Assembly (NCBI RefSeq): GCF_026385505.1
Contig: NZ_JANIDV010000002.1
Span: 62,001 to 126,000 of the forward strand
Length of the DNA: 64,000 nt
Direction of reading: 5' to 3'
Origin: Bombella dulcis
Lineage (GTDB): Bacteria > Pseudomonadota > Alphaproteobacteria > Acetobacterales > Acetobacteraceae
The translations under genes and the position numbers were made by a program. How positions within the stretch are numbered: position 1 is the first letter of the stretch; the number at the start of each line of letters is the position of its first letter. The notes beneath the pieces were generated by a model. That model was not told the origin of the DNA, made no database searches, and saw only the letters and a list, made by a program, of their open reading frames with translations. Of the stretch, positions 1 through 64,000 are shown in pieces.

Positions 1-207
1 GATCTTCAGTGTCAGGCCACGCTGCGCAGCGTTCTGGCTGACGACACGCCAGATGTCTTCATCCTCGCCGGACATGATGCCGATTTTCAGGGTACGGGGA
101 TCAGCATGGGCGATTCCGGGGCGGGTCAGACCAAAGGTAGCGGCACCGACCAGCCCTGTTGAAAGGCTCATGAAACGACGCCGGGAAAGGGAGAAAGACC
201 GGGACAT
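1..207 (-). CDS. MetQ/NlpA-family ABC transporter substrate-binding protein (5' part only)
   Basis: Only the first 69 codons are inside the window; the gene runs off the left edge. The N-terminus has a twin-arginine-like signal (SRRRFM followed by a hydrophobic stretch ending near AHA) and then LKIGIMSGEDEDIW, which resembles the start of mature MetQ/NlpA proteins that bind D/L-methionine in the periplasm for the MetNI transporter. The ATG at 207 has a GAAAGG ribosome-binding site upstream. The true substrate cannot be judged from this fragment; other NlpA-family ligands are possible. Confidence 0.6.
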   Translation of the reverse strand, partial: MSRSFSLSRRRFMSLSTGLVGAATFGLTRPGIAHADPRTLKIGIMSGEDEDIWRVVSQNAAQRGLTLKI

Positions 208-491
208 AGGAGTACCTTTCAACATTCAGGAGTGGATCAGTACGGTATCATAAACGCTTCTACAGCCGTAGGAAAGCGCCGCCGGGTGTGCATCATGTCA
301 TCCTGACGGGGGATGGCCGTGCGTGGGAAGTGTTTTTAGCGGGTCACCCTGTTCTGTCAAGGTAAAGAGATGATCACATGAACAGTTAATGATAAAGGAA
401 TATAACGCCTAATGAATATGGGAGATGTTCCTGATGGCCGTTCTATTGGAACAGTCCGGTAGTGAGCGGCCATGACCTCCGGGAGGGGTGG

Positions 492-1379
492 TTAGTCCCC
501 GGATGTGAAAAGATAGAGGCCCGTTGTCGGGGCCTGTTTCGTGATGAGGCGTGCTTGTCCGGTTTCCAGAATGACCTCTCGGATGGAGCCGCCCAGATCA
601 CTGACAAAAGCCCGTGTTCCTCTGGTATCGATAGCCAGCCCGATGGCTTCATCCAGCCCACGCAGGACAACTTCGTGGCTGTGGAGGCCCTGACCGTCCA
701 CATGGGCCACGTTCAGGCTGTTGCCATCAGGCGGGGCACCACGGTCCGTCCACCAGAGCTTACCGAGAGCCGGGGATACATGCAGGTCGATCGGTTCCGG
801 CAGGCGGTCGGCCAGCAGCTCTACGTCCGTGCGGCTGGCAGGGTTCATGCCTTCGGGCGGGTCCAGTGGCATACGGAAGATGCGCCCGACACCTCCTTTG
901 GGCGGGCCTTTCTGTGTCCAGTAAAGATGGCCGTTCTGGGGGTCCAGAGTGATGCCCACGCACTGAAGGGACACATTCTTCAGGTCATCCGGATAGACGC
1001 CCGTCTGGAGAAGGACCTCGACCTCACTGCCATCACGGCGGCACCGCATGATGCGCATGCCCTCACGGTCGCACCAGTAGAGATGCTCGAGTCCGGGCGC
1101 GGATGTCAGCTGCTTCGGGGTGACGACCGCACCCTGCCCGACAAGGACCTTATGGTCGCTGCTATCCAGCAGGGCCGATTCTATGGTGCCATCGGCAGCA
1201 TTTTCGTCCCTGCCCATGTTGGTCCAGTAGATGCGGCCTTCAACTCCATCAATCCATATCCCGTCCGGTATGCCCCAGCCGATGTCGATGTGGGAGAGGA
1301 CACGGCCATCCCCGATGGAAAGGGCCGTGATCCGGGGGGGCTTGGTCTCAAGCGTATAGAGAACTGTCTTCTGGCTCAT
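492..1379 (-). CDS. YWTD-type beta-propeller protein (SMP-30/LDL-receptor class B-like)
   Basis: A 295-residue cytoplasmic-looking protein without signal peptide. YWTD-like blade motifs recur: IYWTN near residue 50, LYWCD near 100, LYWTQ near 150 and LWWTD near 195, followed by a degenerate fifth blade. This is the hallmark of a six-bladed propeller as in LDL-receptor class B or SMP-30/lactonase-like proteins. Its ATG overlaps the stop of the upstream 3-hydroxyacyl-CoA dehydrogenase by 4 bases, so the two are translationally coupled and probably act in one pathway, perhaps on a sugar acid or hydroxy acid. The enzymatic activity, if any, is unknown. Confidence 0.7.
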   Translation of the reverse strand: MSQKTVLYTLETKPPRITALSIGDGRVLSHIDIGWGIPDGIWIDGVEGRIYWTNMGRDENAADGTIESALLDSSDHKVLVGQGAVVTPKQLTSAPGLEHLYWCDREGMRIMRCRRDGSEVEVLLQTGVYPDDLKNVSLQCVGITLDPQNGHLYWTQKGPPKGGVGRIFRMPLDPPEGMNPASRTDVELLADRLPEPIDLHVSPALGKLWWTDRGAPPDGNSLNVAHVDGQGLHSHEVVLRGLDEAIGLAIDTRGTRAFVSDLGGSIREVILETGQARLITKQAPTTGLYLFTSGD

Positions 1380-2248
1380 GATTTTTTTTCGTCATAAGTG
1401 TAGAAACCGCGGCCTGTCTTCACGCCCAGCCGGTTCTCGGCGATCATCTTGCGCAGCAGCGTACGGGGTGCTTCCGGGAGTTCCGGGAAGACCTGCGCAT
1501 AATGCTCTTCAATCTGGAGAACGATGTCGAGGCCGACCTGATCCATGAGCCTGAACGGTCCCGCAGGCGTGCCCTGTGTCTCACAGTAGATGCGGTCAAT
1601 CGTTTCCGGGTCCGAGACACCTTCGGCGGCAACGCAGAGCGATTCACGCTTGATCGCAGCCCAGATGCGGTTCTCGATGAAGCCCACGCTCTCTTTTTGG
1701 GCGACATAGGGGGACAGGCCCACTTCCTTGAAATACCGGGCCAGGTCCTCAATGAGGCCCTGATCCGTGGAGCCGCAGGACATGAGTTCCACGACCCGTT
1801 TTTCAGGCGGCATCATGAAGTGGGTATTAAGGACACGATTCCTGTGCTTCACCTTGCCGACGATCTGGCTGGACGGGAAGGATGAGGAGTTTGTTGCCAG
1901 AATGACATCCTCGGCTGTTAGCTGGTCCAGCTGGCCGAAAATGTCCGTCTTGAGTTCCAGCTTTTCGGGAAGGGCCTCAATGACGAGCCATGCGCCATCC
2001 ACGGCTTTCTCAAGGGTGCTGGCAGCCTTCACGTGACCGGGAGTTCCGCCCTCAATGGAAGGGGCAACTTCCGGCAGGTGTTTCTCGACGAAGGCGAGGG
2101 CCTTGCGGGTCGCTTCTTCCTGCCTGTCGAATATGCGGACTTCGCCACCCCGTGTTGCCAGCATCAGGGCAATACGGGACCCCAGCGTGCCTGCGCCCAG
2201 GACTGCTGCGGGCTGTTTCGAGGCTTTTGTTTTCAGAAAATCTGTCAT
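1376..2248 (-). CDS. 3-hydroxyacyl-CoA dehydrogenase family protein, NAD-binding
   Basis: 290 residues. The N-terminal Rossmann fold is marked by AVLGAGTLGSRIALMLA (residues about 15-31), followed by the family pattern ATNSSSFPSSQI and THFMMPPEKRVVELM around residues 115-155. The C-terminal domain ends in NRLGVKTGRGFYTYDE, typical of 3-hydroxybutyryl-CoA dehydrogenases and of the related L-gulonate 3-dehydrogenases. It should oxidise a 3-hydroxy acid or 3-hydroxyacyl-CoA with NAD+. The ATG at 2248 has GAGGAAAG just upstream. It is first of a two-gene operon with the YWTD propeller protein; that partner argues against a standard fatty-acid role, so the substrate is left open. Confidence 0.8.
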   Translation of the reverse strand: MTDFLKTKASKQPAAVLGAGTLGSRIALMLATRGGEVRIFDRQEEATRKALAFVEKHLPEVAPSIEGGTPGHVKAASTLEKAVDGAWLVIEALPEKLELKTDIFGQLDQLTAEDVILATNSSSFPSSQIVGKVKHRNRVLNTHFMMPPEKRVVELMSCGSTDQGLIEDLARYFKEVGLSPYVAQKESVGFIENRIWAAIKRESLCVAAEGVSDPETIDRIYCETQGTPAGPFRLMDQVGLDIVLQIEEHYAQVFPELPEAPRTLLRKMIAENRLGVKTGRGFYTYDEKKS

Positions 2249-2597
2249 GATGCTTTCCTCATAACAGGGCTGGAAGACACCAGCCCCAAGGATTCTTCCT
2301 AATAAGAATAGAATAATAAAGTAATAATTCTATTTATTAGAAACTCTGCCATGAAATGTGGTATTGGCACTTATTATTGTCAACATTAATATTCTGTATT
2401 ATCTGTTATATTCTGAGAGCTGGAAATCTGTCCGGTTCTATTCTGAAAACTGTGCCTCAGTCAGAATGAAGACAGCCAGCCGGAAGTTGTCCTGAAAAGA
2501 GAATACGATCCGTGTGTCCGGACACTGAATCAAGAATGGGTTACCAGCCCTGCCATCAGGGAGTGCCTGAACGGGGCTGGTCATGCCCGTTGGCGAC
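2249..2597. other. AT-rich intergenic region
   Basis: About 350 bases with no supported gene. It is clearly richer in A and T than its surroundings between 2300 and 2440. It contains an 8-base inverted repeat (AATAGAAT ... ATTCTATT, about 2306-2334) and, on the minus strand at 2378-2383, a TTGACA that could be a -35 element for the dehydrogenase operon, but the matching -10 is poor. No promoter is asserted. Confidence 0.4.
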
Positions 2598-2885
2598 TCA
2601 GCGTGACTCTGTCAGTTCCGGGGCGAGCTGGGCGGTTCTGAACTCGGTGAACTCATACTGGCCCACGCCGGACGTGATGAACGGGTCTGCGGCCAGAAGG
2701 GTTTCCAGCTCCTGCCGTGTGACGCCATCACGGGCAACCAGAACCCCGCCATCACCGGAAATTTTGGGACCGGAGGCCAGCAGGATGCGTTTCTCGAAGA
2801 GCGTGGCCAGGAAGGCCCTGTGGGCAGGACGCTGGGCCTGAACGTCTTCCGGGGAGGCAAGGTAGGAAACTTCGGCGATGATCAT
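2598..2885 (-). CDS. YciI-like family protein
   Basis: A 95-residue protein starting MIIAEVSYLASPEDVQAQRP, with the YCII-related pattern of an early HR pair (AHRAFLATLFEKRILLASGP) and a closing segment around DPFITSGVGQYEFTEF. YciI-like proteins are small ferredoxin-like-fold dimers with a conserved His/Asp pair; their biochemical role is mostly unknown. An in-frame extension to 2999 exists, but its low-complexity sequence does not look like the family, so the ATG at 2885, preceded by AGAAGAAAG, is preferred. Confidence 0.75.
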   Translation of the reverse strand: MIIAEVSYLASPEDVQAQRPAHRAFLATLFEKRILLASGPKISGDGGVLVARDGVTRQELETLLAADPFITSGVGQYEFTEFRTAQLAPELTESR

Positions 2886-3095
2886 GTGGAAATGACTTTC
2901 TTCTGACGGGAGAGCCTCTTTCTTAGCAGCCCCCGTGACGGAAGAAACGGACAATCTGGCAGGGGCGGGTAGAAGCGGCGGGCAGAATAACGCTTTCATA
3001 ATATTGGCATTTTTTTTAAGGATGTAGGGGTGCGTCCTTCCGGACTGGAGGGATGTCGTTTTGCAGTCATCTCCGATTGCATGGAGGAAATAGTC

Positions 3096-3263
3096 ATGAT
3101 CCGTATTCTGATCGCATTTTTTGTCCCCTGGCTGACCTTTTTCACCATCGGTCGTCCGATTGCGGGCATTATCTGCTTGCTGCTCCAGATCACCATTCTG
3201 GGCTGGGTTCCGGCTGCCATCTGGGCACTGTTCGCTCTGCGTGCCTATGATGAAGGTCGCTGA
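3096..3263 (+). CDS. YqaE/Pmp3-type small membrane protein
   Basis: 55 residues with two membrane segments: ILIAFFVPWLTFFTI and GIICLLLQITILGWVPAAIW. The length, the paired hairpin helices and the Pro in each helix match the UPF0057/Pmp3 proteolipid family, linked in other organisms to membrane potential and salt or cold stress. GGAGGAAA at 3083-3090 is a strong ribosome-binding site and fixes the ATG at 3096 rather than the upstream in-frame codon. A strong terminator follows. Confidence 0.75.
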   Translation: MIRILIAFFVPWLTFFTIGRPIAGIICLLLQITILGWVPAAIWALFALRAYDEGR

Positions 3264-3281
3264 CCCTTTCAGTCAGGCATG

Positions 3282-3317
3282 AAAAAACCCCCTGCCCGCA
3301 AGGACAGGGGGTTTTTT
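3282..3317. terminator. Bidirectional rho-independent terminator
   Basis: The arms AAAAAACCCCCTG (3282-3294) and CAGGGGGTTTTTT (3305-3317) form a GC stem with A/T tracts on both sides, so it can end transcription of the YqaE-like gene and of the convergent channel gene. Confidence 0.9.
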
Positions 3318-3376
3318 CATGTCCGGTCATCTCCCCGACCCTGTCGGGGAAACGGGATGAACCGGCAGGGAGAGGA

Positions 3377-5845
3377 TCAGTCCCGGCCCTGTTCATCGGT
3401 GGTTCCGGCAGACGCCCTACCGCTGATGAACTTTTCAAGAGCAGGCCCCTGAATATCCACCACCTCGCGGGGATACTGGATGCCAGCCTTCTCGAACCGT
3501 TTCTTCATGCGGCGGTTGAACTCCCATTCCACCGTCCAGCGTCCGGCATTGGTCGTGGGATAGACCCCCTTCACGGAGACGGAAGATTCCCCGATGGCAG
3601 ACACGCCCCAGAGGTCGAAGTCGGCAAGGATGAGGTCCTTATAGGCGGCCTCATTGCGCATTTCCTTGCCGATCTCCACCAGGATGGCGGCGACCTGGTC
3701 CGTGTCGCTGTCAATGTCCACCGTGGCGAGGATCATCGCACGGGAGAAGTCACGGTTATAGTTGGTGACCTGGGTCAGGGAGCTGAAGGAGAAGATGTTC
3801 ATGGAGCCATCATTGGCCCGGACATGAACGGACCGCAGGGAGAGGCGTTCAATCACGCCATAGGTGCCGTTCAGTGTCACGCAGTCTCCGACGGTCAGGG
3901 CATTTTCCAGCAGCAGGAAAATGCCACTGATGAAGTCCTGAACCAACTTCTGCGACCCGAAACCGAGAGCCACGCCGAAGATGGAGGCACTGGCGATCAG
4001 CGGCCCGGTATCAATGCCCAGCTGGGAGAGGACTGTCAGCCCGATGATGATGGCTAGAACCAGCAGGAACAGGATGCGGAACATTGGTGTCAGCGTTTGG
4101 AGGCGGGCAATGCGGATCTGTACATCCCGGCCCTCCTGAAGACCAAGGCGGCGGATGTGATGCTCGATGGTCACATTGGCCACTTCCCAGGCCAGGACAC
4201 CGATGAACAGGGCCACCAGAATGGTGACGGCTGCCTGGAGGACACGTGGCCCCAGCATGTCATGGCCGAACAGGAGATGGACCGGGGCACCCCATGCCAG
4301 CGCAAGGGCCAGAATGGTCAGCACGATGATGATGAGACGGATGACGGCTGTTGCCGCCGGGTAGTAGCGGCGGATGCGGAACAGCGTCTCTTCATTGAGG
4401 TTCCAGCCGTCCAGTGCCCGCATGAAGCGTTCCAGCCCGCCATAGGACAGGATGCTGATGATGCGGACGATGATCAGGGCTACCAGCGTGCGAACGAATA
4501 TCTGGAGGATGAGCTGATATCCGCCATCAATGTCGGCCGCCCAGACCAGCCACAGGGCAAAGTCGAAGAAGAGGGCCACGATCCACCAGCTTCCGGAGAC
4601 GAGAGCCATGATGGACTGAAGGCGGCGGCTGTTGGCACTGACGCGCTGGCAGGCATGCTGCACCCGTTTGCGGGAACGGATGATCATGACGGCAAGGAAG
4701 ATGTGGACCACCAGCATGAGGAGCTTCTGCAGCCCGCTGGAGACCGGCAGGGGCAGCTGCATGGCCCGCAGTACGGCCAGGAAGGAGAAACCCCATGCCA
4801 GAATGACGCCAATCTGGCGGAAATAACTGAAAATGAAGGCTGAAGAGCTGTCCCGCAGGATGCTGAGCCGCAGCCACGGTGTCTGTGGAGCCAGGAAGAT
4901 GCGCAGGAGCAGGGTCCATACGCCCAGACCAATGCCGATCAGCCAGGAAATGCTCCAGATGGCAAAGGAGGTCTCTGAAGAGGGAGCCGGGTCCAGCAGC
5001 CCCATGAGCAGGGCGACCAGCGGGAAGGTGCAGATGGTGATGAGTTCCAGCACGGCGCAGGCCAGCGTATAGGGCGCGCGGCGCAGGCAGAGCATGAGCT
5101 GTGTTAGGGCACCCTGATGGCGGAGGCTGTCCTCGATGCTGGCCTGTATGGCGGCGGCATCCTCCTTGGAGTTTGTCGTGTGGGCCGTCGTCGCATCCCG
5201 ATCCCGGGCGGTGTTCTCGGTAGCTTCCGTTACTTCGGCACGGGCACGGCGCAGTTTCTTAGCTTCGTGCTGGAACACCTTGTGGTCATGTTTTTTGGCG
5301 AGATTGCTGATGCGCCGGTAGAGCGGCCGCAGGATGAAGCGTACCCCGAAGAACAGCAGGTAGCTGCACACCAGCATGATGATGACACGCAGGGTGATGC
5401 GGGCGATGCTGGTCTGCAGGGCCGGATCATGGACAATGGCGTGGACCCACGGGGCAATGGCACCGAAATTGATGATGTTCTGATGCAGAATGTGCATCTG
5501 CTGGAGGGCACGCTCACCGAAGGCGGCGAGGTTCTCACGGGCCAGATCAATGACGGAGGTATGGTGCGTGTTCTGCCGAGCCTGCGTCAGGTTTTTGAGC
5601 GTTGTCAGGAACTGCTGACGCTGGGCGTCATCACTCAGAACCGTGATGAGCTGGTGGGCCTGATCGGCAGACAGTCCCGTGCTGTTTGCTGCCGGAGCGG
5701 CAGGTGCCTCTGCATGGGCCGATGAAGGGCTGAACAGGGTCAGGCAGGCCAGAAGCAGGGCCGCCAGCAGGCGGCGCAGCAGCGGACCGGCAGGGGGCCG
5801 GTGCGGGGCAGTATCCTTTCCGGGATACGGGATGGTGCCAGTCAT
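3377..5845 (-). CDS. Large MscS-family mechanosensitive ion channel
   Basis: An 822-residue inner-membrane protein. A signal peptide (LLRRLLAALLLACLTLF ... AHA) leads into a periplasmic helical domain, then about ten hydrophobic segments. The MscS core is in the last third: a pore helix with GVALGFGSQKLVQDFISGIF followed by the beta domain beginning ENALTVGDCVTLNGTYGVIERLSLR. Such channels, e.g. E. coli YbiO, open under membrane tension to release solutes on osmotic downshock. The ATG at 5845 is preferred because GGAGAG sits about 9 bases upstream; a TTG at 5863 is possible. It stands alone between two terminators. Confidence 0.88.
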   Translation of the reverse strand: MTGTIPYPGKDTAPHRPPAGPLLRRLLAALLLACLTLFSPSSAHAEAPAAPAANSTGLSADQAHQLITVLSDDAQRQQFLTTLKNLTQARQNTHHTSVIDLARENLAAFGERALQQMHILHQNIINFGAIAPWVHAIVHDPALQTSIARITLRVIIMLVCSYLLFFGVRFILRPLYRRISNLAKKHDHKVFQHEAKKLRRARAEVTEATENTARDRDATTAHTTNSKEDAAAIQASIEDSLRHQGALTQLMLCLRRAPYTLACAVLELITICTFPLVALLMGLLDPAPSSETSFAIWSISWLIGIGLGVWTLLLRIFLAPQTPWLRLSILRDSSSAFIFSYFRQIGVILAWGFSFLAVLRAMQLPLPVSSGLQKLLMLVVHIFLAVMIIRSRKRVQHACQRVSANSRRLQSIMALVSGSWWIVALFFDFALWLVWAADIDGGYQLILQIFVRTLVALIIVRIISILSYGGLERFMRALDGWNLNEETLFRIRRYYPAATAVIRLIIIVLTILALALAWGAPVHLLFGHDMLGPRVLQAAVTILVALFIGVLAWEVANVTIEHHIRRLGLQEGRDVQIRIARLQTLTPMFRILFLLVLAIIIGLTVLSQLGIDTGPLIASASIFGVALGFGSQKLVQDFISGIFLLLENALTVGDCVTLNGTYGVIERLSLRSVHVRANDGSMNIFSFSSLTQVTNYNRDFSRAMILATVDIDSDTDQVAAILVEIGKEMRNEAAYKDLILADFDLWGVSAIGESSVSVKGVYPTTNAGRWTVEWEFNRRMKKRFEKAGIQYPREVVDIQGPALEKFISGRASAGTTDEQGRD

Positions 5846-6010
5846 ATGGATAAGTCTCTCCAAAGGGGATGGATATGAAATGTTCTGCCGCCCTTCTCTC
5901 AGAACATCAGTACGATTTTAAGACGGAGTTTCATGAAAAGGATTTTATTTTCTGCGGGGAGACGCCCGGTAGCCTTTCGGGGCAGGACTGCGTCTTCAGG
6001 CGGATGTAAC

Positions 6011-6045
6011 GTACCGGCAGTCGTGATGAGATACACTGCCGGTAC
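6011..6045. terminator. Inverted repeat, probable terminator of the TonB operon
   Basis: A perfect 10-bp inverted repeat, GTACCGGCAG (6011-6020) and CTGCCGGTAC (6036-6045), 20 bases past the stop of the TPR gene. It lacks a clear T tract on the minus strand, so termination is probable rather than certain. Confidence 0.55.
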
Positions 6046-6064
6046 TGATCTTTAGGTACTGGAG

Positions 6065-7342
6065 TTAATGTGCCGGATGGGACGCAAGCCGCACGGCCCA
6101 GAGCTGGGCCAGATTGTTGGCGGTTCCGTCACCATCCATGCTGCTGAGCAGCTGCATGGCATCGGCAGGGCGGCCACCATCCATCAGGGCCATCCCAAGC
6201 GTGAGCTGGGCAAGCTCAGGCTGGTGAGGGTGCTTCGTCAGCCCCTGCTGCATCAGGGCGATGCCCTGATCGACCTGCCCGTTGAGAACGAGATTGTAAC
6301 CAGCGGTCAGGGAAGGGCCTGCATCGGCTGATTTCCGGGCAGTGTCTACGGCGGCTGAAAGACTCGTGCGGGTTTCTGCGGCACGTTGGGCCACGAAGGC
6401 ACGGAAATGGGCTTCGGCTCCCGCTCCCGTGCCGAGAAGATGGCGGGCATAGCCTTCATCCAGCAGATTCAGGGCAAGCTGGGGCAGGCCCATCTGCACG
6501 GCCCGTTCGGCCATGTCCTGAAACTCGGCCGGGCTGGTCAGCAGGCCGGTATCCAGGCGCAGGCGTTGCAGGTTGAAGACCATGCGGGGCGTGAGGGAGT
6601 GGTCAGCCGTCAGATCGTGAATCAGCATCTGCCAGTATTGCGGGCGGGCATGATACTTCACCAGCTTGACGTAGGTGCTGGTCTTGCCCGCACTGTCATG
6701 AAGCTGGTCGTAGGCCGTGGCAATCATCTGGAGCTGGTTTTCTGCCGGAACATGACGGGCCTTCTGATCTGCCGCAAGGATGGCACGACCGGCATTCACG
6801 ACGCCTGCCCAGTCTTTCTGGAGATAGTGGCACTGGAGCAGAAGGGTCTGCATCTGCTCGCTGGGACCGGCTTCCTGAAGGTACCGGCTGGCGGCCTGTG
6901 CGGCGGCGGCATAGTCGTGCGCACCATAGGCCAGACTGGCCTGCGCCATGAGCATCTGCTGGCGGGCCGCCGGTGTGGTGCGGCTGTCCCGGATGAGCGT
7001 GTCATAGGCCTCCAAGGCCGCAGGAACATTGCCTGCCTGACTGGCCGCCGCCGCCCGCATCTGGGCGATGACATAGCGTTCATAGTCGCTCCTGCCCGGC
7101 ACGGCATCCGCCGCATTGACGAATTCCAGAGCTTTTGCGGCATGGTGGCTGGCCAGTGCGGCCTGGGCCTGCTGGAGCTGCCTGCCGACATCAGGCCCCA
7201 GCTCGTCCTCCGCCTGTGCCGTGCTGACCAACAGCCGGACAGGGGAAAGGCCGGAGATGGCAGGAACACAGGCAAGGGCGGAAACGCCAAGCATTCCGGC
7301 CACGAGCCATTCGTGTGCGTGTTTCAGATGTGGCAGGCTCAT
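6065..7342 (-). CDS. Exported TPR-repeat protein of the TonB-ExbBD operon
   Basis: 425 residues. A signal-like N-terminus ends at STAQA-ED near residue 44, followed by an Ala/Gln-rich helical body with repeated TPR-like helix pairs (QQAQAALASHHAAKALEFVNAAD, AYGAHDYAAAAQAASRYLQEAGP, LVLNGQVDQGIALMQQGLTKHPHQPELAQL). TPR arrays are protein-binding scaffolds; it is probably periplasmic. Its ATG lies three bases after the stop of the second exbD gene, so it belongs to the operon and may connect ExbD or TonB to an envelope partner. The specific role is not known. Confidence 0.75.
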   Translation of the reverse strand: MSLPHLKHAHEWLVAGMLGVSALACVPAISGLSPVRLLVSTAQAEDELGPDVGRQLQQAQAALASHHAAKALEFVNAADAVPGRSDYERYVIAQMRAAAASQAGNVPAALEAYDTLIRDSRTTPAARQQMLMAQASLAYGAHDYAAAAQAASRYLQEAGPSEQMQTLLLQCHYLQKDWAGVVNAGRAILAADQKARHVPAENQLQMIATAYDQLHDSAGKTSTYVKLVKYHARPQYWQMLIHDLTADHSLTPRMVFNLQRLRLDTGLLTSPAEFQDMAERAVQMGLPQLALNLLDEGYARHLLGTGAGAEAHFRAFVAQRAAETRTSLSAAVDTARKSADAGPSLTAGYNLVLNGQVDQGIALMQQGLTKHPHQPELAQLTLGMALMDGGRPADAMQLLSSMDGDGTANNLAQLWAVRLASHPAH

Positions 7343-7345
7343 GAT

Positions 7346-7786
7346 TTACTGTCCTTCTACATACTGGTCCAGACCGACAATACCGAGTTTGGTCACGCCA
7401 AGACGCTGGGCATCGGCCATGACATGAGCAACGGTCTTGTAGGTGGCAAGACGGTCAGGACGGATATGTATTTCCGGCTGCTCGCCCGTCATGGGATGTA
7501 CGGCCCCGTTCAGGCGGGACTGGAGATCATCCTCGGAGGTGACGGGCGTGTCGTTCCAGCTCAGCGTGTTGTCGTAATTGATGCTGATGGTGACGATCTG
7601 CGGCTGCACGGCGGAGGGTGGCGGGTCACCCTGTGGCAGGTCGATCGCCACGGAATGGGTCTGGAGTGGGATGGTGATGATGAGCATGATGAGCAGCACC
7701 AGCATCACGTCGATCAGCGGCGTGGTGTTGATGTCGACAATGGCTTCATCTTCGTGGGTGCTTTCCGCGCCAACATTCATGGCCAT
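7346..7786 (-). CDS. exbD: ExbD-family biopolymer transport protein (second copy)
   Basis: 146 residues with the ExbD signature: a short cytoplasmic N-terminus, DINTTPLIDVMLVLLIMLIITIPL as the single membrane helix (residues about 18-41, including the conserved proton-path Asp), then a periplasmic domain. ExbD works with ExbB to couple proton flow to TonB. It follows a first exbD by about 110 bases and precedes the TPR gene by three. Paired, non-identical ExbDs also occur in Xanthomonas and other TonB clusters. Confidence 0.92.
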   Translation of the reverse strand: MAMNVGAESTHEDEAIVDINTTPLIDVMLVLLIMLIITIPLQTHSVAIDLPQGDPPPSAVQPQIVTISINYDNTLSWNDTPVTSEDDLQSRLNGAVHPMTGEQPEIHIRPDRLATYKTVAHVMADAQRLGVTKLGIVGLDQYVEGQ

Positions 7787-7894
7787 GAGGAAATCTCCAG
7801 AAATTGTCCGCCCCGGGCTGCAAGGCCGGACCGGGAGAAAGGAAGAGGAAATCCCCCTGCCACAGGTGGATGACCCGTGGCGGGGGAGGACAGG

Positions 7895-8317
7895 TCAGTC
7901 GTGCGGCTGCTCCGTGATGAAGTCCACATGCTGGATGCCTGCTTCCTGACAGGCCGCCACGATCTTGCCGATCGGCATGTACTGGGCCGAGCCGTCACCA
8001 CGGATCTGAATCTGGGGCTGGGGCCGCTGGCGTGCGGTCTCCATCAGACGGTTGACCAGGTCCTTGTGGTCGCTGAGGGGAAGGGTGTTCCAGTAGGTCT
8101 GCCCATCCGCCGTCACGGCCAGCACGATATTGCCCGGTTTGGTCTGGGTCGGCTGGTTGCGGTCCACCGGCAGCTTGACCTTCACGGTATGCGTGGCCAC
8201 CGGAATGGTGATGAGGAAGATGATGAGCAGCACCAGCATGACGTCGACGAGCGGTGTCGTGTTGATGGCTGATACCACCTCGCCATCATCACCCATGTCT
8301 CCGGTGTTGAATGCCAT
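7895..8317 (-). CDS. exbD: ExbD-family biopolymer transport protein (first copy)
   Basis: 140 residues. AINTTPLVDVMLVLLIIFLITIPV is the membrane helix with the conserved Asp, followed by a periplasmic domain ending IQHVDFITEQ. It differs clearly from the second ExbD outside the helix, so the pair is not a recent duplication. The ATG at 8317 lies four bases past the exbB stop and fixes the start; an upstream in-frame extension would overlap exbB and does not look like ExbD. Confidence 0.92.
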   Translation of the reverse strand: MAFNTGDMGDDGEVVSAINTTPLVDVMLVLLIIFLITIPVATHTVKVKLPVDRNQPTQTKPGNIVLAVTADGQTYWNTLPLSDHKDLVNRLMETARQRPQPQIQIRGDGSAQYMPIGKIVAACQEAGIQHVDFITEQPHD

Positions 8318-8321
8318 GATG

Positions 8322-9371
8322 TCAGATCCGCTCGCTGGTGGTTGTCGTGGTCGGGCTGTTGTCTCGGGTTCCCTCGCCGAAACCGGCCTCATGACGGTAA
8401 CCGCCGATCAGGACGGAATGCAGGTCGGACCCGAAATTGCGGACACGGTCCATTGCCCCCTTGTTGCGGCGGACGAGCAGGTTGTAGCCCAGCACGGCCG
8501 GAACGGCGGTTGCCAGACCGATGGCCGTCATGATGAGGGATTCACCAACCGGACCGGCGACCTTGTCGATGGATGCCTGACCGGCAATGCCGATGGCTGT
8601 CAGGGCGTGATAGATGCCCCAGACCGTACCGAACAGACCGATGAAGGGTGAGGTGGACCCGACCGTTCCAAGGAAGGCCAGACCGCCCTGAAGGCGCGTG
8701 TTGATGGTCTCCAGGGCACGCTGGATGGACATGGCCGTCCATGAATGAAGGTCGATGGAATCCCGCATGGAGCCTTCATGATGGCGGGCGGCCACGATGC
8801 CCGTCTCGGCGATGTAGCGGAACGGGGAATCGGCCTTCAGTGTCTGTGCGCCATCCTGAATGGTCTTCTGGGTCCAGAAATTCTGGTTGACGGCTCTGGA
8901 GGCACGGAAGAGGCGGGCCTGTTCGATGAATTTGCTGATCATGATGATCCATGTCCCCAGGGACATGATGGCCATGATGAGCAGCACGCCACGGGCAATG
9001 ATGTCGCCATTCTTCCACAGGGCACCCAGCCCGTAGGGGTTGCCCTTAGGGGCCTCATCGGCAGGCCTGTCGCTGACCGGTGTTGCCGTGACGGGTGTTC
9101 CGCCTTCAGCCCCGGCGGGGGGAGCCGCAGCGGCGGTGCCAGCCGGTGGAGCGGCAGGCGTCGTTCCGGCCGGGGGGGCAGCCGGTGTTGTCCCGGCGGG
9201 GGGCTGGGCTGACATCGTGGCCCCGGCAGGCGGAACAGCGGGTGCGGCATCCTGTGCGAATGCAGCGGAGGCCAGCGGCGTGGCCGCCAGAGTCAGGGCC
9301 AGGGCCGTGCCATAGACAGCGCGCGCCCTGGGCGCAGCGGCAGTTACGGGGAGGCGGAACAGTCTGGTCAT
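8322..9371 (-). CDS. exbB: ExbB/TolQ/MotA-family proton channel protein with Pro-Ala-rich N-terminus
   Basis: About 349 residues. A signal sequence ends near AFA-QD (about residue 40), followed by a low-complexity linker with five PPAG units (VPPAGATM, QPPAGTTPAAPPAGTTPAAPPAGTAAAAPPAGAEG). Then come the ExbB helices: ARGVLLIMAIMSLGTWIIMIS, LAFLGTVGSTSPFIGLFGTVWGIYHAL and SLIMTAIGLATAVPAVLGYNLLVRR. It forms the pentameric proton channel that energises TonB. AAGGAT about 10 bases before the ATG at 9371 supports that start; ATG at 9380 is the alternative. Confidence 0.92.
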   Translation of the reverse strand: MTRLFRLPVTAAAPRARAVYGTALALTLAATPLASAAFAQDAAPAVPPAGATMSAQPPAGTTPAAPPAGTTPAAPPAGTAAAAPPAGAEGGTPVTATPVSDRPADEAPKGNPYGLGALWKNGDIIARGVLLIMAIMSLGTWIIMISKFIEQARLFRASRAVNQNFWTQKTIQDGAQTLKADSPFRYIAETGIVAARHHEGSMRDSIDLHSWTAMSIQRALETINTRLQGGLAFLGTVGSTSPFIGLFGTVWGIYHALTAIGIAGQASIDKVAGPVGESLIMTAIGLATAVPAVLGYNLLVRRNKGAMDRVRNFGSDLHSVLIGGYRHEAGFGEGTRDNSPTTTTTSERI

Positions 9372-9419
9372 GAATCCCATATCCTTGTCTAAAAAAGCAC
9401 CCGTCTGAAGGTGCGCCGG

Positions 9420-9474
9420 CGGGAGGAGCCTCCCGTGGCTTGTTGTCCTGTCATCCCTGCCGCTCCTGGCAGGG
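9420..9474 (-). other. Two hairpins in the tonB-exbB spacer
   Basis: Inverted repeats CGGGAGG-AG-CCTCCCG (9420-9435) and CCCTGCC-GCTCCT-GGCAGGG (9455-9474) lie in the roughly 200-base gap between tonB and exbB. With no T tracts they look like mRNA processing or stability elements rather than terminators; this is inference. Confidence 0.45.
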
Positions 9475-9570
9475 TGGGACAATGTTGAAAAACGGTCTGC
9501 TGCCCCGTGTCCCTTCAGGTATGCCCAGGAGGAAGGCAGCATGATGCTGGTCTGTCAGGTCGGCGTGTCC

Positions 9571-10263
9571 TCACTCATCACCGAGGGTGAAGTCAACATG
9601 CAGGACGTGGTTGTGCTCCACGACCGGCTGCCCGCCCACCACGGCTGGCTGATACCGGACTGCCGAATGCTCGAGGAAGTCCAGCGCACTTTCGGCGAAG
9701 TCATGGCCGCCTTTAACATTCAGCAGCTTGCAATGCGCCGGCTTGCCATTGGTGAGAATGTCGCAGGAGGCTGTCACGGATCCTTCGCGGTTTTCCTCCT
9801 GTGCTTCCTCCGGATATTCCGGACGCACGTTGTTGATGGGCGAAGCCCCGGCGGAATGGTCATTCTCGGAAGAGCTGGCACTGGAGCTGGCTGCCGGTGC
9901 GGCCGCTGCTGAAGACTGGGCCGGAGCGGATGGCGCAGGCTGGGGCGCAGCGGCCTTCGGCTTGGGAGACCTCTGGTGGCTGTGCTGGATCGGTGGCTTG
10001 GGCGGCGGTGCCACCTTGATCTTTGGCGGAGGAATGTAGGGTGGTGGCGGCTGGACCATCACCGGCTGTGGCGGTGGAGGCGGCGGTGGTGGAGGTGGTG
10101 CCTCCGTGATGACCCGTGTCTGGATGGGCGGATGCACGGGCGCGGGCTTTTCCGTCCGTGTGAGTGTCAGGGCATAGACCACCAGACCGATGGCCAGGAA
10201 GGCTACGACAACGGCAACGATATAATCTGTCGGCTTGCGTTGCTGGGCGGCATAGCTTTTCAT
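9571..10263 (-). CDS. tonB: Energy transducer TonB
   Basis: 230 residues. An N-terminal membrane anchor (IVAVVVAFLAIGLVVYALTL) is followed by a very proline-rich periplasmic spacer with a run of about ten prolines near residues 56-65 and Lys-Pro repeats. The C-terminal TonB domain begins NVRPEYPEEAQEENREGSVT, with the family YP and EG pattern, and ends at VDFTLGDE. It transmits proton motive force from ExbBD to outer-membrane receptors such as the one at 22.8-25.0 kb. It is first in the operon. Confidence 0.93.
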   Translation of the reverse strand: MKSYAAQQRKPTDYIVAVVVAFLAIGLVVYALTLTRTEKPAPVHPPIQTRVITEAPPPPPPPPPPQPVMVQPPPPYIPPPKIKVAPPPKPPIQHSHQRSPKPKAAAPQPAPSAPAQSSAAAAPAASSSASSSENDHSAGASPINNVRPEYPEEAQEENREGSVTASCDILTNGKPAHCKLLNVKGGHDFAESALDFLEHSAVRYQPAVVGGQPVVEHNHVLHVDFTLGDE

Positions 10264-10833
10264 TCTGAAACCTTCTTACCCTTTTCCCTTGCCGTCTGGT
10301 CTGGCGTTTCTTTTCGGCAGGACAGTCCTGCCAACATGACTGTTTCCCCACACGGCAGGAGGAAAAACCCCTCGCCCGTCATGACGGTGTGGGTGCGGTG
10401 CCAGCCTGAGACTCACGGAGAGACATCTTCCGGGAGAGGGCCAGCAGACCCGTACGGGATGGCTCCCGTATCGGTTCCTTTACCAATGGCCCAAGCTGCC
10501 CCTGTGATGCAAGTGGTGTTATGCGACTCTTTCTCATATCACTCTGTGGATGGAATAGGGGAATGATGTGGATATTTCTGGAGGCATTTTCAGGGATGGC
10601 AGATTTCTCCCGTTTTTTATGAAGATCAGTCGATGGTGATGGGGGTGGGGCTGTGAATTCTTTTGGCTGGCCCTTCCTATGGAAAGAACAGATTTTTCTG
10701 GTCAAATGCCGGGATTGCGCTGCAAGTAACGTATTTCAGTAGTGGAAATTCCAGGAATCAGCCTCTGAAAACAGGAAGGGCATGATCCTTTTTCAGGACC
10801 ATGCCCGTCTGTCATTCAACCGGACCGTGACCT
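10264..10833. other. Intergenic region upstream of tonB and downstream of prfB
   Basis: About 570 bases with no convincing gene; the open frames there lack family features and good start signals. It must contain the tonB promoter on the minus strand, but no clean -35/-10 pair or Fur-box-like palindrome was recognised. The prfB terminator lies at its right end. Confidence 0.4.
10778..10806 (-). terminator. Putative terminator of prfB
   Basis: The arms GGGCATG and CATGCCC, extended by TCCT/AGGA across one mismatch, form a stem-loop about 28 bases after the prfB stop. A short TTTT lies a few bases downstream on the minus strand, so this is a weak-tailed rho-independent candidate. Confidence 0.6.
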
Positions 10834-11965
10834 TTACTGGGCCGTGGCACTGGCCTCCGAGCGTGTGGCACTCACACGCTGTGCCAGAGAGGCGGCCATG
10901 AACTCGTCCAGATCACCGTCGAGAACGGCATCAGGGTTGCCTTTCTCGATGTTGGTCCGCAGGTCCTTGACGAGCTGATAGGGAGCCAGAACGTAAGACC
11001 GTATCTGATGGCCCCAGCCGATGTCCGTTTTGGCAGCTTCGGCAGCGGAGGCTTCGGCTTCCCGCTTCTGAAGTTCGGCCTCATAGAGGCGGGCTTTCAG
11101 CATTTCCATGGCCGTGGCCCGGTTGCGATGCTGGGAGCGGTCCGTCTGGCAGGCCACGACGATGCCGGTCGGGATATGGGTGATGCGGATGGCGGAGTCC
11201 GTCTTGTTGACGTGCTGTCCACCCGCTCCGGAGGCCCGGAACGTGTCCACCCGCAGGTCGGAATCGATGATCTCGATTTCGATGGAATCATCCACGACAG
11301 GCGAGATGTAGATGGAGGCAAAGGATGTCTGCCGCCGTGCGGCAGAGTCGAAGGGGGAGATACGCACGAGGCGATGCACTCCGGCCTCCGTCTTCAGCCA
11401 GCCATAGGCGTTGGGACCGCTGACGAGGATCGTGGCGGATTTCAGTCCCGCCTGTTCCCCCTCGCTGCTTTCCATCATGGACACTTTGTAGCCATGTTTC
11501 TCGGACCAGCGCGTGTACATGCGCAGCAGCATTTCAGCCCAGTCCTGCGCTTCCGTTCCACCGGCACCGGCATTGACTTCAAGATAGCAGTCATTGCTGT
11601 CGGCCTCACCGGAGAGGAGGCTTTCCGTCTCCCGCTGCTGGGCCTGGGCGGCAAGGTTCCGCAGGGTGGTGAGACCTTCCTGAACGACGGCGTCGTCATT
11701 TTCCATCTCGGCCAGTTCGACGAGGTCCAGCGTGTCCTGCACGTCGGCTTCCAGAGCTTCGACCCCCTCAATCTGGTTGGCGAGCATGGTGCGCTCACGC
11801 ATCAGCTTCTGGGCGGCATCCGGGTTGTTCCAGAGTTCCGGGTCTTCAGAGAGATGATTCAGTTCGGCGAGGCGTGTTTTGGCGACATCCCAGTCAAAGA
11901 TGCCTCCTCAGCAGTGCCACCGACTGCTTGATCTGTTCGGAGAGGGCTTCGGTCTCAGCCGACAT
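10834..11965 (-). CDS. prfB: Peptide chain release factor 2, expressed by programmed +1 frameshift
   Basis: Translation starts at ATG 11965 ([16 protein letters not shown]...LLRRHL), reaches an in-frame TGA at 11896-11894 after 23 codons, and continues in the +1 frame ([14 protein letters not shown]...) to 10834, giving about 376 residues. The RF2 features are present: SPF, the stop-codon recognition tripeptide, in [11 protein letters not shown], and the catalytic GGQ in [13 protein letters not shown]. It releases peptides at UGA and UAA. It lies 39 bases after the gene for penicillin-binding protein 1A, probably in the same transcript. The break is regulatory and does not make this a pseudogene. 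Confidence 0.95.
11893..11908 (-). promoter_or_regulatory. prfB: prfB +1 programmed frameshift site
   Basis: On the minus strand the sequence reads AGGAGG-CAT-CTT-TGA-C: an internal Shine-Dalgarno-like AGGAGG (11908-11903), a spacer codon, the slippery CTT and the UGA stop followed by C. This is the known autoregulatory arrangement in bacterial prfB: low RF2 lets the ribosome shift +1 at CUU U and read on. Confidence 0.95.
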
Positions 11966-12004
11966 CAGGCGTTCTCCTGTTTCCTTCAGGTTAGTGTTGC
12001 TGCC

Positions 12005-14530
12005 TTAGTACAGACCACCAACGCCAATGTCACCTCCTTCTGCCGAGTTTGCCCTGTCCTGCGACGGGGAGCCAGAGGGTGCCGGGCTGCCGGTCTGGCC
12101 CGTCGTGCCGTCAGAGGAGCTGGGCATGTCCGTTTCGGAGTCAGGAATCATGTCCGCACCGGTATCGGCAGCGGTAAGGGCCTGCGTTCCAGCTCCGAAG
12201 CCATGCAGTGGCACGGAGGCACCCGGAATCTGGTCCGTCTTGAAGGCATCAGTGGCCCGGATGCGGCCAGTATCATACTCCGCCAGGGTGATGCCATCCG
12301 GTGCAGGGAACTCGAGCCGGGGGCGGGTGGCGAAAACGGCTTTCATGATGCCGTTCCAGATCGGTCCGGCCAGATGGCCACCCGTCTCGTTCTTGCCCAG
12401 GCTGCGGGGAGCATCATAGCCGATCCACACCACCGTGACAGTATCGGGGGAGAAGCCGGCGAACCAGGCGTCATGGTAATCCTGGCTGGTGCCGGTCTTC
12501 CCGGCGATGGGGCGGTCGATCCCGGTTCCGGCCCGGACACCCGTCCCACGGGCGATGACGTCCCGCATCATGGTGGTGATCTGGAAGGCACTCTGGGGCG
12601 AGGCCAGAACCGGGCGGCCATCATGGATGACGGGCAGGCCGTTCTCGGTCGTGACCGTGCGCTGGTTGGCCTGATTGCGCCAGATGATGGTGCCATCCGG
12701 GTTCTGGATGTAGTCGATCAGGCTGGGGGTGATGCTGTGGCCGCCGTTGGCAATGGCCGCATAGGCCCCGGCTTCCCGCAGGACGGTGGTTTCCACGGCA
12801 CCGAGGGCGGCAGGAAGGTAGGGAGGCATGCTGTCGACCATGCCGGAGCGGACTGCCATGTCGCTGACAGCCTTCATGCCCAGATGGGCCGCCACACGGA
12901 TGGTCACGAGGTTGCGGCTTTCCCGCAGGGCATCGTGCAGGGTGGTGGGCCCCCAGTTGTCATGCTCGTAATTCTGCGGCTTCCAGTCCCCGAAGCTGAT
13001 GGGGGAATCATCGAAGGTCTCGGAAGGGGAAATGTCCCGTTCCATCGCTGCCAGATAGACCAGCGGCTTGAAGGAAGACCCCGGCTGACGCTGGGCCTGT
13101 GTGACACGGTTGAACTGGCTCTGCTGGAAGGACCAGCCGCCCACGAGGGCCAGGACACGCCCCGTGTGGGCATCCAGCGTGACGGTTGCCCCTTCCACCT
13201 GTGGTACCTGTTCCAGTGCTGCCGAGCCGTCATCCTGCGGCTCGATCATCACGAGGTCACCCTCCTGAAGTGGGTGGGTGGGGTGGCTCCAGGCAACATC
13301 CACCTTGCGGATCAGGGCCGTATGGGCCTCACGGGCTTTCACCCAGCCGACACGGGCAGCAGGTTCGGGAGACAGGACAACGGCCAGACGCCATGCGGGC
13401 AACATGCCCGCCGGACCTTTCTGCTGGGCCATGCTGGTCTGCCAGTCCATCAGGGCGGCACTGTCCAGATGACCGACCGTGCCGTGCCAGCCCTCATGGG
13501 TGCGGGCATAGGCCATCAGCCCTTCCCGCAGCAGTTTCGTGCTGACCTGCTGAAGATGCGGGTCCAGACTGGTATGGACATCCAGCCCGCCTTCGGTCGT
13601 TTGTTCCTCGCTATAGAGGGATGTCAGCTGGCGGCGGACTTCCGCAGCAAACCATTCGGAACTGGCAAGCGGGCCGAAGCGCACCTGCCCCTGCGGAACA
13701 AGCGGGTCCTGCTTGGCCTGCTGTGCCTCATCTGCCGGGATGGCATGGGTCTCGCCCATCCGGTCCAGCACCCAGTTGCGCCGCCACATGGCGGCCTTGG
13801 GGTGGAGGAATGGATTATAGTTGCTGGGTGATTTGGGCATGCTGGCAAGCATGGCCGCCTCGGCATCGTTCAGCTGGTCCAGCGTCTTGTTGAAGTAGGT
13901 CTGTGCCGCCGCCTCGACCCCGTAAGCCCCATTCCCCAGATAAATGCCGTTCAGGTAGATTTCCAGAATCCGGTCCTTGGAGAGCGTATGCTCGATCCGC
14001 ATGGCGAGCAGGGCTTCCCGGACCTTCCGTTCGATGGTCAGGCTGTTGTTGTTCAGCAGCATGACCTTGGCCACCTGCTGGGTGATGGTCGAGGCTCCCA
14101 GTGGCCGTTTTCCCTGATGGGTGAGGATGCTGACGATGTCCGTCACGCCTGCCCGCAGCATGGCCAGCGGGTCCACGCCACCATGTGAATAGAAGTTCTG
14201 GTCCTCCGCAGCGATGAAGGCGTTGCGGACGAGTGGCGGAATGGCCCGGATGGGCACATAGATGCGCCGCTCGTGGGACAGTTCGGCCATGAGCTGGTCA
14301 TCAGACGTGTAAAGGCGGCTGACCACGGGGGGCTTGTAATGCTGGAGGGCGTCCACGCTGGGCAGGTTGGCACTGAGATGGGCATACAGTCCCACTCCGG
14401 CGAGAAGCGTGCCGGAGACGGCCAGTGTGCCAAGGCCAAGGGCAGCCCCCATCAGAAACCGCCAGCGGCGGAAACGGGGTTTCTGGGATGGCGAGGGCGG
14501 GCTGTCTGGCAGCATGGAGGAACGCTTCAT
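12005..14530 (-). CDS. mrcA: Penicillin-binding protein 1A (bifunctional transglycosylase/transpeptidase)
   Basis: 841 residues with one N-terminal membrane anchor (FLMGAALGLGTLAVSGTLLAGVGLY, about 26-50). The GT51 glycosyltransferase domain has FIAAEDQNFYSHGGVD (catalytic Glu near 109) and GASTITQQVAK; the transpeptidase domain has the acyl-serine motif SSFK (in QPGSSFKPL) and KTGTS. It polymerises and cross-links peptidoglycan outside the inner membrane. The C-terminal tail is Ser/Gly/Pro-rich and probably disordered. prfB follows closely on the same strand; rph is divergent. Confidence 0.93.
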   Translation of the reverse strand: MKRSSMLPDSPPSPSQKPRFRRWRFLMGAALGLGTLAVSGTLLAGVGLYAHLSANLPSVDALQHYKPPVVSRLYTSDDQLMAELSHERRIYVPIRAIPPLVRNAFIAAEDQNFYSHGGVDPLAMLRAGVTDIVSILTHQGKRPLGASTITQQVAKVMLLNNNSLTIERKVREALLAMRIEHTLSKDRILEIYLNGIYLGNGAYGVEAAAQTYFNKTLDQLNDAEAAMLASMPKSPSNYNPFLHPKAAMWRRNWVLDRMGETHAIPADEAQQAKQDPLVPQGQVRFGPLASSEWFAAEVRRQLTSLYSEEQTTEGGLDVHTSLDPHLQQVSTKLLREGLMAYARTHEGWHGTVGHLDSAALMDWQTSMAQQKGPAGMLPAWRLAVVLSPEPAARVGWVKAREAHTALIRKVDVAWSHPTHPLQEGDLVMIEPQDDGSAALEQVPQVEGATVTLDAHTGRVLALVGGWSFQQSQFNRVTQAQRQPGSSFKPLVYLAAMERDISPSETFDDSPISFGDWKPQNYEHDNWGPTTLHDALRESRNLVTIRVAAHLGMKAVSDMAVRSGMVDSMPPYLPAALGAVETTVLREAGAYAAIANGGHSITPSLIDYIQNPDGTIIWRNQANQRTVTTENGLPVIHDGRPVLASPQSAFQITTMMRDVIARGTGVRAGTGIDRPIAGKTGTSQDYHDAWFAGFSPDTVTVVWIGYDAPRSLGKNETGGHLAGPIWNGIMKAVFATRPRLEFPAPDGITLAEYDTGRIRATDAFKTDQIPGASVPLHGFGAGTQALTAADTGADMIPDSETDMPSSSDGTTGQTGSPAPSGSPSQDRANSAEGGDIGVGGLY

Positions 14531-14703
14531 GCCCCTCTTATAACATGGCCTGCAAAAGAACGGGAAGAAGCAGCCTGTTGCCTATTTTTTGCGTGTGGGG
14601 ATGGCCGGTGAGGTGGGGTGTGCCTATGGTAGGGGCCTGTCATGGGAGTCTGGTTCAGTCTGTCCCATGTGGATTTTCAATGAAGATTTAAGGACCATGT
14701 TTC

Positions 14704-15420
14704 ATGTTTGAACGTCCCTCAGGCCGTACTGATGATGCCCTCCGCCCGGTCACGATCGAGACCGGTTTTTCCACTCATGCGGAAGGGTCTGCGCTGATTC
14801 GTGTCGGGGGGACGGAAGTGCTCTGCACGGCGTCTGTCGAGACACGGGTGCCGCCGTTCCTGCGGGGGCAGGGGCAGGGCTGGGTCACCGCAGAATATGG
14901 GATGCTGCCCCGTGCCACCCACACCCGTGGCTCCCGTGAGGCCGCCCGGGGCAAGCAGTCCGGCCGCACGCAGGAGATTCAGCGTCTCATTGGCCGTTCC
15001 CTGCGGGCCTGCGTGGACCTCAAGGCTCTGGGTGAGTGCATGATCACGCTGGACTGTGACGTGCTGAATGCGGATGGTGGCACACGCTGCGCCTCCATCA
15101 CCGGGGCATGGGTGGCTCTGGCCATCGCTCTGGAAGGCATGGGCAAGTCGAAGGCCCTGACCGGACAGGTTGCTGCCGTGTCCTGCGGGCTGACGGATGC
15201 TGGCCCGGTACTGGACCTTGATTATGACGAAGACAGCAGCGCACAGGCTGACACCAACTTCGTTCTGACGGCTGATGGCGGTATCGTGGAGATTCAGGGC
15301 ACGGCGGAAGAGCGTCCTTTCCGTCCTGAAGAATTCCAGATTCTGTTTGATCTGGCACAGAAGGGCACAAAGGAACTGTTCGCCGTACAGAAGGAAGCTC
15401 TGGCCCGCAGGAAGGGCTGA
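14704..15420 (+). CDS. rph: Ribonuclease PH
   Basis: 238 residues, full length for the family. Conserved blocks include the opening [21 protein letters not shown], the phosphate-binding [26 protein letters not shown] and the catalytic-side [13 protein letters not shown]. It is a phosphorolytic 3'-to-5' exoribonuclease that trims tRNA 3' ends. It is followed after about 30 bases by rdgB, a common pairing in Alphaproteobacteria. Confidence 0.96.
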
Positions 15421-15451
15421 GCTTCAGCAAAATGGAAGAAGGAATGGCTGG

Positions 15452-16072
15452 ATGAGTGGACAGGATTGCACCCGCCGTCTTGAGCATGGCAGCGAGATTG
15501 TTCTGGCGAGCCATAATAAAGGTAAATTGCGGGAATTTTCTCTCCTGCTGGCAGAGGGCGGCATCACGGTCCGCTCGGCTGCTGAACTGGACCTGCCGGA
15601 ACCGGAAGAAACGGCAACCGACTTTGAGGGCAATGCGCTCATCAAGGCGGAAGCGGCAGCCAGGGCAACCGGCCTGCCTGCGCTGGCCGATGATTCCGGC
15701 TTCTGCGTGGCGGCACTGGATGGCAGTCCGGGTGTCTATTCCGCCCGCTGGGCAGGCCCGCAGCGGGACATGGCACTGGCGATGAACCGTGTTCATGAGG
15801 AAATGCAGGCCAGCGGGTCAGTCGACGGAACGGCGTCTTTTGTGGTGGTGCTGTGTCTGGCATGGCCGGATGGTATGCATCGTTTCGTGCGGGGTGAATG
15901 TCGGGGACAGGTTTCATGGCCTCCGAGAGGAGAGCATGGGCATGGCTATGACCCGATGTTCACTCCTGAAGGTGAAAGCCGTACCTTCGCTGAGATGGGC
16001 GAGATGGAGAAGAACCGTTTCAGCCATCGTGGACAGGCGATGGAGCAGTTTCTGAAGGATTGTGTGGGCTGA
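15452..16072 (+). CDS. rdgB: XTP/dITP diphosphatase (RdgB/HAM1 family)
   Basis: 206 residues. The Ham1 motifs are present: IVLASHNKGKLREF near the N-terminus, ALADDSGFCVAALDGSPGVYSARWAG in the middle and GHGYDPMF further on. It removes non-canonical purine nucleotides (dITP, XTP) from the pool. The ATG at 15452, preceded by AGAAGGAA, is chosen; longer in-frame starts would overlap rph. Confidence 0.94.
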   Translation: MSGQDCTRRLEHGSEIVLASHNKGKLREFSLLLAEGGITVRSAAELDLPEPEETATDFEGNALIKAEAAARATGLPALADDSGFCVAALDGSPGVYSARWAGPQRDMALAMNRVHEEMQASGSVDGTASFVVVLCLAWPDGMHRFVRGECRGQVSWPPRGEHGHGYDPMFTPEGESRTFAEMGEMEKNRFSHRGQAMEQFLKDCVG

Positions 16073-16078
16073 GGGAAC

Positions 16079-16120
16079 AGGCAGGCACATGGTACCATGT
16101 GCCTGCCTCTCCGTCGGAGA
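16079..16120. terminator. Double hairpin after rdgB, including a perfect 30-bp palindrome
   Basis: Bases 16079-16108 are a perfect palindrome of two 15-base halves (first half AGGCAGGCACATGGT), directly followed by a second small repeat TCTCCG-T-CGGAGA (16108-16120). There is no T tract. It could stop transcription or stabilise the rph-rdgB mRNA; an uninterrupted palindrome can also form a cruciform or bind a dimeric protein. Confidence 0.5.
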
Positions 16121-16260
16121 GCCGGATGAAGTGTGACAGTTTTCTGACAAAAACAAATCACGCCTTCACAAGGGAATAGGAGAGTATTTAATAAAAAATA
16201 CTATTCATAAAAGTGGTAATTGGATGCTTCATGCGGACAGGCGGGCAATTAGGGCGTGTG

Positions 16261-17952
16261 ATGAAGCAGAAGGGACCGGTTCCGGTCCTTTCAGGTGGCG
16301 GCACTGTATCGCCTGAGAAAAAGCGGCGGATTCCGTGGGCTTCGATGGCCCTGATGGCATCAGCCTTCCTGATGGGGCAGAAGCGGGCGGAGGCCCAGGT
16401 CGCTGACAGGGTGCCGCCTGCCGTGGAAACCATGCCGGGGGCCGGGGTGGTCGGCCAGCCCCGCCGTGTCACGGCAGAACAGAACCGGTCCCGCAAGCGG
16501 CATCAGGGTGACTGGGGGGCTTTCAACTGGGGGAATGGTGAGTTCGCCGGGTTCGGCCCGGTCGGTGTCTATGGGGCAGCCCCGTGGGCCGAGGACTGGA
16601 GCAGCAAGAAAGACCCAAAGAATTACACGGATTTTCTCGACCCGCTGAAAGCCATCCGCCTGAATGAATCCGGTAGCATATGGCTTTCCCTGTCTGGTGA
16701 ATCCCGCATCCGCAACTGGTATGAATCCAATCCGCAGCTGGGTACGGCGGGCAGGCGTCATTCCGGCCGTTTCACGGTGCGCAATCTTTTTGGGGCGGAC
16801 CTTCATTTAGGTCAGCACTGGCGGATATTCGGTCAGCTGAATAATGGTGAGGCAGCAGGCTGGAACTATTACGGCTACAACGCCACATGGCGGCGCAGGC
16901 TGGGGGGGCAGCAGCTTTTTGTCGGTTATGAACGCAAGCTGCTTGGTGCCAAGACCGGCGTGATGGTCGGGCGGCAGCAGTTCCTCGATGCACCATCATG
17001 GCTGGTCTATATGCGGGAAACGTCCAACGTTCCGCTTTCATGGAATGGTGTCCGTGGCTATGCCATGTGGAACCGGGTGCGGCTGGACCTCTATGATTTT
17101 GTGGCTACGCAGGTGACGAGGGACACCATCATGGGGGGCGGCTTTGATGATGGGACCCGCCTTTACGGGGGGAATATCGGCATTGCCCTGCCACCTTTTT
17201 CCATTGGCAGGGAGCAGGTCCATTCCTTTCTCGACCTTTTCTGGATGGGCTTCCATTATGGCGGGAAGTCTGCCGCCGTTGCCCTGTATAAAGGGTCCCA
17301 GGCGGGGACGCAGACACGCCAGAATGGGGGATTCCGCTGGTATGGGTCGGCACCGTCCTTTGAGTATGAGCTGGGTGGTGTGTATCAGGGGGGACGCTTC
17401 CACCCCGGCAGTTCTTCCACTGCCAGCCGTCCCGTGAGTGCGTGGGCGGTACGGGGTGTTCTGGGCTGGCGTCATTCTTCGTCCTTCCTGCATCCCTTTC
17501 TGGGCGTGCAGGCCGAGGCCTATAGTGGCGGCGACAACCGCCGGAGTGGGGGTACGATCGGGACATTCTCGGCTCCTTTCTCACCCCGTAACGGGACGTT
17601 TGACCTGACCCGTACGATTACGCGGGCCAACATCATCAGTGCGGGGCCAGTCGTGAGCATTGCGCCCCGGCCTTTCATGAATATCCGCATCCGGGTGCCC
17701 TATCTCTGGCGGCAGAGCATGAATGACGGGGTGTATGGGTCATCCTCGCCTTTTTCGTTTCTTTCCGGGGCGAAGCTGCGGCAGGCGGGTCGGGCCGTGG
17801 GATTGCAGCCACAGGGGCAGGTTCAGTTCCAGCTTCAGCAGCATGTGAACTGGCAGATTGATGGGGGGGCGATTCTGCTGACACACCGCATGAGACGGGC
17901 AGGCGGGCAGAATGGGACCTACATGCTCTCGACCATAACGCTCCGTTTCTGA
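16261..17952 (+). CDS. Alginate-export-family outer-membrane beta-barrel protein
   Basis: About 563 residues. A long signal peptide (KKRRIPWASMALMASAFLMG ... AEA-QV) is followed by an aromatic-rich sequence with alternating beta-strand character to a C-terminal Phe (STITLRF), as expected for an outer-membrane barrel. The segment after residue 90 (LNESGSIWLSLSGESRIRNWYESN, then VGRQQFLDAPSWLVY) matches the alginate-export (AlgE-like) porin family widespread in acetic acid bacteria, where substrates are mostly undefined. ATG 16261 is preferred for signal-peptide length, with AGGG about 8 bases upstream; ATG 16231 or GTG 16213 are alternatives. Confidence 0.75.
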   Translation: MKQKGPVPVLSGGGTVSPEKKRRIPWASMALMASAFLMGQKRAEAQVADRVPPAVETMPGAGVVGQPRRVTAEQNRSRKRHQGDWGAFNWGNGEFAGFGPVGVYGAAPWAEDWSSKKDPKNYTDFLDPLKAIRLNESGSIWLSLSGESRIRNWYESNPQLGTAGRRHSGRFTVRNLFGADLHLGQHWRIFGQLNNGEAAGWNYYGYNATWRRRLGGQQLFVGYERKLLGAKTGVMVGRQQFLDAPSWLVYMRETSNVPLSWNGVRGYAMWNRVRLDLYDFVATQVTRDTIMGGGFDDGTRLYGGNIGIALPPFSIGREQVHSFLDLFWMGFHYGGKSAAVALYKGSQAGTQTRQNGGFRWYGSAPSFEYELGGVYQGGRFHPGSSSTASRPVSAWAVRGVLGWRHSSSFLHPFLGVQAEAYSGGDNRRSGGTIGTFSAPFSPRNGTFDLTRTITRANIISAGPVVSIAPRPFMNIRIRVPYLWRQSMNDGVYGSSSPFSFLSGAKLRQAGRAVGLQPQGQVQFQLQQHVNWQIDGGAILLTHRMRRAGGQNGTYMLSTITLRF

Positions 17953-18191
17953 GATCACTGCTGAATTAATACCGTTTTTAATTCGTTAAATATGCGGGGT
18001 GTTCCCTGCGTGTGAGTCGTGTGTTTGTCCCTGTTTTCCGGGAATCATGGATTCGTGGGGATTGTCTGTTTATGGCATAAGGATATTCTTATATCTTCAA
18101 AAAGTGATTATTTTTCAAAAATCAACATTGAAGCCAGTTAAATATGTAATTAGTTTATGCTTCATCGTATTTTTCCGCGGGAGCAGATCAC
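17953..18191. other. AT-rich leader upstream of the sulfate-assimilation operon
   Basis: About 240 AT-rich bases without a gene. It contains the inverted repeat ATAAG-GATATT-CTTAT (about 18077-18092) and a possible -35 TTGAAG near 18127. It is the likely promoter and operator region for cysH, but the regulator is not identifiable. Confidence 0.4.
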
Positions 18192-18965
18192 ATGGCGATA
18201 TCGGACGCTGAGTTCCAGGCCCTGCCCCAGCAGGGAGACGTGGCCGCCTCGGAAGAGGAAACGGGCCGGGTGCTGTCTTCGGTGCTGGCCCGGTTTCCGG
18301 GGCGTGTGGCCGTGATCTCCTCTTTCGGTGCAGAATCAGCCGTGCTGCTGGCGCAGGTCGCCGCACAGGACAGGGCCGTGCCTGTCTTTTTCCTCGATAC
18401 GGAACGGCATTTCCCTGAAACATTGGCCTACCGGGATGAGCTGACCCGCCATCTGGGGCTGGAGGATGTCCGCACCCTGCGGCCTGCCCGTGCCGAGGTG
18501 GAATACCGGGACCCGGAGGGCCAGCTTGTGGCTTTCGATCCGGATGCCTGCTGTGCCCTGCGGAAGGTGGAGCCGCTGGAAGTGGTGCTGCCGGAGTTCG
18601 ACATCTGGGTGACGGGGCGCAAGCGGATGCAGGCAGCCACCCGGGCGGCTCTGCCCGTGGCGGAACGGCAGGAGGATGGCAGCGTGAAGCTGAACCCTCT
18701 GGCAGGCTGGAGTGAAGCACAGATCACCCGTTTCATGAAGGACAAGGCCCTGCCACCCCATCCGCTGGTGGCAAAAGGGTATCGTTCCATTGGCTGTGAA
18801 CCCTGCACGAGGCCGGTCGGTGCGGGAGAAGACAGTCGTGCCGGACGCTGGGCCGGGCTTTCCAAGACGGAATGTGGTCTGCACCGGCCCGTTACCGCAC
18901 CGCCCGATGCCAATGTGGAAGAAGTTTCAGCCGCTGCCCTGATTGCAGAACGGCCCGCACGATGA
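18192..18965 (+). CDS. cysH: Assimilatory adenylyl-sulfate/phosphoadenylyl-sulfate reductase, Fe-S type
   Basis: 257 residues. The PP-loop-like VAVISSFGAESAVLLAQVA lies near residue 40 and FLDTERHFPETLAYRDEL near 75. It has both cysteine pairs that ligate the 4Fe-4S cluster, CC in DACCALRK and CxxC in GCEPC, and the catalytic Cys in KTECGLH. Fe-S enzymes of this kind reduce APS, some also PAPS, to sulfite with thioredoxin. GGGAG about 9 bases before the ATG supports the start. It is first in cysH-cysD-cysNC. Confidence 0.93.
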   Translation: MAISDAEFQALPQQGDVAASEEETGRVLSSVLARFPGRVAVISSFGAESAVLLAQVAAQDRAVPVFFLDTERHFPETLAYRDELTRHLGLEDVRTLRPARAEVEYRDPEGQLVAFDPDACCALRKVEPLEVVLPEFDIWVTGRKRMQAATRAALPVAERQEDGSVKLNPLAGWSEAQITRFMKDKALPPHPLVAKGYRSIGCEPCTRPVGAGEDSRAGRWAGLSKTECGLHRPVTAPPDANVEEVSAAALIAERPAR

Positions 18966-19006
18966 GACCGGGCCGCATGGCCCATCAGGAAGGAAAGGGA
19001 GCAGTC

Positions 19007-19825
19007 ATGGCTCTGGAAGACGCACGTACCATGGATGGTCTGGACCAGCTCGAGGCCCAGAGCATCTTTATCCTGCGGGAGGCCTATCGCAAGCTGAAGC
19101 CCATGGCCCTGCTCTGGTCACTGGGCAAGGACAGCAACGTGATGGTCTGGCTGGCCCGTAAGGCTTTCATGGGGCATGTGCCTTTTCCCGTCATGCATGT
19201 GGATACGGGCAAGAAATTCCCGGAGATGTATGATTTCCGGGATGAATACACGAAGAAGTGGAATCTGGACCTTGTCCTTGGGGAGTGTCCTCCGGTCGAG
19301 GAAATGGACCCCTCTTTGCCACCGGCGGCCCGCTCTGCAGCCCGCAAGACGGTCGGGCTGGCGAACCTGATCGATAAACACAAGTTTCGGGGTGTCGTGG
19401 CCGGTATCCGGCGTGACGAGCAGGCCACCCGTGCCAAGGAGCGTGTCTTCAGCCCCCGTGGAGCAAGCCACCAGTGGGATGTCCGCAACCAGCCACCGGA
19501 ATTCTGGGACCAGTACGCCACACCTTACGAGGACGGGATGCATGTCCGTGTCCATCCGCTGCTGGCATGGCGGGAGCTGGATATCTGGCGGTATATCGAG
19601 CGTGAGAACATTCCGCTTGTGGACCTCTATTTTGCGAAGGATGGCAAACGGTATCGCTCGCTGGGCGATCAGGACATCACCAGCCCGATCGAGAGCAATG
19701 CTTCCACCGTGGCCGAAGTGATTGCCGAACTTGAGACGAGCCGCACCTCCGAGCGTGCAGGCCGTGCCATGGATCATGAATCAGAAGATGCATTCGAGCG
19801 TCTTCGTGTTGCCGGTTATCTGTGA
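19007..19825 (+). CDS. cysD: Sulfate adenylyltransferase subunit 2
   Basis: 272 residues. The PP-loop is [20 protein letters not shown] (about 35-54), followed by [17 protein letters not shown] and [19 protein letters not shown], all typical of CysD, which makes APS from sulfate and ATP together with the CysN GTPase. ATG 19007 follows the strong site AGGAAGGAAAGGGA. The stop is 13 bases before cysNC. Confidence 0.95.
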
Positions 19826-19838
19826 GGGACCTATTTCG

Positions 19839-21710
19839 ATGACACAGACTCATTCACCATCATCGCAGGTCCGTCACGGCGTCAGCACGCCAATCGTGAT
19901 TGTCGGCCATGTGGACCACGGCAAATCCACCCTGATCGGCCGCCTTCTGTATGATACGGACAGCCTGCCGGATGGCCGCCTTGTCCAGATCGTGGAAAGC
20001 AGCCGCAAGCGTGGTCTGGCCGTGGAGTGGAGCTTCTTGCTTGATTCTCTCCAGATTGAGCGGGATCAGGGCGTGACGGTGGATTCCACCCGCATTCCCT
20101 TCCAGTTGAATGGTCGGGATTTCGTCATCGTGGATGCGCCGGGCCATCGGCAGTTCCTGCGTAACATGATCACCGGTGCGGCCGATGCTGAAGCCGCCGT
20201 GCTGGTGGTGGATGCTGCCGAGGGTGTGCGGGAGCAGACCCGTCGCCACGCCATGCTGCTGCGACTCATCGGCATCAATCATGTGATCGTCCTGCTGAAC
20301 AAGGCCGACAGCATCGGGTTTGATGAAGCCAGACTGAAGCAGGTGGAAGGCGACATCCGCCAGCTGCTGGGGCGGCTGGAGATCAACGTCAATCAGGTCA
20401 TTCCGGCTTCGGCACGGGATGGCGACAACATCGCCACACGCTCTGAAAAGGCTGACTGGTACAAGGGACCGACCCTGCTGGAAGCCCTGTCCCTCATCCA
20501 GCCACCGGCGTCCCGTCATGCCCTGCCGTTCCGTATGCCGGTGCAGGATGTGTATCGCTTTGAGGGTGTCCGTTATGTGGCGGGCCGCATCGAGCGTGGC
20601 ACGGTGCGGGAAGGTGACCGGCTGGTGATCGGCGGGCAGGGGCAGGAAGCCACTGTGGCCGAAGTCTGCCGCTGGCACGCTCCGCATTATCCTGTGGCCG
20701 GAGCCGGTGAGTCCATCGCCCTGCGGCTGGAGCCTGATCTGGTGCCGGATCGTGGTGACCTGCTGTGCCCTGCGGGGGATGAAGCTGCTGCCCCGCAGAA
20801 AGCTGCCCGCCTGAAAACACGGCTGTTCTGGCTGCGTGGAGAGCCGCTGCGTGTGGGTGAGAGCTTCCGGCTTCGTCTCGCCACGGCAGAATATGATGTC
20901 ACCGTGGCGGCCATTGATGCCGTGGTGGACCTTGATGATCTCAGCCTCAGCCCGGCGGATGAGGTGCCACCGGATGGCTTTGCCGAGATCACTCTTGCCG
21001 TGGCCCGTAACATTCTGTTCGATCCCTTTGCGCCGGGTATGCCGGACGGGCGTGGTGTGCTGGTGGACCGTCACCAGAAGATTGTTGGTGGTGCCCCGCT
21101 GATCGGCCCTGCGGCTCTGCCTGAAGGCAGTCATGCCATTCATCCGACAGCCAGCGGCGTGAGCGATGCCGTGCGGGCTGGTCTGCGGGGGCATGGCCGG
21201 GCCGTGTTCTGGATGACCGGCCTGCCCGGTGCTGGCAAAAGCACCATTGCCCGCCATGCCGAGGAGGCCCTCAGCCGTGAGGGGCTGCATGTCACCGTGC
21301 TGGATGGGGATACGGTCCGTTCCGGCCTGTGCAGCGACCTTGGTTTCTCTCCGGAAGACCGGCGTGAGAATATCCGCCGTGTGGCCCATGTGGCCCGTAT
21401 TCTGGCGGATGCCGGGCAGATCGTGCTGGTGGCCCTGGTCTCTCCGCTCATCCGGGACCGTGCAATGGCCAGGGCGATCATTGGCGAGGACTGGCACGAG
21501 GTGTTCGTGGATACAGCCCCTGAACTGTGCCGCAGCCGTGACCCGAAAGGGCTGTACGCCCAGGCAGAGGATGGCCGCATAGCTGAATTCACGGGCGTGT
21601 CTTCTGCTTATGAAGTACCGGAAAAGCCGGATGTTGTCGTGCCCGGTGACGGTGACGTGGCCCGGAGCGTGCGGCACCTGACGGACGCCGTGCACAAGGC
21701 CGTACGCTGA
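19839..21710 (+). CDS. cysNC: Bifunctional sulfate adenylyltransferase subunit 1 / adenylyl-sulfate kinase
   Basis: 623 residues, a fusion. The N-terminal GTPase has GHVDHGKST (P-loop), DAPGH and NKAD, followed by EF-Tu-like beta domains. From about residue 450 there is an APS kinase domain with a second P-loop, GLPGAGKST, plus [17 protein letters not shown] and [12 protein letters not shown]. It powers APS synthesis and then phosphorylates APS to PAPS. The fusion is common in Proteobacteria. Both domains keep their key residues. Confidence 0.95.
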
Positions 21711-21864
21711 CAGTCTGCCTGCTGGCTTCCCATGAAGTGAGGCTGGCGGGCTTCGGTTTCTGAAAGAGAATGGAACAGGAACCCGGTTTTTCCAGCAGGA
21801 AAATGCCGGTGGGGAGAGTTCTGTCTGAAAAAGGCTCTTTCCGTTCCGGGAGAAGGATAGGGTG

Positions 21865-22629
21865 ATGGGGCATCTGGCTTATGTCATCTCCGGCGCACTG
21901 GTCGGGTTTCTGGTAGGGATGACAGGCGTGGGCGGTGGGTCGCTCATGACGCCATTGCTTATCCTGCTCTGCGGCATTCACCCCAAGGCTGCCGTGGGGA
22001 CGGACCTCGTCTATGCCGCCGTGACGAAGCTGTTCGGCACGGCTCTGCATCGCAGATATGGGCCGGTGCGCTGGTCCATCGTGCTGTGGATGATGGCGGG
22101 CAGTCTCCCCGGTGTGGCGGTGGCCCTGCTCTGGCTGCGGCATCTGGGGTCTCCGCAGGAGATGGCTCATGTCATCCGCCTGTCGCTGGGCATCTGCCTG
22201 CTGGTGACGGCTCCGGCCATCCTGTTCCGTCCGGCTCTCAAGGACTGGGTTCTGCGTCATCAGCTGGGTGGGCTGGTACGGTCACGGGTGCTGACGGTTG
22301 TGCTGGGGTTCGTGCTGGGCTGCATGGTCAGCCTGTCCTCCGTGGGGGCCGGGGCGATCGGCATGGCCGTGCTGGTGATGCTGTATCCGACCCTTCCTTT
22401 GCGGGAGCTGGTGGCCATCGACATCGCCCATGCCATCCCCCTGACCCTGATTGCCGGGGCAGGTCACTGGGTGGAAGGTGACGTCATGGTGCCAACCCTG
22501 CTGCTTCTGCTGAGTGGTTCCCTGCCGGGTATCTGGCTTGGCACCCACTGCGCTGGACGATGCCCGGAACGCTGGCAGCGGCTCATTCTGGGCAGTCTGC
22601 TGCTCTTGATTGGAGTGAAGATGATCTGA
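21865..22629 (+). CDS. TSUP-family (TauE/SafE) membrane permease
   Basis: 254 residues with about eight hydrophobic helices and the repeated TSUP signatures GFLVGMTGVGGGSLMTPLLIL (N-terminal half) and GCMVSLSSVGAGAIGMAVLVMLYP (C-terminal half). The family moves sulfite, sulfonates or other organosulfur anions. Its place directly after cysHDNC on the same strand suggests sulfite export or sulfate handling. AGAAGGA precedes the ATG at 21865. A terminator follows immediately. Confidence 0.85.
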   Translation: MGHLAYVISGALVGFLVGMTGVGGGSLMTPLLILLCGIHPKAAVGTDLVYAAVTKLFGTALHRRYGPVRWSIVLWMMAGSLPGVAVALLWLRHLGSPQEMAHVIRLSLGICLLVTAPAILFRPALKDWVLRHQLGGLVRSRVLTVVLGFVLGCMVSLSSVGAGAIGMAVLVMLYPTLPLRELVAIDIAHAIPLTLIAGAGHWVEGDVMVPTLLLLLSGSLPGIWLGTHCAGRCPERWQRLILGSLLLLIGVKMI

Positions 22630-22659
22630 AAAAAGGCCGGGTTCTGACCCGGCTTTTTT
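22629..22659 (+). terminator. Rho-independent terminator after the sulfur operon
   Basis: The stem from AAAAAAGGCCGGGT and ACCCGGCTTTTTT closes on a TCTG loop with a run of six Ts, directly after the TSUP stop. Confidence 0.92.
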
Positions 22660-22686
22660 GTGAGCCATTGATGAAAGCGGCTTCTC

Positions 22687-22706
22687 AAATGTTATATTAT
22701 AACATA
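22687..22706. promoter_or_regulatory. Zur-box-like operator
   Basis: AAATGTTATATTATAACATA contains a perfect 17-bp palindrome (ATGTTATA-T-TATAACAT, 22689-22705). This equals the core of the zinc uptake regulator consensus ATGTTATANTATAACAT known from gammaproteobacterial znu promoters. It lies 48 bases before the receptor ATG, where it would overlap a promoter (TTGATG about 17-19 bases upstream). Confidence 0.8.
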
Positions 22707-22753
22707 ACATGTGTGAAACATCGGGACAGCACGCATAAGGGACAGGAATCAGC

Positions 22754-24997
22754 ATGGCGGTGAAAGGGCGGGGCAGGGCCGTTTATGTATGTCTGGCACT
22801 GGCATCCGGGGGGCTGGTTCAGACGGCACGGGCTGATGACGCCGCAGGCGGGAACACGCCTGCCCTCTCCCCAGAGAATCAGGCCAGTGGTGATGAGGCC
22901 GTTCGTCATGAGAACCGCAGGGAAGAGCATATCCATGTTACGGCCCGGCGGCTGGATCAGGCCCGTGCGGCTCTACAGCCTGCCATCGGGGCTACGCAGA
23001 CGAACTTTTCCCGCAAGGCCATTGAGGCCAATCCCGGTGCCGACAATGCCCCGCTGAACAGCATCCTGTTGCAGGCTCCCGGTGTGACGCAGGACAGTTA
23101 CGGGCAGATTCACATCCGGGGGGACCATAATAACGTCCAGTTCCGGCTGGATGGTGTGGCCCTGCCGGAAGGGGTGAACGTGTTCGGGCAGGCCCTGATG
23201 ACCCGCTTTGCCCATTCCATGAGCCTGACAACGGGTGTCCTGCCAGCAGAATATGGGTTCCGGCAGGCGGGTGTGATCGACATTCAGACCAAGAATGGCG
23301 TGTCGGATGAAGGGGGAACACTCTCCGGTTATGGGGGCGTGCGGGACTATGTGCAGCCTTCCATCCAGTATGGCGGGCATTGGGGGAAATGGGATGGGTT
23401 CATTACCGCTGATGCCGTTCATGACCGGGTGGGCATCGAGAACACCACATCCAGTTACAATGCCATTCATGACCTTTCCAACCAGTATCATGTGCTGGGG
23501 CATCTGCGGTACACGCTGAGGCCGGAGACACGCTTCAGCCTGACGGCGGGTCTTTCCAATGCGTGGTATCAGCTGCCCAACAATCCGGGCCAGCAGCATC
23601 AGTTCGCTACGCCGCTTTTCAGGGCGGATAACCGGCCCGTGCAGGAGGATGCGCCGGACAGTGCCCATCTGGATGAACACCAGCAGCAGATCACGGATTT
23701 TGCTATTCTCTCCTGGCAGGAAGATCATGAGAAAGTCAGTGCCCAGACGTCTGCCATTCTGCGTTACAGTTCCACGCGCTACTCGCCTGACTGGCTGGGC
23801 GACCTCGTCTATAACGGCATTGCCCAGCAGGCGGCCCGTTCGGTCTTTTCCAGTGGTGTACAGAGTGACGTGACATGGCGTGTCAGCCGGGCACATACCG
23901 TGCGGGGTGGCGTGCAGGCCTATGGTGAGCGGGCCGTGAGCAAGAGCAACTCACAGGTCTATCCGGTCGATGAAGAGGGGACCATCAGTTCCCGAACTGT
24001 GACGGTGCATGATTCATCCGGCAGGACGGGGGCCTTATACGGGGTCTATCTTCAGGATGAGTGGCGTCTGACCCGCTCTCTGGTTCTCAATGGCGGGGTG
24101 CGGTTTGATGGCGTGGAAGAATATGTCCATGCCCATCAGCTCAGCCCCCGTGTGTCGCTGGTCTGGACACCGTGGCATGGCGGGCGGTTTCATGTGGGCT
24201 ATGCCCGTTATCTGACACCGCCGCCTTTCGAGACGATCGGCACGACATCGCTGAACCGTTTTGCAGATACCTCTGCTGCTCCGGCCAATTATCAGAATGA
24301 CCGTGTGAAGGCGGAGCGGGACAATTATTATGATATCGGCTTCATACAGCAGATCACCCGGCACTGGCATGTCGGGCTGGATGCGTACTGGAAGCAGGCG
24401 AAGAATCTGATTGATGAAGGACAGTTCGGGGCACCTGTCATTCTGACGGCTTACAATTACCGCCGGGGCCGTGTCCGTGGCGTGGAGCTGACGACAGACT
24501 ACAGCACGGGGCCGCTGACCCTCTATGGCAACCTGGCCGTTTCACGGGCGATGGGTAAGGACATCAACTCGGCCCAGTGGAATTTTGACACGGATGACCT
24601 CCAGTACATGCGCAACCACTGGGTGCATCTGGATCATGACCAGCTGATAACGGCTTCCGCCGGTGGGTCCTATGCGTTTTTTCACAGGACGGACCATCCC
24701 CTTCAGCTGTCAGGTACCATGATCTATGGCAGTGGCCTGAGGAAGGACAGGGAGACGGGGGATAAAACCATCCCCAACGGGACGCATGTGCCGCAATATG
24801 TCACCTTCAATCTGGGGCTGGTGCAGACCCTGAAGCATGAGGCGTGGCTGGGCGGGCACACCATGCAGCTGCGGCTGGATGTCATCAATCTGTTTGACCG
24901 GCGTTACATGCTGCGTGATGGCAGCGGCATTGGGGTCGGTGCGCCACAATATGGCCTGCGGCGCAGCGTGATGGGGGGGGTGGCCCTGTCCCTGTAA
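22754..24997 (+). CDS. TonB-dependent outer-membrane receptor, probably Zur-regulated (ZnuD-like)
   Basis: 747 residues. A signal peptide is cleaved near ARA-DD (residue 28), a TonB-box-like HIHVTARR lies at about 60-66, then the plug domain (NSILLQAPGVTQDSYGQIHIRGDHNNVQFRLDGV) and a 22-strand barrel ending in Leu (GGVALSL). A His-rich stretch (RHENRREEHIH) precedes the plug. The Zur-box-like palindrome upstream points to zinc import under zinc starvation, energised by the TonB-ExbBD operon at 6-10 kb. The ligand is inferred from the operator, not from the protein; siderophore or cobalamin receptors share the fold. Confidence 0.85.
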   Translation: MAVKGRGRAVYVCLALASGGLVQTARADDAAGGNTPALSPENQASGDEAVRHENRREEHIHVTARRLDQARAALQPAIGATQTNFSRKAIEANPGADNAPLNSILLQAPGVTQDSYGQIHIRGDHNNVQFRLDGVALPEGVNVFGQALMTRFAHSMSLTTGVLPAEYGFRQAGVIDIQTKNGVSDEGGTLSGYGGVRDYVQPSIQYGGHWGKWDGFITADAVHDRVGIENTTSSYNAIHDLSNQYHVLGHLRYTLRPETRFSLTAGLSNAWYQLPNNPGQQHQFATPLFRADNRPVQEDAPDSAHLDEHQQQITDFAILSWQEDHEKVSAQTSAILRYSSTRYSPDWLGDLVYNGIAQQAARSVFSSGVQSDVTWRVSRAHTVRGGVQAYGERAVSKSNSQVYPVDEEGTISSRTVTVHDSSGRTGALYGVYLQDEWRLTRSLVLNGGVRFDGVEEYVHAHQLSPRVSLVWTPWHGGRFHVGYARYLTPPPFETIGTTSLNRFADTSAAPANYQNDRVKAERDNYYDIGFIQQITRHWHVGLDAYWKQAKNLIDEGQFGAPVILTAYNYRRGRVRGVELTTDYSTGPLTLYGNLAVSRAMGKDINSAQWNFDTDDLQYMRNHWVHLDHDQLITASAGGSYAFFHRTDHPLQLSGTMIYGSGLRKDRETGDKTIPNGTHVPQYVTFNLGLVQTLKHEAWLGGHTMQLRLDVINLFDRRYMLRDGSGIGVGAPQYGLRRSVMGGVALSL

Positions 24998-25120
24998 CAC
25001 CGGGACACCATCACGGGACTGTCATCCCGTAGAGACAGGATTGGACGGTTTCTTTTTGACAGGTTAACCCTTACCCTTGGCGCAGTGCAGTAGCGGCAAT
25101 GTATCAGGGACAGGGATTGC

Positions 25121-26098
25121 ATGAAGAAGATACTTTTTACGTCGGGCATCGTGCTGGCCCTCATAGGCTATGCGTTCTTTTCCATCAGTGATGCCTGCTC
25201 CAAGGGGCTGGCCGGGCGGCTGGACCCCTTTGAGGTCGCCTTTTTTGGTGGCGTGTTCGGGCTGCTGATCGTCCCGCTGCTGAAGCGTCCGAATGAATCC
25301 TACAAGGTTCTGGTCGTTTCCAGCCATCCGTGGCTCTGGCTCGTGCGGGCGGCGGCGGTGTTCGTGGCCACGGCGGGGAGTGTGGAAGCCTTCATGCTCC
25401 TGCCCATGCCGGAAGCCCTGTCCCTGATGTTCCTGATGCCGTTCTTTGTCACCATCGTGTCTGTCCTGTTCCTCAAGGAGCAGGTGACGGGCTGGGCTTG
25501 GCTGTCTGTCCTGCTGGGCTTTGCTGGTGTGATGATCGTTCTGCGCCCCGGCGTGAAGGCTCTCCAGTTTGGCCATGTCTGTGCCATCGTGGTGGCGATG
25601 GCCTCGGCTGTCAGCGTGATTGCCTACCGTTTTGCGGGCAAGGAGACATCCCGCCTGACCCTGTATGGCTCCAGCCTGTTCGGGCCTCTGGTGGGTGACG
25701 GCATCCTGATGGTGCAGCATTTTGTCCTTCCACATGGGGTGAGCGAATGGCTGCTGCTGTTCGGTTACGGGTTCCTGGCAGCGGCGGGGCAGCTCCTGCT
25801 CATGCTGGCAGCGTCCATTGCTCCGGCAAACCGTGTAGCCCTGCCGCAATACAGCCAGATGGTCTGGATCGTGGCTTTCAGCTATTTCGTCTTCAACCAG
25901 CCCGTGGACATGTGGGACGGCATCGGGATTGCGGTCGTCACCCTGTCCGGGATGCTCAACTGGCTGCGTCAGAAGATACGCTTCGAGAAGATGCTGCACC
26001 GTGGCTGGTGGTGGCGGCGCAAACCCACACCGGAGGTCATCGCCGCCACCCCTGCCGCCGTCATCACCCCACCTCTGGAGGATAAACCTCACGAGTGA
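25121..26098 (+). CDS. DMT-superfamily (EamA) permease
   Basis: 325 residues with about ten membrane helices in two EamA repeats (first: LALIGYAFFSISDACSKGLAG; second: ASAVSVIAYRFAGKETSRLTLYGSSLFGP). The sequence SVEAFMLLPMPEALSLMFLMPFFVTIVSVLFLKEQ is typical of the drug/metabolite transporter group. The tail is Pro/Ala-rich. The substrate is unknown. It ends 12 bases from the convergent dnaB. Confidence 0.85.
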   Translation: MKKILFTSGIVLALIGYAFFSISDACSKGLAGRLDPFEVAFFGGVFGLLIVPLLKRPNESYKVLVVSSHPWLWLVRAAAVFVATAGSVEAFMLLPMPEALSLMFLMPFFVTIVSVLFLKEQVTGWAWLSVLLGFAGVMIVLRPGVKALQFGHVCAIVVAMASAVSVIAYRFAGKETSRLTLYGSSLFGPLVGDGILMVQHFVLPHGVSEWLLLFGYGFLAAAGQLLLMLAASIAPANRVALPQYSQMVWIVAFSYFVFNQPVDMWDGIGIAVVTLSGMLNWLRQKIRFEKMLHRGWWWRRKPTPEVIAATPAAVITPPLEDKPHE

Positions 26099-26110
26099 GG
26101 GATGGGATAG

Positions 26111-27742
26111 CTACCTAGGAATTGTCTGGCGTTTTTGTGTTTTGATGGTGGCTGGTTGCGCAGAGGCACTTGGCTGATGTGAAAGTGCTTGTGGGCTGCT
26201 GCTTTGAGGGTGTTGGTAATCATCATGGTATAAATCCAGATCACCGAAGCGGGTGAATTCGCCTTCAAAATAGAGATGGACCGTGCCCGTTGGCCCGTGA
26301 CGCTGTTTTTCCAGAATCAGTTCGGCCTTGTTATGGACGAGGCTCATCTTCCGCTGCCACTCTTCCAGAGCGATCTGGTATTTGTCCGGGCTGGGGAAGG
26401 AGGATTCCTTGGGTTTGCGCTGCTGGAGGTAATATTCGTCACGATAGACGAACATGACAGCATCGGCATCTTGCTCGATGGAGCCGGATTCACGCAGGTC
26501 GGAGAGCATCGGCCGTTTGTCGTCACGGGATTCCACCTGACGGGAGAGCTGCGACAGGGCGATGACGGGGACTTCCAGTTCCTTGGCGATGGCCTTGAGG
26601 CCCTGTGTGATCATGGAGATTTCCAGCACGCGGCTGTCCGGTCTTGTTCCCACGGCGGGGCGCATGAGCTGGAGATAGTCCACCACCACGAGGCTCAGCC
26701 CCTGTGTGCGGGACAGACGTCGGCAGCGTGTCCGCATGGCGGAAAGCGAGATGGCGGGTGTGTCATCAATGTGCAGGGGCAGGCGTTGCAGCTCCGTGGC
26801 GACACGGACGAAGCGGTCGAATTCCTTCGGTCCGACATCACCCCGGCGGATGCGTTCACCGGACACCTCAGCCTGTTCGGACAGGATACGGGTGGCGAGC
26901 TGTTCGGCGGACATTTCCAGTGAGAAAATGGCCACGCTGCCACGGGGCTTGCTGTCTCCCTTTTCTTCCGCTTCCCGCATGATGGACTGGGCGGCGGAGA
27001 AAGCGATCTTCGTGGCAAGGGCTGTCTTGCCCATGGCGGGGCGGCCGGCAAGGATCAGCAGGTCGGACGGGTGCAGGCCACCGGTTTTCTTGTCAAAATC
27101 CCGCAGGCCGGAGGTCAGGCCGACAATGTCCCCCGTGTTCTGGTAGGCCTGATCGGCAATGTCGAGAGCCTTTTTCAGGGCCTGGGAGAAGACGAGGAAC
27201 CCGCCTTCCTGTCCCTTGTCCGTTGCCAGACTGAACAGGGCTTCTTCCGAGGCGGAAATCTGTTCTGGCCCGTCCAGATCAGGTCGGGCACCGTGGGCGT
27301 TGTTGACGATGTCCGTGCCAATGCCGATCAGCTGGCGACGGACCCAGCAGTCATGGATGACTTTGCCATAATCACGGGCATTGACGATCCCCACCATGGC
27401 ATTGAGCAGCCTGGCGACATACTCCGTGCCTCCGGCGGCAGCCAGTATGGGGCTGGCCTCAAATTCGCCCCGCATGGTGATGATGTCGATGGTGCCCTTG
27501 CCGCCGTTCCGTTCGACACGGTTGGTGATCATCTCATAGATGTGGGCATTGACGGCATCGGCAAAATGGGACGCATGGAGGAAGTCCGAGACGCTCTCAA
27601 AGGCCTTGTCGTTGGTCAGGATGGCACCCAGAAGGGCCTGTTCGGCCTGCAGGTTGGCCGGGGGCGTACGCTGGAGAAGGTCCTGAAGCGGGCCGCTTTC
27701 CGGTTTCGGGGATGGCTGGGGGGATGCTGTCTGGTCGCTCAT
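26111..27742 (-). CDS. dnaB: Replicative DNA helicase DnaB
   Basis: 543 residues. The N-terminal DnaG/loader-interacting domain begins PPANLQAEQALLGAILTNDKAFE, and the RecA-like helicase core has Walker A AGRPAMGKTALA and the Walker B region SLVVVDYLQLM, then QLSRQVESRDDKRPMLSDLRESGSIEQDADAV. There is no intein. It unwinds DNA ahead of the replication fork. ATG 27742 is taken although GGAGGAG lies about 15 bases upstream, a long spacing; ATG 27778 lies upstream of that site. Confidence 0.95.
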   Translation of the reverse strand: MSDQTASPQPSPKPESGPLQDLLQRTPPANLQAEQALLGAILTNDKAFESVSDFLHASHFADAVNAHIYEMITNRVERNGGKGTIDIITMRGEFEASPILAAAGGTEYVARLLNAMVGIVNARDYGKVIHDCWVRRQLIGIGTDIVNNAHGARPDLDGPEQISASEEALFSLATDKGQEGGFLVFSQALKKALDIADQAYQNTGDIVGLTSGLRDFDKKTGGLHPSDLLILAGRPAMGKTALATKIAFSAAQSIMREAEEKGDSKPRGSVAIFSLEMSAEQLATRILSEQAEVSGERIRRGDVGPKEFDRFVRVATELQRLPLHIDDTPAISLSAMRTRCRRLSRTQGLSLVVVDYLQLMRPAVGTRPDSRVLEISMITQGLKAIAKELEVPVIALSQLSRQVESRDDKRPMLSDLRESGSIEQDADAVMFVYRDEYYLQQRKPKESSFPSPDKYQIALEEWQRKMSLVHNKAELILEKQRHGPTGTVHLYFEGEFTRFGDLDLYHDDYQHPQSSSPQALSHQPSASAQPATIKTQKRQTIPR

Positions 27743-27874
27743 GATGGTCTGTCTTACTCCTCCGTCAAGGGGTGTCATGCCAGCACGGGAACAGGGTGCA
27801 GGCGGGCATCAGCCGGATATGGCCATCCGGCTCTCATGGTCATCATGCAGCTGACCGGGGGGACAGTCAGCAGG

Positions 27875-29212
27875 TCAGCAGGGCGTGGCACCATCCAGGG
27901 CCAGGGCGCAGCCTGCCAGATAGAGACTGCCGCAGATGAGGATTCGGGCCGGAGCGGGATGGGTCCCGGCTTCATCACGCAGGTGTTTCAGGGCGGTACG
28001 GATGTCCGGGCCGGGGCGGGCTGTGCCCCCTGCGGCCTGAGCAGCGTCCAGAATGGTCTGGACAGGCATGGCTAGATGCTGCCCTTCCTCTGCCACGGCC
28101 TGTATGGTGGTGGCGTAGGGGATCAGCGGGCGGAGGAAACCCTGCACGTCCTTGCTGTCCTTCAGCCCGACAATGAGATGCAGTGGCTGGTCCTGCCATG
28201 TTCTGAGTACCTCGGCCAGAGCGGTGCCCGCACCGGGATTGTGGCCACCATCAAGAATCAGCTCCCAGCCTGAAGGCAGATCATGGGTCAGGGTGCCGTG
28301 CAGAGGCTGGAGGCGGGCAGGCCAGCATGTTCTGGCAATGCCTGCAAAGGCGGTGTCTGGCAGGTCCAGTCCGGCATGGCGGAGGGCCGCTATGGCAAGG
28401 GCGGAGTTCTGTGCCTGATGGGGGCCATGCAGGGCCGGGGCTGGCAGGGTCAGGGTGCCGGTCTCATCCTGATAGAGCAGGCCATCGCCCTGTGGGGCAA
28501 TGGTGAATTCATGGCCCAGCCGGTAGAGGGGAGCTTCATGGGCATTGGCACAGTCCCTGATGGCGGTCATGACATCATCAGTCTGGGGCGCAACGAAAAC
28601 TGGTACGTTCTGTTTGATGATGCCTGCTTTCTCTCTGGCGATGCCCGCCAGATCATCGCCCAGAAAGCCCTGATGATCCAGACTGATGGAGGTGATGACG
28701 CAGGCCCGTGCGGTGGGAATCACATTGGTGGCATCAAACCGGCCCCCAAGCCCGACCTCCAGAATCAGCAGATCAGCCGGAACACGGGAAAAGAGCAGGA
28801 ATCCGGCGGCTGTCAGGACTTCAAAAACGGTGATGGGGGCACCGTCATTAATCTGCTCGATCTCTTCCAGAGTGGCAACAAGCTGGCCCTCGCTGACGAG
28901 GTGACCGGCCAGACGGAAACGTTCCGTCACGCTCAGCAGATGCGGGCTGGTCATGACATGGACCTTCAGCCCCGCCGCCTCGCCAATGGCCCGCAGATTG
29001 GCGCAGGTGCTGCCCTTGCCGTTGGTCCCGGCCACATGAATGGTCGGGGGGAGGGAGCGTTCCGGGTGGCCAAGGCGGGCCAGCAGGACCTTCAGCCGGT
29101 CCAGCGAGAGGTCGATCAGTTTGGGATGAAGTTCCTGCAGGCGGCGCACGACTTCACCCGTCCGCCCGTGGAACTCACCCTGCGGGGTACTGGTCTGCTG
29201 GCCTGTTGCCAT
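27875..29212 (-). CDS. folC: Bifunctional folylpolyglutamate synthase/dihydrofolate synthase
   Basis: 445 residues. The ATP-binding loop IHVAGTNGKGSTCANLRA lies near residue 60, followed by the Mur-ligase-like core (TSPHLLSVTERFRL, ILEVGLGGRFDATNVI, LDHQGFLGDDLAGIAREKAGIIK). It adds glutamate to dihydropteroate and to folates. It follows accD on the same strand, as in many Alphaproteobacteria. The start is uncertain: ATG 29212 is chosen from alignment with the family; ATG 29266 is also open. Confidence 0.93.
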   Translation of the reverse strand: MATGQQTSTPQGEFHGRTGEVVRRLQELHPKLIDLSLDRLKVLLARLGHPERSLPPTIHVAGTNGKGSTCANLRAIGEAAGLKVHVMTSPHLLSVTERFRLAGHLVSEGQLVATLEEIEQINDGAPITVFEVLTAAGFLLFSRVPADLLILEVGLGGRFDATNVIPTARACVITSISLDHQGFLGDDLAGIAREKAGIIKQNVPVFVAPQTDDVMTAIRDCANAHEAPLYRLGHEFTIAPQGDGLLYQDETGTLTLPAPALHGPHQAQNSALAIAALRHAGLDLPDTAFAGIARTCWPARLQPLHGTLTHDLPSGWELILDGGHNPGAGTALAEVLRTWQDQPLHLIVGLKDSKDVQGFLRPLIPYATTIQAVAEEGQHLAMPVQTILDAAQAAGGTARPGPDIRTALKHLRDEAGTHPAPARILICGSLYLAGCALALDGATPC

Positions 29213-29308
29213 GATTGCGTAATCCGGTTGTTTCAGAGGGGGAAACAGGAGGGGCTGTCCCACCATCCTGCCCGCCGCCGGAGGGGCGGAGGCAGGATGG
29301 AGACAGGC

Positions 29309-30196
29309 TCAGGATGCGGGGCTTTCTTCCGGGGTGGCATCCTTGTTGCCGGCTGCGGGAGTAAGCATTCCGATGAGCCGACCCAGCAGGGAGGGAAGTT
29401 CATCACGGGTGGCGATGAGGTCCACCATGCCGTGTTCCTTCAGATACTCGGACCGCTGGAAGCCTTCCGGCAGCTCCTCACGTACGGTATCCCGGATGAC
29501 ACGGGGACCGGCGAAAGCGATCAGGGCATTAGGCTCGGCGATATGGATGTCACCCAGCATGGCGAAGGAGGCGGACACACCACCCGTCGTCGGGTTGGTG
29601 AGGACGACCAGATAGGGCAGGCCTGCTTCACGCAGCATTTCCACGCCGATGGTCGTGCGGGGCATCTGCATCAGGCTGACGACGCCTTCCTGCATGCGGG
29701 CACCGCCGGAGGCCGTGAAGATGACGAGCGGAGCCTTCTGGCGGATGGCTTCCTGACATGCGGCCAGAAAAGCCTCACCAAGGGCACCGCCCATCGTCCC
29801 GGCCATGAACTCGAAGGCCATGACGGCAACGACGGCGTTCTGCCCGCCAATCCGGCCGTGAGCGACAAGGAGGGAATCATCAAGGCTGGACTTGGAGCGG
29901 GCTGCCTTCAGCCGGTCCGTGTAGCGTTTGGAATCCCGGAAATGCAGCGGGTCGGCCGGGGCGGTGGGCAGCTCGATGGTGGTGTACTGGCCGTCATCGA
30001 AGGTCCACTGCATACGTTCATGGGCCGAGGCCCGCATGTGATGGCCGCAATGGGGGCAGACCTTCTTCTTGCGGGTCAGCTCCTTGGTGAGCATCATCTG
30101 CGAGCAGGATTCACAGTTGGTCCAGAGGTTATCCGGCACGTCCCTCTGTAGCAGGCTCCGCAATTTGGGACGGACATGTTTTGTCAGCCAGCTCAT
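29309..30196 (-). CDS. accD: Acetyl-CoA carboxylase carboxyltransferase subunit beta
   Basis: 295 residues. The N-terminal zinc ribbon has CESC (near residue 29) and CPHC (near 48), followed by the carboxyltransferase core with GARMQEGVVSLMQM and GGVSASFAMLGD, GFQRSEYLKEHGMVD. It carries out the malonyl-CoA-forming step of fatty-acid synthesis together with AccA. ATG 30196 has GGAGAG upstream. In many Alphaproteobacteria it directly follows trpA; here trpA is 9.3 kb away. Confidence 0.95.
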   Translation of the reverse strand: MSWLTKHVRPKLRSLLQRDVPDNLWTNCESCSQMMLTKELTRKKKVCPHCGHHMRASAHERMQWTFDDGQYTTIELPTAPADPLHFRDSKRYTDRLKAARSKSSLDDSLLVAHGRIGGQNAVVAVMAFEFMAGTMGGALGEAFLAACQEAIRQKAPLVIFTASGGARMQEGVVSLMQMPRTTIGVEMLREAGLPYLVVLTNPTTGGVSASFAMLGDIHIAEPNALIAFAGPRVIRDTVREELPEGFQRSEYLKEHGMVDLIATRDELPSLLGRLIGMLTPAAGNKDATPEESPAS

Positions 30197-30406
30197 GGTG
30201 TTCTGTTTACTCTCCAGCAGTGGTGCATCATCGGTGGGCGTCCCATGCCTGCCGGTCCACCAGAAGGAATGGGCCTCCGCAGGCGGGGGGCACCGTGGCA
30301 TGGGACCGGAAGGGTATCACAGGTTGGGGGGACTTTATCCGGGCTTGCCTGAAGATGCCAGCTTTCTCTTCGGCTGAAGGTGAGTTCATGCCGGGCAGGC
30401 CGGTTT

Positions 30407-30868
30407 TCAGGGCATGAAAGGTGGCAGGGGGCTGTCCGTCTTCAGTGGCCGGAGGGCGATGTAGGACTTGACGTGGCTGACCATGTCGCTTGCCAGCAGC
30501 TGGTCCGTGACGAAGGCGGAAAGGCCGGGCAGGTCTTCCGTCACGACTTTGAGGATGTAATCCGCATCTCCGCTGACGGCATGGGCCTCCTGGATGATGG
30601 GAATGCTGTTTATGAGGGTCTGGAACCGCTCGAAGGCTCCGGCAGCATGATCTTTGATGATGACCTGAACGAAGGCCATCACGTTCAGCCCCACGGCCTG
30701 TGGAGCCAGCGTGACCCCATAGCCCTGGATGACACCCTTTTTCTCCAGCATGAGGCGGCGACGGGAACATTGGGAGGGGGAGAGGCCGATGGCATCGCCC
30801 AGCTCCCGGTTGGTCAGCCGCCCATTGCGGTACAGGGCGGAAAGAATTTTCCAGTCAAAATGATCCAT
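30407..30868 (-). CDS. Lrp/AsnC-family transcriptional regulator
   Basis: 153 residues. The N-terminal helix-turn-helix is LTNRELGDAIGLSPSQCSRRRLMLEKKGVI (about 18-47), followed by the RAM ligand domain (AVSGDADYILKVVTEDL). Lrp/AsnC proteins sense amino acids. The gene is divergent from the decarboxylase-aminotransferase pair, which share an intergenic region of about 190 bases, so it is the likely amino-acid-responsive regulator of that pair. ATG 30868 is chosen because the HTH begins right after it. Confidence 0.9.
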   Translation of the reverse strand: MDHFDWKILSALYRNGRLTNRELGDAIGLSPSQCSRRRLMLEKKGVIQGYGVTLAPQAVGLNVMAFVQVIIKDHAAGAFERFQTLINSIPIIQEAHAVSGDADYILKVVTEDLPGLSAFVTDQLLASDMVSHVKSYIALRPLKTDSPLPPFMP

Positions 30869-31057
30869 GATGGGCCTGTTTCTGCATGATCCGTGCACAG
30901 TCGGTCATGATTCATAGTCCATTTGCACACAGAGCGCATGAAAAACACGATATGGTCACATGTGTTAAAAGGACATTAAGGCGGTATGGGGTTCTGTCTG
31001 TCCTGCCCCGAACCGGAAAAGGCTGGTTCGTACTGCCCTGTCGGAGAATTTCAGATC

Positions 31058-32755
31058 ATGTCCAGGCGCATGCAGATCGGGGCCTATCTGGTCCGCCGTC
31101 TTGCCGAGGCGGGAATCAGCCATCTTTTTGGTGTTCCGGGGGATTTCAACCTGTCGTTTCTGGAGCAGGTGGAAGCTGATCCGTCCCTGACATTCGTGGG
31201 GAACTGTAACGAGCTGAATGCCGCCTATGCGGCGGACGGGTATGCCCGTACCTCCGGCCTGTGCGGCCTGCTGACAACTTTTGGCGTGGGTGACCTCGGG
31301 GCCATCAGCGGCATTGCCGGGGCCTATGCCGAGCGTGTTCCTTTCGTCCACATTACCGGGATTCCGCCGCTTCATGCGGTTGAGGGGCGTGCCCTGCTGC
31401 ATCACACGCTGGGTGATGGTGGCTATGGCAATATCGGGCGGTGCATGGCGGAATATACGGTCGCCCAGTCCCGCCTGACGCCGGAGAATGCCGTGGAAGA
31501 GATTGACCGGGTACTCCGGACCTGCTGGCGGGAGCGGCGTCCCGTCCATCTCCAGCTGCCTTCCGACATTACCCATCTGAGCATTGACGTACCTGATGAA
31601 CCGTTTGTCTTTGCAGAGCCGCAGGGTGATGCCGAGCAGGCGGCTCTGGCGGCCAGCCATATTGCCACACGTCTGGCAGCGGCCCGGTCGCCGGTCATGA
31701 TTCTCGATTCTGATGCGGACCGCTTCGGTGTGGCCGGAAAGATTGCCGCACTGGCAGAGCGTTGTGCCATTCCCTGTCTGGCAACGGCCCCAGCCAAGGC
31801 CGTGCTGGATGAGACGGCTCCTTATTATCTGGGTGGCTATGTCGGGGGTGCCAGCCGCCCGGACATACGGGAGCTGGTCAGCCAGTCCGATTGCGTGATT
31901 GGCGTCGGCCTGCGTTTTACGGAGATCAATACGGGATTCTTCACGCATGATATCCGGTCCGATTCGTTCATCAATCTGCTGGCCCATGAGGTCAATCTTG
32001 CGGGCCGCTCCATTCCGGCAGCCCCGCTCGGGGCGGTGCTGGAGGCCCTGCTTGAACGGGTGAAGCCGTCGTCCCGCACGCTGCCTGCCCGTCCGGCAGC
32101 ATCCGGCACGGTCCTGCCCGGTGGTGCGGAAGAGCGGCTGACCCATGACATGTTCTGGCCCCGTGTGGCCCGGTTCCTGAAGGAAGGAGATGTCGTGATC
32201 GGCGAGGCCGGGACCAGCAACACGGCCCTGCTGGGCACGCCTTTCCCCAAAGGGACGCATTACATCTCCCAGCCGATCTGGGGGGCGATCGGCTATACCC
32301 TGCCGGCCCTTTTCGGGTCCCAGCTTGGCAGCCCGGACAGGCGTCACCTGCTTTTCATCGGGGATGGGTCTTTCCAGCTCACGGTGCAGGAACTTTCCAC
32401 CATTCTGCGGCATGACCAGAAACCTGTCATCTTTCTGCTCAATAACAGGGGCTATACGATTGAACGTCTGATTCTGGGCGAGCGGTCGCAGTATAATGAC
32501 ATTGCCAACTGGCGTTATGCTGATCTGCCCCGTGTGTTTGACCGTGACGACAGGGCACTCTCCCTTGTGGTGGAGACCGTCAGTGAACTGGAAGATGCGC
32601 TGAAGCAGGCGGAAAAGGCGGATCGTGCCGTGTTCATCGAGGTTCGTCTGCCCGAGATGGATGCTCCGGAGGCCCTGAAGGTGTTCGGCATGGTCGTGGC
32701 GGATTATGACTATGGCCCGCAGGGGCCACGCAATGGCAGCGTGAAGAAAGGATGA
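31058..32755 (+). CDS. Thiamine-diphosphate-dependent 2-keto acid decarboxylase (indole-/phenylpyruvate type)
   Basis: 565 residues. The catalytic Glu is in GNCNELNAAYAADGYAR (near residue 51), the paired His motif in LLHHTLGDG (near 113), and the ThDP-binding GDGSFQ...LLNN block lies near 430-465. The C-terminal region TIERLILGERSQYNDIANWRY resembles indolepyruvate/phenylpyruvate decarboxylases more than pyruvate decarboxylases. It would turn aromatic or branched 2-keto acids into aldehydes. The next gene, an aminotransferase, overlaps by 4 bases and would supply its keto acids. A pyruvate decarboxylase role, known in acetic acid bacteria, cannot be excluded. Confidence 0.85.
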   Translation: MSRRMQIGAYLVRRLAEAGISHLFGVPGDFNLSFLEQVEADPSLTFVGNCNELNAAYAADGYARTSGLCGLLTTFGVGDLGAISGIAGAYAERVPFVHITGIPPLHAVEGRALLHHTLGDGGYGNIGRCMAEYTVAQSRLTPENAVEEIDRVLRTCWRERRPVHLQLPSDITHLSIDVPDEPFVFAEPQGDAEQAALAASHIATRLAAARSPVMILDSDADRFGVAGKIAALAERCAIPCLATAPAKAVLDETAPYYLGGYVGGASRPDIRELVSQSDCVIGVGLRFTEINTGFFTHDIRSDSFINLLAHEVNLAGRSIPAAPLGAVLEALLERVKPSSRTLPARPAASGTVLPGGAEERLTHDMFWPRVARFLKEGDVVIGEAGTSNTALLGTPFPKGTHYISQPIWGAIGYTLPALFGSQLGSPDRRHLLFIGDGSFQLTVQELSTILRHDQKPVIFLLNNRGYTIERLILGERSQYNDIANWRYADLPRVFDRDDRALSLVVETVSELEDALKQAEKADRAVFIEVRLPEMDAPEALKVFGMVVADYDYGPQGPRNGSVKKG

Positions 32756-33966
32756 AGGGGCTTATGTTCCAGTCTGTTGAACTGTCTCCCGGAGACCCGA
32801 TTCTTTCCCTGGTGGAAGATTTCAGGCGGGATGACCGGGCCAGCAAGGTCAATCTCAGCATCGGGCTGTATTATGACGGGGCAGGCCATGTGCCCCAGCT
32901 GGCCTGCATCCGCCGGGCCTATGAAAAACTGGCAGGCCAGCAGGACAGGCCGGACCTGTACCTGCCGATGGAAGGGCTGGCGTCCTACCGGCAGGCTGTC
33001 CAGCATCTGCTGTTCGGGCGTGGGAGCGAGCCGGTGCAGGCTGCCCGCATCGCCACGGTCCAGACTCTTGGCGGGTCCGGTGCGCTGAAGGTCGGGGCGG
33101 ATTTCCTTCACCGTTATTTTCCGCGGGCCGAACTGTGGGTCAGCAACCCGACATGGGAAAATCATATTTCCATTTTTGAAGGGGCCGGTTTCAGAACGCA
33201 CGCTTATCCCTATTTCGACCCGGCGACGGGCGGTGTGGATTTTGAGGCCATGATGGCCTGCATCCGCCAGATTCCGGAAGGGCATGTCGTGCTGCTGCAC
33301 CCTTGCTGCCACAACCCGACGGGGGCAGACCTGACGGATGAGCAGTGGGATGCGCTGGTGCCTGTCCTGAAGGAGCGGAAGCTGATTCCGTTTCTGGACC
33401 TTGCCTATCAGGGGCTGGGGAATGGGCTGGAAGAGGACATTCATGCCGTCCGGGCGATGGTTGAGGCGGGGCTGGAATTTCTGCTCAGCAATTCATTCTC
33501 CAAGATATTCTCCCTGTATGGGGACCGTATCGGGGCACTGTCGGTCGTCTGTCGGGATGAGAACACGGCGGAACGGGTGCTGAGCCAGCTCAAGGTCACG
33601 GTACGACGGAACTATTCCAGCCCGCCGGTCCGTGGGGCGCAGCTCGTGGATGCCGTGCTGGGGGATGAAACCTTGGCGCAGCTCTGGCGGGAAGAGGTGG
33701 CAGGCATGGGGGCACGCATCCGGGAGATGCGTCAGAAGCTGCATGAGCAGCTTTCCGCCCGCCTGCCGGGTCAGGATTTTCGCTATCTGCTGAAGCAGCG
33801 TGGCATGTTCAGCATGATGAAGCTCTCTCCTGCTCAGGTGGACCGCCTGCGGGAGGAACATGGCGTCTATGTCCTGCGGAGTGGCCGTGTCTGCATGGCG
33901 GGACTGAATGACCGGAACCTGCCTCCTGTCGTGGAGGCTCTGGCGGCAGTTCTGGCCAGTTCCTGA
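32752..33966 (+). CDS. Aromatic amino acid aminotransferase (class I, TyrB/AspC type)
   Basis: 404 residues. Features are the opening DPILSLVEDFRRDDRASKVNLSIGLYYD, the HPCCHNPTGAD block, the PLP-binding Lys in SNSFSKIFSLYGDRIGAL (near residue 250) and the carboxylate-binding Arg in SGRVCMAGLN. The family transaminates Phe, Tyr, Trp and Asp with 2-oxoglutarate. The ATG overlaps the decarboxylase stop (ATGA), so they are coupled; ATG 32764, behind AAGGGG, is an alternative start. Together they form the first two steps of the Ehrlich route. Confidence 0.9.
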   Translation: MKGLMFQSVELSPGDPILSLVEDFRRDDRASKVNLSIGLYYDGAGHVPQLACIRRAYEKLAGQQDRPDLYLPMEGLASYRQAVQHLLFGRGSEPVQAARIATVQTLGGSGALKVGADFLHRYFPRAELWVSNPTWENHISIFEGAGFRTHAYPYFDPATGGVDFEAMMACIRQIPEGHVVLLHPCCHNPTGADLTDEQWDALVPVLKERKLIPFLDLAYQGLGNGLEEDIHAVRAMVEAGLEFLLSNSFSKIFSLYGDRIGALSVVCRDENTAERVLSQLKVTVRRNYSSPPVRGAQLVDAVLGDETLAQLWREEVAGMGARIREMRQKLHEQLSARLPGQDFRYLLKQRGMFSMMKLSPAQVDRLREEHGVYVLRSGRVCMAGLNDRNLPPVVEALAAVLASS

Positions 33967-33980
33967 TGGAAGCCTGCGTC

Positions 33981-34014
33981 GGCCGGGGGCGGCACCAGAC
34001 CTGTCCCCGGCCGT
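33981..34014. terminator. Hairpin between convergent aminotransferase and copA
   Basis: The perfect arms CGGCCGGGG (33981-33989) and CCCCGGCCG (34006-34014) lie in the 52-base gap between converging genes. Without a T tract it is only a likely transcription stop. Confidence 0.55.
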
Positions 34015-34018
34015 GAGG

Positions 34019-36493
34019 TCATGACGCCGGGGCGGTTTCTGCCCTTATGACGGTACGGAGACGCCGCAGCCTGAGCGTGTTGCTCAGGACGAAGACGCTG
34101 GAAAGGGCCATGGCCCCTGCTGCGAAGGAGGGGGACAGCAGCGTTCCGGTGAACGGATAGAGCGCACCGGCAGCAATCGGGATGAGGACGATGTTATAGG
34201 CGAAGGCCCAGAAGAGGTTCTGCCGGATGATGGTCATGGTCGCATGGGAGAGGGCGATGGCGTGAGGCACACCCATCAGGTTCTCTCCTGTCAGGACGAG
34301 GTCGGCGGCTTCTATGGCAATGTCGGTCCCGTGGCTGATGGCCAGCCCCGTGTCAGCCTGTACCAGGGCGGGAGCGTCATTGATGCCATCCCCTACGAAG
34401 GCCACGGAACCATGTGTCTCCTGCAGTCTCTGTACGGCCTGACTCTTCTCATGAGGCAGGACATGGGCGATGACCTCCTCGATTCCTGCCAGATTGGCAA
34501 CATGCCGTGCCGTGGCGTCGATGTCGCCGGTAATCATGGCCGTGCGGATGTTCTGCGCCCTCAGGGCTGCCACGGCTTTCACGGCAGAGGGGCGGATGGG
34601 GTCGGCAACGCCCATGAGGGCCACGAGCCGTCCCCTGTGGGCCATGAAGAGGGGCGACGTTCCCTTCTGGCTGAAGGAGGCGGCAAGCCGTTTGGCAGCT
34701 GCATCATACAGGCCCAGTGTTTTCATGTAGGCGTTGTTGCCGATATGGATGTCATGTCCCGCCTCGTCCTGCGCCTCGATGCCCAGCCCTGCAACGATGC
34801 GGGCATGGCTTGTTCTGGCTGCGGGCAGGTTCCGGTCTTCGGCTGCCTTGATGACGGCACGGGAAATGGGATGGTCTGACTGCCGTTCGACGGCGGCAGC
34901 AAGGGCCAGAAGATGCTCTTCAGCCATCTCCGGGTCGGGAACGGTTGTGTCGGCCAGCAGGTAGAATTCTGTCAGGCGGGGCTGCCCGCATGTCAGGGTG
35001 CCGGTCTTGTCGAAAGCGACAAGGCGGGTTTTTTCCAGAGTCTGAAGCACCTCGCCCCTGCGGAAGAGGAGGCCCATTTCTGCCGCCGTGCCCGTGCCGA
35101 CCATGATGGCGGTCGGTGTCGCCAGCCCCATGGCGCAGGGGCAGGCGGCGATCAGTACGGCAATGGCGTTGACGGTGGCATAGCCCAGTGTGGGCACAGG
35201 CCCCAGCCAGAACCAGAGGATGAATGTCAGCACGGCCAGCACGATGATGGCGGGAACGAACCAGAGCGTCACCCTGTTGACGAGGGACTGGATGGGCAGC
35301 CTGCTCCCCTGGGCCTGTGCCACCATGCTGACGATGCGGGCCAGCATGGTGTCGGCCCCGGTGGCCGTGGCCCGGATGGTCAGCGCACCTTCCTGATTGA
35401 TCGTGCCACCCATGACCGTATCGCCTGTCATGCGCCGGACGGGCAGGGGTTCGCCTGTCAGCAGGGATTCATCCAGATGGCTTTCCCCTTCCAGGATCAG
35501 GCCATCCAGAGGAACCCGCTCGCCGGGGCGGACGAGCAGGGTGTCCCCCGGCTTCACGTCAGAAACCGGCACGATCCGGTCTCCGTCTCCGGTGAGGAGA
35601 TGCGCCTTCTGGGGCTGTAGATGGACCAGCTTTTCCAGTGCCGTGGAGGTCCGTCCCTTCGCCCGGGCTTCCATGAGGCGGCCCAGCAGGACCAGCGTGA
35701 GGATGCCCAGGACCGTGTCGAAATAGAGGTTCCGTGTGCCTTCAGGCAGCAGGGAGGGGAAAAAGACGGCGAGGCTGGAATAGAGATAGGCCGCCCCGGT
35801 ACCGAGGGCGACGAGGGAATTCATGTTGGGGGCACCACGCAGCAGGGCCGGAATCCCGTTCCGGAAGAAGCGGCGTCCCGGCCCCAGGAGGGCCACGCTG
35901 GCGCAGCCCCACTGGATGAAGGGCTGTAGCCGGGGAGGAACAAGGCCAAGCCCGTGCCCCATCGTCATGAGCATGATGATGAACCAGAGCAGGGCGGCGA
36001 TTTTCAGGTCACGCCATTGAAGACTCATGCTCTGCCTGAGACGCTCCTGACGGTCCCGCATGGCCTCCGGCCCGTTTTCCTGCTCCAGCAGGGTTGCTGC
36101 AAAGCCGATCCGTTCAATGGCCTCGATGAGGGTCTGATGGGCGGCCGTGCCCGTGACGTGGGCCGTGCCGGTTGCCAGATTGACGCTGGCGGTCCTGACG
36201 CCCATGACGTCCTGAAGGGTCTTTTCCACCCGGGTGGAGCAGGAGGCGCAGCTCATCCCGTCAATGCGGAGCTGGACGGGAGACGGGGGAACGGTGAAGC
36301 CTGTCTGCTCCACGGCGGTGATGAGGGCGGCATGAGATGCCGTTCCTGTGACATGGGCCGTGCCGGTGGTCAGACTGACGCTGGCCGTCTCCACTCCCGG
36401 GACGGCCAGCAGGGCTTTTTCCACCCGGGCGGAGCAGGAGGCGCAGCTCATCCCGTCAATGGGGAAGGTCTGGGATGATGGCGTGGCAGGCAT
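34019..36493 (-). CDS. copA: Copper-exporting P1B-type ATPase
   Basis: 824 residues. There are two N-terminal heavy-metal-associated domains, each with GMSCASC (near residues 14 and 79), followed by eight membrane helices. The actuator motif LTGEP, the transport motif CPC in AACPCAMGLATP, the phosphorylation motif DKTGTLT and GDGINDAPAL are all present. The CPC motif and the paired CxxC domains assign it to Cu+ export. It stands alone, convergent to the aminotransferase gene. No nearby metal regulator was seen. Confidence 0.95.
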   Translation of the reverse strand: MPATPSSQTFPIDGMSCASCSARVEKALLAVPGVETASVSLTTGTAHVTGTASHAALITAVEQTGFTVPPSPVQLRIDGMSCASCSTRVEKTLQDVMGVRTASVNLATGTAHVTGTAAHQTLIEAIERIGFAATLLEQENGPEAMRDRQERLRQSMSLQWRDLKIAALLWFIIMLMTMGHGLGLVPPRLQPFIQWGCASVALLGPGRRFFRNGIPALLRGAPNMNSLVALGTGAAYLYSSLAVFFPSLLPEGTRNLYFDTVLGILTLVLLGRLMEARAKGRTSTALEKLVHLQPQKAHLLTGDGDRIVPVSDVKPGDTLLVRPGERVPLDGLILEGESHLDESLLTGEPLPVRRMTGDTVMGGTINQEGALTIRATATGADTMLARIVSMVAQAQGSRLPIQSLVNRVTLWFVPAIIVLAVLTFILWFWLGPVPTLGYATVNAIAVLIAACPCAMGLATPTAIMVGTGTAAEMGLLFRRGEVLQTLEKTRLVAFDKTGTLTCGQPRLTEFYLLADTTVPDPEMAEEHLLALAAAVERQSDHPISRAVIKAAEDRNLPAARTSHARIVAGLGIEAQDEAGHDIHIGNNAYMKTLGLYDAAAKRLAASFSQKGTSPLFMAHRGRLVALMGVADPIRPSAVKAVAALRAQNIRTAMITGDIDATARHVANLAGIEEVIAHVLPHEKSQAVQRLQETHGSVAFVGDGINDAPALVQADTGLAISHGTDIAIEAADLVLTGENLMGVPHAIALSHATMTIIRQNLFWAFAYNIVLIPIAAGALYPFTGTLLSPSFAAGAMALSSVFVLSNTLRLRRLRTVIRAETAPAS

Positions 36494-36769
36494 GGTCGTC
36501 TTTCCATGGTGGTGTCTGTAACGTGATGCAGGAAGAAAATAGCATCCCGCCGAGGTTACGGAGACAGAAAACTGTGCTCCGGGACTATAAAAAGGGCCGA
36601 CATATGCAGAGAAAGGGACTCTCCCATGAAGGAAATTTGCTGATCGGCCAAATAATCAGTGTTATGTTTACCGTCAGTCAGTATTTTTCTGATGGAAACA
36701 CAAGATTCGGCCTGCCGGACTGACTGTCTTATTGAAATGACGGCGGCGGGCAGGTCCAGGGAGGATATC

Positions 36770-37129
36770 ATGGCGGACGCTGTCAACATTGATAAGCTCA
36801 AGTCCAAGGCTGAAGAGGCCATCAACCCGGATGAGCTGAAAGCAAAGGCCGAGAAGTTCGTCGATACCGACGGGCTGAAAGCCAAGGCTGAGAGTGTCCT
36901 CAACACGGATGAACTGAAGGCCAAGGCTGAGAAGTACGTCAACACGGACGAGCTGAAGGAGAAGGCTGGTCAGTGCGCCAAGCACGCTCAGTCCGCCGTC
37001 GATTCCATCGGCAAGGGGCTGAACTCCAAGAGCCGCTGCCAGTGTGTCGGCCAGACCCTGCTGTGGGGCGGCGTCATCGTGGCTGCCCTTGCTGGTCTCT
37101 GCGCTATCGGCCGCTGGCTGAAGAAGTAA
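36770..37129 (+). CDS. Small membrane-anchored protein with five tandem 13-residue repeats
   Basis: 119 residues. After MADAV come five consecutive 13-residue units: NIDKLKSKAEEAI, NPDELKAKAEKFV, DTDGLKAKAESVL, NTDELKAKAEKYV and NTDELKEKAGQCA. Each is charged and amphipathic, with Asp-x-Leu-Lys near its start. A Cys-containing linker (SRCQCVG) leads to one C-terminal membrane helix (LLWGGVIVAALAGLCAIG) and a basic tail WLKK, so the repeats are probably cytoplasmic and held at the membrane. Function is unknown; LEA-like or scaffold roles are guesses. AGGGAGGA before ATG 36770 fixes the start, and a terminator follows. Confidence 0.8.
   Translation: MADAVNIDKLKSKAEEAINPDELKAKAEKFVDTDGLKAKAESVLNTDELKAKAEKYVNTDELKEKAGQCAKHAQSAVDSIGKGLNSKSRCQCVGQTLLWGGVIVAALAGLCAIGRWLKK
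36785..36979 (+). repeat. Five tandem 39-bp coding repeats
   Basis: Units start at 36785, 36824, 36863, 36902 and 36941 in the same reading frame and encode the 13-residue repeats. Units 2 to 4 share AAGGC-rich cores such as CTGAAAGCAAAGGCCGAGAA and its variants. The 39-base period is divisible by three, so copy-number changes would stay in frame. Confidence 0.85.
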
Positions 37130-37172
37130 GCCTTCATCGGCACGGTCCCCGTAGGGGGATAGGTAATCGGGT

Positions 37173-37208
37173 GAGAACCCCCGGCCGCAGGGTCGGGGGT
37201 TCTCTTTT
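37173..37208 (+). terminator. Rho-independent terminator after the repeat protein
   Basis: The arms GAGAACCCCCG (37173-37183) and CGGGGGTTCTC (37194-37204) are perfect and followed by TTTT on the plus strand, 44 bases past the stop. Confidence 0.88.
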
Positions 37209-37228
37209 GGATGCAAAAGCAGGGAGAT

Positions 37229-39448
37229 TTAGTCTTCCATCATCTTATCGTAATGTTTTTTGTGATCCATTTTTATGAAAATTTGTTCGAATATGTTTAA
37301 ATATGACTCAACATTGTTGTTACTAATGTCAGTGATAATACTATCTTGAATATTGTGTGAGCCATCATGTGCCCAGTTTATTAATGATAGGCATATTAAT
37401 CTGTCATCATCTTGGAATTTGTTAGGAAGGTCTTTAAGATCAATGTCTCCTACAAAATAGAAATAATTTTCTAGTATTCTTCTGCATATGTTTTGTATGC
37501 CGATAGAGTGTTCGTTAGGATGCTTTTTTGCACTGCGAATTTCATCCCAGAGTAAATCATAGGATTTTTTGACAGGGTTTTTTTTACAGCGTCTTATAGA
37601 TGAAATATTTTCTTTTTTTGTTATGAGCCAGAAAGATGTGCCCTTGGTATGTTTCTGGTATGTAACTTCGTTAAAGAAATAAGCATTATGAGATAAAAGG
37701 AAAATCTGCCTTATTTTTTGTGGATTGTTTCCGGTTTTATCGTGGGTTTTTTCAATAATTTCCTTTATAAGTGCGCTGATAATGAATAATGTATTAAAAT
37801 CCATGCTTGAGACAGGATCATCTATTACGATGACTTTTTCTTGGTTTATATCATTTTCACTGATTCCACCATGTATTAAGAAATAAAAGTATAAAAATGA
37901 TATAAATGATTTTTCACCTTCACTCAGGGTGTTGATGGCGTCATTTCCATTAGGGCGAACAATGGTATACTGGTCTGTTTTGTTAATATTTTTTATGTAA
38001 AAATTTTTAAATCCATATGTTTTTAGGAGGTTATTTATTCTTTCGATGGTTGGTTGTACACTGACTAGAGATTTTTCTAAATCATTTATTTTTCTATTTT
38101 TAGATTCTATTATCCTGTTTATTTCTGAATGTTTATTATTTTTTTCTTTTATAAGTTCTTGATTTTTTCTTCTCTCGGAGAGATGATCTTTTATGTCTTT
38201 CATATTTTTATTGATGAATAATGACCATATTTTTTTGTCTAATTCACTTTCAAGAGAGTCTTTTTTTGTTACTAGTGCATTATGTTTTATTATTAGAGCG
38301 TTGATATCAGAGACATCTCTTTCAATTAAACGTAAAATTTCAGCTGTGTGTTTTATCTCGTTTTCATTTATTACAATGCTCGGGTTGTTCATCTTTTTTT
38401 CGAAGACATGAGAATTTTCATTGAATTTTTCTGATATTTTTGGCTTTATGTTCTTTATTCTTTCGTATTTATCTTGAATTCCCTCTACGTCCAATGAAGA
38501 TTGGATTTTATTTATTATGCTGTCTATGAAGGAAATTACATATCTTTGAGCCTTCATGTATTTTGTATTTATATCTTTAATTTCCTCAAGTGATTTCTCG
38601 TATGTTGTATCAAAAAATTTTTCTAACTGAGATTTTATATTATCATTGATGGTTTGTTGACAAAAAGGGCACTTGCTTGCCCCTTCGTCGAGAAAGTTAA
38701 GTCCTTGGTGTACCCAATCGGAATTGCCCATTGCGTTGATAAATTGGGATACGATTGTATCATTTCGTCCTACAATACTTCTCCCTAAAAGGGGGGAGTT
38801 TTCACATGTGAACAAAATTTCTTTATTGTAAACTGTTGTGTCAAATCTTATTTCAGTATAAGTTTTCGTTTCTTTTGAAAAAACTATATTATAATTTTTT
38901 CTAAATTCTTCTTCATCAATATTTTCTATATTTTTATTATTGTATTCTTCTATGACTTTTTTGGCAAACTTCTCTTTACTTCCATTGTATCCTTTGAATG
39001 ATTTTTCGTATTTATTGAAATTTTTCTTTTCATCCCACATCTTTTCATGGAATTTTTTATTATTATTCTCTAATTCACGGGATATTTCCTTTATATAGTC
39101 TTTTATGCATGTAGAATCACGTTCTAGGCAATCTATTTTTTCTTTTATGGAATCTATATTATTTTTAGCATCTATATTGTTTTCTCCGATAGTAAATATT
39201 CCTGCGATCCTTTCAGAAATATTTTTGTTTATGAAGTCTGCATTATACACAAGAGTTTGTAATTTTTTATTATTTGTCCATTTTATTTTGCATGCACCAT
39301 ACGGGTCTATGTTTTCTATGATGCGTGATATGGTTGTTTTTCCACATCCATTATATCCAAAAAAGTAATTCACTGTTTCCAAATTATCTATATTTATTCT
39401 TTCTTTAGGATATGTTGCTACGTCTGCGATTGTTATGTTTCTAATCAT
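37229..39448 (-). CDS. AAA_13-family ATPase with zinc-hook CxxC, PrrC/RloC-like anticodon nuclease candidate
   Basis: 739 residues, strikingly AT-rich with Asn, Lys and Ile codons, unlike every neighbour, so probably acquired. It is an ABC/SMC-type ATPase split by a long coiled coil: Walker A GYNGCGKTT (31-39), signature-like LSEGEK (508-513), Walker B VIVIDDPVSSMD (539-550) and H-loop LLSHNAYFF (584-592). Mid-protein CPFC (260-263) resembles the Rad50/RloC zinc hook. The C-terminal R656-x3-E660 and H694/H698 (in RRILENYF and NWAHDGSH) resemble the Arg-Glu-His triad of PrrC/RloC tRNA nucleases; this match is by eye. No restriction-modification genes adjoin. It follows trpA on the same strand. 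A generic AAA_13 protein without nuclease activity is the alternative. Confidence 0.75.
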   Translation of the reverse strand: MIRNITIADVATYPKERINIDNLETVNYFFGYNGCGKTTISRIIENIDPYGACKIKWTNNKKLQTLVYNADFINKNISERIAGIFTIGENNIDAKNNIDSIKEKIDCLERDSTCIKDYIKEISRELENNNKKFHEKMWDEKKNFNKYEKSFKGYNGSKEKFAKKVIEEYNNKNIENIDEEEFRKNYNIVFSKETKTYTEIRFDTTVYNKEILFTCENSPLLGRSIVGRNDTIVSQFINAMGNSDWVHQGLNFLDEGASKCPFCQQTINDNIKSQLEKFFDTTYEKSLEEIKDINTKYMKAQRYVISFIDSIINKIQSSLDVEGIQDKYERIKNIKPKISEKFNENSHVFEKKMNNPSIVINENEIKHTAEILRLIERDVSDINALIIKHNALVTKKDSLESELDKKIWSLFINKNMKDIKDHLSERRKNQELIKEKNNKHSEINRIIESKNRKINDLEKSLVSVQPTIERINNLLKTYGFKNFYIKNINKTDQYTIVRPNGNDAINTLSEGEKSFISFLYFYFLIHGGISENDINQEKVIVIDDPVSSMDFNTLFIISALIKEIIEKTHDKTGNNPQKIRQIFLLSHNAYFFNEVTYQKHTKGTSFWLITKKENISSIRRCKKNPVKKSYDLLWDEIRSAKKHPNEHSIGIQNICRRILENYFYFVGDIDLKDLPNKFQDDDRLICLSLINWAHDGSHNIQDSIITDISNNNVESYLNIFEQIFIKMDHKKHYDKMMED

Positions 39449-39502
39449 GACAAGGTTCCTTGTGCATTTAGCAGCTCGATATGGAAAAAATAGACTAGAA
39501 GA

Positions 39503-40318
39503 TTATTCTCGCACCGCCTTGGCAAGGGAGCGGATTTTCTCCAGTGCCGTGGGGATGCTTCTGGCCGTGGCGTGGCCGTGTTCATCATAGGTGGCGGCCA
39601 TCTCCTTGATGATGGCGGATGCCACGACGGCCCCGTCACTGATGCGGGAGGCCGTGCGGGCCTGCTCCGGCGTGCTGATGCCAAAACCGGCCACGACGGG
39701 AAGGTCCGTGGCGGTCCGCAGGCGGGTCATGGCGGCTTTCAGCTGCTCTTCCGTGGCACTGCGTGTGCCCGTGATGCCCGTGATGCTCACATGATAGACG
39801 AATCCGCTGGCCTTCCTGAGGATGGTCTTCAGCCGGTCATCCGGTGTGGTGGGGGCGGTCAGGGTGATCATGTCCAGCCCTTCCGCTCTGGCGTGGGGGG
39901 CCAGCTCCTCGGATTCCTCAGGCGGCAGGTCCACCACGATCAGTCCATCCACACCGGCGGAGCGGGCATCCTTGCAGAATCGCTCCGCACCGTAGCTGTC
40001 GATCGGATTGTAATAGCCCATCAGGATGATTGGCGTATGGTCATTTTCCTTGCGGAAGTCCTGGATGAGTTCCAGCGTTCCCTTCAGGGTGGCTCCGGCT
40101 TTCAGGCCACGCCGGGCGGCAAGCTGGATGGTCGGGCCATCGGCGGAGGGGTCGGAGAAGGGCACGCCGACCTCGATGAGATCGGCCCCGGCTTCGGGCA
40201 TCTGGCGCAGCAGGGCCAGAGAGGTCTCCCGGTCCGGGTCGAAGGCTTCCAGATAGGGGAGCAGGGCACCACGGCCCTCTTCTTTCAGGCGGTCAAAATA
40301 GGCTTTGATGCGGCTCAT
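39503..40318 (-). CDS. trpA: Tryptophan synthase alpha subunit
   Basis: 271 residues, full length. The catalytic Glu lies in LIEVGVPFSDPSADGP (near residue 49) and the catalytic Asp region before PIILMGYYNPI; the phosphate-binding GFGIS lies near 212. It cleaves indole-3-glycerol phosphate and channels indole to TrpB. It is 11 bases after trpB on the same strand. No clear terminator separates it from the AT-rich ATPase gene downstream, so read-through is possible. Confidence 0.96.
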   Translation of the reverse strand: MSRIKAYFDRLKEEGRGALLPYLEAFDPDRETSLALLRQMPEAGADLIEVGVPFSDPSADGPTIQLAARRGLKAGATLKGTLELIQDFRKENDHTPIILMGYYNPIDSYGAERFCKDARSAGVDGLIVVDLPPEESEELAPHARAEGLDMITLTAPTTPDDRLKTILRKASGFVYHVSITGITGTRSATEEQLKAAMTRLRTATDLPVVAGFGISTPEQARTASRISDGAVVASAIIKEMAATYDEHGHATARSIPTALEKIRSLAKAVRE

Positions 40319-40329
40319 GATGGCTCTCC

Positions 40330-41562
40330 TTACAGTTTCACGCCCAGATGGGCCGCAACGGTGGGAACATCCTTGTCCCCCCGGCCGGACAGATTGACGA
40401 TGATGGTCTGGTCTTTTGTCATGGTCGGGGCCAGCACGATGGCATGGGCCACGGCATGGGCACTTTCCAGTGCCGGGATGATGCCTTCCAGTCTCGTGAG
40501 GGTCTGGAAGGCTTCAAGGGCCTGATCGTCCGTGGCACTGACGTAGTTCACCCGGCCAATGTCCTTGAGCCATGAATGTTCCGGCCCGATGCCGGGATAG
40601 TCCAGCCCGGCACTGATGGAATGGGCTTCCGTGATCTGCCCGTGTTCATCCTGAAGCAGATAGGTGCGGTTGCCATGCAGGACACCGGGCCTGCCACGGG
40701 CGATGGAGGCCGCCGTCTTGCCACTGTCCAGGCCCAGACCGGCGGCTTCCACGCCGTAAAGCGGGACATCGGCATCATCAAGGAAGGGGTGGAAAATCCC
40801 CATGGCGTTGGACCCGCCCCCGATGGCTGCCACAACGGCATCCGGCAGGCGGCCTGTCTGTTCCTGTATCTGCTCACGGGCTTCCGTCCCGATGATGGAC
40901 TGGAAGTCCCTCACCATGGCCGGGTAAGGATGTGGCCCCGCCACCGTGCCGACGAGGAAGTAGGTGTTCTCCACATTGGCCACCCAGTCCCGCATGGCTT
41001 CATTCATGGCATCTTTCAGCGTGCCGGCCCCCGCCGTGACAGGATGGACCTTGGCTCCCAGAAGGTGCATGCGGAAGACGTTGGGCTTCTGCCGCTCCAC
41101 ATCGGTGGCCCCCATGTAGATTTCACAGTCCAGCCCGAAGAGAGCGCAGACGGTGGCGGTGGCCACGCCATGCTGTCCGGCTCCGGTTTCGGCCACGATG
41201 CGGGTCTTGCCCATGCGGCGGGCCAGAAGAATCTGGCCCATCACGTTATTGAGCTTATGGGACCCCGTATGGTTCAGCTCTTCCCGCTTGAGGTAAATCT
41301 GTGCTCCGCCGAGCGTTTCGCTCAGCCGTCTGGCGTGCCAGAGCGGGCTGGGGCGGCCCACATAGTGGCGGAGGTAATAATCCAGCTCTTCCTGAAACTG
41401 CGGGTCTGTCCTGGTCTCGTTATAGGCCTGTTCCAGCTCCAGCATCAGGGGCATGAGGGTCTCGGCTACGAAGCGGCCCCCGTGAACCCCGAAATGCCCT
41501 CGTTCATCCGGCCCGGTGCGGAGGGAATTGAGTTGGCTGGTGATGGATGTATCTGCTGGCAT
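40330..41562 (-). CDS. trpB: Tryptophan synthase beta subunit
   Basis: 410 residues. The PLP-binding Lys is in [14 protein letters not shown] (near residue 103), with [10 protein letters not shown] and the phosphate-binding GGGSNAMG (near 248). It condenses indole with serine to tryptophan. It lies between sucA (30 bases upstream) and trpA; trpF, often next to trpB in Alphaproteobacteria, is not here. Confidence 0.97.
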
Positions 41563-41592
41563 GATGTGTGTCTTTACGTCTTGAATGAAGGA

Positions 41593-44295
41593 TCAGTCGA
41601 TGGGTTTGGGTGTAACGTCCAGCCCCAGAGCCTGCCGGACGAGGGTGTTCTGTTCGGCCTGATGGATGCCGGGCAGCCCGGTAGCGGGGGAGGCGGAGGC
41701 TTTGCGTCCGGCATAATGCGGGCGGGTGCAGGCATGGCCTGTTTCACGCAGGCAGGCTTCAATGCGCCGGTCCACGAACTGCCAGGCTCCGCCATTTTCC
41801 GGCTCTTCCTGGCACCAGATGATGTCTTCTGCCTGCGGGTGATGGCCCAGCTCTTCGGCAAGGGCGTGATGGGGGAAGGGGTAGAGCTGCTCCAGCCGGA
41901 TGAGGGCGCAGTGTTTCAGTCCGGCTTCATCCCGCTGCTGGAGGAGGTCGTAATAGACCTTTCCGCTGCACAGCACGATCCGTTTTGCTCCACCGGCACA
42001 GGTGGCATCGGCAATGACGGGGACGAAGCGTGTCTGTGGTCCCATCTCGCCCAGCAGGGAGACGGCCTGCTTGTGCCGCAGGAGTGATTTGGGACTGAAG
42101 ACGATGAGCGGCTTGCGGCAGCGGCGGGCAATCTGCCGCCGGAGCAGATGGAAGAAGCTCGCCGGGCTGGAAGGCATGCAGACCCGCATGTTGTTCTCGG
42201 CGCAGAGCTGGAGGAAGCGTTCCGGCCGGGCAGAGGAATGTTCCGGTCCGGCTCCTTCGTAACCGTGGGGCAGGAGCAGGGTCAGGCCGGATGTCCGCAG
42301 CCATTTTGTTTCCCCGGCAGCGAGGAACTGGTCAATGATGATCTGTGCCCCATTGGCGAAATCACCAAACTGCCCTTCCCACAGCACCAGCGCATCCGGA
42401 TTGCCCAGTGAGTAGCCATACTCGAACCCCATCACGCCATATTCGGAGAGGGGAGAATTCCACACATTCACGGGGGCCTGACGGGGGGCGATATGGGCCA
42501 GCGGCGTATAATGATGGCCTGTATGCTGGTCCGTCAGCACGGCATGACGCTGGCTGAAGGTTCCCCGGCCACAGTCCTGCCCGGAGAGGCGGATGGCGTG
42601 GCCATCAAGGGCCAGCGTGCCGAAGGCGAGGGCTTCTGCCGTGGCCCAGTCCACAGGGCCACCGGCGGCCAGTGTGGCCTGTTTCGCCTTGAGCAGCCGT
42701 GCCAGACGGGGATGGACCGTGAAATCTGCCGGAATGGCCGTCATGGCCTCGCCAACCTGCTGGAGCCGGGGCAGGGGCACGCCCGTCATGGGCTGGATGC
42801 GCTCTGGCGTGTCCAGCAGACGGGTGGGGTCCTGCGGGCTGTAATCCAGCCAGTCGGTCGGGTCGGGCTGGTAGGTGCTGGCGTCCTCGAAGGCACGGTG
42901 GAGCTGGGACTGGACGTCATCCCACAGCGCATCGACTTCGGCAGGATGGATGTCGGTCTCGGCCAGAATCTTCTCTGCGTAGAGGTGCCGCAGTGTCGGA
43001 TGCTGGCTGATGGTCTGCACCATTGCAGGCTGCGTGAAGGCGGGGTCGTCCGTCTCATTATGGCCGTGGCGGCGATAGCTGATGATGTCCACCACGATGT
43101 CGCTGGCGAAGGTCTTCCGCCATTCATGGGCCAGAGCGGCACAGCGGGCCACGGCTTCCGGGTTGTCACCATTCACATGCAGGATGGGGGCCTGCACCGT
43201 TTTGGCAACATCGGTGTTCCAGATGCCGGAATGGGCAGCGTCCGGGCTGGTGGTGAAGCCGACCTGATTGTTGATGATGAGATGTACCGTTCCGCCCGTG
43301 CGGTAGCCTTCAAGTCTGGAAAGCTGGAGCGTCTCATACACCACGCCCTGACCGGCAAAGGCGGCATCGCCATGAACGAGAATCCCCAGATGGTTCTGGC
43401 GGTCTTCTTCCCTGTCCTTGTCCTGATCGGCCCGGACACGGCCCAGCACGACCGGGTCCACGGCCTCCAGATGGGAGGGGTTGGGCAGGAGGGAGATGCG
43501 GATTTCGTGGCGGCCCTGCCGGATGGTGGTCGTGGTGCCGAGGTGATATTTCACGTCACCGGAAACCCGGATGCCCTCCGGGTAGAACGCCTTGCCTGCA
43601 AATTCGCTGAAGATGGCCGCGTAGGGCTTGCGCAGGATGTTGGCCATGACATTCAGCCGCCCCCGATGGGGCATACCGAGCGAGATGGAGCGTACGCCAT
43701 CCCGTGCCGCTTCGTTCAGCAGGGCCTGAAGGGCAACGATGAGGCTTTCCCCCCCTTCAAGGCCGAAACGGCGCATCCCGGTGAAACGCTGCTGGCAGAA
43801 GGTCTCGAAGCCTTCCGCACGGGTCAGCAGGCTCAGGATGCGTTCCTGTGAGAGGGGCAGGGCCGTTGTAGGTGCTTCTTCCAGCCGGTCGATCCACCAC
43901 TGCCGCTGCTGGCTGTCCTGAAGATGCATGAATTCCGCCCCGATTGGCCCGCAATAGGCCCGTTTCAGGCGGGCCAGCAGGGCGGGGTCTGTCCGGCTGT
44001 CGGGGGTGAGAGTATCAATCTGGCGGGCAGGGCGCAGGCCCAGCGGGTCCAGTTCCGCCTGGAGGTGGCCGCAGAGGCGGAAGGCTTCTTTCAGCCGTTC
44101 ATCCCGCAGGTCCGCTTCTGAAGCAGGGGCGTGTGAGCCAGTTTCATGCCCGGCGAGGTCGCCCAAGGTGGCAAAGAGGGTGTCATATTCAGGAAGGACA
44201 GAAGCAGGGTCTTCCAGCCACCGGGTGTACAGCTCACCGAGATAGGCAGTGTTCTCGCCATTGATCGCATTCTGATGGTTCGGTGAGACCGTCAT
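41593..44295 (-). CDS. sucA: 2-oxoglutarate dehydrogenase E1 component
   Basis: 900 residues. It shows the ThDP-binding core (VHGDAAFAGQGVVYETLQLS, then GHNETDDPAFTQP) and the transketolase-like C-terminal half (NSPLSEYGVMGFEYGYSL, LRTSGLTLLLPHGYEGAGPEHSSARPERFLQL). The enzyme decarboxylates 2-oxoglutarate in the TCA cycle and passes succinyl to E2. Usually sucB follows; here trpB does, so the E2 must be elsewhere or the complex altered. The N-terminal LYTRWLEDP segment for E2 contact is present. Confidence 0.95.
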   Translation of the reverse strand: MTVSPNHQNAINGENTAYLGELYTRWLEDPASVLPEYDTLFATLGDLAGHETGSHAPASEADLRDERLKEAFRLCGHLQAELDPLGLRPARQIDTLTPDSRTDPALLARLKRAYCGPIGAEFMHLQDSQQRQWWIDRLEEAPTTALPLSQERILSLLTRAEGFETFCQQRFTGMRRFGLEGGESLIVALQALLNEAARDGVRSISLGMPHRGRLNVMANILRKPYAAIFSEFAGKAFYPEGIRVSGDVKYHLGTTTTIRQGRHEIRISLLPNPSHLEAVDPVVLGRVRADQDKDREEDRQNHLGILVHGDAAFAGQGVVYETLQLSRLEGYRTGGTVHLIINNQVGFTTSPDAAHSGIWNTDVAKTVQAPILHVNGDNPEAVARCAALAHEWRKTFASDIVVDIISYRRHGHNETDDPAFTQPAMVQTISQHPTLRHLYAEKILAETDIHPAEVDALWDDVQSQLHRAFEDASTYQPDPTDWLDYSPQDPTRLLDTPERIQPMTGVPLPRLQQVGEAMTAIPADFTVHPRLARLLKAKQATLAAGGPVDWATAEALAFGTLALDGHAIRLSGQDCGRGTFSQRHAVLTDQHTGHHYTPLAHIAPRQAPVNVWNSPLSEYGVMGFEYGYSLGNPDALVLWEGQFGDFANGAQIIIDQFLAAGETKWLRTSGLTLLLPHGYEGAGPEHSSARPERFLQLCAENNMRVCMPSSPASFFHLLRRQIARRCRKPLIVFSPKSLLRHKQAVSLLGEMGPQTRFVPVIADATCAGGAKRIVLCSGKVYYDLLQQRDEAGLKHCALIRLEQLYPFPHHALAEELGHHPQAEDIIWCQEEPENGGAWQFVDRRIEACLRETGHACTRPHYAGRKASASPATGLPGIHQAEQNTLVRQALGLDVTPKPID

Positions 44296-44426
44296 GCTGG
44301 CTTCTTTCCTTCTTGCCTCGTTGGGGCCGCATTTTTAACCGATCGGGCCGTGAAGGCAAAATCTTCTCTCATTATGTCTTCTGGCTGTATCAGGGTGGCT
44401 TGCCTGCCCTGCTGGGGAGCGGTAGC

Positions 44427-45077
44427 GTGTTGGCCATCATGAGTGCAATTTCTCTCAATCATGGGGCGGTCAGGCAGGCTGCGGTCAGGCAGGAACCATG
44501 CCCCCATATCGTGGTGCCGGATTTTCTCTCGGGGCCGTCCCTTGATCGGGTGGTGTCGCTGCTGCCGGAGATACGGGCGGGCGGGTCTTTTCCCCTCGGG
44601 GCACTGAAGCTGCATCCGGAGCTGAAGGCCATGATGGAGGAATTCGCCGGACCGCAGCTGAAAGAGATCGTCTCGGAGAAATTCGGGCTGGATGTCCGCT
44701 CTGCGCCCAGCATGGTGACCATGCGGGGGCAGACACGGGCTAAAGATGGCCGCATCCACAGGGACAGTGCCTCCAAGCGTGTGACCATCCTGCTCTATCT
44801 GAATGATCCGGCAAAGGACTGGGATCATAAGGGGGGGTGTCTGCGCTTTCTCAACGGGCCGGATGATGTGGAGGACTATGCCAGCGAGATTCCGCCTGTC
44901 GGGGGGACGCTGGTCATTTTCCCGAACGGGCCGGATACATGGCATGGGCATCGCCCCTATGTGGGGCCACGTCATACCGTCCAGCTCAATTACATGGCGC
45001 AGGATGGCCGTGCCCGCCGTGAGCTGCTGCGTCACCGTTTTTCCGCCTTTTGCAAGCGGCTGCCCTTCATCGGGTGA
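44427..45077 (+). CDS. 2OG-Fe(II) oxygenase family protein
   Basis: About 216 residues. The iron ligands are the HxD pair in IHRDSASKRVTILLYLN (near residue 109) and the distal His in GHRPYVGPRHTVQLNYM (near 190), with a following Arg/His region for 2-oxoglutarate. The fold resembles prolyl-4-hydroxylase-like dioxygenases. GTG 44427 is chosen because GGGGAG lies seven bases upstream; ATG 44439 is the alternative. It is divergent from sucA, whose product consumes the same co-substrate. The hydroxylated target is unknown. Confidence 0.8.
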   Translation: MLAIMSAISLNHGAVRQAAVRQEPCPHIVVPDFLSGPSLDRVVSLLPEIRAGGSFPLGALKLHPELKAMMEEFAGPQLKEIVSEKFGLDVRSAPSMVTMRGQTRAKDGRIHRDSASKRVTILLYLNDPAKDWDHKGGCLRFLNGPDDVEDYASEIPPVGGTLVIFPNGPDTWHGHRPYVGPRHTVQLNYMAQDGRARRELLRHRFSAFCKRLPFIG

Positions 45078-45159
45078 AGACAGTCCTTATAATGAGACCC
45101 GGATGGGTTTCTGAATGTAACAGGGCGGGGATGGACCCTGCCTGAGGGAGAATGAGAGA

Positions 45160-46224
45160 ATGGGTTACAGGGTTGCCGTTGTTGGTGCGACAGGGGCTGT
45201 CGGGCGTGAAATTCTGAAGACGCTGGCGGAGCGTCAGTTCCCGGTGGATGAGATCGTGGCACTGGCCTCTGCCCGGTCTGCCGGGCGGGAAGTGTCCTTC
45301 GGGGAAAAGAAGGTCCTGAAAGTCCAGAATCTGGAGACGTTCGACTTCACGGGCTGGGATATTGCCCTGTTCTCTCCCGGCGGGGCCGTGTCTGCCAAGT
45401 ATGCCCCCAAGGCTGCGGCAGCGAAATGTCTGGTGGTGGACAATACCTCCCATTTCCGCATGGAGCCGGGCATCCCGCTCGTGGTGCCGGAGGTGAATGC
45501 CGCTGCCCTGAAGAAGGCCCGCAAGGGCATCATTGCCAACCCCAACTGTTCCACCGCCCAGATGATGGTGGCCCTGAAGCCGCTGCATGATCTGTTCACG
45601 ATCCGGCGTGTGGTGGTGTCCACCTATCAGGCGGTTTCCGGGGCCGGGAAGTCCGGCATGGACGAGCTGTTCAGCCAGACGAAGGGCAGCTTCGTGAATG
45701 ATCCGCCGACTGTTGCCCAGTTCACCAAGCAGATCGCTTTCAACCTGATTCCGCATATCGACCGGTTCATGGAGGATGGCTCCACCAAGGAAGAATGGAA
45801 GATGGCGGTCGAGACCCGCAAGATTCTGGACCCGGACATCAAGGTTCTGGCCACCTGCGTGCGTGTGCCGGTCTTTATCGGTCATTCCGAGGCCATCAGC
45901 ATTGAGTGTGAGAAACCGGTTGATCTGGAGAAGGCCCGTGCGGCCCTGCGGAAGGCTCCGGGTGTCGTGCTGCGGGACGAGCGGGAAGATGGCGGTTACG
46001 TCACCCCGATCGAGTGCGTGGGAGAGGATGACACCTATGTATCCCGTCTGCGTATTGACCCGACCGTGGAGAATGGTCTGGCCTTCTGGTGCGTGTCGGA
46101 CAATCTCCGCAAGGGGGCTGCTCTCAATGCCGTGCAGATTGCCGAGAGTCTTGATGAACAGCATCTGATTGGTAAGGACTCACCGCTCTGGCAGCCAGTA
46201 CCCCGTGCGGAAGAACCGTCATAA
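45160..46224 (+). CDS. asd: Aspartate-semialdehyde dehydrogenase
   Basis: 354 residues. The N-terminal VAVVGATGAVGREIL is the NADP-binding loop, the catalytic Cys is in ANPNCSTAQMM (near residue 129), and a substrate-binding region follows near STYQAVSGAGKSGMDEL. It makes aspartate semialdehyde for Lys/DAP, Met and Thr, upstream of dapB at 54 kb. A GAGGGAGA site precedes the ATG. Confidence 0.96.
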   Translation: MGYRVAVVGATGAVGREILKTLAERQFPVDEIVALASARSAGREVSFGEKKVLKVQNLETFDFTGWDIALFSPGGAVSAKYAPKAAAAKCLVVDNTSHFRMEPGIPLVVPEVNAAALKKARKGIIANPNCSTAQMMVALKPLHDLFTIRRVVVSTYQAVSGAGKSGMDELFSQTKGSFVNDPPTVAQFTKQIAFNLIPHIDRFMEDGSTKEEWKMAVETRKILDPDIKVLATCVRVPVFIGHSEAISIECEKPVDLEKARAALRKAPGVVLRDEREDGGYVTPIECVGEDDTYVSRLRIDPTVENGLAFWCVSDNLRKGAALNAVQIAESLDEQHLIGKDSPLWQPVPRAEEPS

Positions 46225-46348
46225 GCAGCGTTACGTTATGTAAAGGTTCTACCTTCCTGGTGGAGCCTTTTCATAAATGATGCCTGTAAAAGAGTGTAAG
46301 TGAAATCCTCTTCCCAAAAGGCGGGGTTGTCTCCATAGTGGATGAGCT

Positions 46349-47383
46349 ATGTCTTATTTCACTTACACGCCTCCTCGCACGCCTGTTCCCTCCGGGGGGC
46401 GGGTTGGTGTTCTGCTCGTCAATCTTGGTACACCAGATGACACGGGCTATTTTTCCGTTCGCCGCTATCTGAAGGAATTTCTTTCAGACCGCCGGGTGAT
46501 TGAGTCCCATCCGCTCATCTGGCAGCCGATCCTCAACACGCTGGTGCTGGCCCGCAGGCCCGCTGCCAGCGGGGCCAATTATGCCCGCATCTGGGACAAG
46601 GAAGAGAATGCCTCCCCTCTGCGTGTCTTTACCCGCAGGCAGGCAGAAGGGCTGGCGGAACGTCTGGCCCCGGACGAGGTTCCGGTGGCCTGGGGGATGC
46701 GCTATGGCAGGCCCTCCATAAAGCAGGCCCTGATGGAGCTGATGGATCAGGGCTGTGACCGCATCATCCATATTCCGCTCTATCCGCAATATTCGGCCAC
46801 GACGACAGCGACAGCCAATGACCAGCTGTTCCGTGCGCTGATGCGCCTGCGGCGTCAGCCTTCCGTGCTGACGGTACCGTCATTCCCGGATCATCCGCAG
46901 TTCATCGAGGCTCTGGCGGTGTCTGTCCGTCGGGCCTATGAAGAGCTGCCCTTCAGGCCGCAGCGGCTTGTGACGTCCTATCATGGCCTGCCGAAGGAAT
47001 TCGTGGAGAAGGGCGATTCCTATCAGGATGAGTGTGTCCGCACGACCAAGGCACTGGCGGCGGCTCTGGGGATGAAAGAAGAGGAGGTTCCTCTGACCTT
47101 CCAGTCCCGCTTTGGGCCGATGGAATGGCTGCAGCCCTATACGGCCCCCTATATTGCGTCTCTGCCGAAGCAGGGAGTCACGAAGATTGCTGTCATCATG
47201 CCCGGTTTCATGGCGGACTGCATTGAGACGCTGGATGAAATCGGCCGTGAAGTCCGTGAGGAATTCATGGAAGCGGGTGGTGAGGAGTTCGCCTTCATAC
47301 CCTGCCTGAATGATGCGCCGGAGGCGGTCACGCTTCTGGAGACCCTGTCCCGGCAGGCGATGAAGGGGTTTCAGTTCGGTTAA
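46349..47383 (+). CDS. hemH: Ferrochelatase
   Basis: 344 residues. The opening VGVLLVNLGTPDD, the metal/porphyrin His in TSYHGLPKEFVEKGDSY (near residue 210), and the C-terminal VIMPGFMADCIETLDEI are all diagnostic. It inserts Fe2+ into protoporphyrin IX at the inner membrane. It is flanked by a clear terminator downstream. Confidence 0.96.
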   Translation: MSYFTYTPPRTPVPSGGRVGVLLVNLGTPDDTGYFSVRRYLKEFLSDRRVIESHPLIWQPILNTLVLARRPAASGANYARIWDKEENASPLRVFTRRQAEGLAERLAPDEVPVAWGMRYGRPSIKQALMELMDQGCDRIIHIPLYPQYSATTTATANDQLFRALMRLRRQPSVLTVPSFPDHPQFIEALAVSVRRAYEELPFRPQRLVTSYHGLPKEFVEKGDSYQDECVRTTKALAAALGMKEEEVPLTFQSRFGPMEWLQPYTAPYIASLPKQGVTKIAVIMPGFMADCIETLDEIGREVREEFMEAGGEEFAFIPCLNDAPEAVTLLETLSRQAMKGFQFG

Positions 47384-47409
47384 AGGGATGGTTCCTGTCC
47401 GTGCATGAA

Positions 47410-47437
47410 AAAACCCGGCCAGACCTGGCCGGGTTTT
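47410..47437. terminator. Bidirectional terminator between hemH and a convergent gene
   Basis: The arms AAAACCCGGCCA (47410-47421) and TGGCCGGGTTTT (47426-47437) with loop GACC form a perfect stem with T tracts on both strands. Confidence 0.93.
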
Positions 47438-47464
47438 CTGCATCCAGCGGAGGCTGGTCAGTTC

Positions 47465-47830
47465 TCAGCGGGGAGCCTGGGCCGTGCCGTTTGCCGGATG
47501 CTCGGCATCATACCACTGGGCCTTCTGGCTGTTGGCGACGGGGGAGCGGTTGTTCCACCAGCCGGAACCAGCATTCTGCTTGCCCTGCATGGGGTGTTCC
47601 TTGTCCCACAGGGCGGCCTTCTCGGCGATGCTCTTGCGGTACTTGTGACGCTGATACATGCCAACGGCACAGCCACCAATGGCACCGATCACGCCGTGTT
47701 TGGCGGCAACATGGCCAGCAACAGCACCGGCAGCACCATATTTCAGGCAGCCACCCGGCTCGGCGATGGCGGGAGCGGCTGTACCGACCAGCATGGCAGC
47801 GGCGATGAGGGAGTAAATCTTGCGGGTCAT
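47465..47830 (-). CDS. Exported glycine-zipper protein, unknown function
   Basis: 121 residues. A clean signal peptide (IYSLIAAAMLVGTAAPAIA-EP) is followed by a glycine-zipper-like hydrophobic segment GAAGAVAGHVAAKHGVIGAIGGCAVG, then a hydrophilic tail rich in Trp, His and Asn. Such segments pack in membranes and occur in envelope-stress and OmpA-associated lipoproteins of unknown role. AAGGAT eight bases before ATG 47830 fixes the start. Confidence 0.75.
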   Translation of the reverse strand: MTRKIYSLIAAAMLVGTAAPAIAEPGGCLKYGAAGAVAGHVAAKHGVIGAIGGCAVGMYQRHKYRKSIAEKAALWDKEHPMQGKQNAGSGWWNNRSPVANSQKAQWYDAEHPANGTAQAPR

Positions 47831-48158
47831 GATATGATCCTTGCAGAAGAGAGACTGGAAACAGGTTCTGGCTCTGTGAAGCGCACATGACACGGACATC
47901 ATGGCGGAAGACATGGCCTGTCGTTCCCTATGACGGAGAGAACGGTCACCGTCTCTCATGCTATAGGGTATGGGACGCCGGGTGACAGCCGGCAGAAGCG
48001 TGACAGCTATTCTGTCGATGGGGTCACGTCATGTATGAGAAGGCTGCAATCTTCATGAAAGATCAGGTCCATTGGCGTCGGCCTGACTGCGAGACATGAT
48101 TTTCTGTCAGAATTCAGAAGGGTAATCCTTGAATGGTGACGGATTTCCTAGGGAACAA
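47831..48158. other. Intergenic region without a recognised gene
   Basis: About 330 bases between the glycine-zipper gene and tRNA-Pro. It must carry the promoter of the minus-strand small gene. Short inverted repeats exist (for example ACGGTGACCGT around 47941), but no gene or known RNA was recognised. Confidence 0.35.
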
Positions 48159-48235
48159 TGGTCGGAGTGAGAGGATTCGAACCTCCGGCCCCTGCGTCCC
48201 GAACACAGTGCTCTACCAGGCTGAGCTACACTCCG
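48159..48235 (-). tRNA. tRNA-Pro (anticodon CGG)
   Basis: 77 bases including an encoded CCA. The acceptor arms CGGAGTG/CACTCCG, the D arm GCTC...GAGC, the anticodon arm CTGTG-TTCGGGA-CGCAG and the T arm GGAGG-TTCGAAT-CCTCT all pair. The loop places CGG at positions 34-36, which reads the proline codon CCG. The unusual C1-G72 pair is typical of bacterial tRNA-Pro. Confidence 0.96.
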
Positions 48236-48341
48236 ACTTTCCAGGGTTCTTCCTACCCCTCCTGAAGGAAAGGTGCAAGGGGCAAATGGACTGTTTTATA
48301 GAAAAATGAAGCCTTCTTTACGGGCCGGGTCTGCCAGATAC

Positions 48342-48376
48342 GGAAAGCCCGCCCCCGAAAAGAGGGACGGGCTTCC
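48342..48376 (-). terminator. Probable terminator of the etf operon
   Basis: The minus strand folds GGAAGCCCG-TCCC against GGG-CGGGCTTTCC with a TTTT-containing loop, about 20 bases after the etfA stop. The tail has only a short T stretch. Confidence 0.6.
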
Positions 48377-48394
48377 GGAAGAACCAGAAAGACG

Positions 48395-49309
48395 TCAGAG
48401 AGCCTTGGCCAGAGCGGGGAGAATCTCGAAGAGATCACCCACCATGCCATAATCAGCCACCTTGAAGATCGGGGCTTCAGGGTCAAGATTGATGGCCACG
48501 ATCACACGGCTGTCCTTCATCCCGGCGAGATGCTGGATGGCCCCGGACAGACCGGTGGCAATGTAGAGTTCAGGAGCCACGACCTTGCCGGTCTGTCCGA
48601 CCTGCATTTCGTTCGGCGCAAAACCGGAATCAACGGCGGCACGGGAGGCCCCGATGGCGGCCCCCAGCTTGTCGGCAACTGGCTCCAGCAGGGTGTGGAA
48701 GTTGCTGGCATCCTTGAGGCCCTTGCCACCGGAGATGACCACACGGGCGACTTCCAGTTCCGGGCGGTCGGACTGGCTCTGGTCCAGCTTCACGAAGCTG
48801 CTTTTCCCTTCATTAGCCGGAGCGTCCAGAACCTCGACGGAGGCACTGCCGCCGTCTTCAGCCACAGGGTCGAAGCTGGAAGAACGGATGGTCATGATCC
48901 TGACGCTGTCGCTGGACTGCACGGTGGCCAGAGCGTTCCCGGCATAGATGGGCCGCACGAAAGTGGATTCATCCTGGATGGTCACGACATCGGAGATCGG
49001 CTGGGCATCCAGAAGACCGGCCAGACGGGGCAGGATGTTCTTGCCGGTGGACGATGCCGCAGACAGGATGTGGCTGTAGGAGCCAGCCAGACCAGCCAGC
49101 AGGGCGGCGGCTGGTTCGGCCAGAGCGTGCTTCAGGGCCGGGACATGCAGCACTTTGCGGATGCCGGACAGCCTGGCAGCGACTTCGGCACCGGCCTCAC
49201 CCAGCAGCAGGGCATCGACTTCACCAAAGCGGGATGCCGCAGCAATGGCGGAACGGGAAGCCTGACGGACCCTGCCATTTTCAATTTCGATCAGAACAAG
49301 TGCGGTCAT
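48395..49309 (-). CDS. etfA: Electron transfer flavoprotein subunit alpha
   Basis: 304 residues. The C-terminal FAD-binding signature is [31 protein letters not shown]. Together with EtfB it carries electrons from flavin dehydrogenases to ETF:quinone oxidoreductase. Its ATG shares one base with the etfB stop, so they are coupled. The order ETF-QO (divided by about 70 bases), etfB, etfA on the minus strand forms a full electron-transfer unit. Confidence 0.96.
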
Positions 49310-50058
49310 CAGATCACCTTCGCTTCCGTCTTGAGCTTCTCGACCAGCTCTTCCACCGTTTCCACAATGACACCGGCCTTGCGTTCCGGCGGTTCGGCCA
49401 CGCTGACGATCTTCAGGCGGGGCGTCAGGTCCACGCCGAGGGAGTCGGCTGCGATCGTCTCCAGTGGCTTCTTGCGGGCCTTCATGATGTTGGGCAGGGA
49501 CGCATAGCGTGGTTCATTGAGACGCAGGTCCGCCGTGATGACGGCTGGCAGGGTGAGGGAAACGGTTTCCGTCCCGCCATCGACCTCACGGGCGACCTCA
49601 ACCCTGCCATTAGCGATCTCCACCCTGCTGGCGAAGGTTCCCTGCGGCCAGCCCAGACGGGCAGCCAGCATCTGGCCGGTGGCGTTCATGTCATCATCAA
49701 TGGCCTGTTTGCCCATGGAGACAAGACCCGGCTGCTCCTTCTCCACAACGGCCTTGAGAAGGCTGGAGACGACACGGGGTTCAATCTCGGCATCCGTGTG
49801 GATGAGGATGGCCCGGTCTGCCCCCATGGCCATGGCCGTGCGCAGAACATCCTGAGCCACCTGCGGACCGATGGAGACGGCCACGACCTCGTCCGCCTGA
49901 CCTTTTTCACGAAGGCGCAGAGCTTCTTCCAGTGCAATTTCGTCGAACGGATTCATGGACATTTTCACGCCCTGCGTTTCGACACCATTACCATCAGCCG
50001 CGACACGCGGCTTGATGTTGTAATCAACAACCCGTTTGACGGGGACAAGAACCTTCAT
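49309..50058 (-). CDS. etfB: Electron transfer flavoprotein subunit beta
   Basis: 249 residues. It begins [19 protein letters not shown] and has the conserved [17 protein letters not shown] and [29 protein letters not shown]. It binds AMP and pairs with EtfA. ATG 50058 is chosen over ATG 50064 because AAAGG lies at proper distance from the former and abuts the latter. Confidence 0.96.
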
Positions 50059-50127
50059 GGTCATCCTTTGTTGCTGGCGCGGCTCAACGTAAAACTGGAG
50101 TCAGACTATCCGCTTTTATTCCAAAAG

Positions 50128-51777
50128 TCACATCCCGGAAGGATAGTTCGGCCCGCTGCTGCCCTCCGGTGTACACCAGTTGATGTTCTGTTCCGGGTCC
50201 TTGATGTCGCAGCTTTTGCAATGCACGCAGTTCTGGGCATTGATGACCAGCTCATCCGTCTCGCTGGTCTCATAGACCCCGGCGGGGCAGTAGCGGCTCT
50301 CCGGCGCAGCAAAGCGGTCAAGGTTGATACTTTTCCATGCTGCCATGTCCTGCACCTTCAGGTGGACAGGCTGGTCTTCATCATGGCTGAGATTGCTGAG
50401 GAAGACGGACTCGGCCCGGTTGAAGGTCAGTTTTCCATCCGCCTTGGGGTAGCTGATCTTCGGTGCCCTGTCGGCGGGGAGCAGGGTCTGGTTGTCGGCA
50501 TGGCGATGGCGCAGTGTCCACGGGGCCTGCCCACGGAAGATCATGCTGTCGATCCCGCTATAGAGGGCACCTCCCAGCATCCCCCAGTGCGAGAAAGCCG
50601 GACGGATGTTGCGGGCAGCGTGCAGTTCCTTCCAGAGCCAGGAGCTTCTGAGCCGTTCCATGTAGGACGCGGCTTCATCCTGCCCGTTCTGGAGGGCATC
50701 CATCACGGCCTCGGCAGCGATGATGCCGGATTTCATGGAGGTATGGATGCCCTTGATCTTGGGCATGTTGAGGAAGCCGGCACAGTCGCCCGTCAGCACC
50801 CCGCCGGGGAAGACCGGATGGGGCAGGGACTGTACGCCGCCTTCGGAGATGGCCCGTGCCCCGTAAATGATGCGCCGTCCCCCTTCAAAATGCTCCCGGA
50901 AGGCCGGATGCTGCTTGGTGCGCTGCATTTCCTCGAAAGGAGAGAGCCACGGATTGCGGTAATCCAGAGCAGTGATGAAACCGTAAGAAACGAGATTCTT
51001 CCCGAAATGGTAGAGGAAGGCCCCGCCATAAGTGTGCGTATCCAGCGGCCAACCGAAGCTGTGTTGTACGAAACCGGGGCGGTGTTTCTCTGCCGGAATT
51101 TCCCAGACTTCCTTGATGCCGAGGCCGAAGGTCTGCGGGTCTGCATCCTTGCGGAGATCAAAGGCGGTCATGGCCTTCTTGCTGAGGGAACCTCGTGCGC
51201 CTTCGGCAAGAATGGTCTGCCTGGCCCGCAGGATCATGCCCGGCATGTAGTCCGGTTTTTCCTCGCCCTTGCGGTTCACGCCCATGTCACCCGTGATGAC
51301 ACCGCAGACTTTGCCATCTTCCATGAAGAGGTCAGCCCCGGCAAAACCGGGATAGATTTCCACGCCCAGAGCTTCGGCCTGCTCACCCAGCCAGCGGCAG
51401 AAGGCCCCGAGGGAAATGACATAATTGCCCCGGTTGTCCATCTGCGGCATGAGCAGATGCAGGGCCGGGACGGGAAGAGCGGATTTTTCAGTCAGGAAAA
51501 GCAGTTTCTCACTGCTGACGGGCGTATCCAGCGGGGCACCCCGTGCTTTCCAGTCCGGGAAGAGTTCGGCCAGTGTCGTGGGTTCCAGCACGGCTCCGGA
51601 GACGATATGGGCACCGACCTCACTGCCCTTCTCCAGAAGACAGACGGAGAGTTCCGGGTTTTTCTGGCGCAGCCGGATGGCAGCGGTCAGACCCGCAGGC
51701 CCCCCACCCACGATGACAACATCAAAGGCCATTTCTTCCCGTTCAATGGCGGTGTTATCGCTCTGTGGCTGTGTCAT
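50128..51777 (-). CDS. Electron transfer flavoprotein:ubiquinone oxidoreductase
   Basis: 549 residues. FAD-binding VVIVGGGPAGLTAAIRL lies near the N-terminus, and a 4Fe-4S ferredoxin-like domain near the C-terminus has CVHCKSCDI and INWCTPEG. It takes electrons from ETF into the quinone pool at the inner membrane, feeding the short respiratory chain typical of these bacteria. The family is well conserved between bacteria and mitochondria. It is upstream of etfB on the same strand. The electron donor dehydrogenase is not in the window. Confidence 0.95.
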   Translation of the reverse strand: MTQPQSDNTAIEREEMAFDVVIVGGGPAGLTAAIRLRQKNPELSVCLLEKGSEVGAHIVSGAVLEPTTLAELFPDWKARGAPLDTPVSSEKLLFLTEKSALPVPALHLLMPQMDNRGNYVISLGAFCRWLGEQAEALGVEIYPGFAGADLFMEDGKVCGVITGDMGVNRKGEEKPDYMPGMILRARQTILAEGARGSLSKKAMTAFDLRKDADPQTFGLGIKEVWEIPAEKHRPGFVQHSFGWPLDTHTYGGAFLYHFGKNLVSYGFITALDYRNPWLSPFEEMQRTKQHPAFREHFEGGRRIIYGARAISEGGVQSLPHPVFPGGVLTGDCAGFLNMPKIKGIHTSMKSGIIAAEAVMDALQNGQDEAASYMERLRSSWLWKELHAARNIRPAFSHWGMLGGALYSGIDSMIFRGQAPWTLRHRHADNQTLLPADRAPKISYPKADGKLTFNRAESVFLSNLSHDEDQPVHLKVQDMAAWKSINLDRFAAPESRYCPAGVYETSETDELVINAQNCVHCKSCDIKDPEQNINWCTPEGSSGPNYPSGM

Positions 51778-51829
51778 GGCGTACTCCTGCGGGCTACCTG
51801 AAACATGAAGCTGTACGGGGGGACGTATC

Positions 51830-52537
51830 TCACCCTTTCCGTGTGAAGGTCCAGTAAAAAGGCTGCCGCCCTTCGCGGAAGGCCTTGGCCTCGTAACGGG
51901 TGGAAGACCAGCCTTCGGGCCGCTCCAGTGCAGGGGCCGGGGCCTCGAAGAGGTCCTGCTGGCCCATCACCTCCGTGACCCATTCCTGATAGACAGGATG
52001 ATCGCTGGCGACACGCCAGTGGGCACCGGGTTTCAGGAGTCGGGCCATCTGCCGGATGTTTTCAGGATGGATGAAACGCCGCTTGGCATGGCGGGCCTTC
52101 GGCCACGGGTCCGGGAACATGAGATAGGCCCTGTCCAGACAGCCATCAGGAAGGCCTTTCAGCAGCTGGCGGCCATCTTCTGCCCAGAGGCGGAGGTTGT
52201 CCGGACCGGTGGCGGTGGCTTCCTCACCTTCCGGAATGATGCGGGAGAGCAGGGAACAGACGCCGTTATCGAACACTTCCGAGGCGATATAGCCGGTATC
52301 CGGGTTCCGGGCGGCCTGATCGAAGGCATGTTCACCACCGCCGAAGCCGATTTCTAGAAAGAGCCGGGAAATGGGTCTGCCAAAGCCTTTCAGCGGTTCG
52401 GCCATGCCGCGGAAATGCACGCGGGGCAGGGCTTCATCCAGAAGACGCTGCTGGCGGGGGCGGAGCGGGTGGCCACGCTGGCGGCCATAGAGACGTTCGG
52501 GCTGGGGTTTGATGTCGTCAGGCAATGGTCGGTACAC
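51830..52537 (-). CDS. trmB: tRNA (guanine-N7)-methyltransferase
   Basis: About 235 residues. The SAM-binding LFLEIGFGGGEHAFDQA lies near residue 60, and LMFPDPWPKARHAKRRFI contains the TrmB family motif DPWPK...KRR. It methylates G46 of tRNAs. The start is uncertain: GTG 52537 (followed by YRPLPDDIKPQPERLYGRQRG, the conserved beginning) is chosen because the alternative GTG at 52570 lies inside the metK terminator stem. Confidence 0.88.
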   Translation of the reverse strand: MYRPLPDDIKPQPERLYGRQRGHPLRPRQQRLLDEALPRVHFRGMAEPLKGFGRPISRLFLEIGFGGGEHAFDQAARNPDTGYIASEVFDNGVCSLLSRIIPEGEEATATGPDNLRLWAEDGRQLLKGLPDGCLDRAYLMFPDPWPKARHAKRRFIHPENIRQMARLLKPGAHWRVASDHPVYQEWVTEVMGQQDLFEAPAPALERPEGWSSTRYEAKAFREGRQPFYWTFTRKG

Positions 52538-52551
52538 AGTCTGAAGATGGC

Positions 52552-52599
52552 AAAAAGCCCCGCCTTTCACGCATGGTCATGCGCACAGGGAAGGGGCTT
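52552..52599 (-). terminator. Probable metK terminator
   Basis: The minus strand has AAGCCCC (52599-52593) pairing with GGGGCTT (52561-52555), followed by TTT. The long loop contains further self-complementary bases (GCGCATG). It lies 43 bases past metK and overlaps the 5' region of trmB. Confidence 0.55.
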
Positions 52600-52641
52600 G
52601 CAGGCTGGAGGGGATCAGGACTCCCCTCCACGGAGAGACTC

Positions 52642-53826
52642 TCAGCGGTTGAGCGCGCTTTTCAGCTGCTCGGCCAGATCGGTGTTCTCCCATGTGAAGT
52701 TGTCCAGAGCCGGGTCCGGGATACGGCCGAAATGCCCGTAAGCGGCCGTCTTGGCATAGATGGGACGGTTCAGGCGCAGACGCTGACGGATGCCACGGGG
52801 GGAGAGGTCCACTAGTTCGTTCAGCAGGGAGCCGAGGCGCACTTCATCCACATCCTTGCCGGAACCATCCAGATCAACATAGACGGACAGCGGACGGGAC
52901 ACGCCGATAGCGTAGCTGAGCTGGATGGTGCAGCGGTCGGCCAGACCGGCAGCCACCACGTTCTTGGCGAGGTAGCGGGCTGCATAGGCGGCGGAACGGT
53001 CCACCTTGGTCGGGTCCTTGCCGGAGAAGGCCCCGCCACCATGAGGGGCGGCACCGCCGTAAGTGTCCACGATGATCTTGCGGCCTGTCAGGCCGGCGTC
53101 ACCATCCGGCCCGCCAATGACGAAGTTGCCCGTCGGGTTGACGTAGAATTCATGCTCCGGGCACATCCAGCCTTCCGGCAGGACTTCACGCACGGTCTCA
53201 CGCACCATTTCACGGATGGTGTTCTGGCGCATTCCTTCGGCGTGCTGCGTGGAGACGACGACAGAGGTGGCTCCCACCGGCTTGCCATCCACATAGCGCA
53301 GGGTCACCTGGCTCTTGGCATCCGGCAGCAGGCCAACGCCACGGGCATCGCCCTGCTTGCGGTAGTCACGGATGCGTTCAAGAATGTTCTGGGCATAGAA
53401 CAGGGGAGCCGGCATCAGCTCTTCTGTTTCACGTGTAGCGAAACCGAACATGATGCCCTGGTCGCCGGCACCTTCGTCCTTGTCCCCTGCGCTGTCCACG
53501 CCGACGGCAATGTCGGCGGACTGGGCGTGCAGGAAGGAGGTGATTTCGGCCTTTTTCCAGGAGAAGCCTTCCTGGTCGTAACCGATGTCCTTGATGGCCT
53601 GACGGGCACGGTCAATCAGGGTGTCTTCCACAGCCTTGGGGCCACGGACCTCACCGGCAAGAATGACCCGATTGGTGGTAACCAGCGTTTCACAGGCTAC
53701 ACGGGCTTCTGGGTCAGCTTCGAGATAGGCGTCGAGAACGGTATCGGAGATACGGTCCGCCACCTTGTCGGGATGACCTTCGGAAACGGATTCAGAAGTA
53801 AAAAGAAAGTCGCCGTGATTGCGCAC
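52642..53826 (-). CDS. metK: S-adenosylmethionine synthetase
   Basis: 394 residues. The motifs are [28 protein letters not shown] and [19 protein letters not shown]. It makes SAM from methionine and ATP, the methyl donor for TrmB next door. The start codon is GTG at 53826 with GAGG about eight bases before it. The region upstream was checked for SAM riboswitch cores and none was seen. Confidence 0.95.
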
Positions 53827-54023
53827 TCAGGGACCTCGCAGGGAATGAGTGGTGAAAAGAGGCTGCCCCTGCCCCCCGAAAGGCACAAGTGACAGGAATG
53901 AGAATATTATCGCTTGGCTGAAAATGCCTCTGAGGTCAAGAGCAAGCTGGTGACGGGCAGGGTCCAGACAGGTGCCGGAGAGGCAGGAGATCAGGCCGGT
54001 ACCGGACAGCAGAAAAGGGGAGG

Positions 54024-54042
54024 CACGGCCGGTACTGCCGTG
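54024..54042 (-). terminator. Probable terminator of the dnaK-dnaJ-dapB unit
   Basis: On the minus strand CACGGC-AGTACCG-GCCGTG folds into a hairpin about 40 bases past dapB, followed by CCTCCCCTTTTC. The T run is short and displaced, so confidence is moderate. Confidence 0.5.
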
Positions 54043-54082
54043 TCTTCCCTTTCCGGAATTACCGTCCGCTGGATACGTGCCG

Positions 54083-54835
54083 TCAGGGCGTGTTCAGGAC
54101 ATCCTGCATACCGTAAAGGCCGGGTGTGCGGTGGGCATCTGTCAGCCACAGGGCAGCCTTCAGGGCACCACGGGCGAAGACCCGGCGGTCCAGTGCCCGG
54201 TGGGAGAGGGAGATTTCTTCATCGGCAGCGAAGAAACGCAGGTCATGTTCCCCGACGACCTGACCACCCCGCAGGGAGGCGAAGCCGATGGCACCATTGG
54301 GCCGTTTCCCGTTCTGGTCCAGCCGTCTGATAGCGTCGAACTCATCCTCCCGTCCTGCGGCAACGGCCCGGCCGATGGCCAGGGCAGTGCCGGAAGGAGC
54401 GTCCAGTTTCTGGCGGTGATGAACCTCCAGAATCTCGGCATCATAATCCGGCAGGGCAGCACCAAGCTGACGGGCCAGGGAGAGCAGCATCGTCAGGGCT
54501 GGAGAGAAGTTGGCTGCCTGCAGCACGGCGATCCGGCTGGCGGCTTCGTTCACGGCCTGCTGTGCGGCTTTGTCCAGTCCTGTCGTGCCCAGAACCCATG
54601 CACAGCCTGCTTCTGCAAAGGCTCTGGCATGGGCCGGAACGAGGCTGGCATGGCTGACATCAATGATGACATCGCATGTTCCGGCCAGTTCAGTGGCCTC
54701 CGTGACGATGTTGCGGGCCGGGTCTGCCGTGCGGGACAGGCCACCGGCCAGAAGAGGTCCGGCCTCTTCGGCACAGAGATGGCCGAGGCGGCCCGTGATG
54801 CCCGCAATGCCGATGCGGGGAGAGGTGCGGCTCAT
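54083..54835 (-). CDS. dapB: 4-hydroxy-tetrahydrodipicolinate reductase
   Basis: 250 residues. The NAD(P)-binding RIGIAGITGRLGHL lies at the N-terminus, the catalytic HHRQKLDAPSGTALAIG near residue 145 (His-His and Lys) and the substrate loop follows. It acts in the DAP/lysine pathway for peptidoglycan. It lies 12 bases after dnaJ, an arrangement found in several Alphaproteobacteria. Confidence 0.95.
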   Translation of the reverse strand: MSRTSPRIGIAGITGRLGHLCAEEAGPLLAGGLSRTADPARNIVTEATELAGTCDVIIDVSHASLVPAHARAFAEAGCAWVLGTTGLDKAAQQAVNEAASRIAVLQAANFSPALTMLLSLARQLGAALPDYDAEILEVHHRQKLDAPSGTALAIGRAVAAGREDEFDAIRRLDQNGKRPNGAIGFASLRGGQVVGEHDLRFFAADEEISLSHRALDRRVFARGALKAALWLTDAHRTPGLYGMQDVLNTP

Positions 54836-54847
54836 GTCTGGTATCCT

Positions 54848-56002
<1,155 letters not shown>

Positions 56003-56082
56003 TCACGCGAGAGAGCGGACACCCGGACGAGGCGGGCGGCGTGTATGGCCTGCCACGGGAGCAGGCGTAAGGCCCTCAATGT

Positions 56083-56125
56083 AAAAAGGGCGTCTGTTTC
56101 CCCGCAGGAAGGGAAACAAGACGCC
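56083..56125 (-). terminator. Intercistronic terminator/attenuator between dnaK and dnaJ
   Basis: On the minus strand GGCGTCTTGTTTCCC (56125-56111) pairs with GGGGAAACAGACGCC (56103-56089), followed by CTTTTT. It is a strong rho-independent structure placed inside the dnaK-dnaJ unit, about 55 bases past the dnaK stop, and would lower dnaJ and dapB expression relative to dnaK. Confidence 0.85.
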
Positions 56126-56180
56126 GGTCGCAGGGGGGAATCCGGCCATGCAGATGCCGGATTCCATCCCGTTTCAGCGA

Positions 56181-58082
56181 TTATTTCTTTTTCTTGTCGT
56201 CAACGTCTTCAAACTCGGCATCAACGACGTCTTCGTCAGCCTTGCTGCCAGCGTGATGCTCCTCACCAGCAGTGGCACCACCACTCTGGTGGACAGCCTG
56301 ACCGACCTTCATGGCCACCTGTGTCAGATGCTCGCTGGCACTCTTGATGGTTTCGGCATTGTCGCCTTCCAGAGCTTCACGGGCCTTCTTGATGGCGTCT
56401 TCGGCTTCGGTCTTGTCGGCGGCCGGGACCTTGTCACCATTCTCGGAGAGGGTCTTCTCCGTCTGATGAATCATGGCTTCCGTGCTGTTGCGCAGGTCGA
56501 CCAGTTCACGGCGAGCCTTGTCGGCAGAGGCGTTTTCTTCAGCTTCCTTGACCATGCGGTCGATGTCGGCATCGGAGAGACCACCATCGCTCTTGATGGA
56601 GATGTTCTGTTCCTTGCCGGTGGCCTTGTCCTTGGCGGAGACGTTCACGATGCCGTTGGCGTCAATGTCGAAGGTCACCTCAATCTGCGGTACGCCACGG
56701 GGAGCCGGAGCAATGCCTGTCAGGTCGAAGTTGCCGAGCAGCTTGTTGTCCGCAGCCATCTCACGCTCACCCTGGAAGACCTTGATGGTCACGGCAGGCT
56801 GGTTGTCTTCGGCTGTGGAGAAGGTCTGGCTCTTCTTGGTCGGGATCGTCGTGTTGCGGTCGATCAGACGTGTGAAGACGCCCCCCAGTGTTTCGATGCC
56901 GAGGGACAGCGGGGTCACGTCCAGCAGCAGGACGTCCTTCACGTCACCCTGAAGTACGCCACCCTGCACGGCGGCACCGATAGCGACCACTTCGTCCGGG
57001 TTCACGTTGCGGGCGGGTTCCTTGCCAAAGAACTCCTTCACGCTTTCCACGACCTTCGGCATGCGGGTCTGACCACCGACAAGGATGACCTCCTTGATGT
57101 CGGCCGGTGTCAGGTCAGCATCCTTGAGGGCCTTGCGGCAGGGTTCCAGGGACCGTTTGATGAGGTCTTCAACGAGGCTTTCCAGCTTCGCACGGGTCAC
57201 CTTGACGACCAGATGCTTCGGACCGGAGGCATCCGCCGTGATAAAGGGCAGGTTGACTTCCGTCTCCTTGGCGGAGGACAGCTCGATCTTGGCCTTCTCG
57301 GCAGCTTCCTTCAGACGCTGGAGAGCCATCTTGTCGGTGCGCAGGTCCAGACCCTGCTCACGCTTGAACTCGTCAGCCAGATAGTTGATCAGCTTGTTGT
57401 CGAAGTCCTCACCACCGAGGAAGGTGTCACCGTTGGTGGATTTCACTTCGATCACGCCATCGGAGATTTCCAGAATGGAGATGTCGAACGTACCGCCACC
57501 AAGGTCATACACGGCCACATTGCCGGAATCACTTTTTTCAAGCCCGTAGGCGAGGGCGGCGGCGGTCGGCTCGTTGATGATGCGCTTGACGTCCAGACCG
57601 GCGATGCGGCCAGCATCACGTGTTGCCTGACGCTGTGCGTCATTGAAGTAGGCTGGAACGGTGATGACGGCTTCGGTCACCTTCTCGCCCAGATAGGCCT
57701 CGGCCGTTTCCTTCATCTTGCCTAGCACGAAGGCGGAAATCTGGGAGGGGGCGTAGTTTTCGCCACGGGCACGCACCCATGCGTCGCCATTGTCACCCTT
57801 CACGATCTCGTAAGGGACGGTCTTCTGGTCCTTGGCGACGGTCGGGTCGTCAAAACGGCGGCCGATCAGACGCTTGACGGCATAGAGCGTGTTGGTGGGG
57901 TTGGTGACGGCCTGACGCTTGGCGGCCTGACCGACCAGACGCTCACCACTGTCGGTGAAGGCAACGACGGACGGCGTGGTGCGGGCACCTTCGCTGTTCT
58001 CGATGACCTTGTTTTCGTTACCCTCGCGGACTGCAACGCAGGAGTTGGTCGTCCCGAGGTCAATACCAATAATCTTTCCCAT
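56181..58082 (-). CDS. dnaK: Chaperone DnaK (Hsp70)
   Basis: 633 residues. [18 protein letters not shown] opens the ATPase domain, [18 protein letters not shown] and [13 protein letters not shown] follow, and the substrate-binding domain ends in [11 protein letters not shown]. It refolds proteins with DnaJ and GrpE (not in the window). A sigma-32-like promoter lies about 115 bases upstream. It is first of dnaK-dnaJ-dapB. Confidence 0.97.
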
Positions 58083-58415
58083 GGATATCTGTCCTTCTCA
58101 GCGGCGTCCCCCGACCCCTCAAGGCATCAGGAGGAAACCCTATTGTGACGTTATCAGGTCTGGGGCAGGCAAGGCCTGCGGTACCCTCGCCCCCCGATCT
58201 GGGGAGAGAGAATTATGGTTTCAAGAGGGCCGGGACGGAAAAGATTTAGGATGCTCCATCGAGGACGGATGGAGTTTCCCTTTGGAGAAGCCTCCCGTTT
58301 AAGGTAAGATTTCCAGAACGTTCTGCAACTGGCTGTTTCCATGGGAGTCCATCTTCTGTCCTGCCTGTTCTGCAAGCTGGGCCATTTTCTGCTGCTTGTT
58401 CCTGAACCGGGGCGG
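58083..58415. other. Intergenic region between divergent dnaK and lipoprotein genes
   Basis: About 330 bases. It holds the dnaK heat-shock promoter on the minus strand. No regulatory site was recognised for the plus-strand lipoprotein gene. Confidence 0.4.
58197..58225 (-). promoter_or_regulatory. Sigma-32 (RpoH)-type heat-shock promoter of dnaK
   Basis: On the minus strand the -35 CTTGAAA (58225-58219) is followed after 14 bases by CCCCAGAT (58204-58197). This is close to the RpoH consensus CTTGAAA-N13/14-CCCCATNT. No CIRCE repeat was seen, so HrcA control looks unlikely. Confidence 0.75.
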
Positions 58416-59576
58416 GTGGGGGACAGGCTCCGGCTTCTGGTGCCTGCCCTGTTTCCTGTCATGTCCTTGTTTCTTGGTGGATGCCAGCCGATCGGTCCAG
58501 CGCATCTGCAGCATGACCAGCTGGCCTATTCCCGTGCGCTGGGTGAGGTGCAGAAGCGGGAAATGCTGCTGAACATCGTGAGGCTGCGCTATGGGGAGCC
58601 ACCGGCCTTTCTGGACACGACACAGGTGATTGCGGGCTATAATTTCTCCCGCAGTTTCTCCGGTGGCTATTACGGTTATCCGGCATCCGCTGTGAGCAAC
58701 TATCTGTTTGGCAGCGGCACGCTGTCTCAGGCCGAAACCCCGACCATCACCTACCAGCCCCTGACGGGGGAGCAGTATGCCGAGAATGTGGTCCGGCCCA
58801 TTTCGCCCACGGCCATCATGCCCCTCAGTCTTGGCGGCATGGCGATTGATACCCTGCTGCGGCTGACGGCGCAGTCCATTGACGGCCTTTCCAACGTGCG
58901 GGGTGTCGGGCCTTTCGGGGGGGGGTCCGTGCGGTTCTACCTTTTGCTGCATGATCTCCGTCAGCTCCAGCTGGCTGGGGCGATGACGGTGCGTATTTCC
59001 ACGGATGACCCGGCCTCTTCCACTCCAGGGAAAGGCAGTAAACAGGGTGGTGGTATTGGCCAAGGGAATGGTGGAAACAGTGGTGACAGTGGTTCAGCCG
59101 GGTCTGGCGAGCATATCTATCTGGTGCTGACCACCACGGCGGACAGCAACCTTCAGGCCATCCAGGGTGAGGTGCGCCGTCTGCTGCATCTGGAGCCGAA
59201 CACGGCCGAGGCGGAGATCGTCTATGGGCCGTACCCCAAGAAGCAGGGGCAGGTTGCCGTCCTGACCCGGTCCATGCTCGCCATGCTGACCCAGCTTTCT
59301 TATGAAATGGAAGTGCCGGAGCAGGATGTCCGTTCCGGCAGGACGCTGCCGACAATCGGGCAGGTCGGGATTGAGAGCCGCCCTGAAGTTGCCATCCATT
59401 CCGGCAAGAATCCGCCGTCAGAAAGTTATGTCTCCGTTTTTTACAAGAAATGCTGGTACTGGATTTCTGACACGGATTTCCGCAGTAAGGAGGCGTTTAC
59501 CATGGTACAGGTTCTAAGCACCCTTGCGGCGACCAGTCACAGTGGTGGGGCTGTCGTAACAATTCCGGCGGGATGA
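58416..59576 (+). CDS. Putative outer-membrane lipoprotein of unknown function
   Basis: About 386 residues. From GTG 58416 the N-terminus is a textbook lipoprotein signal: basic start, LLVPALFPVMSLFL, then the lipobox LGGC with Cys as the lipidated residue. The body begins LQHDQLAYSRALGEVQKREMLLNIVRLRYGEPPAFLD, a pattern found in uncharacterised acetic-acid-bacteria proteins, and carries a Gly/Ser-rich linker (GGGIGQGNGGNSGDSGSAGSG) near residue 215. An ATG at 58341 would put about 25 extra residues ahead of the signal. The role is unknown; the next gene is a GT4 glycosyltransferase. Confidence 0.7.
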   Translation: MGDRLRLLVPALFPVMSLFLGGCQPIGPAHLQHDQLAYSRALGEVQKREMLLNIVRLRYGEPPAFLDTTQVIAGYNFSRSFSGGYYGYPASAVSNYLFGSGTLSQAETPTITYQPLTGEQYAENVVRPISPTAIMPLSLGGMAIDTLLRLTAQSIDGLSNVRGVGPFGGGSVRFYLLLHDLRQLQLAGAMTVRISTDDPASSTPGKGSKQGGGIGQGNGGNSGDSGSAGSGEHIYLVLTTTADSNLQAIQGEVRRLLHLEPNTAEAEIVYGPYPKKQGQVAVLTRSMLAMLTQLSYEMEVPEQDVRSGRTLPTIGQVGIESRPEVAIHSGKNPPSESYVSVFYKKCWYWISDTDFRSKEAFTMVQVLSTLAATSHSGGAVVTIPAG

Positions 59577-59610
59577 CCGGGAGCTGAGTGGGTATGGGCA
59601 TAACGGAAAA

Positions 59611-60816
59611 ATGGTGATGAAGCAGAAACCGGTCATTCTTCAGGTTCTACCGGCTCTTGGTATCGGCGGTCTGGAACGTGGGGCGATTGATATGGCCGAG
59701 GCCATCAGTCAGGCTGGAGGGCGTGCCCTCGTGGCGGCAGGGAGTGGTGCCCTTGTGGCCCGTCTGCGTTATGTCGGGGGCGAGTTTGTGGAGATGGAAT
59801 TCCGCAAGCGGGCGTCCCTCCTGTACTTTTTCAGCCGGGTGAGAGCCTTGCGGGAGCTGATCCGGCGGGAAGGGGTCAGCCTTGTCCATGCCCGGTCCCG
59901 CTATCCGGCTCTTGTCGCTGCCGTGGCCTGCCGCAAGGAGCGCGTGCCGCTGGTGACGACATGGCATGGCGACCATCAGGCCCGGTTCTGGTTCAAGAAG
60001 TTCTATAATTCCGGTCTGGTGCGGGGGCAGCGTGTCATTGCCGTTTCCGAACATATCGGGGAGCGGCTGCGCCGGGAGTACAGGATCGGGGATGACCGGC
60101 TGCGCATCATTCCCCGTGGCAGTGACCCGGAGGTGTTTTCTCCGGATGCCGTGCGGGGCATCCAGATGCAGGGCCTTCTGGAACGCTGGCGCATCAGTGA
60201 GGAAAGCCGCATCATTCTCATGCCAGGACGGATGACCCGCTGGAAAGGACAGGAATGCCTGATCGAAGCTCTGGGCTATCTGGCAACCCATCATCCGGAG
60301 CAGGACTGGGTCTGTGTGATGGTCGGCCCGGGCGAGGATAACAGCTATACCCAGATGCTGAACAAGATGGCGGAAGAACGTGGCATAGCGAATCGTCTGC
60401 GTTTTGCCGGTCCCTGCAACGACATGGCGGCGGCCTACCGGCTGGCCCATGTCGTGACGGTACCGTCCCTGAGGCCGGAGCCTTTCGGGCGTGTGCCGGT
60501 GGAAGCACAGATGATGGGCTGCTGGGTCATCGGGTCGGCACGGGGCGGGCTGAAAGAGACCATCCAGCACGGCGAGAGCGGCACGCTCGTTCCGGCAGGG
60601 GATTATCGGGCACTGGCCGGTGCCCTGAGGGAAGTGCTGGACGTGCCACCGGAACTTATGGCAGAGCGGCAGGATGAAATCCGTGCCCATGCTCTGGCCC
60701 GTTATACCAAGCAGCATATGCAGAAGGCGACACTGGGCGTGTATGACGAGCTGCTTTCCGTCGGGCTGCGGGATGCGTTCACACGCTTTCATGAGGAAAA
60801 GGACGCAGGTTCATGA
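59611..60816 (+). CDS. GT4-family glycosyltransferase
   Basis: About 401 residues. The N-terminal Rossmann fold starts ILQVLPALGIGGLERGAIDMAEAI, and the GT-B donor site has MPGRMTRWKGQECLIEAL and the E-x7-E region PEPFGRVPVEAQMMG. It transfers a sugar from a nucleotide donor, probably to a lipopolysaccharide or exopolysaccharide. No other surface-glycan genes adjoin, so the acceptor is unknown. The end overlaps the next small gene by four bases. Confidence 0.88.
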   Translation: MVMKQKPVILQVLPALGIGGLERGAIDMAEAISQAGGRALVAAGSGALVARLRYVGGEFVEMEFRKRASLLYFFSRVRALRELIRREGVSLVHARSRYPALVAAVACRKERVPLVTTWHGDHQARFWFKKFYNSGLVRGQRVIAVSEHIGERLRREYRIGDDRLRIIPRGSDPEVFSPDAVRGIQMQGLLERWRISEESRIILMPGRMTRWKGQECLIEALGYLATHHPEQDWVCVMVGPGEDNSYTQMLNKMAEERGIANRLRFAGPCNDMAAAYRLAHVVTVPSLRPEPFGRVPVEAQMMGCWVIGSARGGLKETIQHGESGTLVPAGDYRALAGALREVLDVPPELMAERQDEIRAHALARYTKQHMQKATLGVYDELLSVGLRDAFTRFHEEKDAGS

Positions 60817-60989
60817 AACCTGACCAGAACGGGACACCCGGCGGAACAGCCATGACAGCACGGCAGGAACGCCAGATGCGGGAAGCACAGGCGTTGCGGG
60901 CCAATCTCCTGCGGCGCAAGCAGCAACAGAGGAACCGTCCGGCACAGTCTGACCGCTCCATGTCGTCCACACGCCAAGAGGAACGTTGA
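60813..60989 (+). CDS. Small basic conserved protein upstream of the murA region
   Basis: 58 residues: MKPDQNGTPGGTAMTARQER, then QMREAQALRANLLRRKQQQR and a Ser-rich end. The central RxxxxLRANLLRRK pattern recurs in short alphaproteobacterial proteins encoded beside murA, whose function is unknown. ATG 60813 overlaps the stop of the glycosyltransferase (ATGA), and the stop at 60987 touches the GTG of the next gene, so it is translated between two coupled genes. It is easily overlooked because of its length. Confidence 0.7.
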   Translation: MKPDQNGTPGGTAMTARQERQMREAQALRANLLRRKQQQRNRPAQSDRSMSSTRQEER

Positions 60990-61982
60990 GTGAGCGAGAC
61001 ACGTCTGCCTTTGCCATCACGGCAGGAGATCGCCCTGGGCATCATCACGGTGCTGTGGGGTGGGACCTATTACATCATCCAGATGGCACTGAAGACCAGT
61101 GGGCCGCTCTTCTTCATCGGGGTCCGTTTTCTCATAGCCGCCCTTTTCGTGATCTGCTTTGTCGGGCGCAGACATATCATGAAGGGGATTCCCCGTTCGG
61201 AGATATGGCGTGGCGGGCTGATCGGTGTGGTGCTGGCCTTTGGCTATATCTGCCAGACGGTTGGTCTTATGACCATCACCAGCAGCCGTTCCGCCTTTCT
61301 GACAGCTCTTTATGTGCCTCTGGTGCCTCTGCTCCAGTGGATCATCCTGCGCAAGGCTCCCAGTAAGAGCGGCATTGCGGGTATTTTCCTTGCCTTTGTC
61401 GGGCTTGTCCTTCTGGCGGAGCCGTGGAAGACCGGCCTGACCATGAGTACGGGCGATGGCCTGACCCTGCTGGGAACATTCTCCTACGCTTTCGAGATCA
61501 TCTGCGTGGGGCTGTTCGCCCTTCAGACGGACAGCCGCCGCATGGCCTTCGTGCAGCTTGTGGCGGGGGGCCTCTTTGCCTTCTGTGCCATGCCGGTCAT
61601 GGGGGAACATGTTCCTCCGTTCAGCTGGGGCTGGCTTGGCTGTGCACTGGTGATGGGTGTCGTGAGTGCTGCCACCCAGCTGGTGCTCAACTGGGCACAG
61701 AAGACGGTTTCGCCCACCAAGGCGACCATCATCTATTCCAGTGAACCCATATGGGGCGGGCTTGTTGGCTGGTTCACGGGTGATGTCCTGACGATGACGA
61801 CCCTAGTCGGTGCCGGTTTCATCGTGGCGGGTGTGCTGGCCAGTGAGGTGAAGCCACGCTGGCCCCGTTTCCGCCGGACACTGCGTGGTGGTGCGGTGCG
61901 TGAACCGCTGCCGGAGCAGAAACGTCGCCGCCGTCGGCCCAGCATGTCCGATCTGGTGATCCATAGCGCAGCGGATGACTGA
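60990..61982 (+). CDS. DMT-superfamily (EamA) permease
   Basis: 330 residues, about ten membrane helices in two EamA repeats (IALGIITVLWGGTYYIIQMAL and the second near ATQLVLNWAQKTVSPTKATIIYSSEPIWGGLVGW). The C-terminal tail is strongly basic (RRRRR stretch). GAGGAACGTTGA before GTG 60990 is a good ribosome-binding site. Family members export amino acids, metabolites or drugs. It is unrelated in detail to the DMT protein at 25.1 kb. Confidence 0.87.
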   Translation: MSETRLPLPSRQEIALGIITVLWGGTYYIIQMALKTSGPLFFIGVRFLIAALFVICFVGRRHIMKGIPRSEIWRGGLIGVVLAFGYICQTVGLMTITSSRSAFLTALYVPLVPLLQWIILRKAPSKSGIAGIFLAFVGLVLLAEPWKTGLTMSTGDGLTLLGTFSYAFEIICVGLFALQTDSRRMAFVQLVAGGLFAFCAMPVMGEHVPPFSWGWLGCALVMGVVSAATQLVLNWAQKTVSPTKATIIYSSEPIWGGLVGWFTGDVLTMTTLVGAGFIVAGVLASEVKPRWPRFRRTLRGGAVREPLPEQKRRRRRPSMSDLVIHSAADD

Positions 61983-62122
61983 TGCCTTCCGGCTGGGGCG
62001 GACAGATGATATGACGGGGGCAGGTCCGGCGGGTCGGGCCTCCCCTGTAGGCGGGTGAGCCTGTCCGCAGCGGGTCTGTTGTGAGGTCGGAGCGACCACA
62101 TCATCCATGAGGGAGAACGGCC

Positions 62123-62674
62123 ATGTCCATCATGCCCGATCACTGGATACGCCGCATGGCGCAGGAACACGGCATGATCGAGCCGTTTGTTGAAGCGCAG
62201 AAGCGTGAAAAGGTCATTTCTTACGGGCTGTCTTCCTACGGATATGATGCCCGTGTGGCTGATGAGTTCCATATCTTCACGGATGTGGACAGTGCGGTGG
62301 TGGACCCCAAGAATTTCTCTGCCGACAGTTTCGTGACCCGCCGTGGGGACATCATCATCCCGCCCAACAGCTTTGCGCTGGCCCATACGGTGGAATATTT
62401 CCGCATTCCCCGTGACACGCTGGTCGTGTGCCTTGGTAAGTCCACCTATGCCCGCTGTGGAATCATCGTCAATGTCACGCCGCTGGAACCGGAATGGGAA
62501 GGGCAGGTGACCATCGAGATCAGCAACACCACGCCGCTGCCTGCCCGCATCTATGCCAATGAAGGTATCTGCCAGTTTCTGTTCTTCAGGGGGGACAGCC
62601 CCTGTGAGGTCAGCTATGCCGACCGTGCCGGGAAATATATGCGCCAGTCTGGCGTGACCCCTCCACGGCTGTAA
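62123..62674 (+). CDS. dcd: dCTP deaminase
   Basis: 183 residues. The core has [55 protein letters not shown] and [12 protein letters not shown], diagnostic for dCTP deaminases that make dUTP for thymidylate synthesis. GAGGGAGA precedes the ATG. It sits 70 bases before murA, a common alphaproteobacterial pairing. Confidence 0.95.
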
Positions 62675-62744
62675 CCGCCAGAACGTAAAAGGGTCTCCGG
62701 GCCATGTCATGGCTGGAGGAGAGGATGAAGAGGAAGGGAGGCAG

Positions 62745-64000
62745 ATGGATTATTTCCTGATTGAGGGTGGTCGCCGTCTTGAAGGGCGCATCCCCGTTGG
62801 CGGGGCCAAGAATTCCGGCCTGAAACTGATGGTGGCAGCCCTGCTTTCTGAAGGGCCTCTCATTCTCTCCAATGTTCCGGACATTGCCGACATCCGCACC
62901 ATGCGGAGCCTTCTGGGGCAGCTGGGTTATGATGTCACGGAGATTGATGGTCCCCGGAAGCTCAGCCTTGGTGGATGCATCCAGTCCGTGGAGGCTCCCT
63001 ATGACATCGTGTCCCGGATGCGGGCCTCCATCCTGGTTCTGGGGCCGCTGCTGGCCCGCATGGGCGAGGCCTGTGTTTCTCTGCCGGGCGGCTGTGCCAT
63101 CGGCACCCGCCCGGTGGACCTTCACCTCAAGGGGCTGGAAGCCCTCGGGGCGGAGATCAGGCTGGAGGGGGGCTATATCAATGCCCGTGCGCCCGGTGGC
63201 CTGAAGGGTGGCCGTGTGGTTCTGCCGTTCCCCAGCGTGGGTGCGACGGAGAATGTTCTCATGGCTGCCACGCTGGCCCGTGGGACGACGGAGATCGTCA
63301 ATGCAGCACGGGAGCCGGAGATTCTGGACCTCGCCAACTGCCTCAACGCCATGGGGGCACGGATTACCGGTGCCCATTCCGGCACCATCATGGTGAAAGG
63401 TGTGGAGCAGCTTCATGGTGCCCATTATGCCGTCATGCCGGACCGGATCGAATGTGGCACCTATGCCTGTGCCGTGGGCATGGCCGGTGGGGATGTCCTG
63501 CTGGAAGGTGGTCGCATGGCCGATCAGGAGGCCGTCATCTATGCCCTTCAGCAGGCGGGTGTTGCGGTCACGGAGGAGGCAGGCGGCCTGCGGGTACGGA
63601 GTGAAGGCAGGCTGCGTGGGCTGGACCTGACGACCGAGCCTTACCCCGGTTTCCCGACGGACATGCAGGCGCAGTTCATGGCCATGCTCTCCGTTGCGGA
63701 TGGAGCGTCCATGATTACGGAAACGATCTTTGAGAACCGTTTCATGCATGTGCCGGAACTGAATCGCATGGGAGCCAACATCACCATTCAGGGACGGTCC
63801 GCCGTGATCCGTGGTGTGAGGCAGCTTTCCGGTGCCAAGGTGATGGCGACAGACCTGAGAGCGTCTTTCTCCCTCATTCTGGCCGGGCTTGTGGCCGAAG
63901 GTGAGACAGAACTCAGCCGTGTCTACCATCTCGACCGCGGCTATGAACATGTGGAGAAGAAGCTCTCCGCCTGCGGGGCAAAGATCAGGCGTGTGAAGGT
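62745..64000 (+). CDS. murA: UDP-N-acetylglucosamine 1-carboxyvinyltransferase (3' end beyond window)
   Basis: 418 codons are visible and the frame remains open at the right edge. The opening [17 protein letters not shown] carries the conserved Lys-Asn pair, and [16 protein letters not shown] contains the catalytic Cys (fosfomycin target) near residue 117. [15 protein letters not shown] and [12 protein letters not shown]-like ([17 protein letters not shown]) follow. It catalyses the first committed step of peptidoglycan precursor synthesis. AGGAAGGGAGG precedes ATG 62745. Confidence 0.96.

Follow-up and report, generated by a model that had tools for sequence, protein, structure and literature searches.

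A horizontally acquired, stand-alone rloC-like gene in Bombella dulcis most likely encodes a latent anticodon nuclease

Beside trpA in the genome of Bombella dulcis lies a gene for an ABC-type ATPase whose base composition is unlike that of its neighbours, and the question is what this solitary gene encodes. The first-pass annotation of the window (the whole 64,000-nucleotide stretch analysed, positions 62,001 to 126,000 of contig NZ_JANIDV010000002.1) had proposed a stand-alone anticodon nuclease of the RloC type. The evidence presented here makes it highly probable that the gene is a stand-alone rloC acquired horizontally, with a latent anticodon nuclease as its most likely product. It is a new example of the known RloC family, a group of suicidal defence proteins that cut tRNA, and not a new kind of system.

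The gene and its family

The gene and its motifs lie in the window as follows.

37229..39448, minus strand: rloC-like gene for a 739-aa ABC ATPase with a predicted C-terminal nuclease domain (open reading frame; Pfam AAA_13; PADLOC PDC-S06)
39332..39358, minus strand: Walker A GYNGCGKTT, residues 31-39 (sequence; G36 and K37 invariant in 89 homologues)
38660..38671, minus strand: residues 260-263, CPFC motif of the zinc hook at the tip of the coiled-coil insert (conservation, AlphaFold, alignment)
37910..37927, minus strand: ABC signature LSEGEK, residues 508-513 (S509, E510, G511 and E512 invariant in 89 homologues)
37799..37822, minus strand: Walker B and D-loop DDPVSSMD, residues 543-550 (D543, P545, S547 and S548 invariant)
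37688..37690, minus strand: H-loop histidine H587 (invariant in 89 homologues)
37232..37573, minus strand: C-terminal helical domain, residues 626-739, predicted anticodon nuclease (PrrC alignment; all-helical model)
37469..37483, minus strand: R656-x3-E660, predicted catalytic Arg and Glu (conservation; aligned with the Arg and Glu of PrrC)
37355..37360, minus strand: S697-H698, predicted catalytic His and the Ser before it (conservation; aligned with the SH of PrrC)
37238..37255, minus strand: HYDKMM motif near the C-terminus, residues 732-737 (both H732 and M736 invariant across the 89 homologues)

The open reading frame call and translation give an intact 739-aa frame with an ATG start, and a ribosome-binding-like AAGGAA stands 7 bases before the ATG. 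The Walker A, CPFC, LSEGEK and DDPVSSMD motifs and the H-loop named by the first-pass annotation were all found, CPFC at the residues where it had been placed. Its statement that the base composition departs from the surroundings was also borne out: the gene has 29.1% GC and a GC3 of 0.28, against a GC of 0.62-0.64 and a GC3 of 0.75-0.78 for the neighbouring trpA, trpB and oxoglutarate dehydrogenase genes.

The 739-aa protein matches Pfam AAA_13 over its full length (5.5e-150) and PADLOC PDC-S06 (model PDLC04890) end to end (1.9e-222), and residues 462-730 match the PADLOC PrrC profile more weakly (4.1e-13). The same PDC-S06 models are matched by five homologues from plasmids and one prophage, and the prophage homologue carries the annotation "translation-disabling ACNase RloC". 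PDC-S06 is a single-gene phage defence candidate to which the likeness is full-length, but the name was given automatically to a candidate, its models span several RloC-like classes, and it does not denote a tested function; in a Bacillus cereus survey it is among the PADLOC labels for proteins that DefenseFinder names otherwise (PMC11811056). Searching the PDB by sequence gave no meaningful match, a profile search gave coiled coils and generic ABC heads, and a single-sequence scan of viral contigs found no close relatives.

RloC has been defined by ABC motifs, a CXXC hook and the pattern Arg-X3-Glu-X36-52-His, often with a Ser before the His, in proteins of 658-897 aa (PMC2610378). The length of 739 aa lies within this range, and R656-x3-E660-x37-H698 lies within the pattern. 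Membership of the RloC family is supported on every feature testable by sequence: the RloC-type assignment made by the first-pass annotation agrees with the ABC motifs, the CXXC hook, the triad spacing, the full-length RloC-like homology and the triad columns that match those of PrrC.

The protein is RloC-like and not PrrC-like because PrrC is about half its size and has no hook. The two have the ABC head in common, and their C-terminal domains and triads correspond by profile comparison. However, PrrC proteins have 341-416 aa (about 340-416), lack the coiled-coil hook insert and are tied to a type I restriction-modification (R-M) locus; PrrC is the anticodon nuclease of the EcoprrI locus, whereas the 739-aa protein has a hook and no type I R-M system was found in its genome. 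PrrC membership was rejected on the length of 739 aa, the presence of the CPFC hook and a locus that is not type I R-M.

Conservation of the catalytic residues and the hook

Homologues came from plasmids, a prophage and congeners as well as from 80 genome contigs spread over many phyla, and 89 were compared. R656 is kept in 89/89, 87 homologues have Glu at position 660 and the other 2 have Asp, and H698 and the preceding S697 are each present in 88/89. The hook cysteines are equally stable (C260 in 88/89, C263 in 89/89). Only 302 of 100,000 random residue triples of the C-terminal domain are as conserved as R656/E660/H698. The first-pass annotation had named R656-x3-E660 together with H694/H698, and had listed a lack of conservation of these residues in close homologues as a possible refutation. 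R656, E660 and H698 are conserved, and this part of the claim stands; H694 was rejected as the catalytic His because residue 694 is Asn in 64 homologues and His in 22.

At the C-terminus, H732 and M736 of an HYxxMM motif are as conserved as the catalytic triad, and the endings HYNEM, HYKAM and DQYSAL in other RloC-like classes resemble this motif. Among the homologues, that of Streptococcus phage Javan105 (L007 4917-7175), annotated as an RloC anticodon nuclease, has Asp in place of the catalytic Glu and lacks the His at the conserved SH position. Because of these two changes, the Javan105 homologue may be inactive or altered.

The C-terminal domain was compared with PrrC proteins that the PADLOC PrrC model had picked out among genomes of the order to which a Pantoea relative belongs. 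The profile comparison with anticodon nuclease relatives proposed in the first-pass annotation puts the triad columns in register: hhalign against the PrrC alignment, given no hint of the triad, pairs R656/E660/H698 with R303/E307/H339 of one PrrC (L161), with E = 3.5e-7. The Arg-to-His distance in that PrrC is 36, equal to that between R320 and H356, the catalytic Arg and His of E. coli PrrC (PMC2610378). Several RloC-like classes were recovered from Pseudomonadales genomes, and longer classes with CEFC or CAFC hooks were taken from the order of a Pseudomonas genome. Against these longer classes hhalign aligned the full length (E = 2.9e-55) with both hook and triad in register, at an identity to other RloC-like classes of 19%.

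Insertion history and restriction-modification context

The surroundings of the gene are defined by the following features.

37210..39508, no strand: inserted segment with the rloC-like gene as the only gene inside, limits approximate (empty site in congener G003)
37173..37204, plus strand: intrinsic terminator by the left edge of the insert (terminator scan; also present at empty sites)
39503..40318, minus strand: trpA, the right neighbour, 54 bp upstream of the rloC-like start (Pfam Trp_syntA, 2e-90)

In the close congener G003 the site is empty: its sequence aligns with window positions 35900-37209 (98%) and 39509-40998 (95%), and 13 bp separate the two matching parts. Since this empty site matches both flanks, the insert measures about 2.3 kb and contains nothing but the rloC-like gene, with trpA on one side and the terminator on the other. 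In a further congener, G009, this site is occupied by a homologue of 48-49% identity and 27% GC, whereas the site is empty in its nearer relatives G006 and G010; altogether, the gene is missing in 9 of 11 congeneric species. The G009 homologue is intact, with an identity of 0.59-0.62 in the head and nuclease domains against 0.37 in the coiled coil. In the tree it forms a fully supported clade with the 739-aa protein, apart from the homologues of Acetobacter, Gluconacetobacter and Acidisoma. The empty and occupied sites and the tree indicate horizontal acquisition. Either one acquisition followed by repeated loss or exchange between congeners through the shared flanks would fit. A search for mobile-element ends found neither repeats around the insert nor an adjacent integrase.

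The 54 bp that separate the gene from trpA, which is on the same strand, contain no consensus promoter, and expression could therefore come from trpBA by read-through. Beyond the terminator, window positions 36659-37129 on the plus strand encode a 156-aa product that contains repeats of 13 residues (39 nt per unit) and has a hydrophobic stretch at its C-terminus. This product has no Pfam match above the cut-off, and the repeat region of its gene aligns poorly between congeners.

The first-pass annotation had also stated that no modification system adjoins the gene and that it would be a stand-alone unit. Both statements agree with what was found, a single-gene insert with no modification gene among the neighbouring open reading frames tested, which are metabolic or housekeeping. 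A search of the whole assembly with PF02384 gave a single match, to a 916-aa MmeI-type protein of contig C24, and hence no type I HsdM. The PF01555 methyltransferase profile matches two open frames (406 and 275 aa), both on other contigs. The MmeI-type gene, a single-protein R-M gene, is located at C24 51274-51852 (L126 367-3117).

Of 79 homologue loci, 8 have type I R-M genes next to the rloC homologue and 4 have a type-III-Mod-like open reading frame there (the type III reading was made by eye), and no partner gene is universal to the clade. In seven loci (L061, L069, L073, L086, L032, L074 and L076) an hsdS-like open reading frame precedes the rloC homologue at a distance of -3 to +10 bp, and this spacing suggests that rloC lies there inside a type I R-M operon. 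A separate open reading frame of about 420-490 aa recurs 0-60 bp from the rloC homologue, upstream in L045, L072, L079 and L087 and downstream in L101; the L087 copy has a zinc-ribbon-like start (CPNC) and a coiled coil. In the published survey, RloC was linked to type I or III R-M in 8/73 cases, and 10/73 were in strains that have neither type (PMC2610378). By these counts a solitary RloC is ordinary, and the stand-alone state, being normal for RloC, therefore adds no novelty.

Proposed function and alternative readings

Two RloC proteins provide the basis for a functional reading. RloC of Geobacillus kaustophilus excises the wobble nucleotide; any mutation of its triad abolishes activity and mutation of its hook raises activity (Davidov and Kaufmann 2008, PMC2610378). 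RloC of Acinetobacter baylyi is activated in its own host by an inducer of DNA breaks, cuts tRNA-Glu and tRNA-Gln, and is silenced and activated independently of R-M proteins (PMC3874168). By their published description, both resemble the 739-aa protein in the ABC motifs, the coiled-coil CXXC hook, the triad with its Ser, the size and the usual lack of R-M. The G. kaustophilus protein differs in an Arg-to-His distance of 45 (692 to 737) against 42, and the hook here is CPFCQQ; from the difference in distance, it probably belongs to another class.

From the published work on these two proteins, we infer that the 739-aa protein cleaves tRNA, is controlled by its zinc hook and is activated by DNA breaks, and its function is most likely that of a latent anticodon nuclease released by DNA damage or phage. 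In the proposed mechanism, two copies of the protein would join by their Rad50-like ATPase heads and by the zinc hook at the coiled-coil tip, a state that would keep the C-terminal RNase domain silent. On sensing DNA ends or damage, as in a phage infection, the ATPase head would release the RNase, which would then cut the tRNA anticodon loop in a metal-independent reaction that uses R656, E660 and H698. Translation, and with it phage growth, would stop.

The identity of the RNA target is where the main competing reading arises. The C-terminal domain was modelled in isolation as all helical, and in a Foldseek search with this model HEPN toxins rank 1, 4, 6, 7, 24 and 49, with E values of 1.5-8 and a probability of 0.15 at best, none of them significant. 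Two of the PDB entries concerned, 7bxo and 5yep, we take to be HEPN proteins. HEPN toxins (HEPN/MNT, SO_3166) resemble the domain in being all helical and stand first in its Foldseek list, but the structural match is not significant, with E at or above 1.5. The RNase domains of RloC and PrrC have been assigned to the HEPN superfamily (PMC3710099), and the C-terminal domain may have this fold. HEPN domains overall cut many kinds of RNA (PMC3710099), and an RNase of the same family might act on another part of tRNA or on another RNA. The superfamily is old and divergent, as the low identity to other RloC-like classes illustrates; the clade of about 740-aa CPFCQQ proteins shows a C-terminal motif of its own in which H732 and M736 are invariant, and no assayed protein identifiable as a member was found in the literature searched. 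However, the triad aligns with PrrC and with the other RloC-like classes, and PrrC and both assayed RloC proteins cut anticodon loops, so that a target outside the anticodon loop appears improbable. The clade ranges from Proteobacteria to Firmicutes, Bacteroidota and one archaeon. It is conceivable, though we think it unlikely, that it forms a distinct RloC class that cuts another tRNA or site than the assayed RloCs and has an extra essential C-terminal element in H732 and M736.

AlphaFold predicted the head and coiled coils confidently (mean pLDDT 86), with long helices flanking the CPFC hook on both sides, and left the loop containing H698 (residues 693-707) poorly defined, at low confidence. 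With this model Foldseek returned Rad50 heads first, followed by Lamassu, retron and PtuA ATPases. Rad50/SbcC is the best fold match and shares the split ABC head, the coiled-coil insert and the zinc hook, and these top matches to Rad50 and other SMC-type heads would suit a DNA repair or tethering ATPase without a nuclease of its own. We regard this as very improbable, since the protein is a full-length match to AAA_13 and PDC-S06, Rad50 lacks such a C-terminal domain (PMC2610378), few positions of the C-terminal domain are as conserved as the triad, and no sbcD-like (Mre11/SbcD) partner adjoins the gene. A decaying or silent foreign gene, to which the AT-richness, the lack of a consensus promoter in the 54 bp upstream and the absence from 9 of 11 species might point, is scarcely credible given the intact frame and motifs, the AAGGAA before the ATG, and an intact G009 orthologue at 48% identity with its head and nuclease domains better conserved than the coiled coil.

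A phage-defence role of RloC is widely assumed. RloC is often counted in defence surveys, yet only two assayed proteins were found in the literature searched. Across 250 Pseudomonas strains RloC correlated with phage susceptibility, not resistance (PMC12447246), and a Streptococcus thermophilus study did not test it (PMC12322248). As a latent anticodon nuclease candidate, the B. dulcis gene offers a clean test case: it was inserted alone, a sister with the empty site exists in nature, and the genome search turned up no type I R-M gene that could regulate it in trans. A self-contained zinc-hook switch would therefore be testable here without R-M as a confounder.
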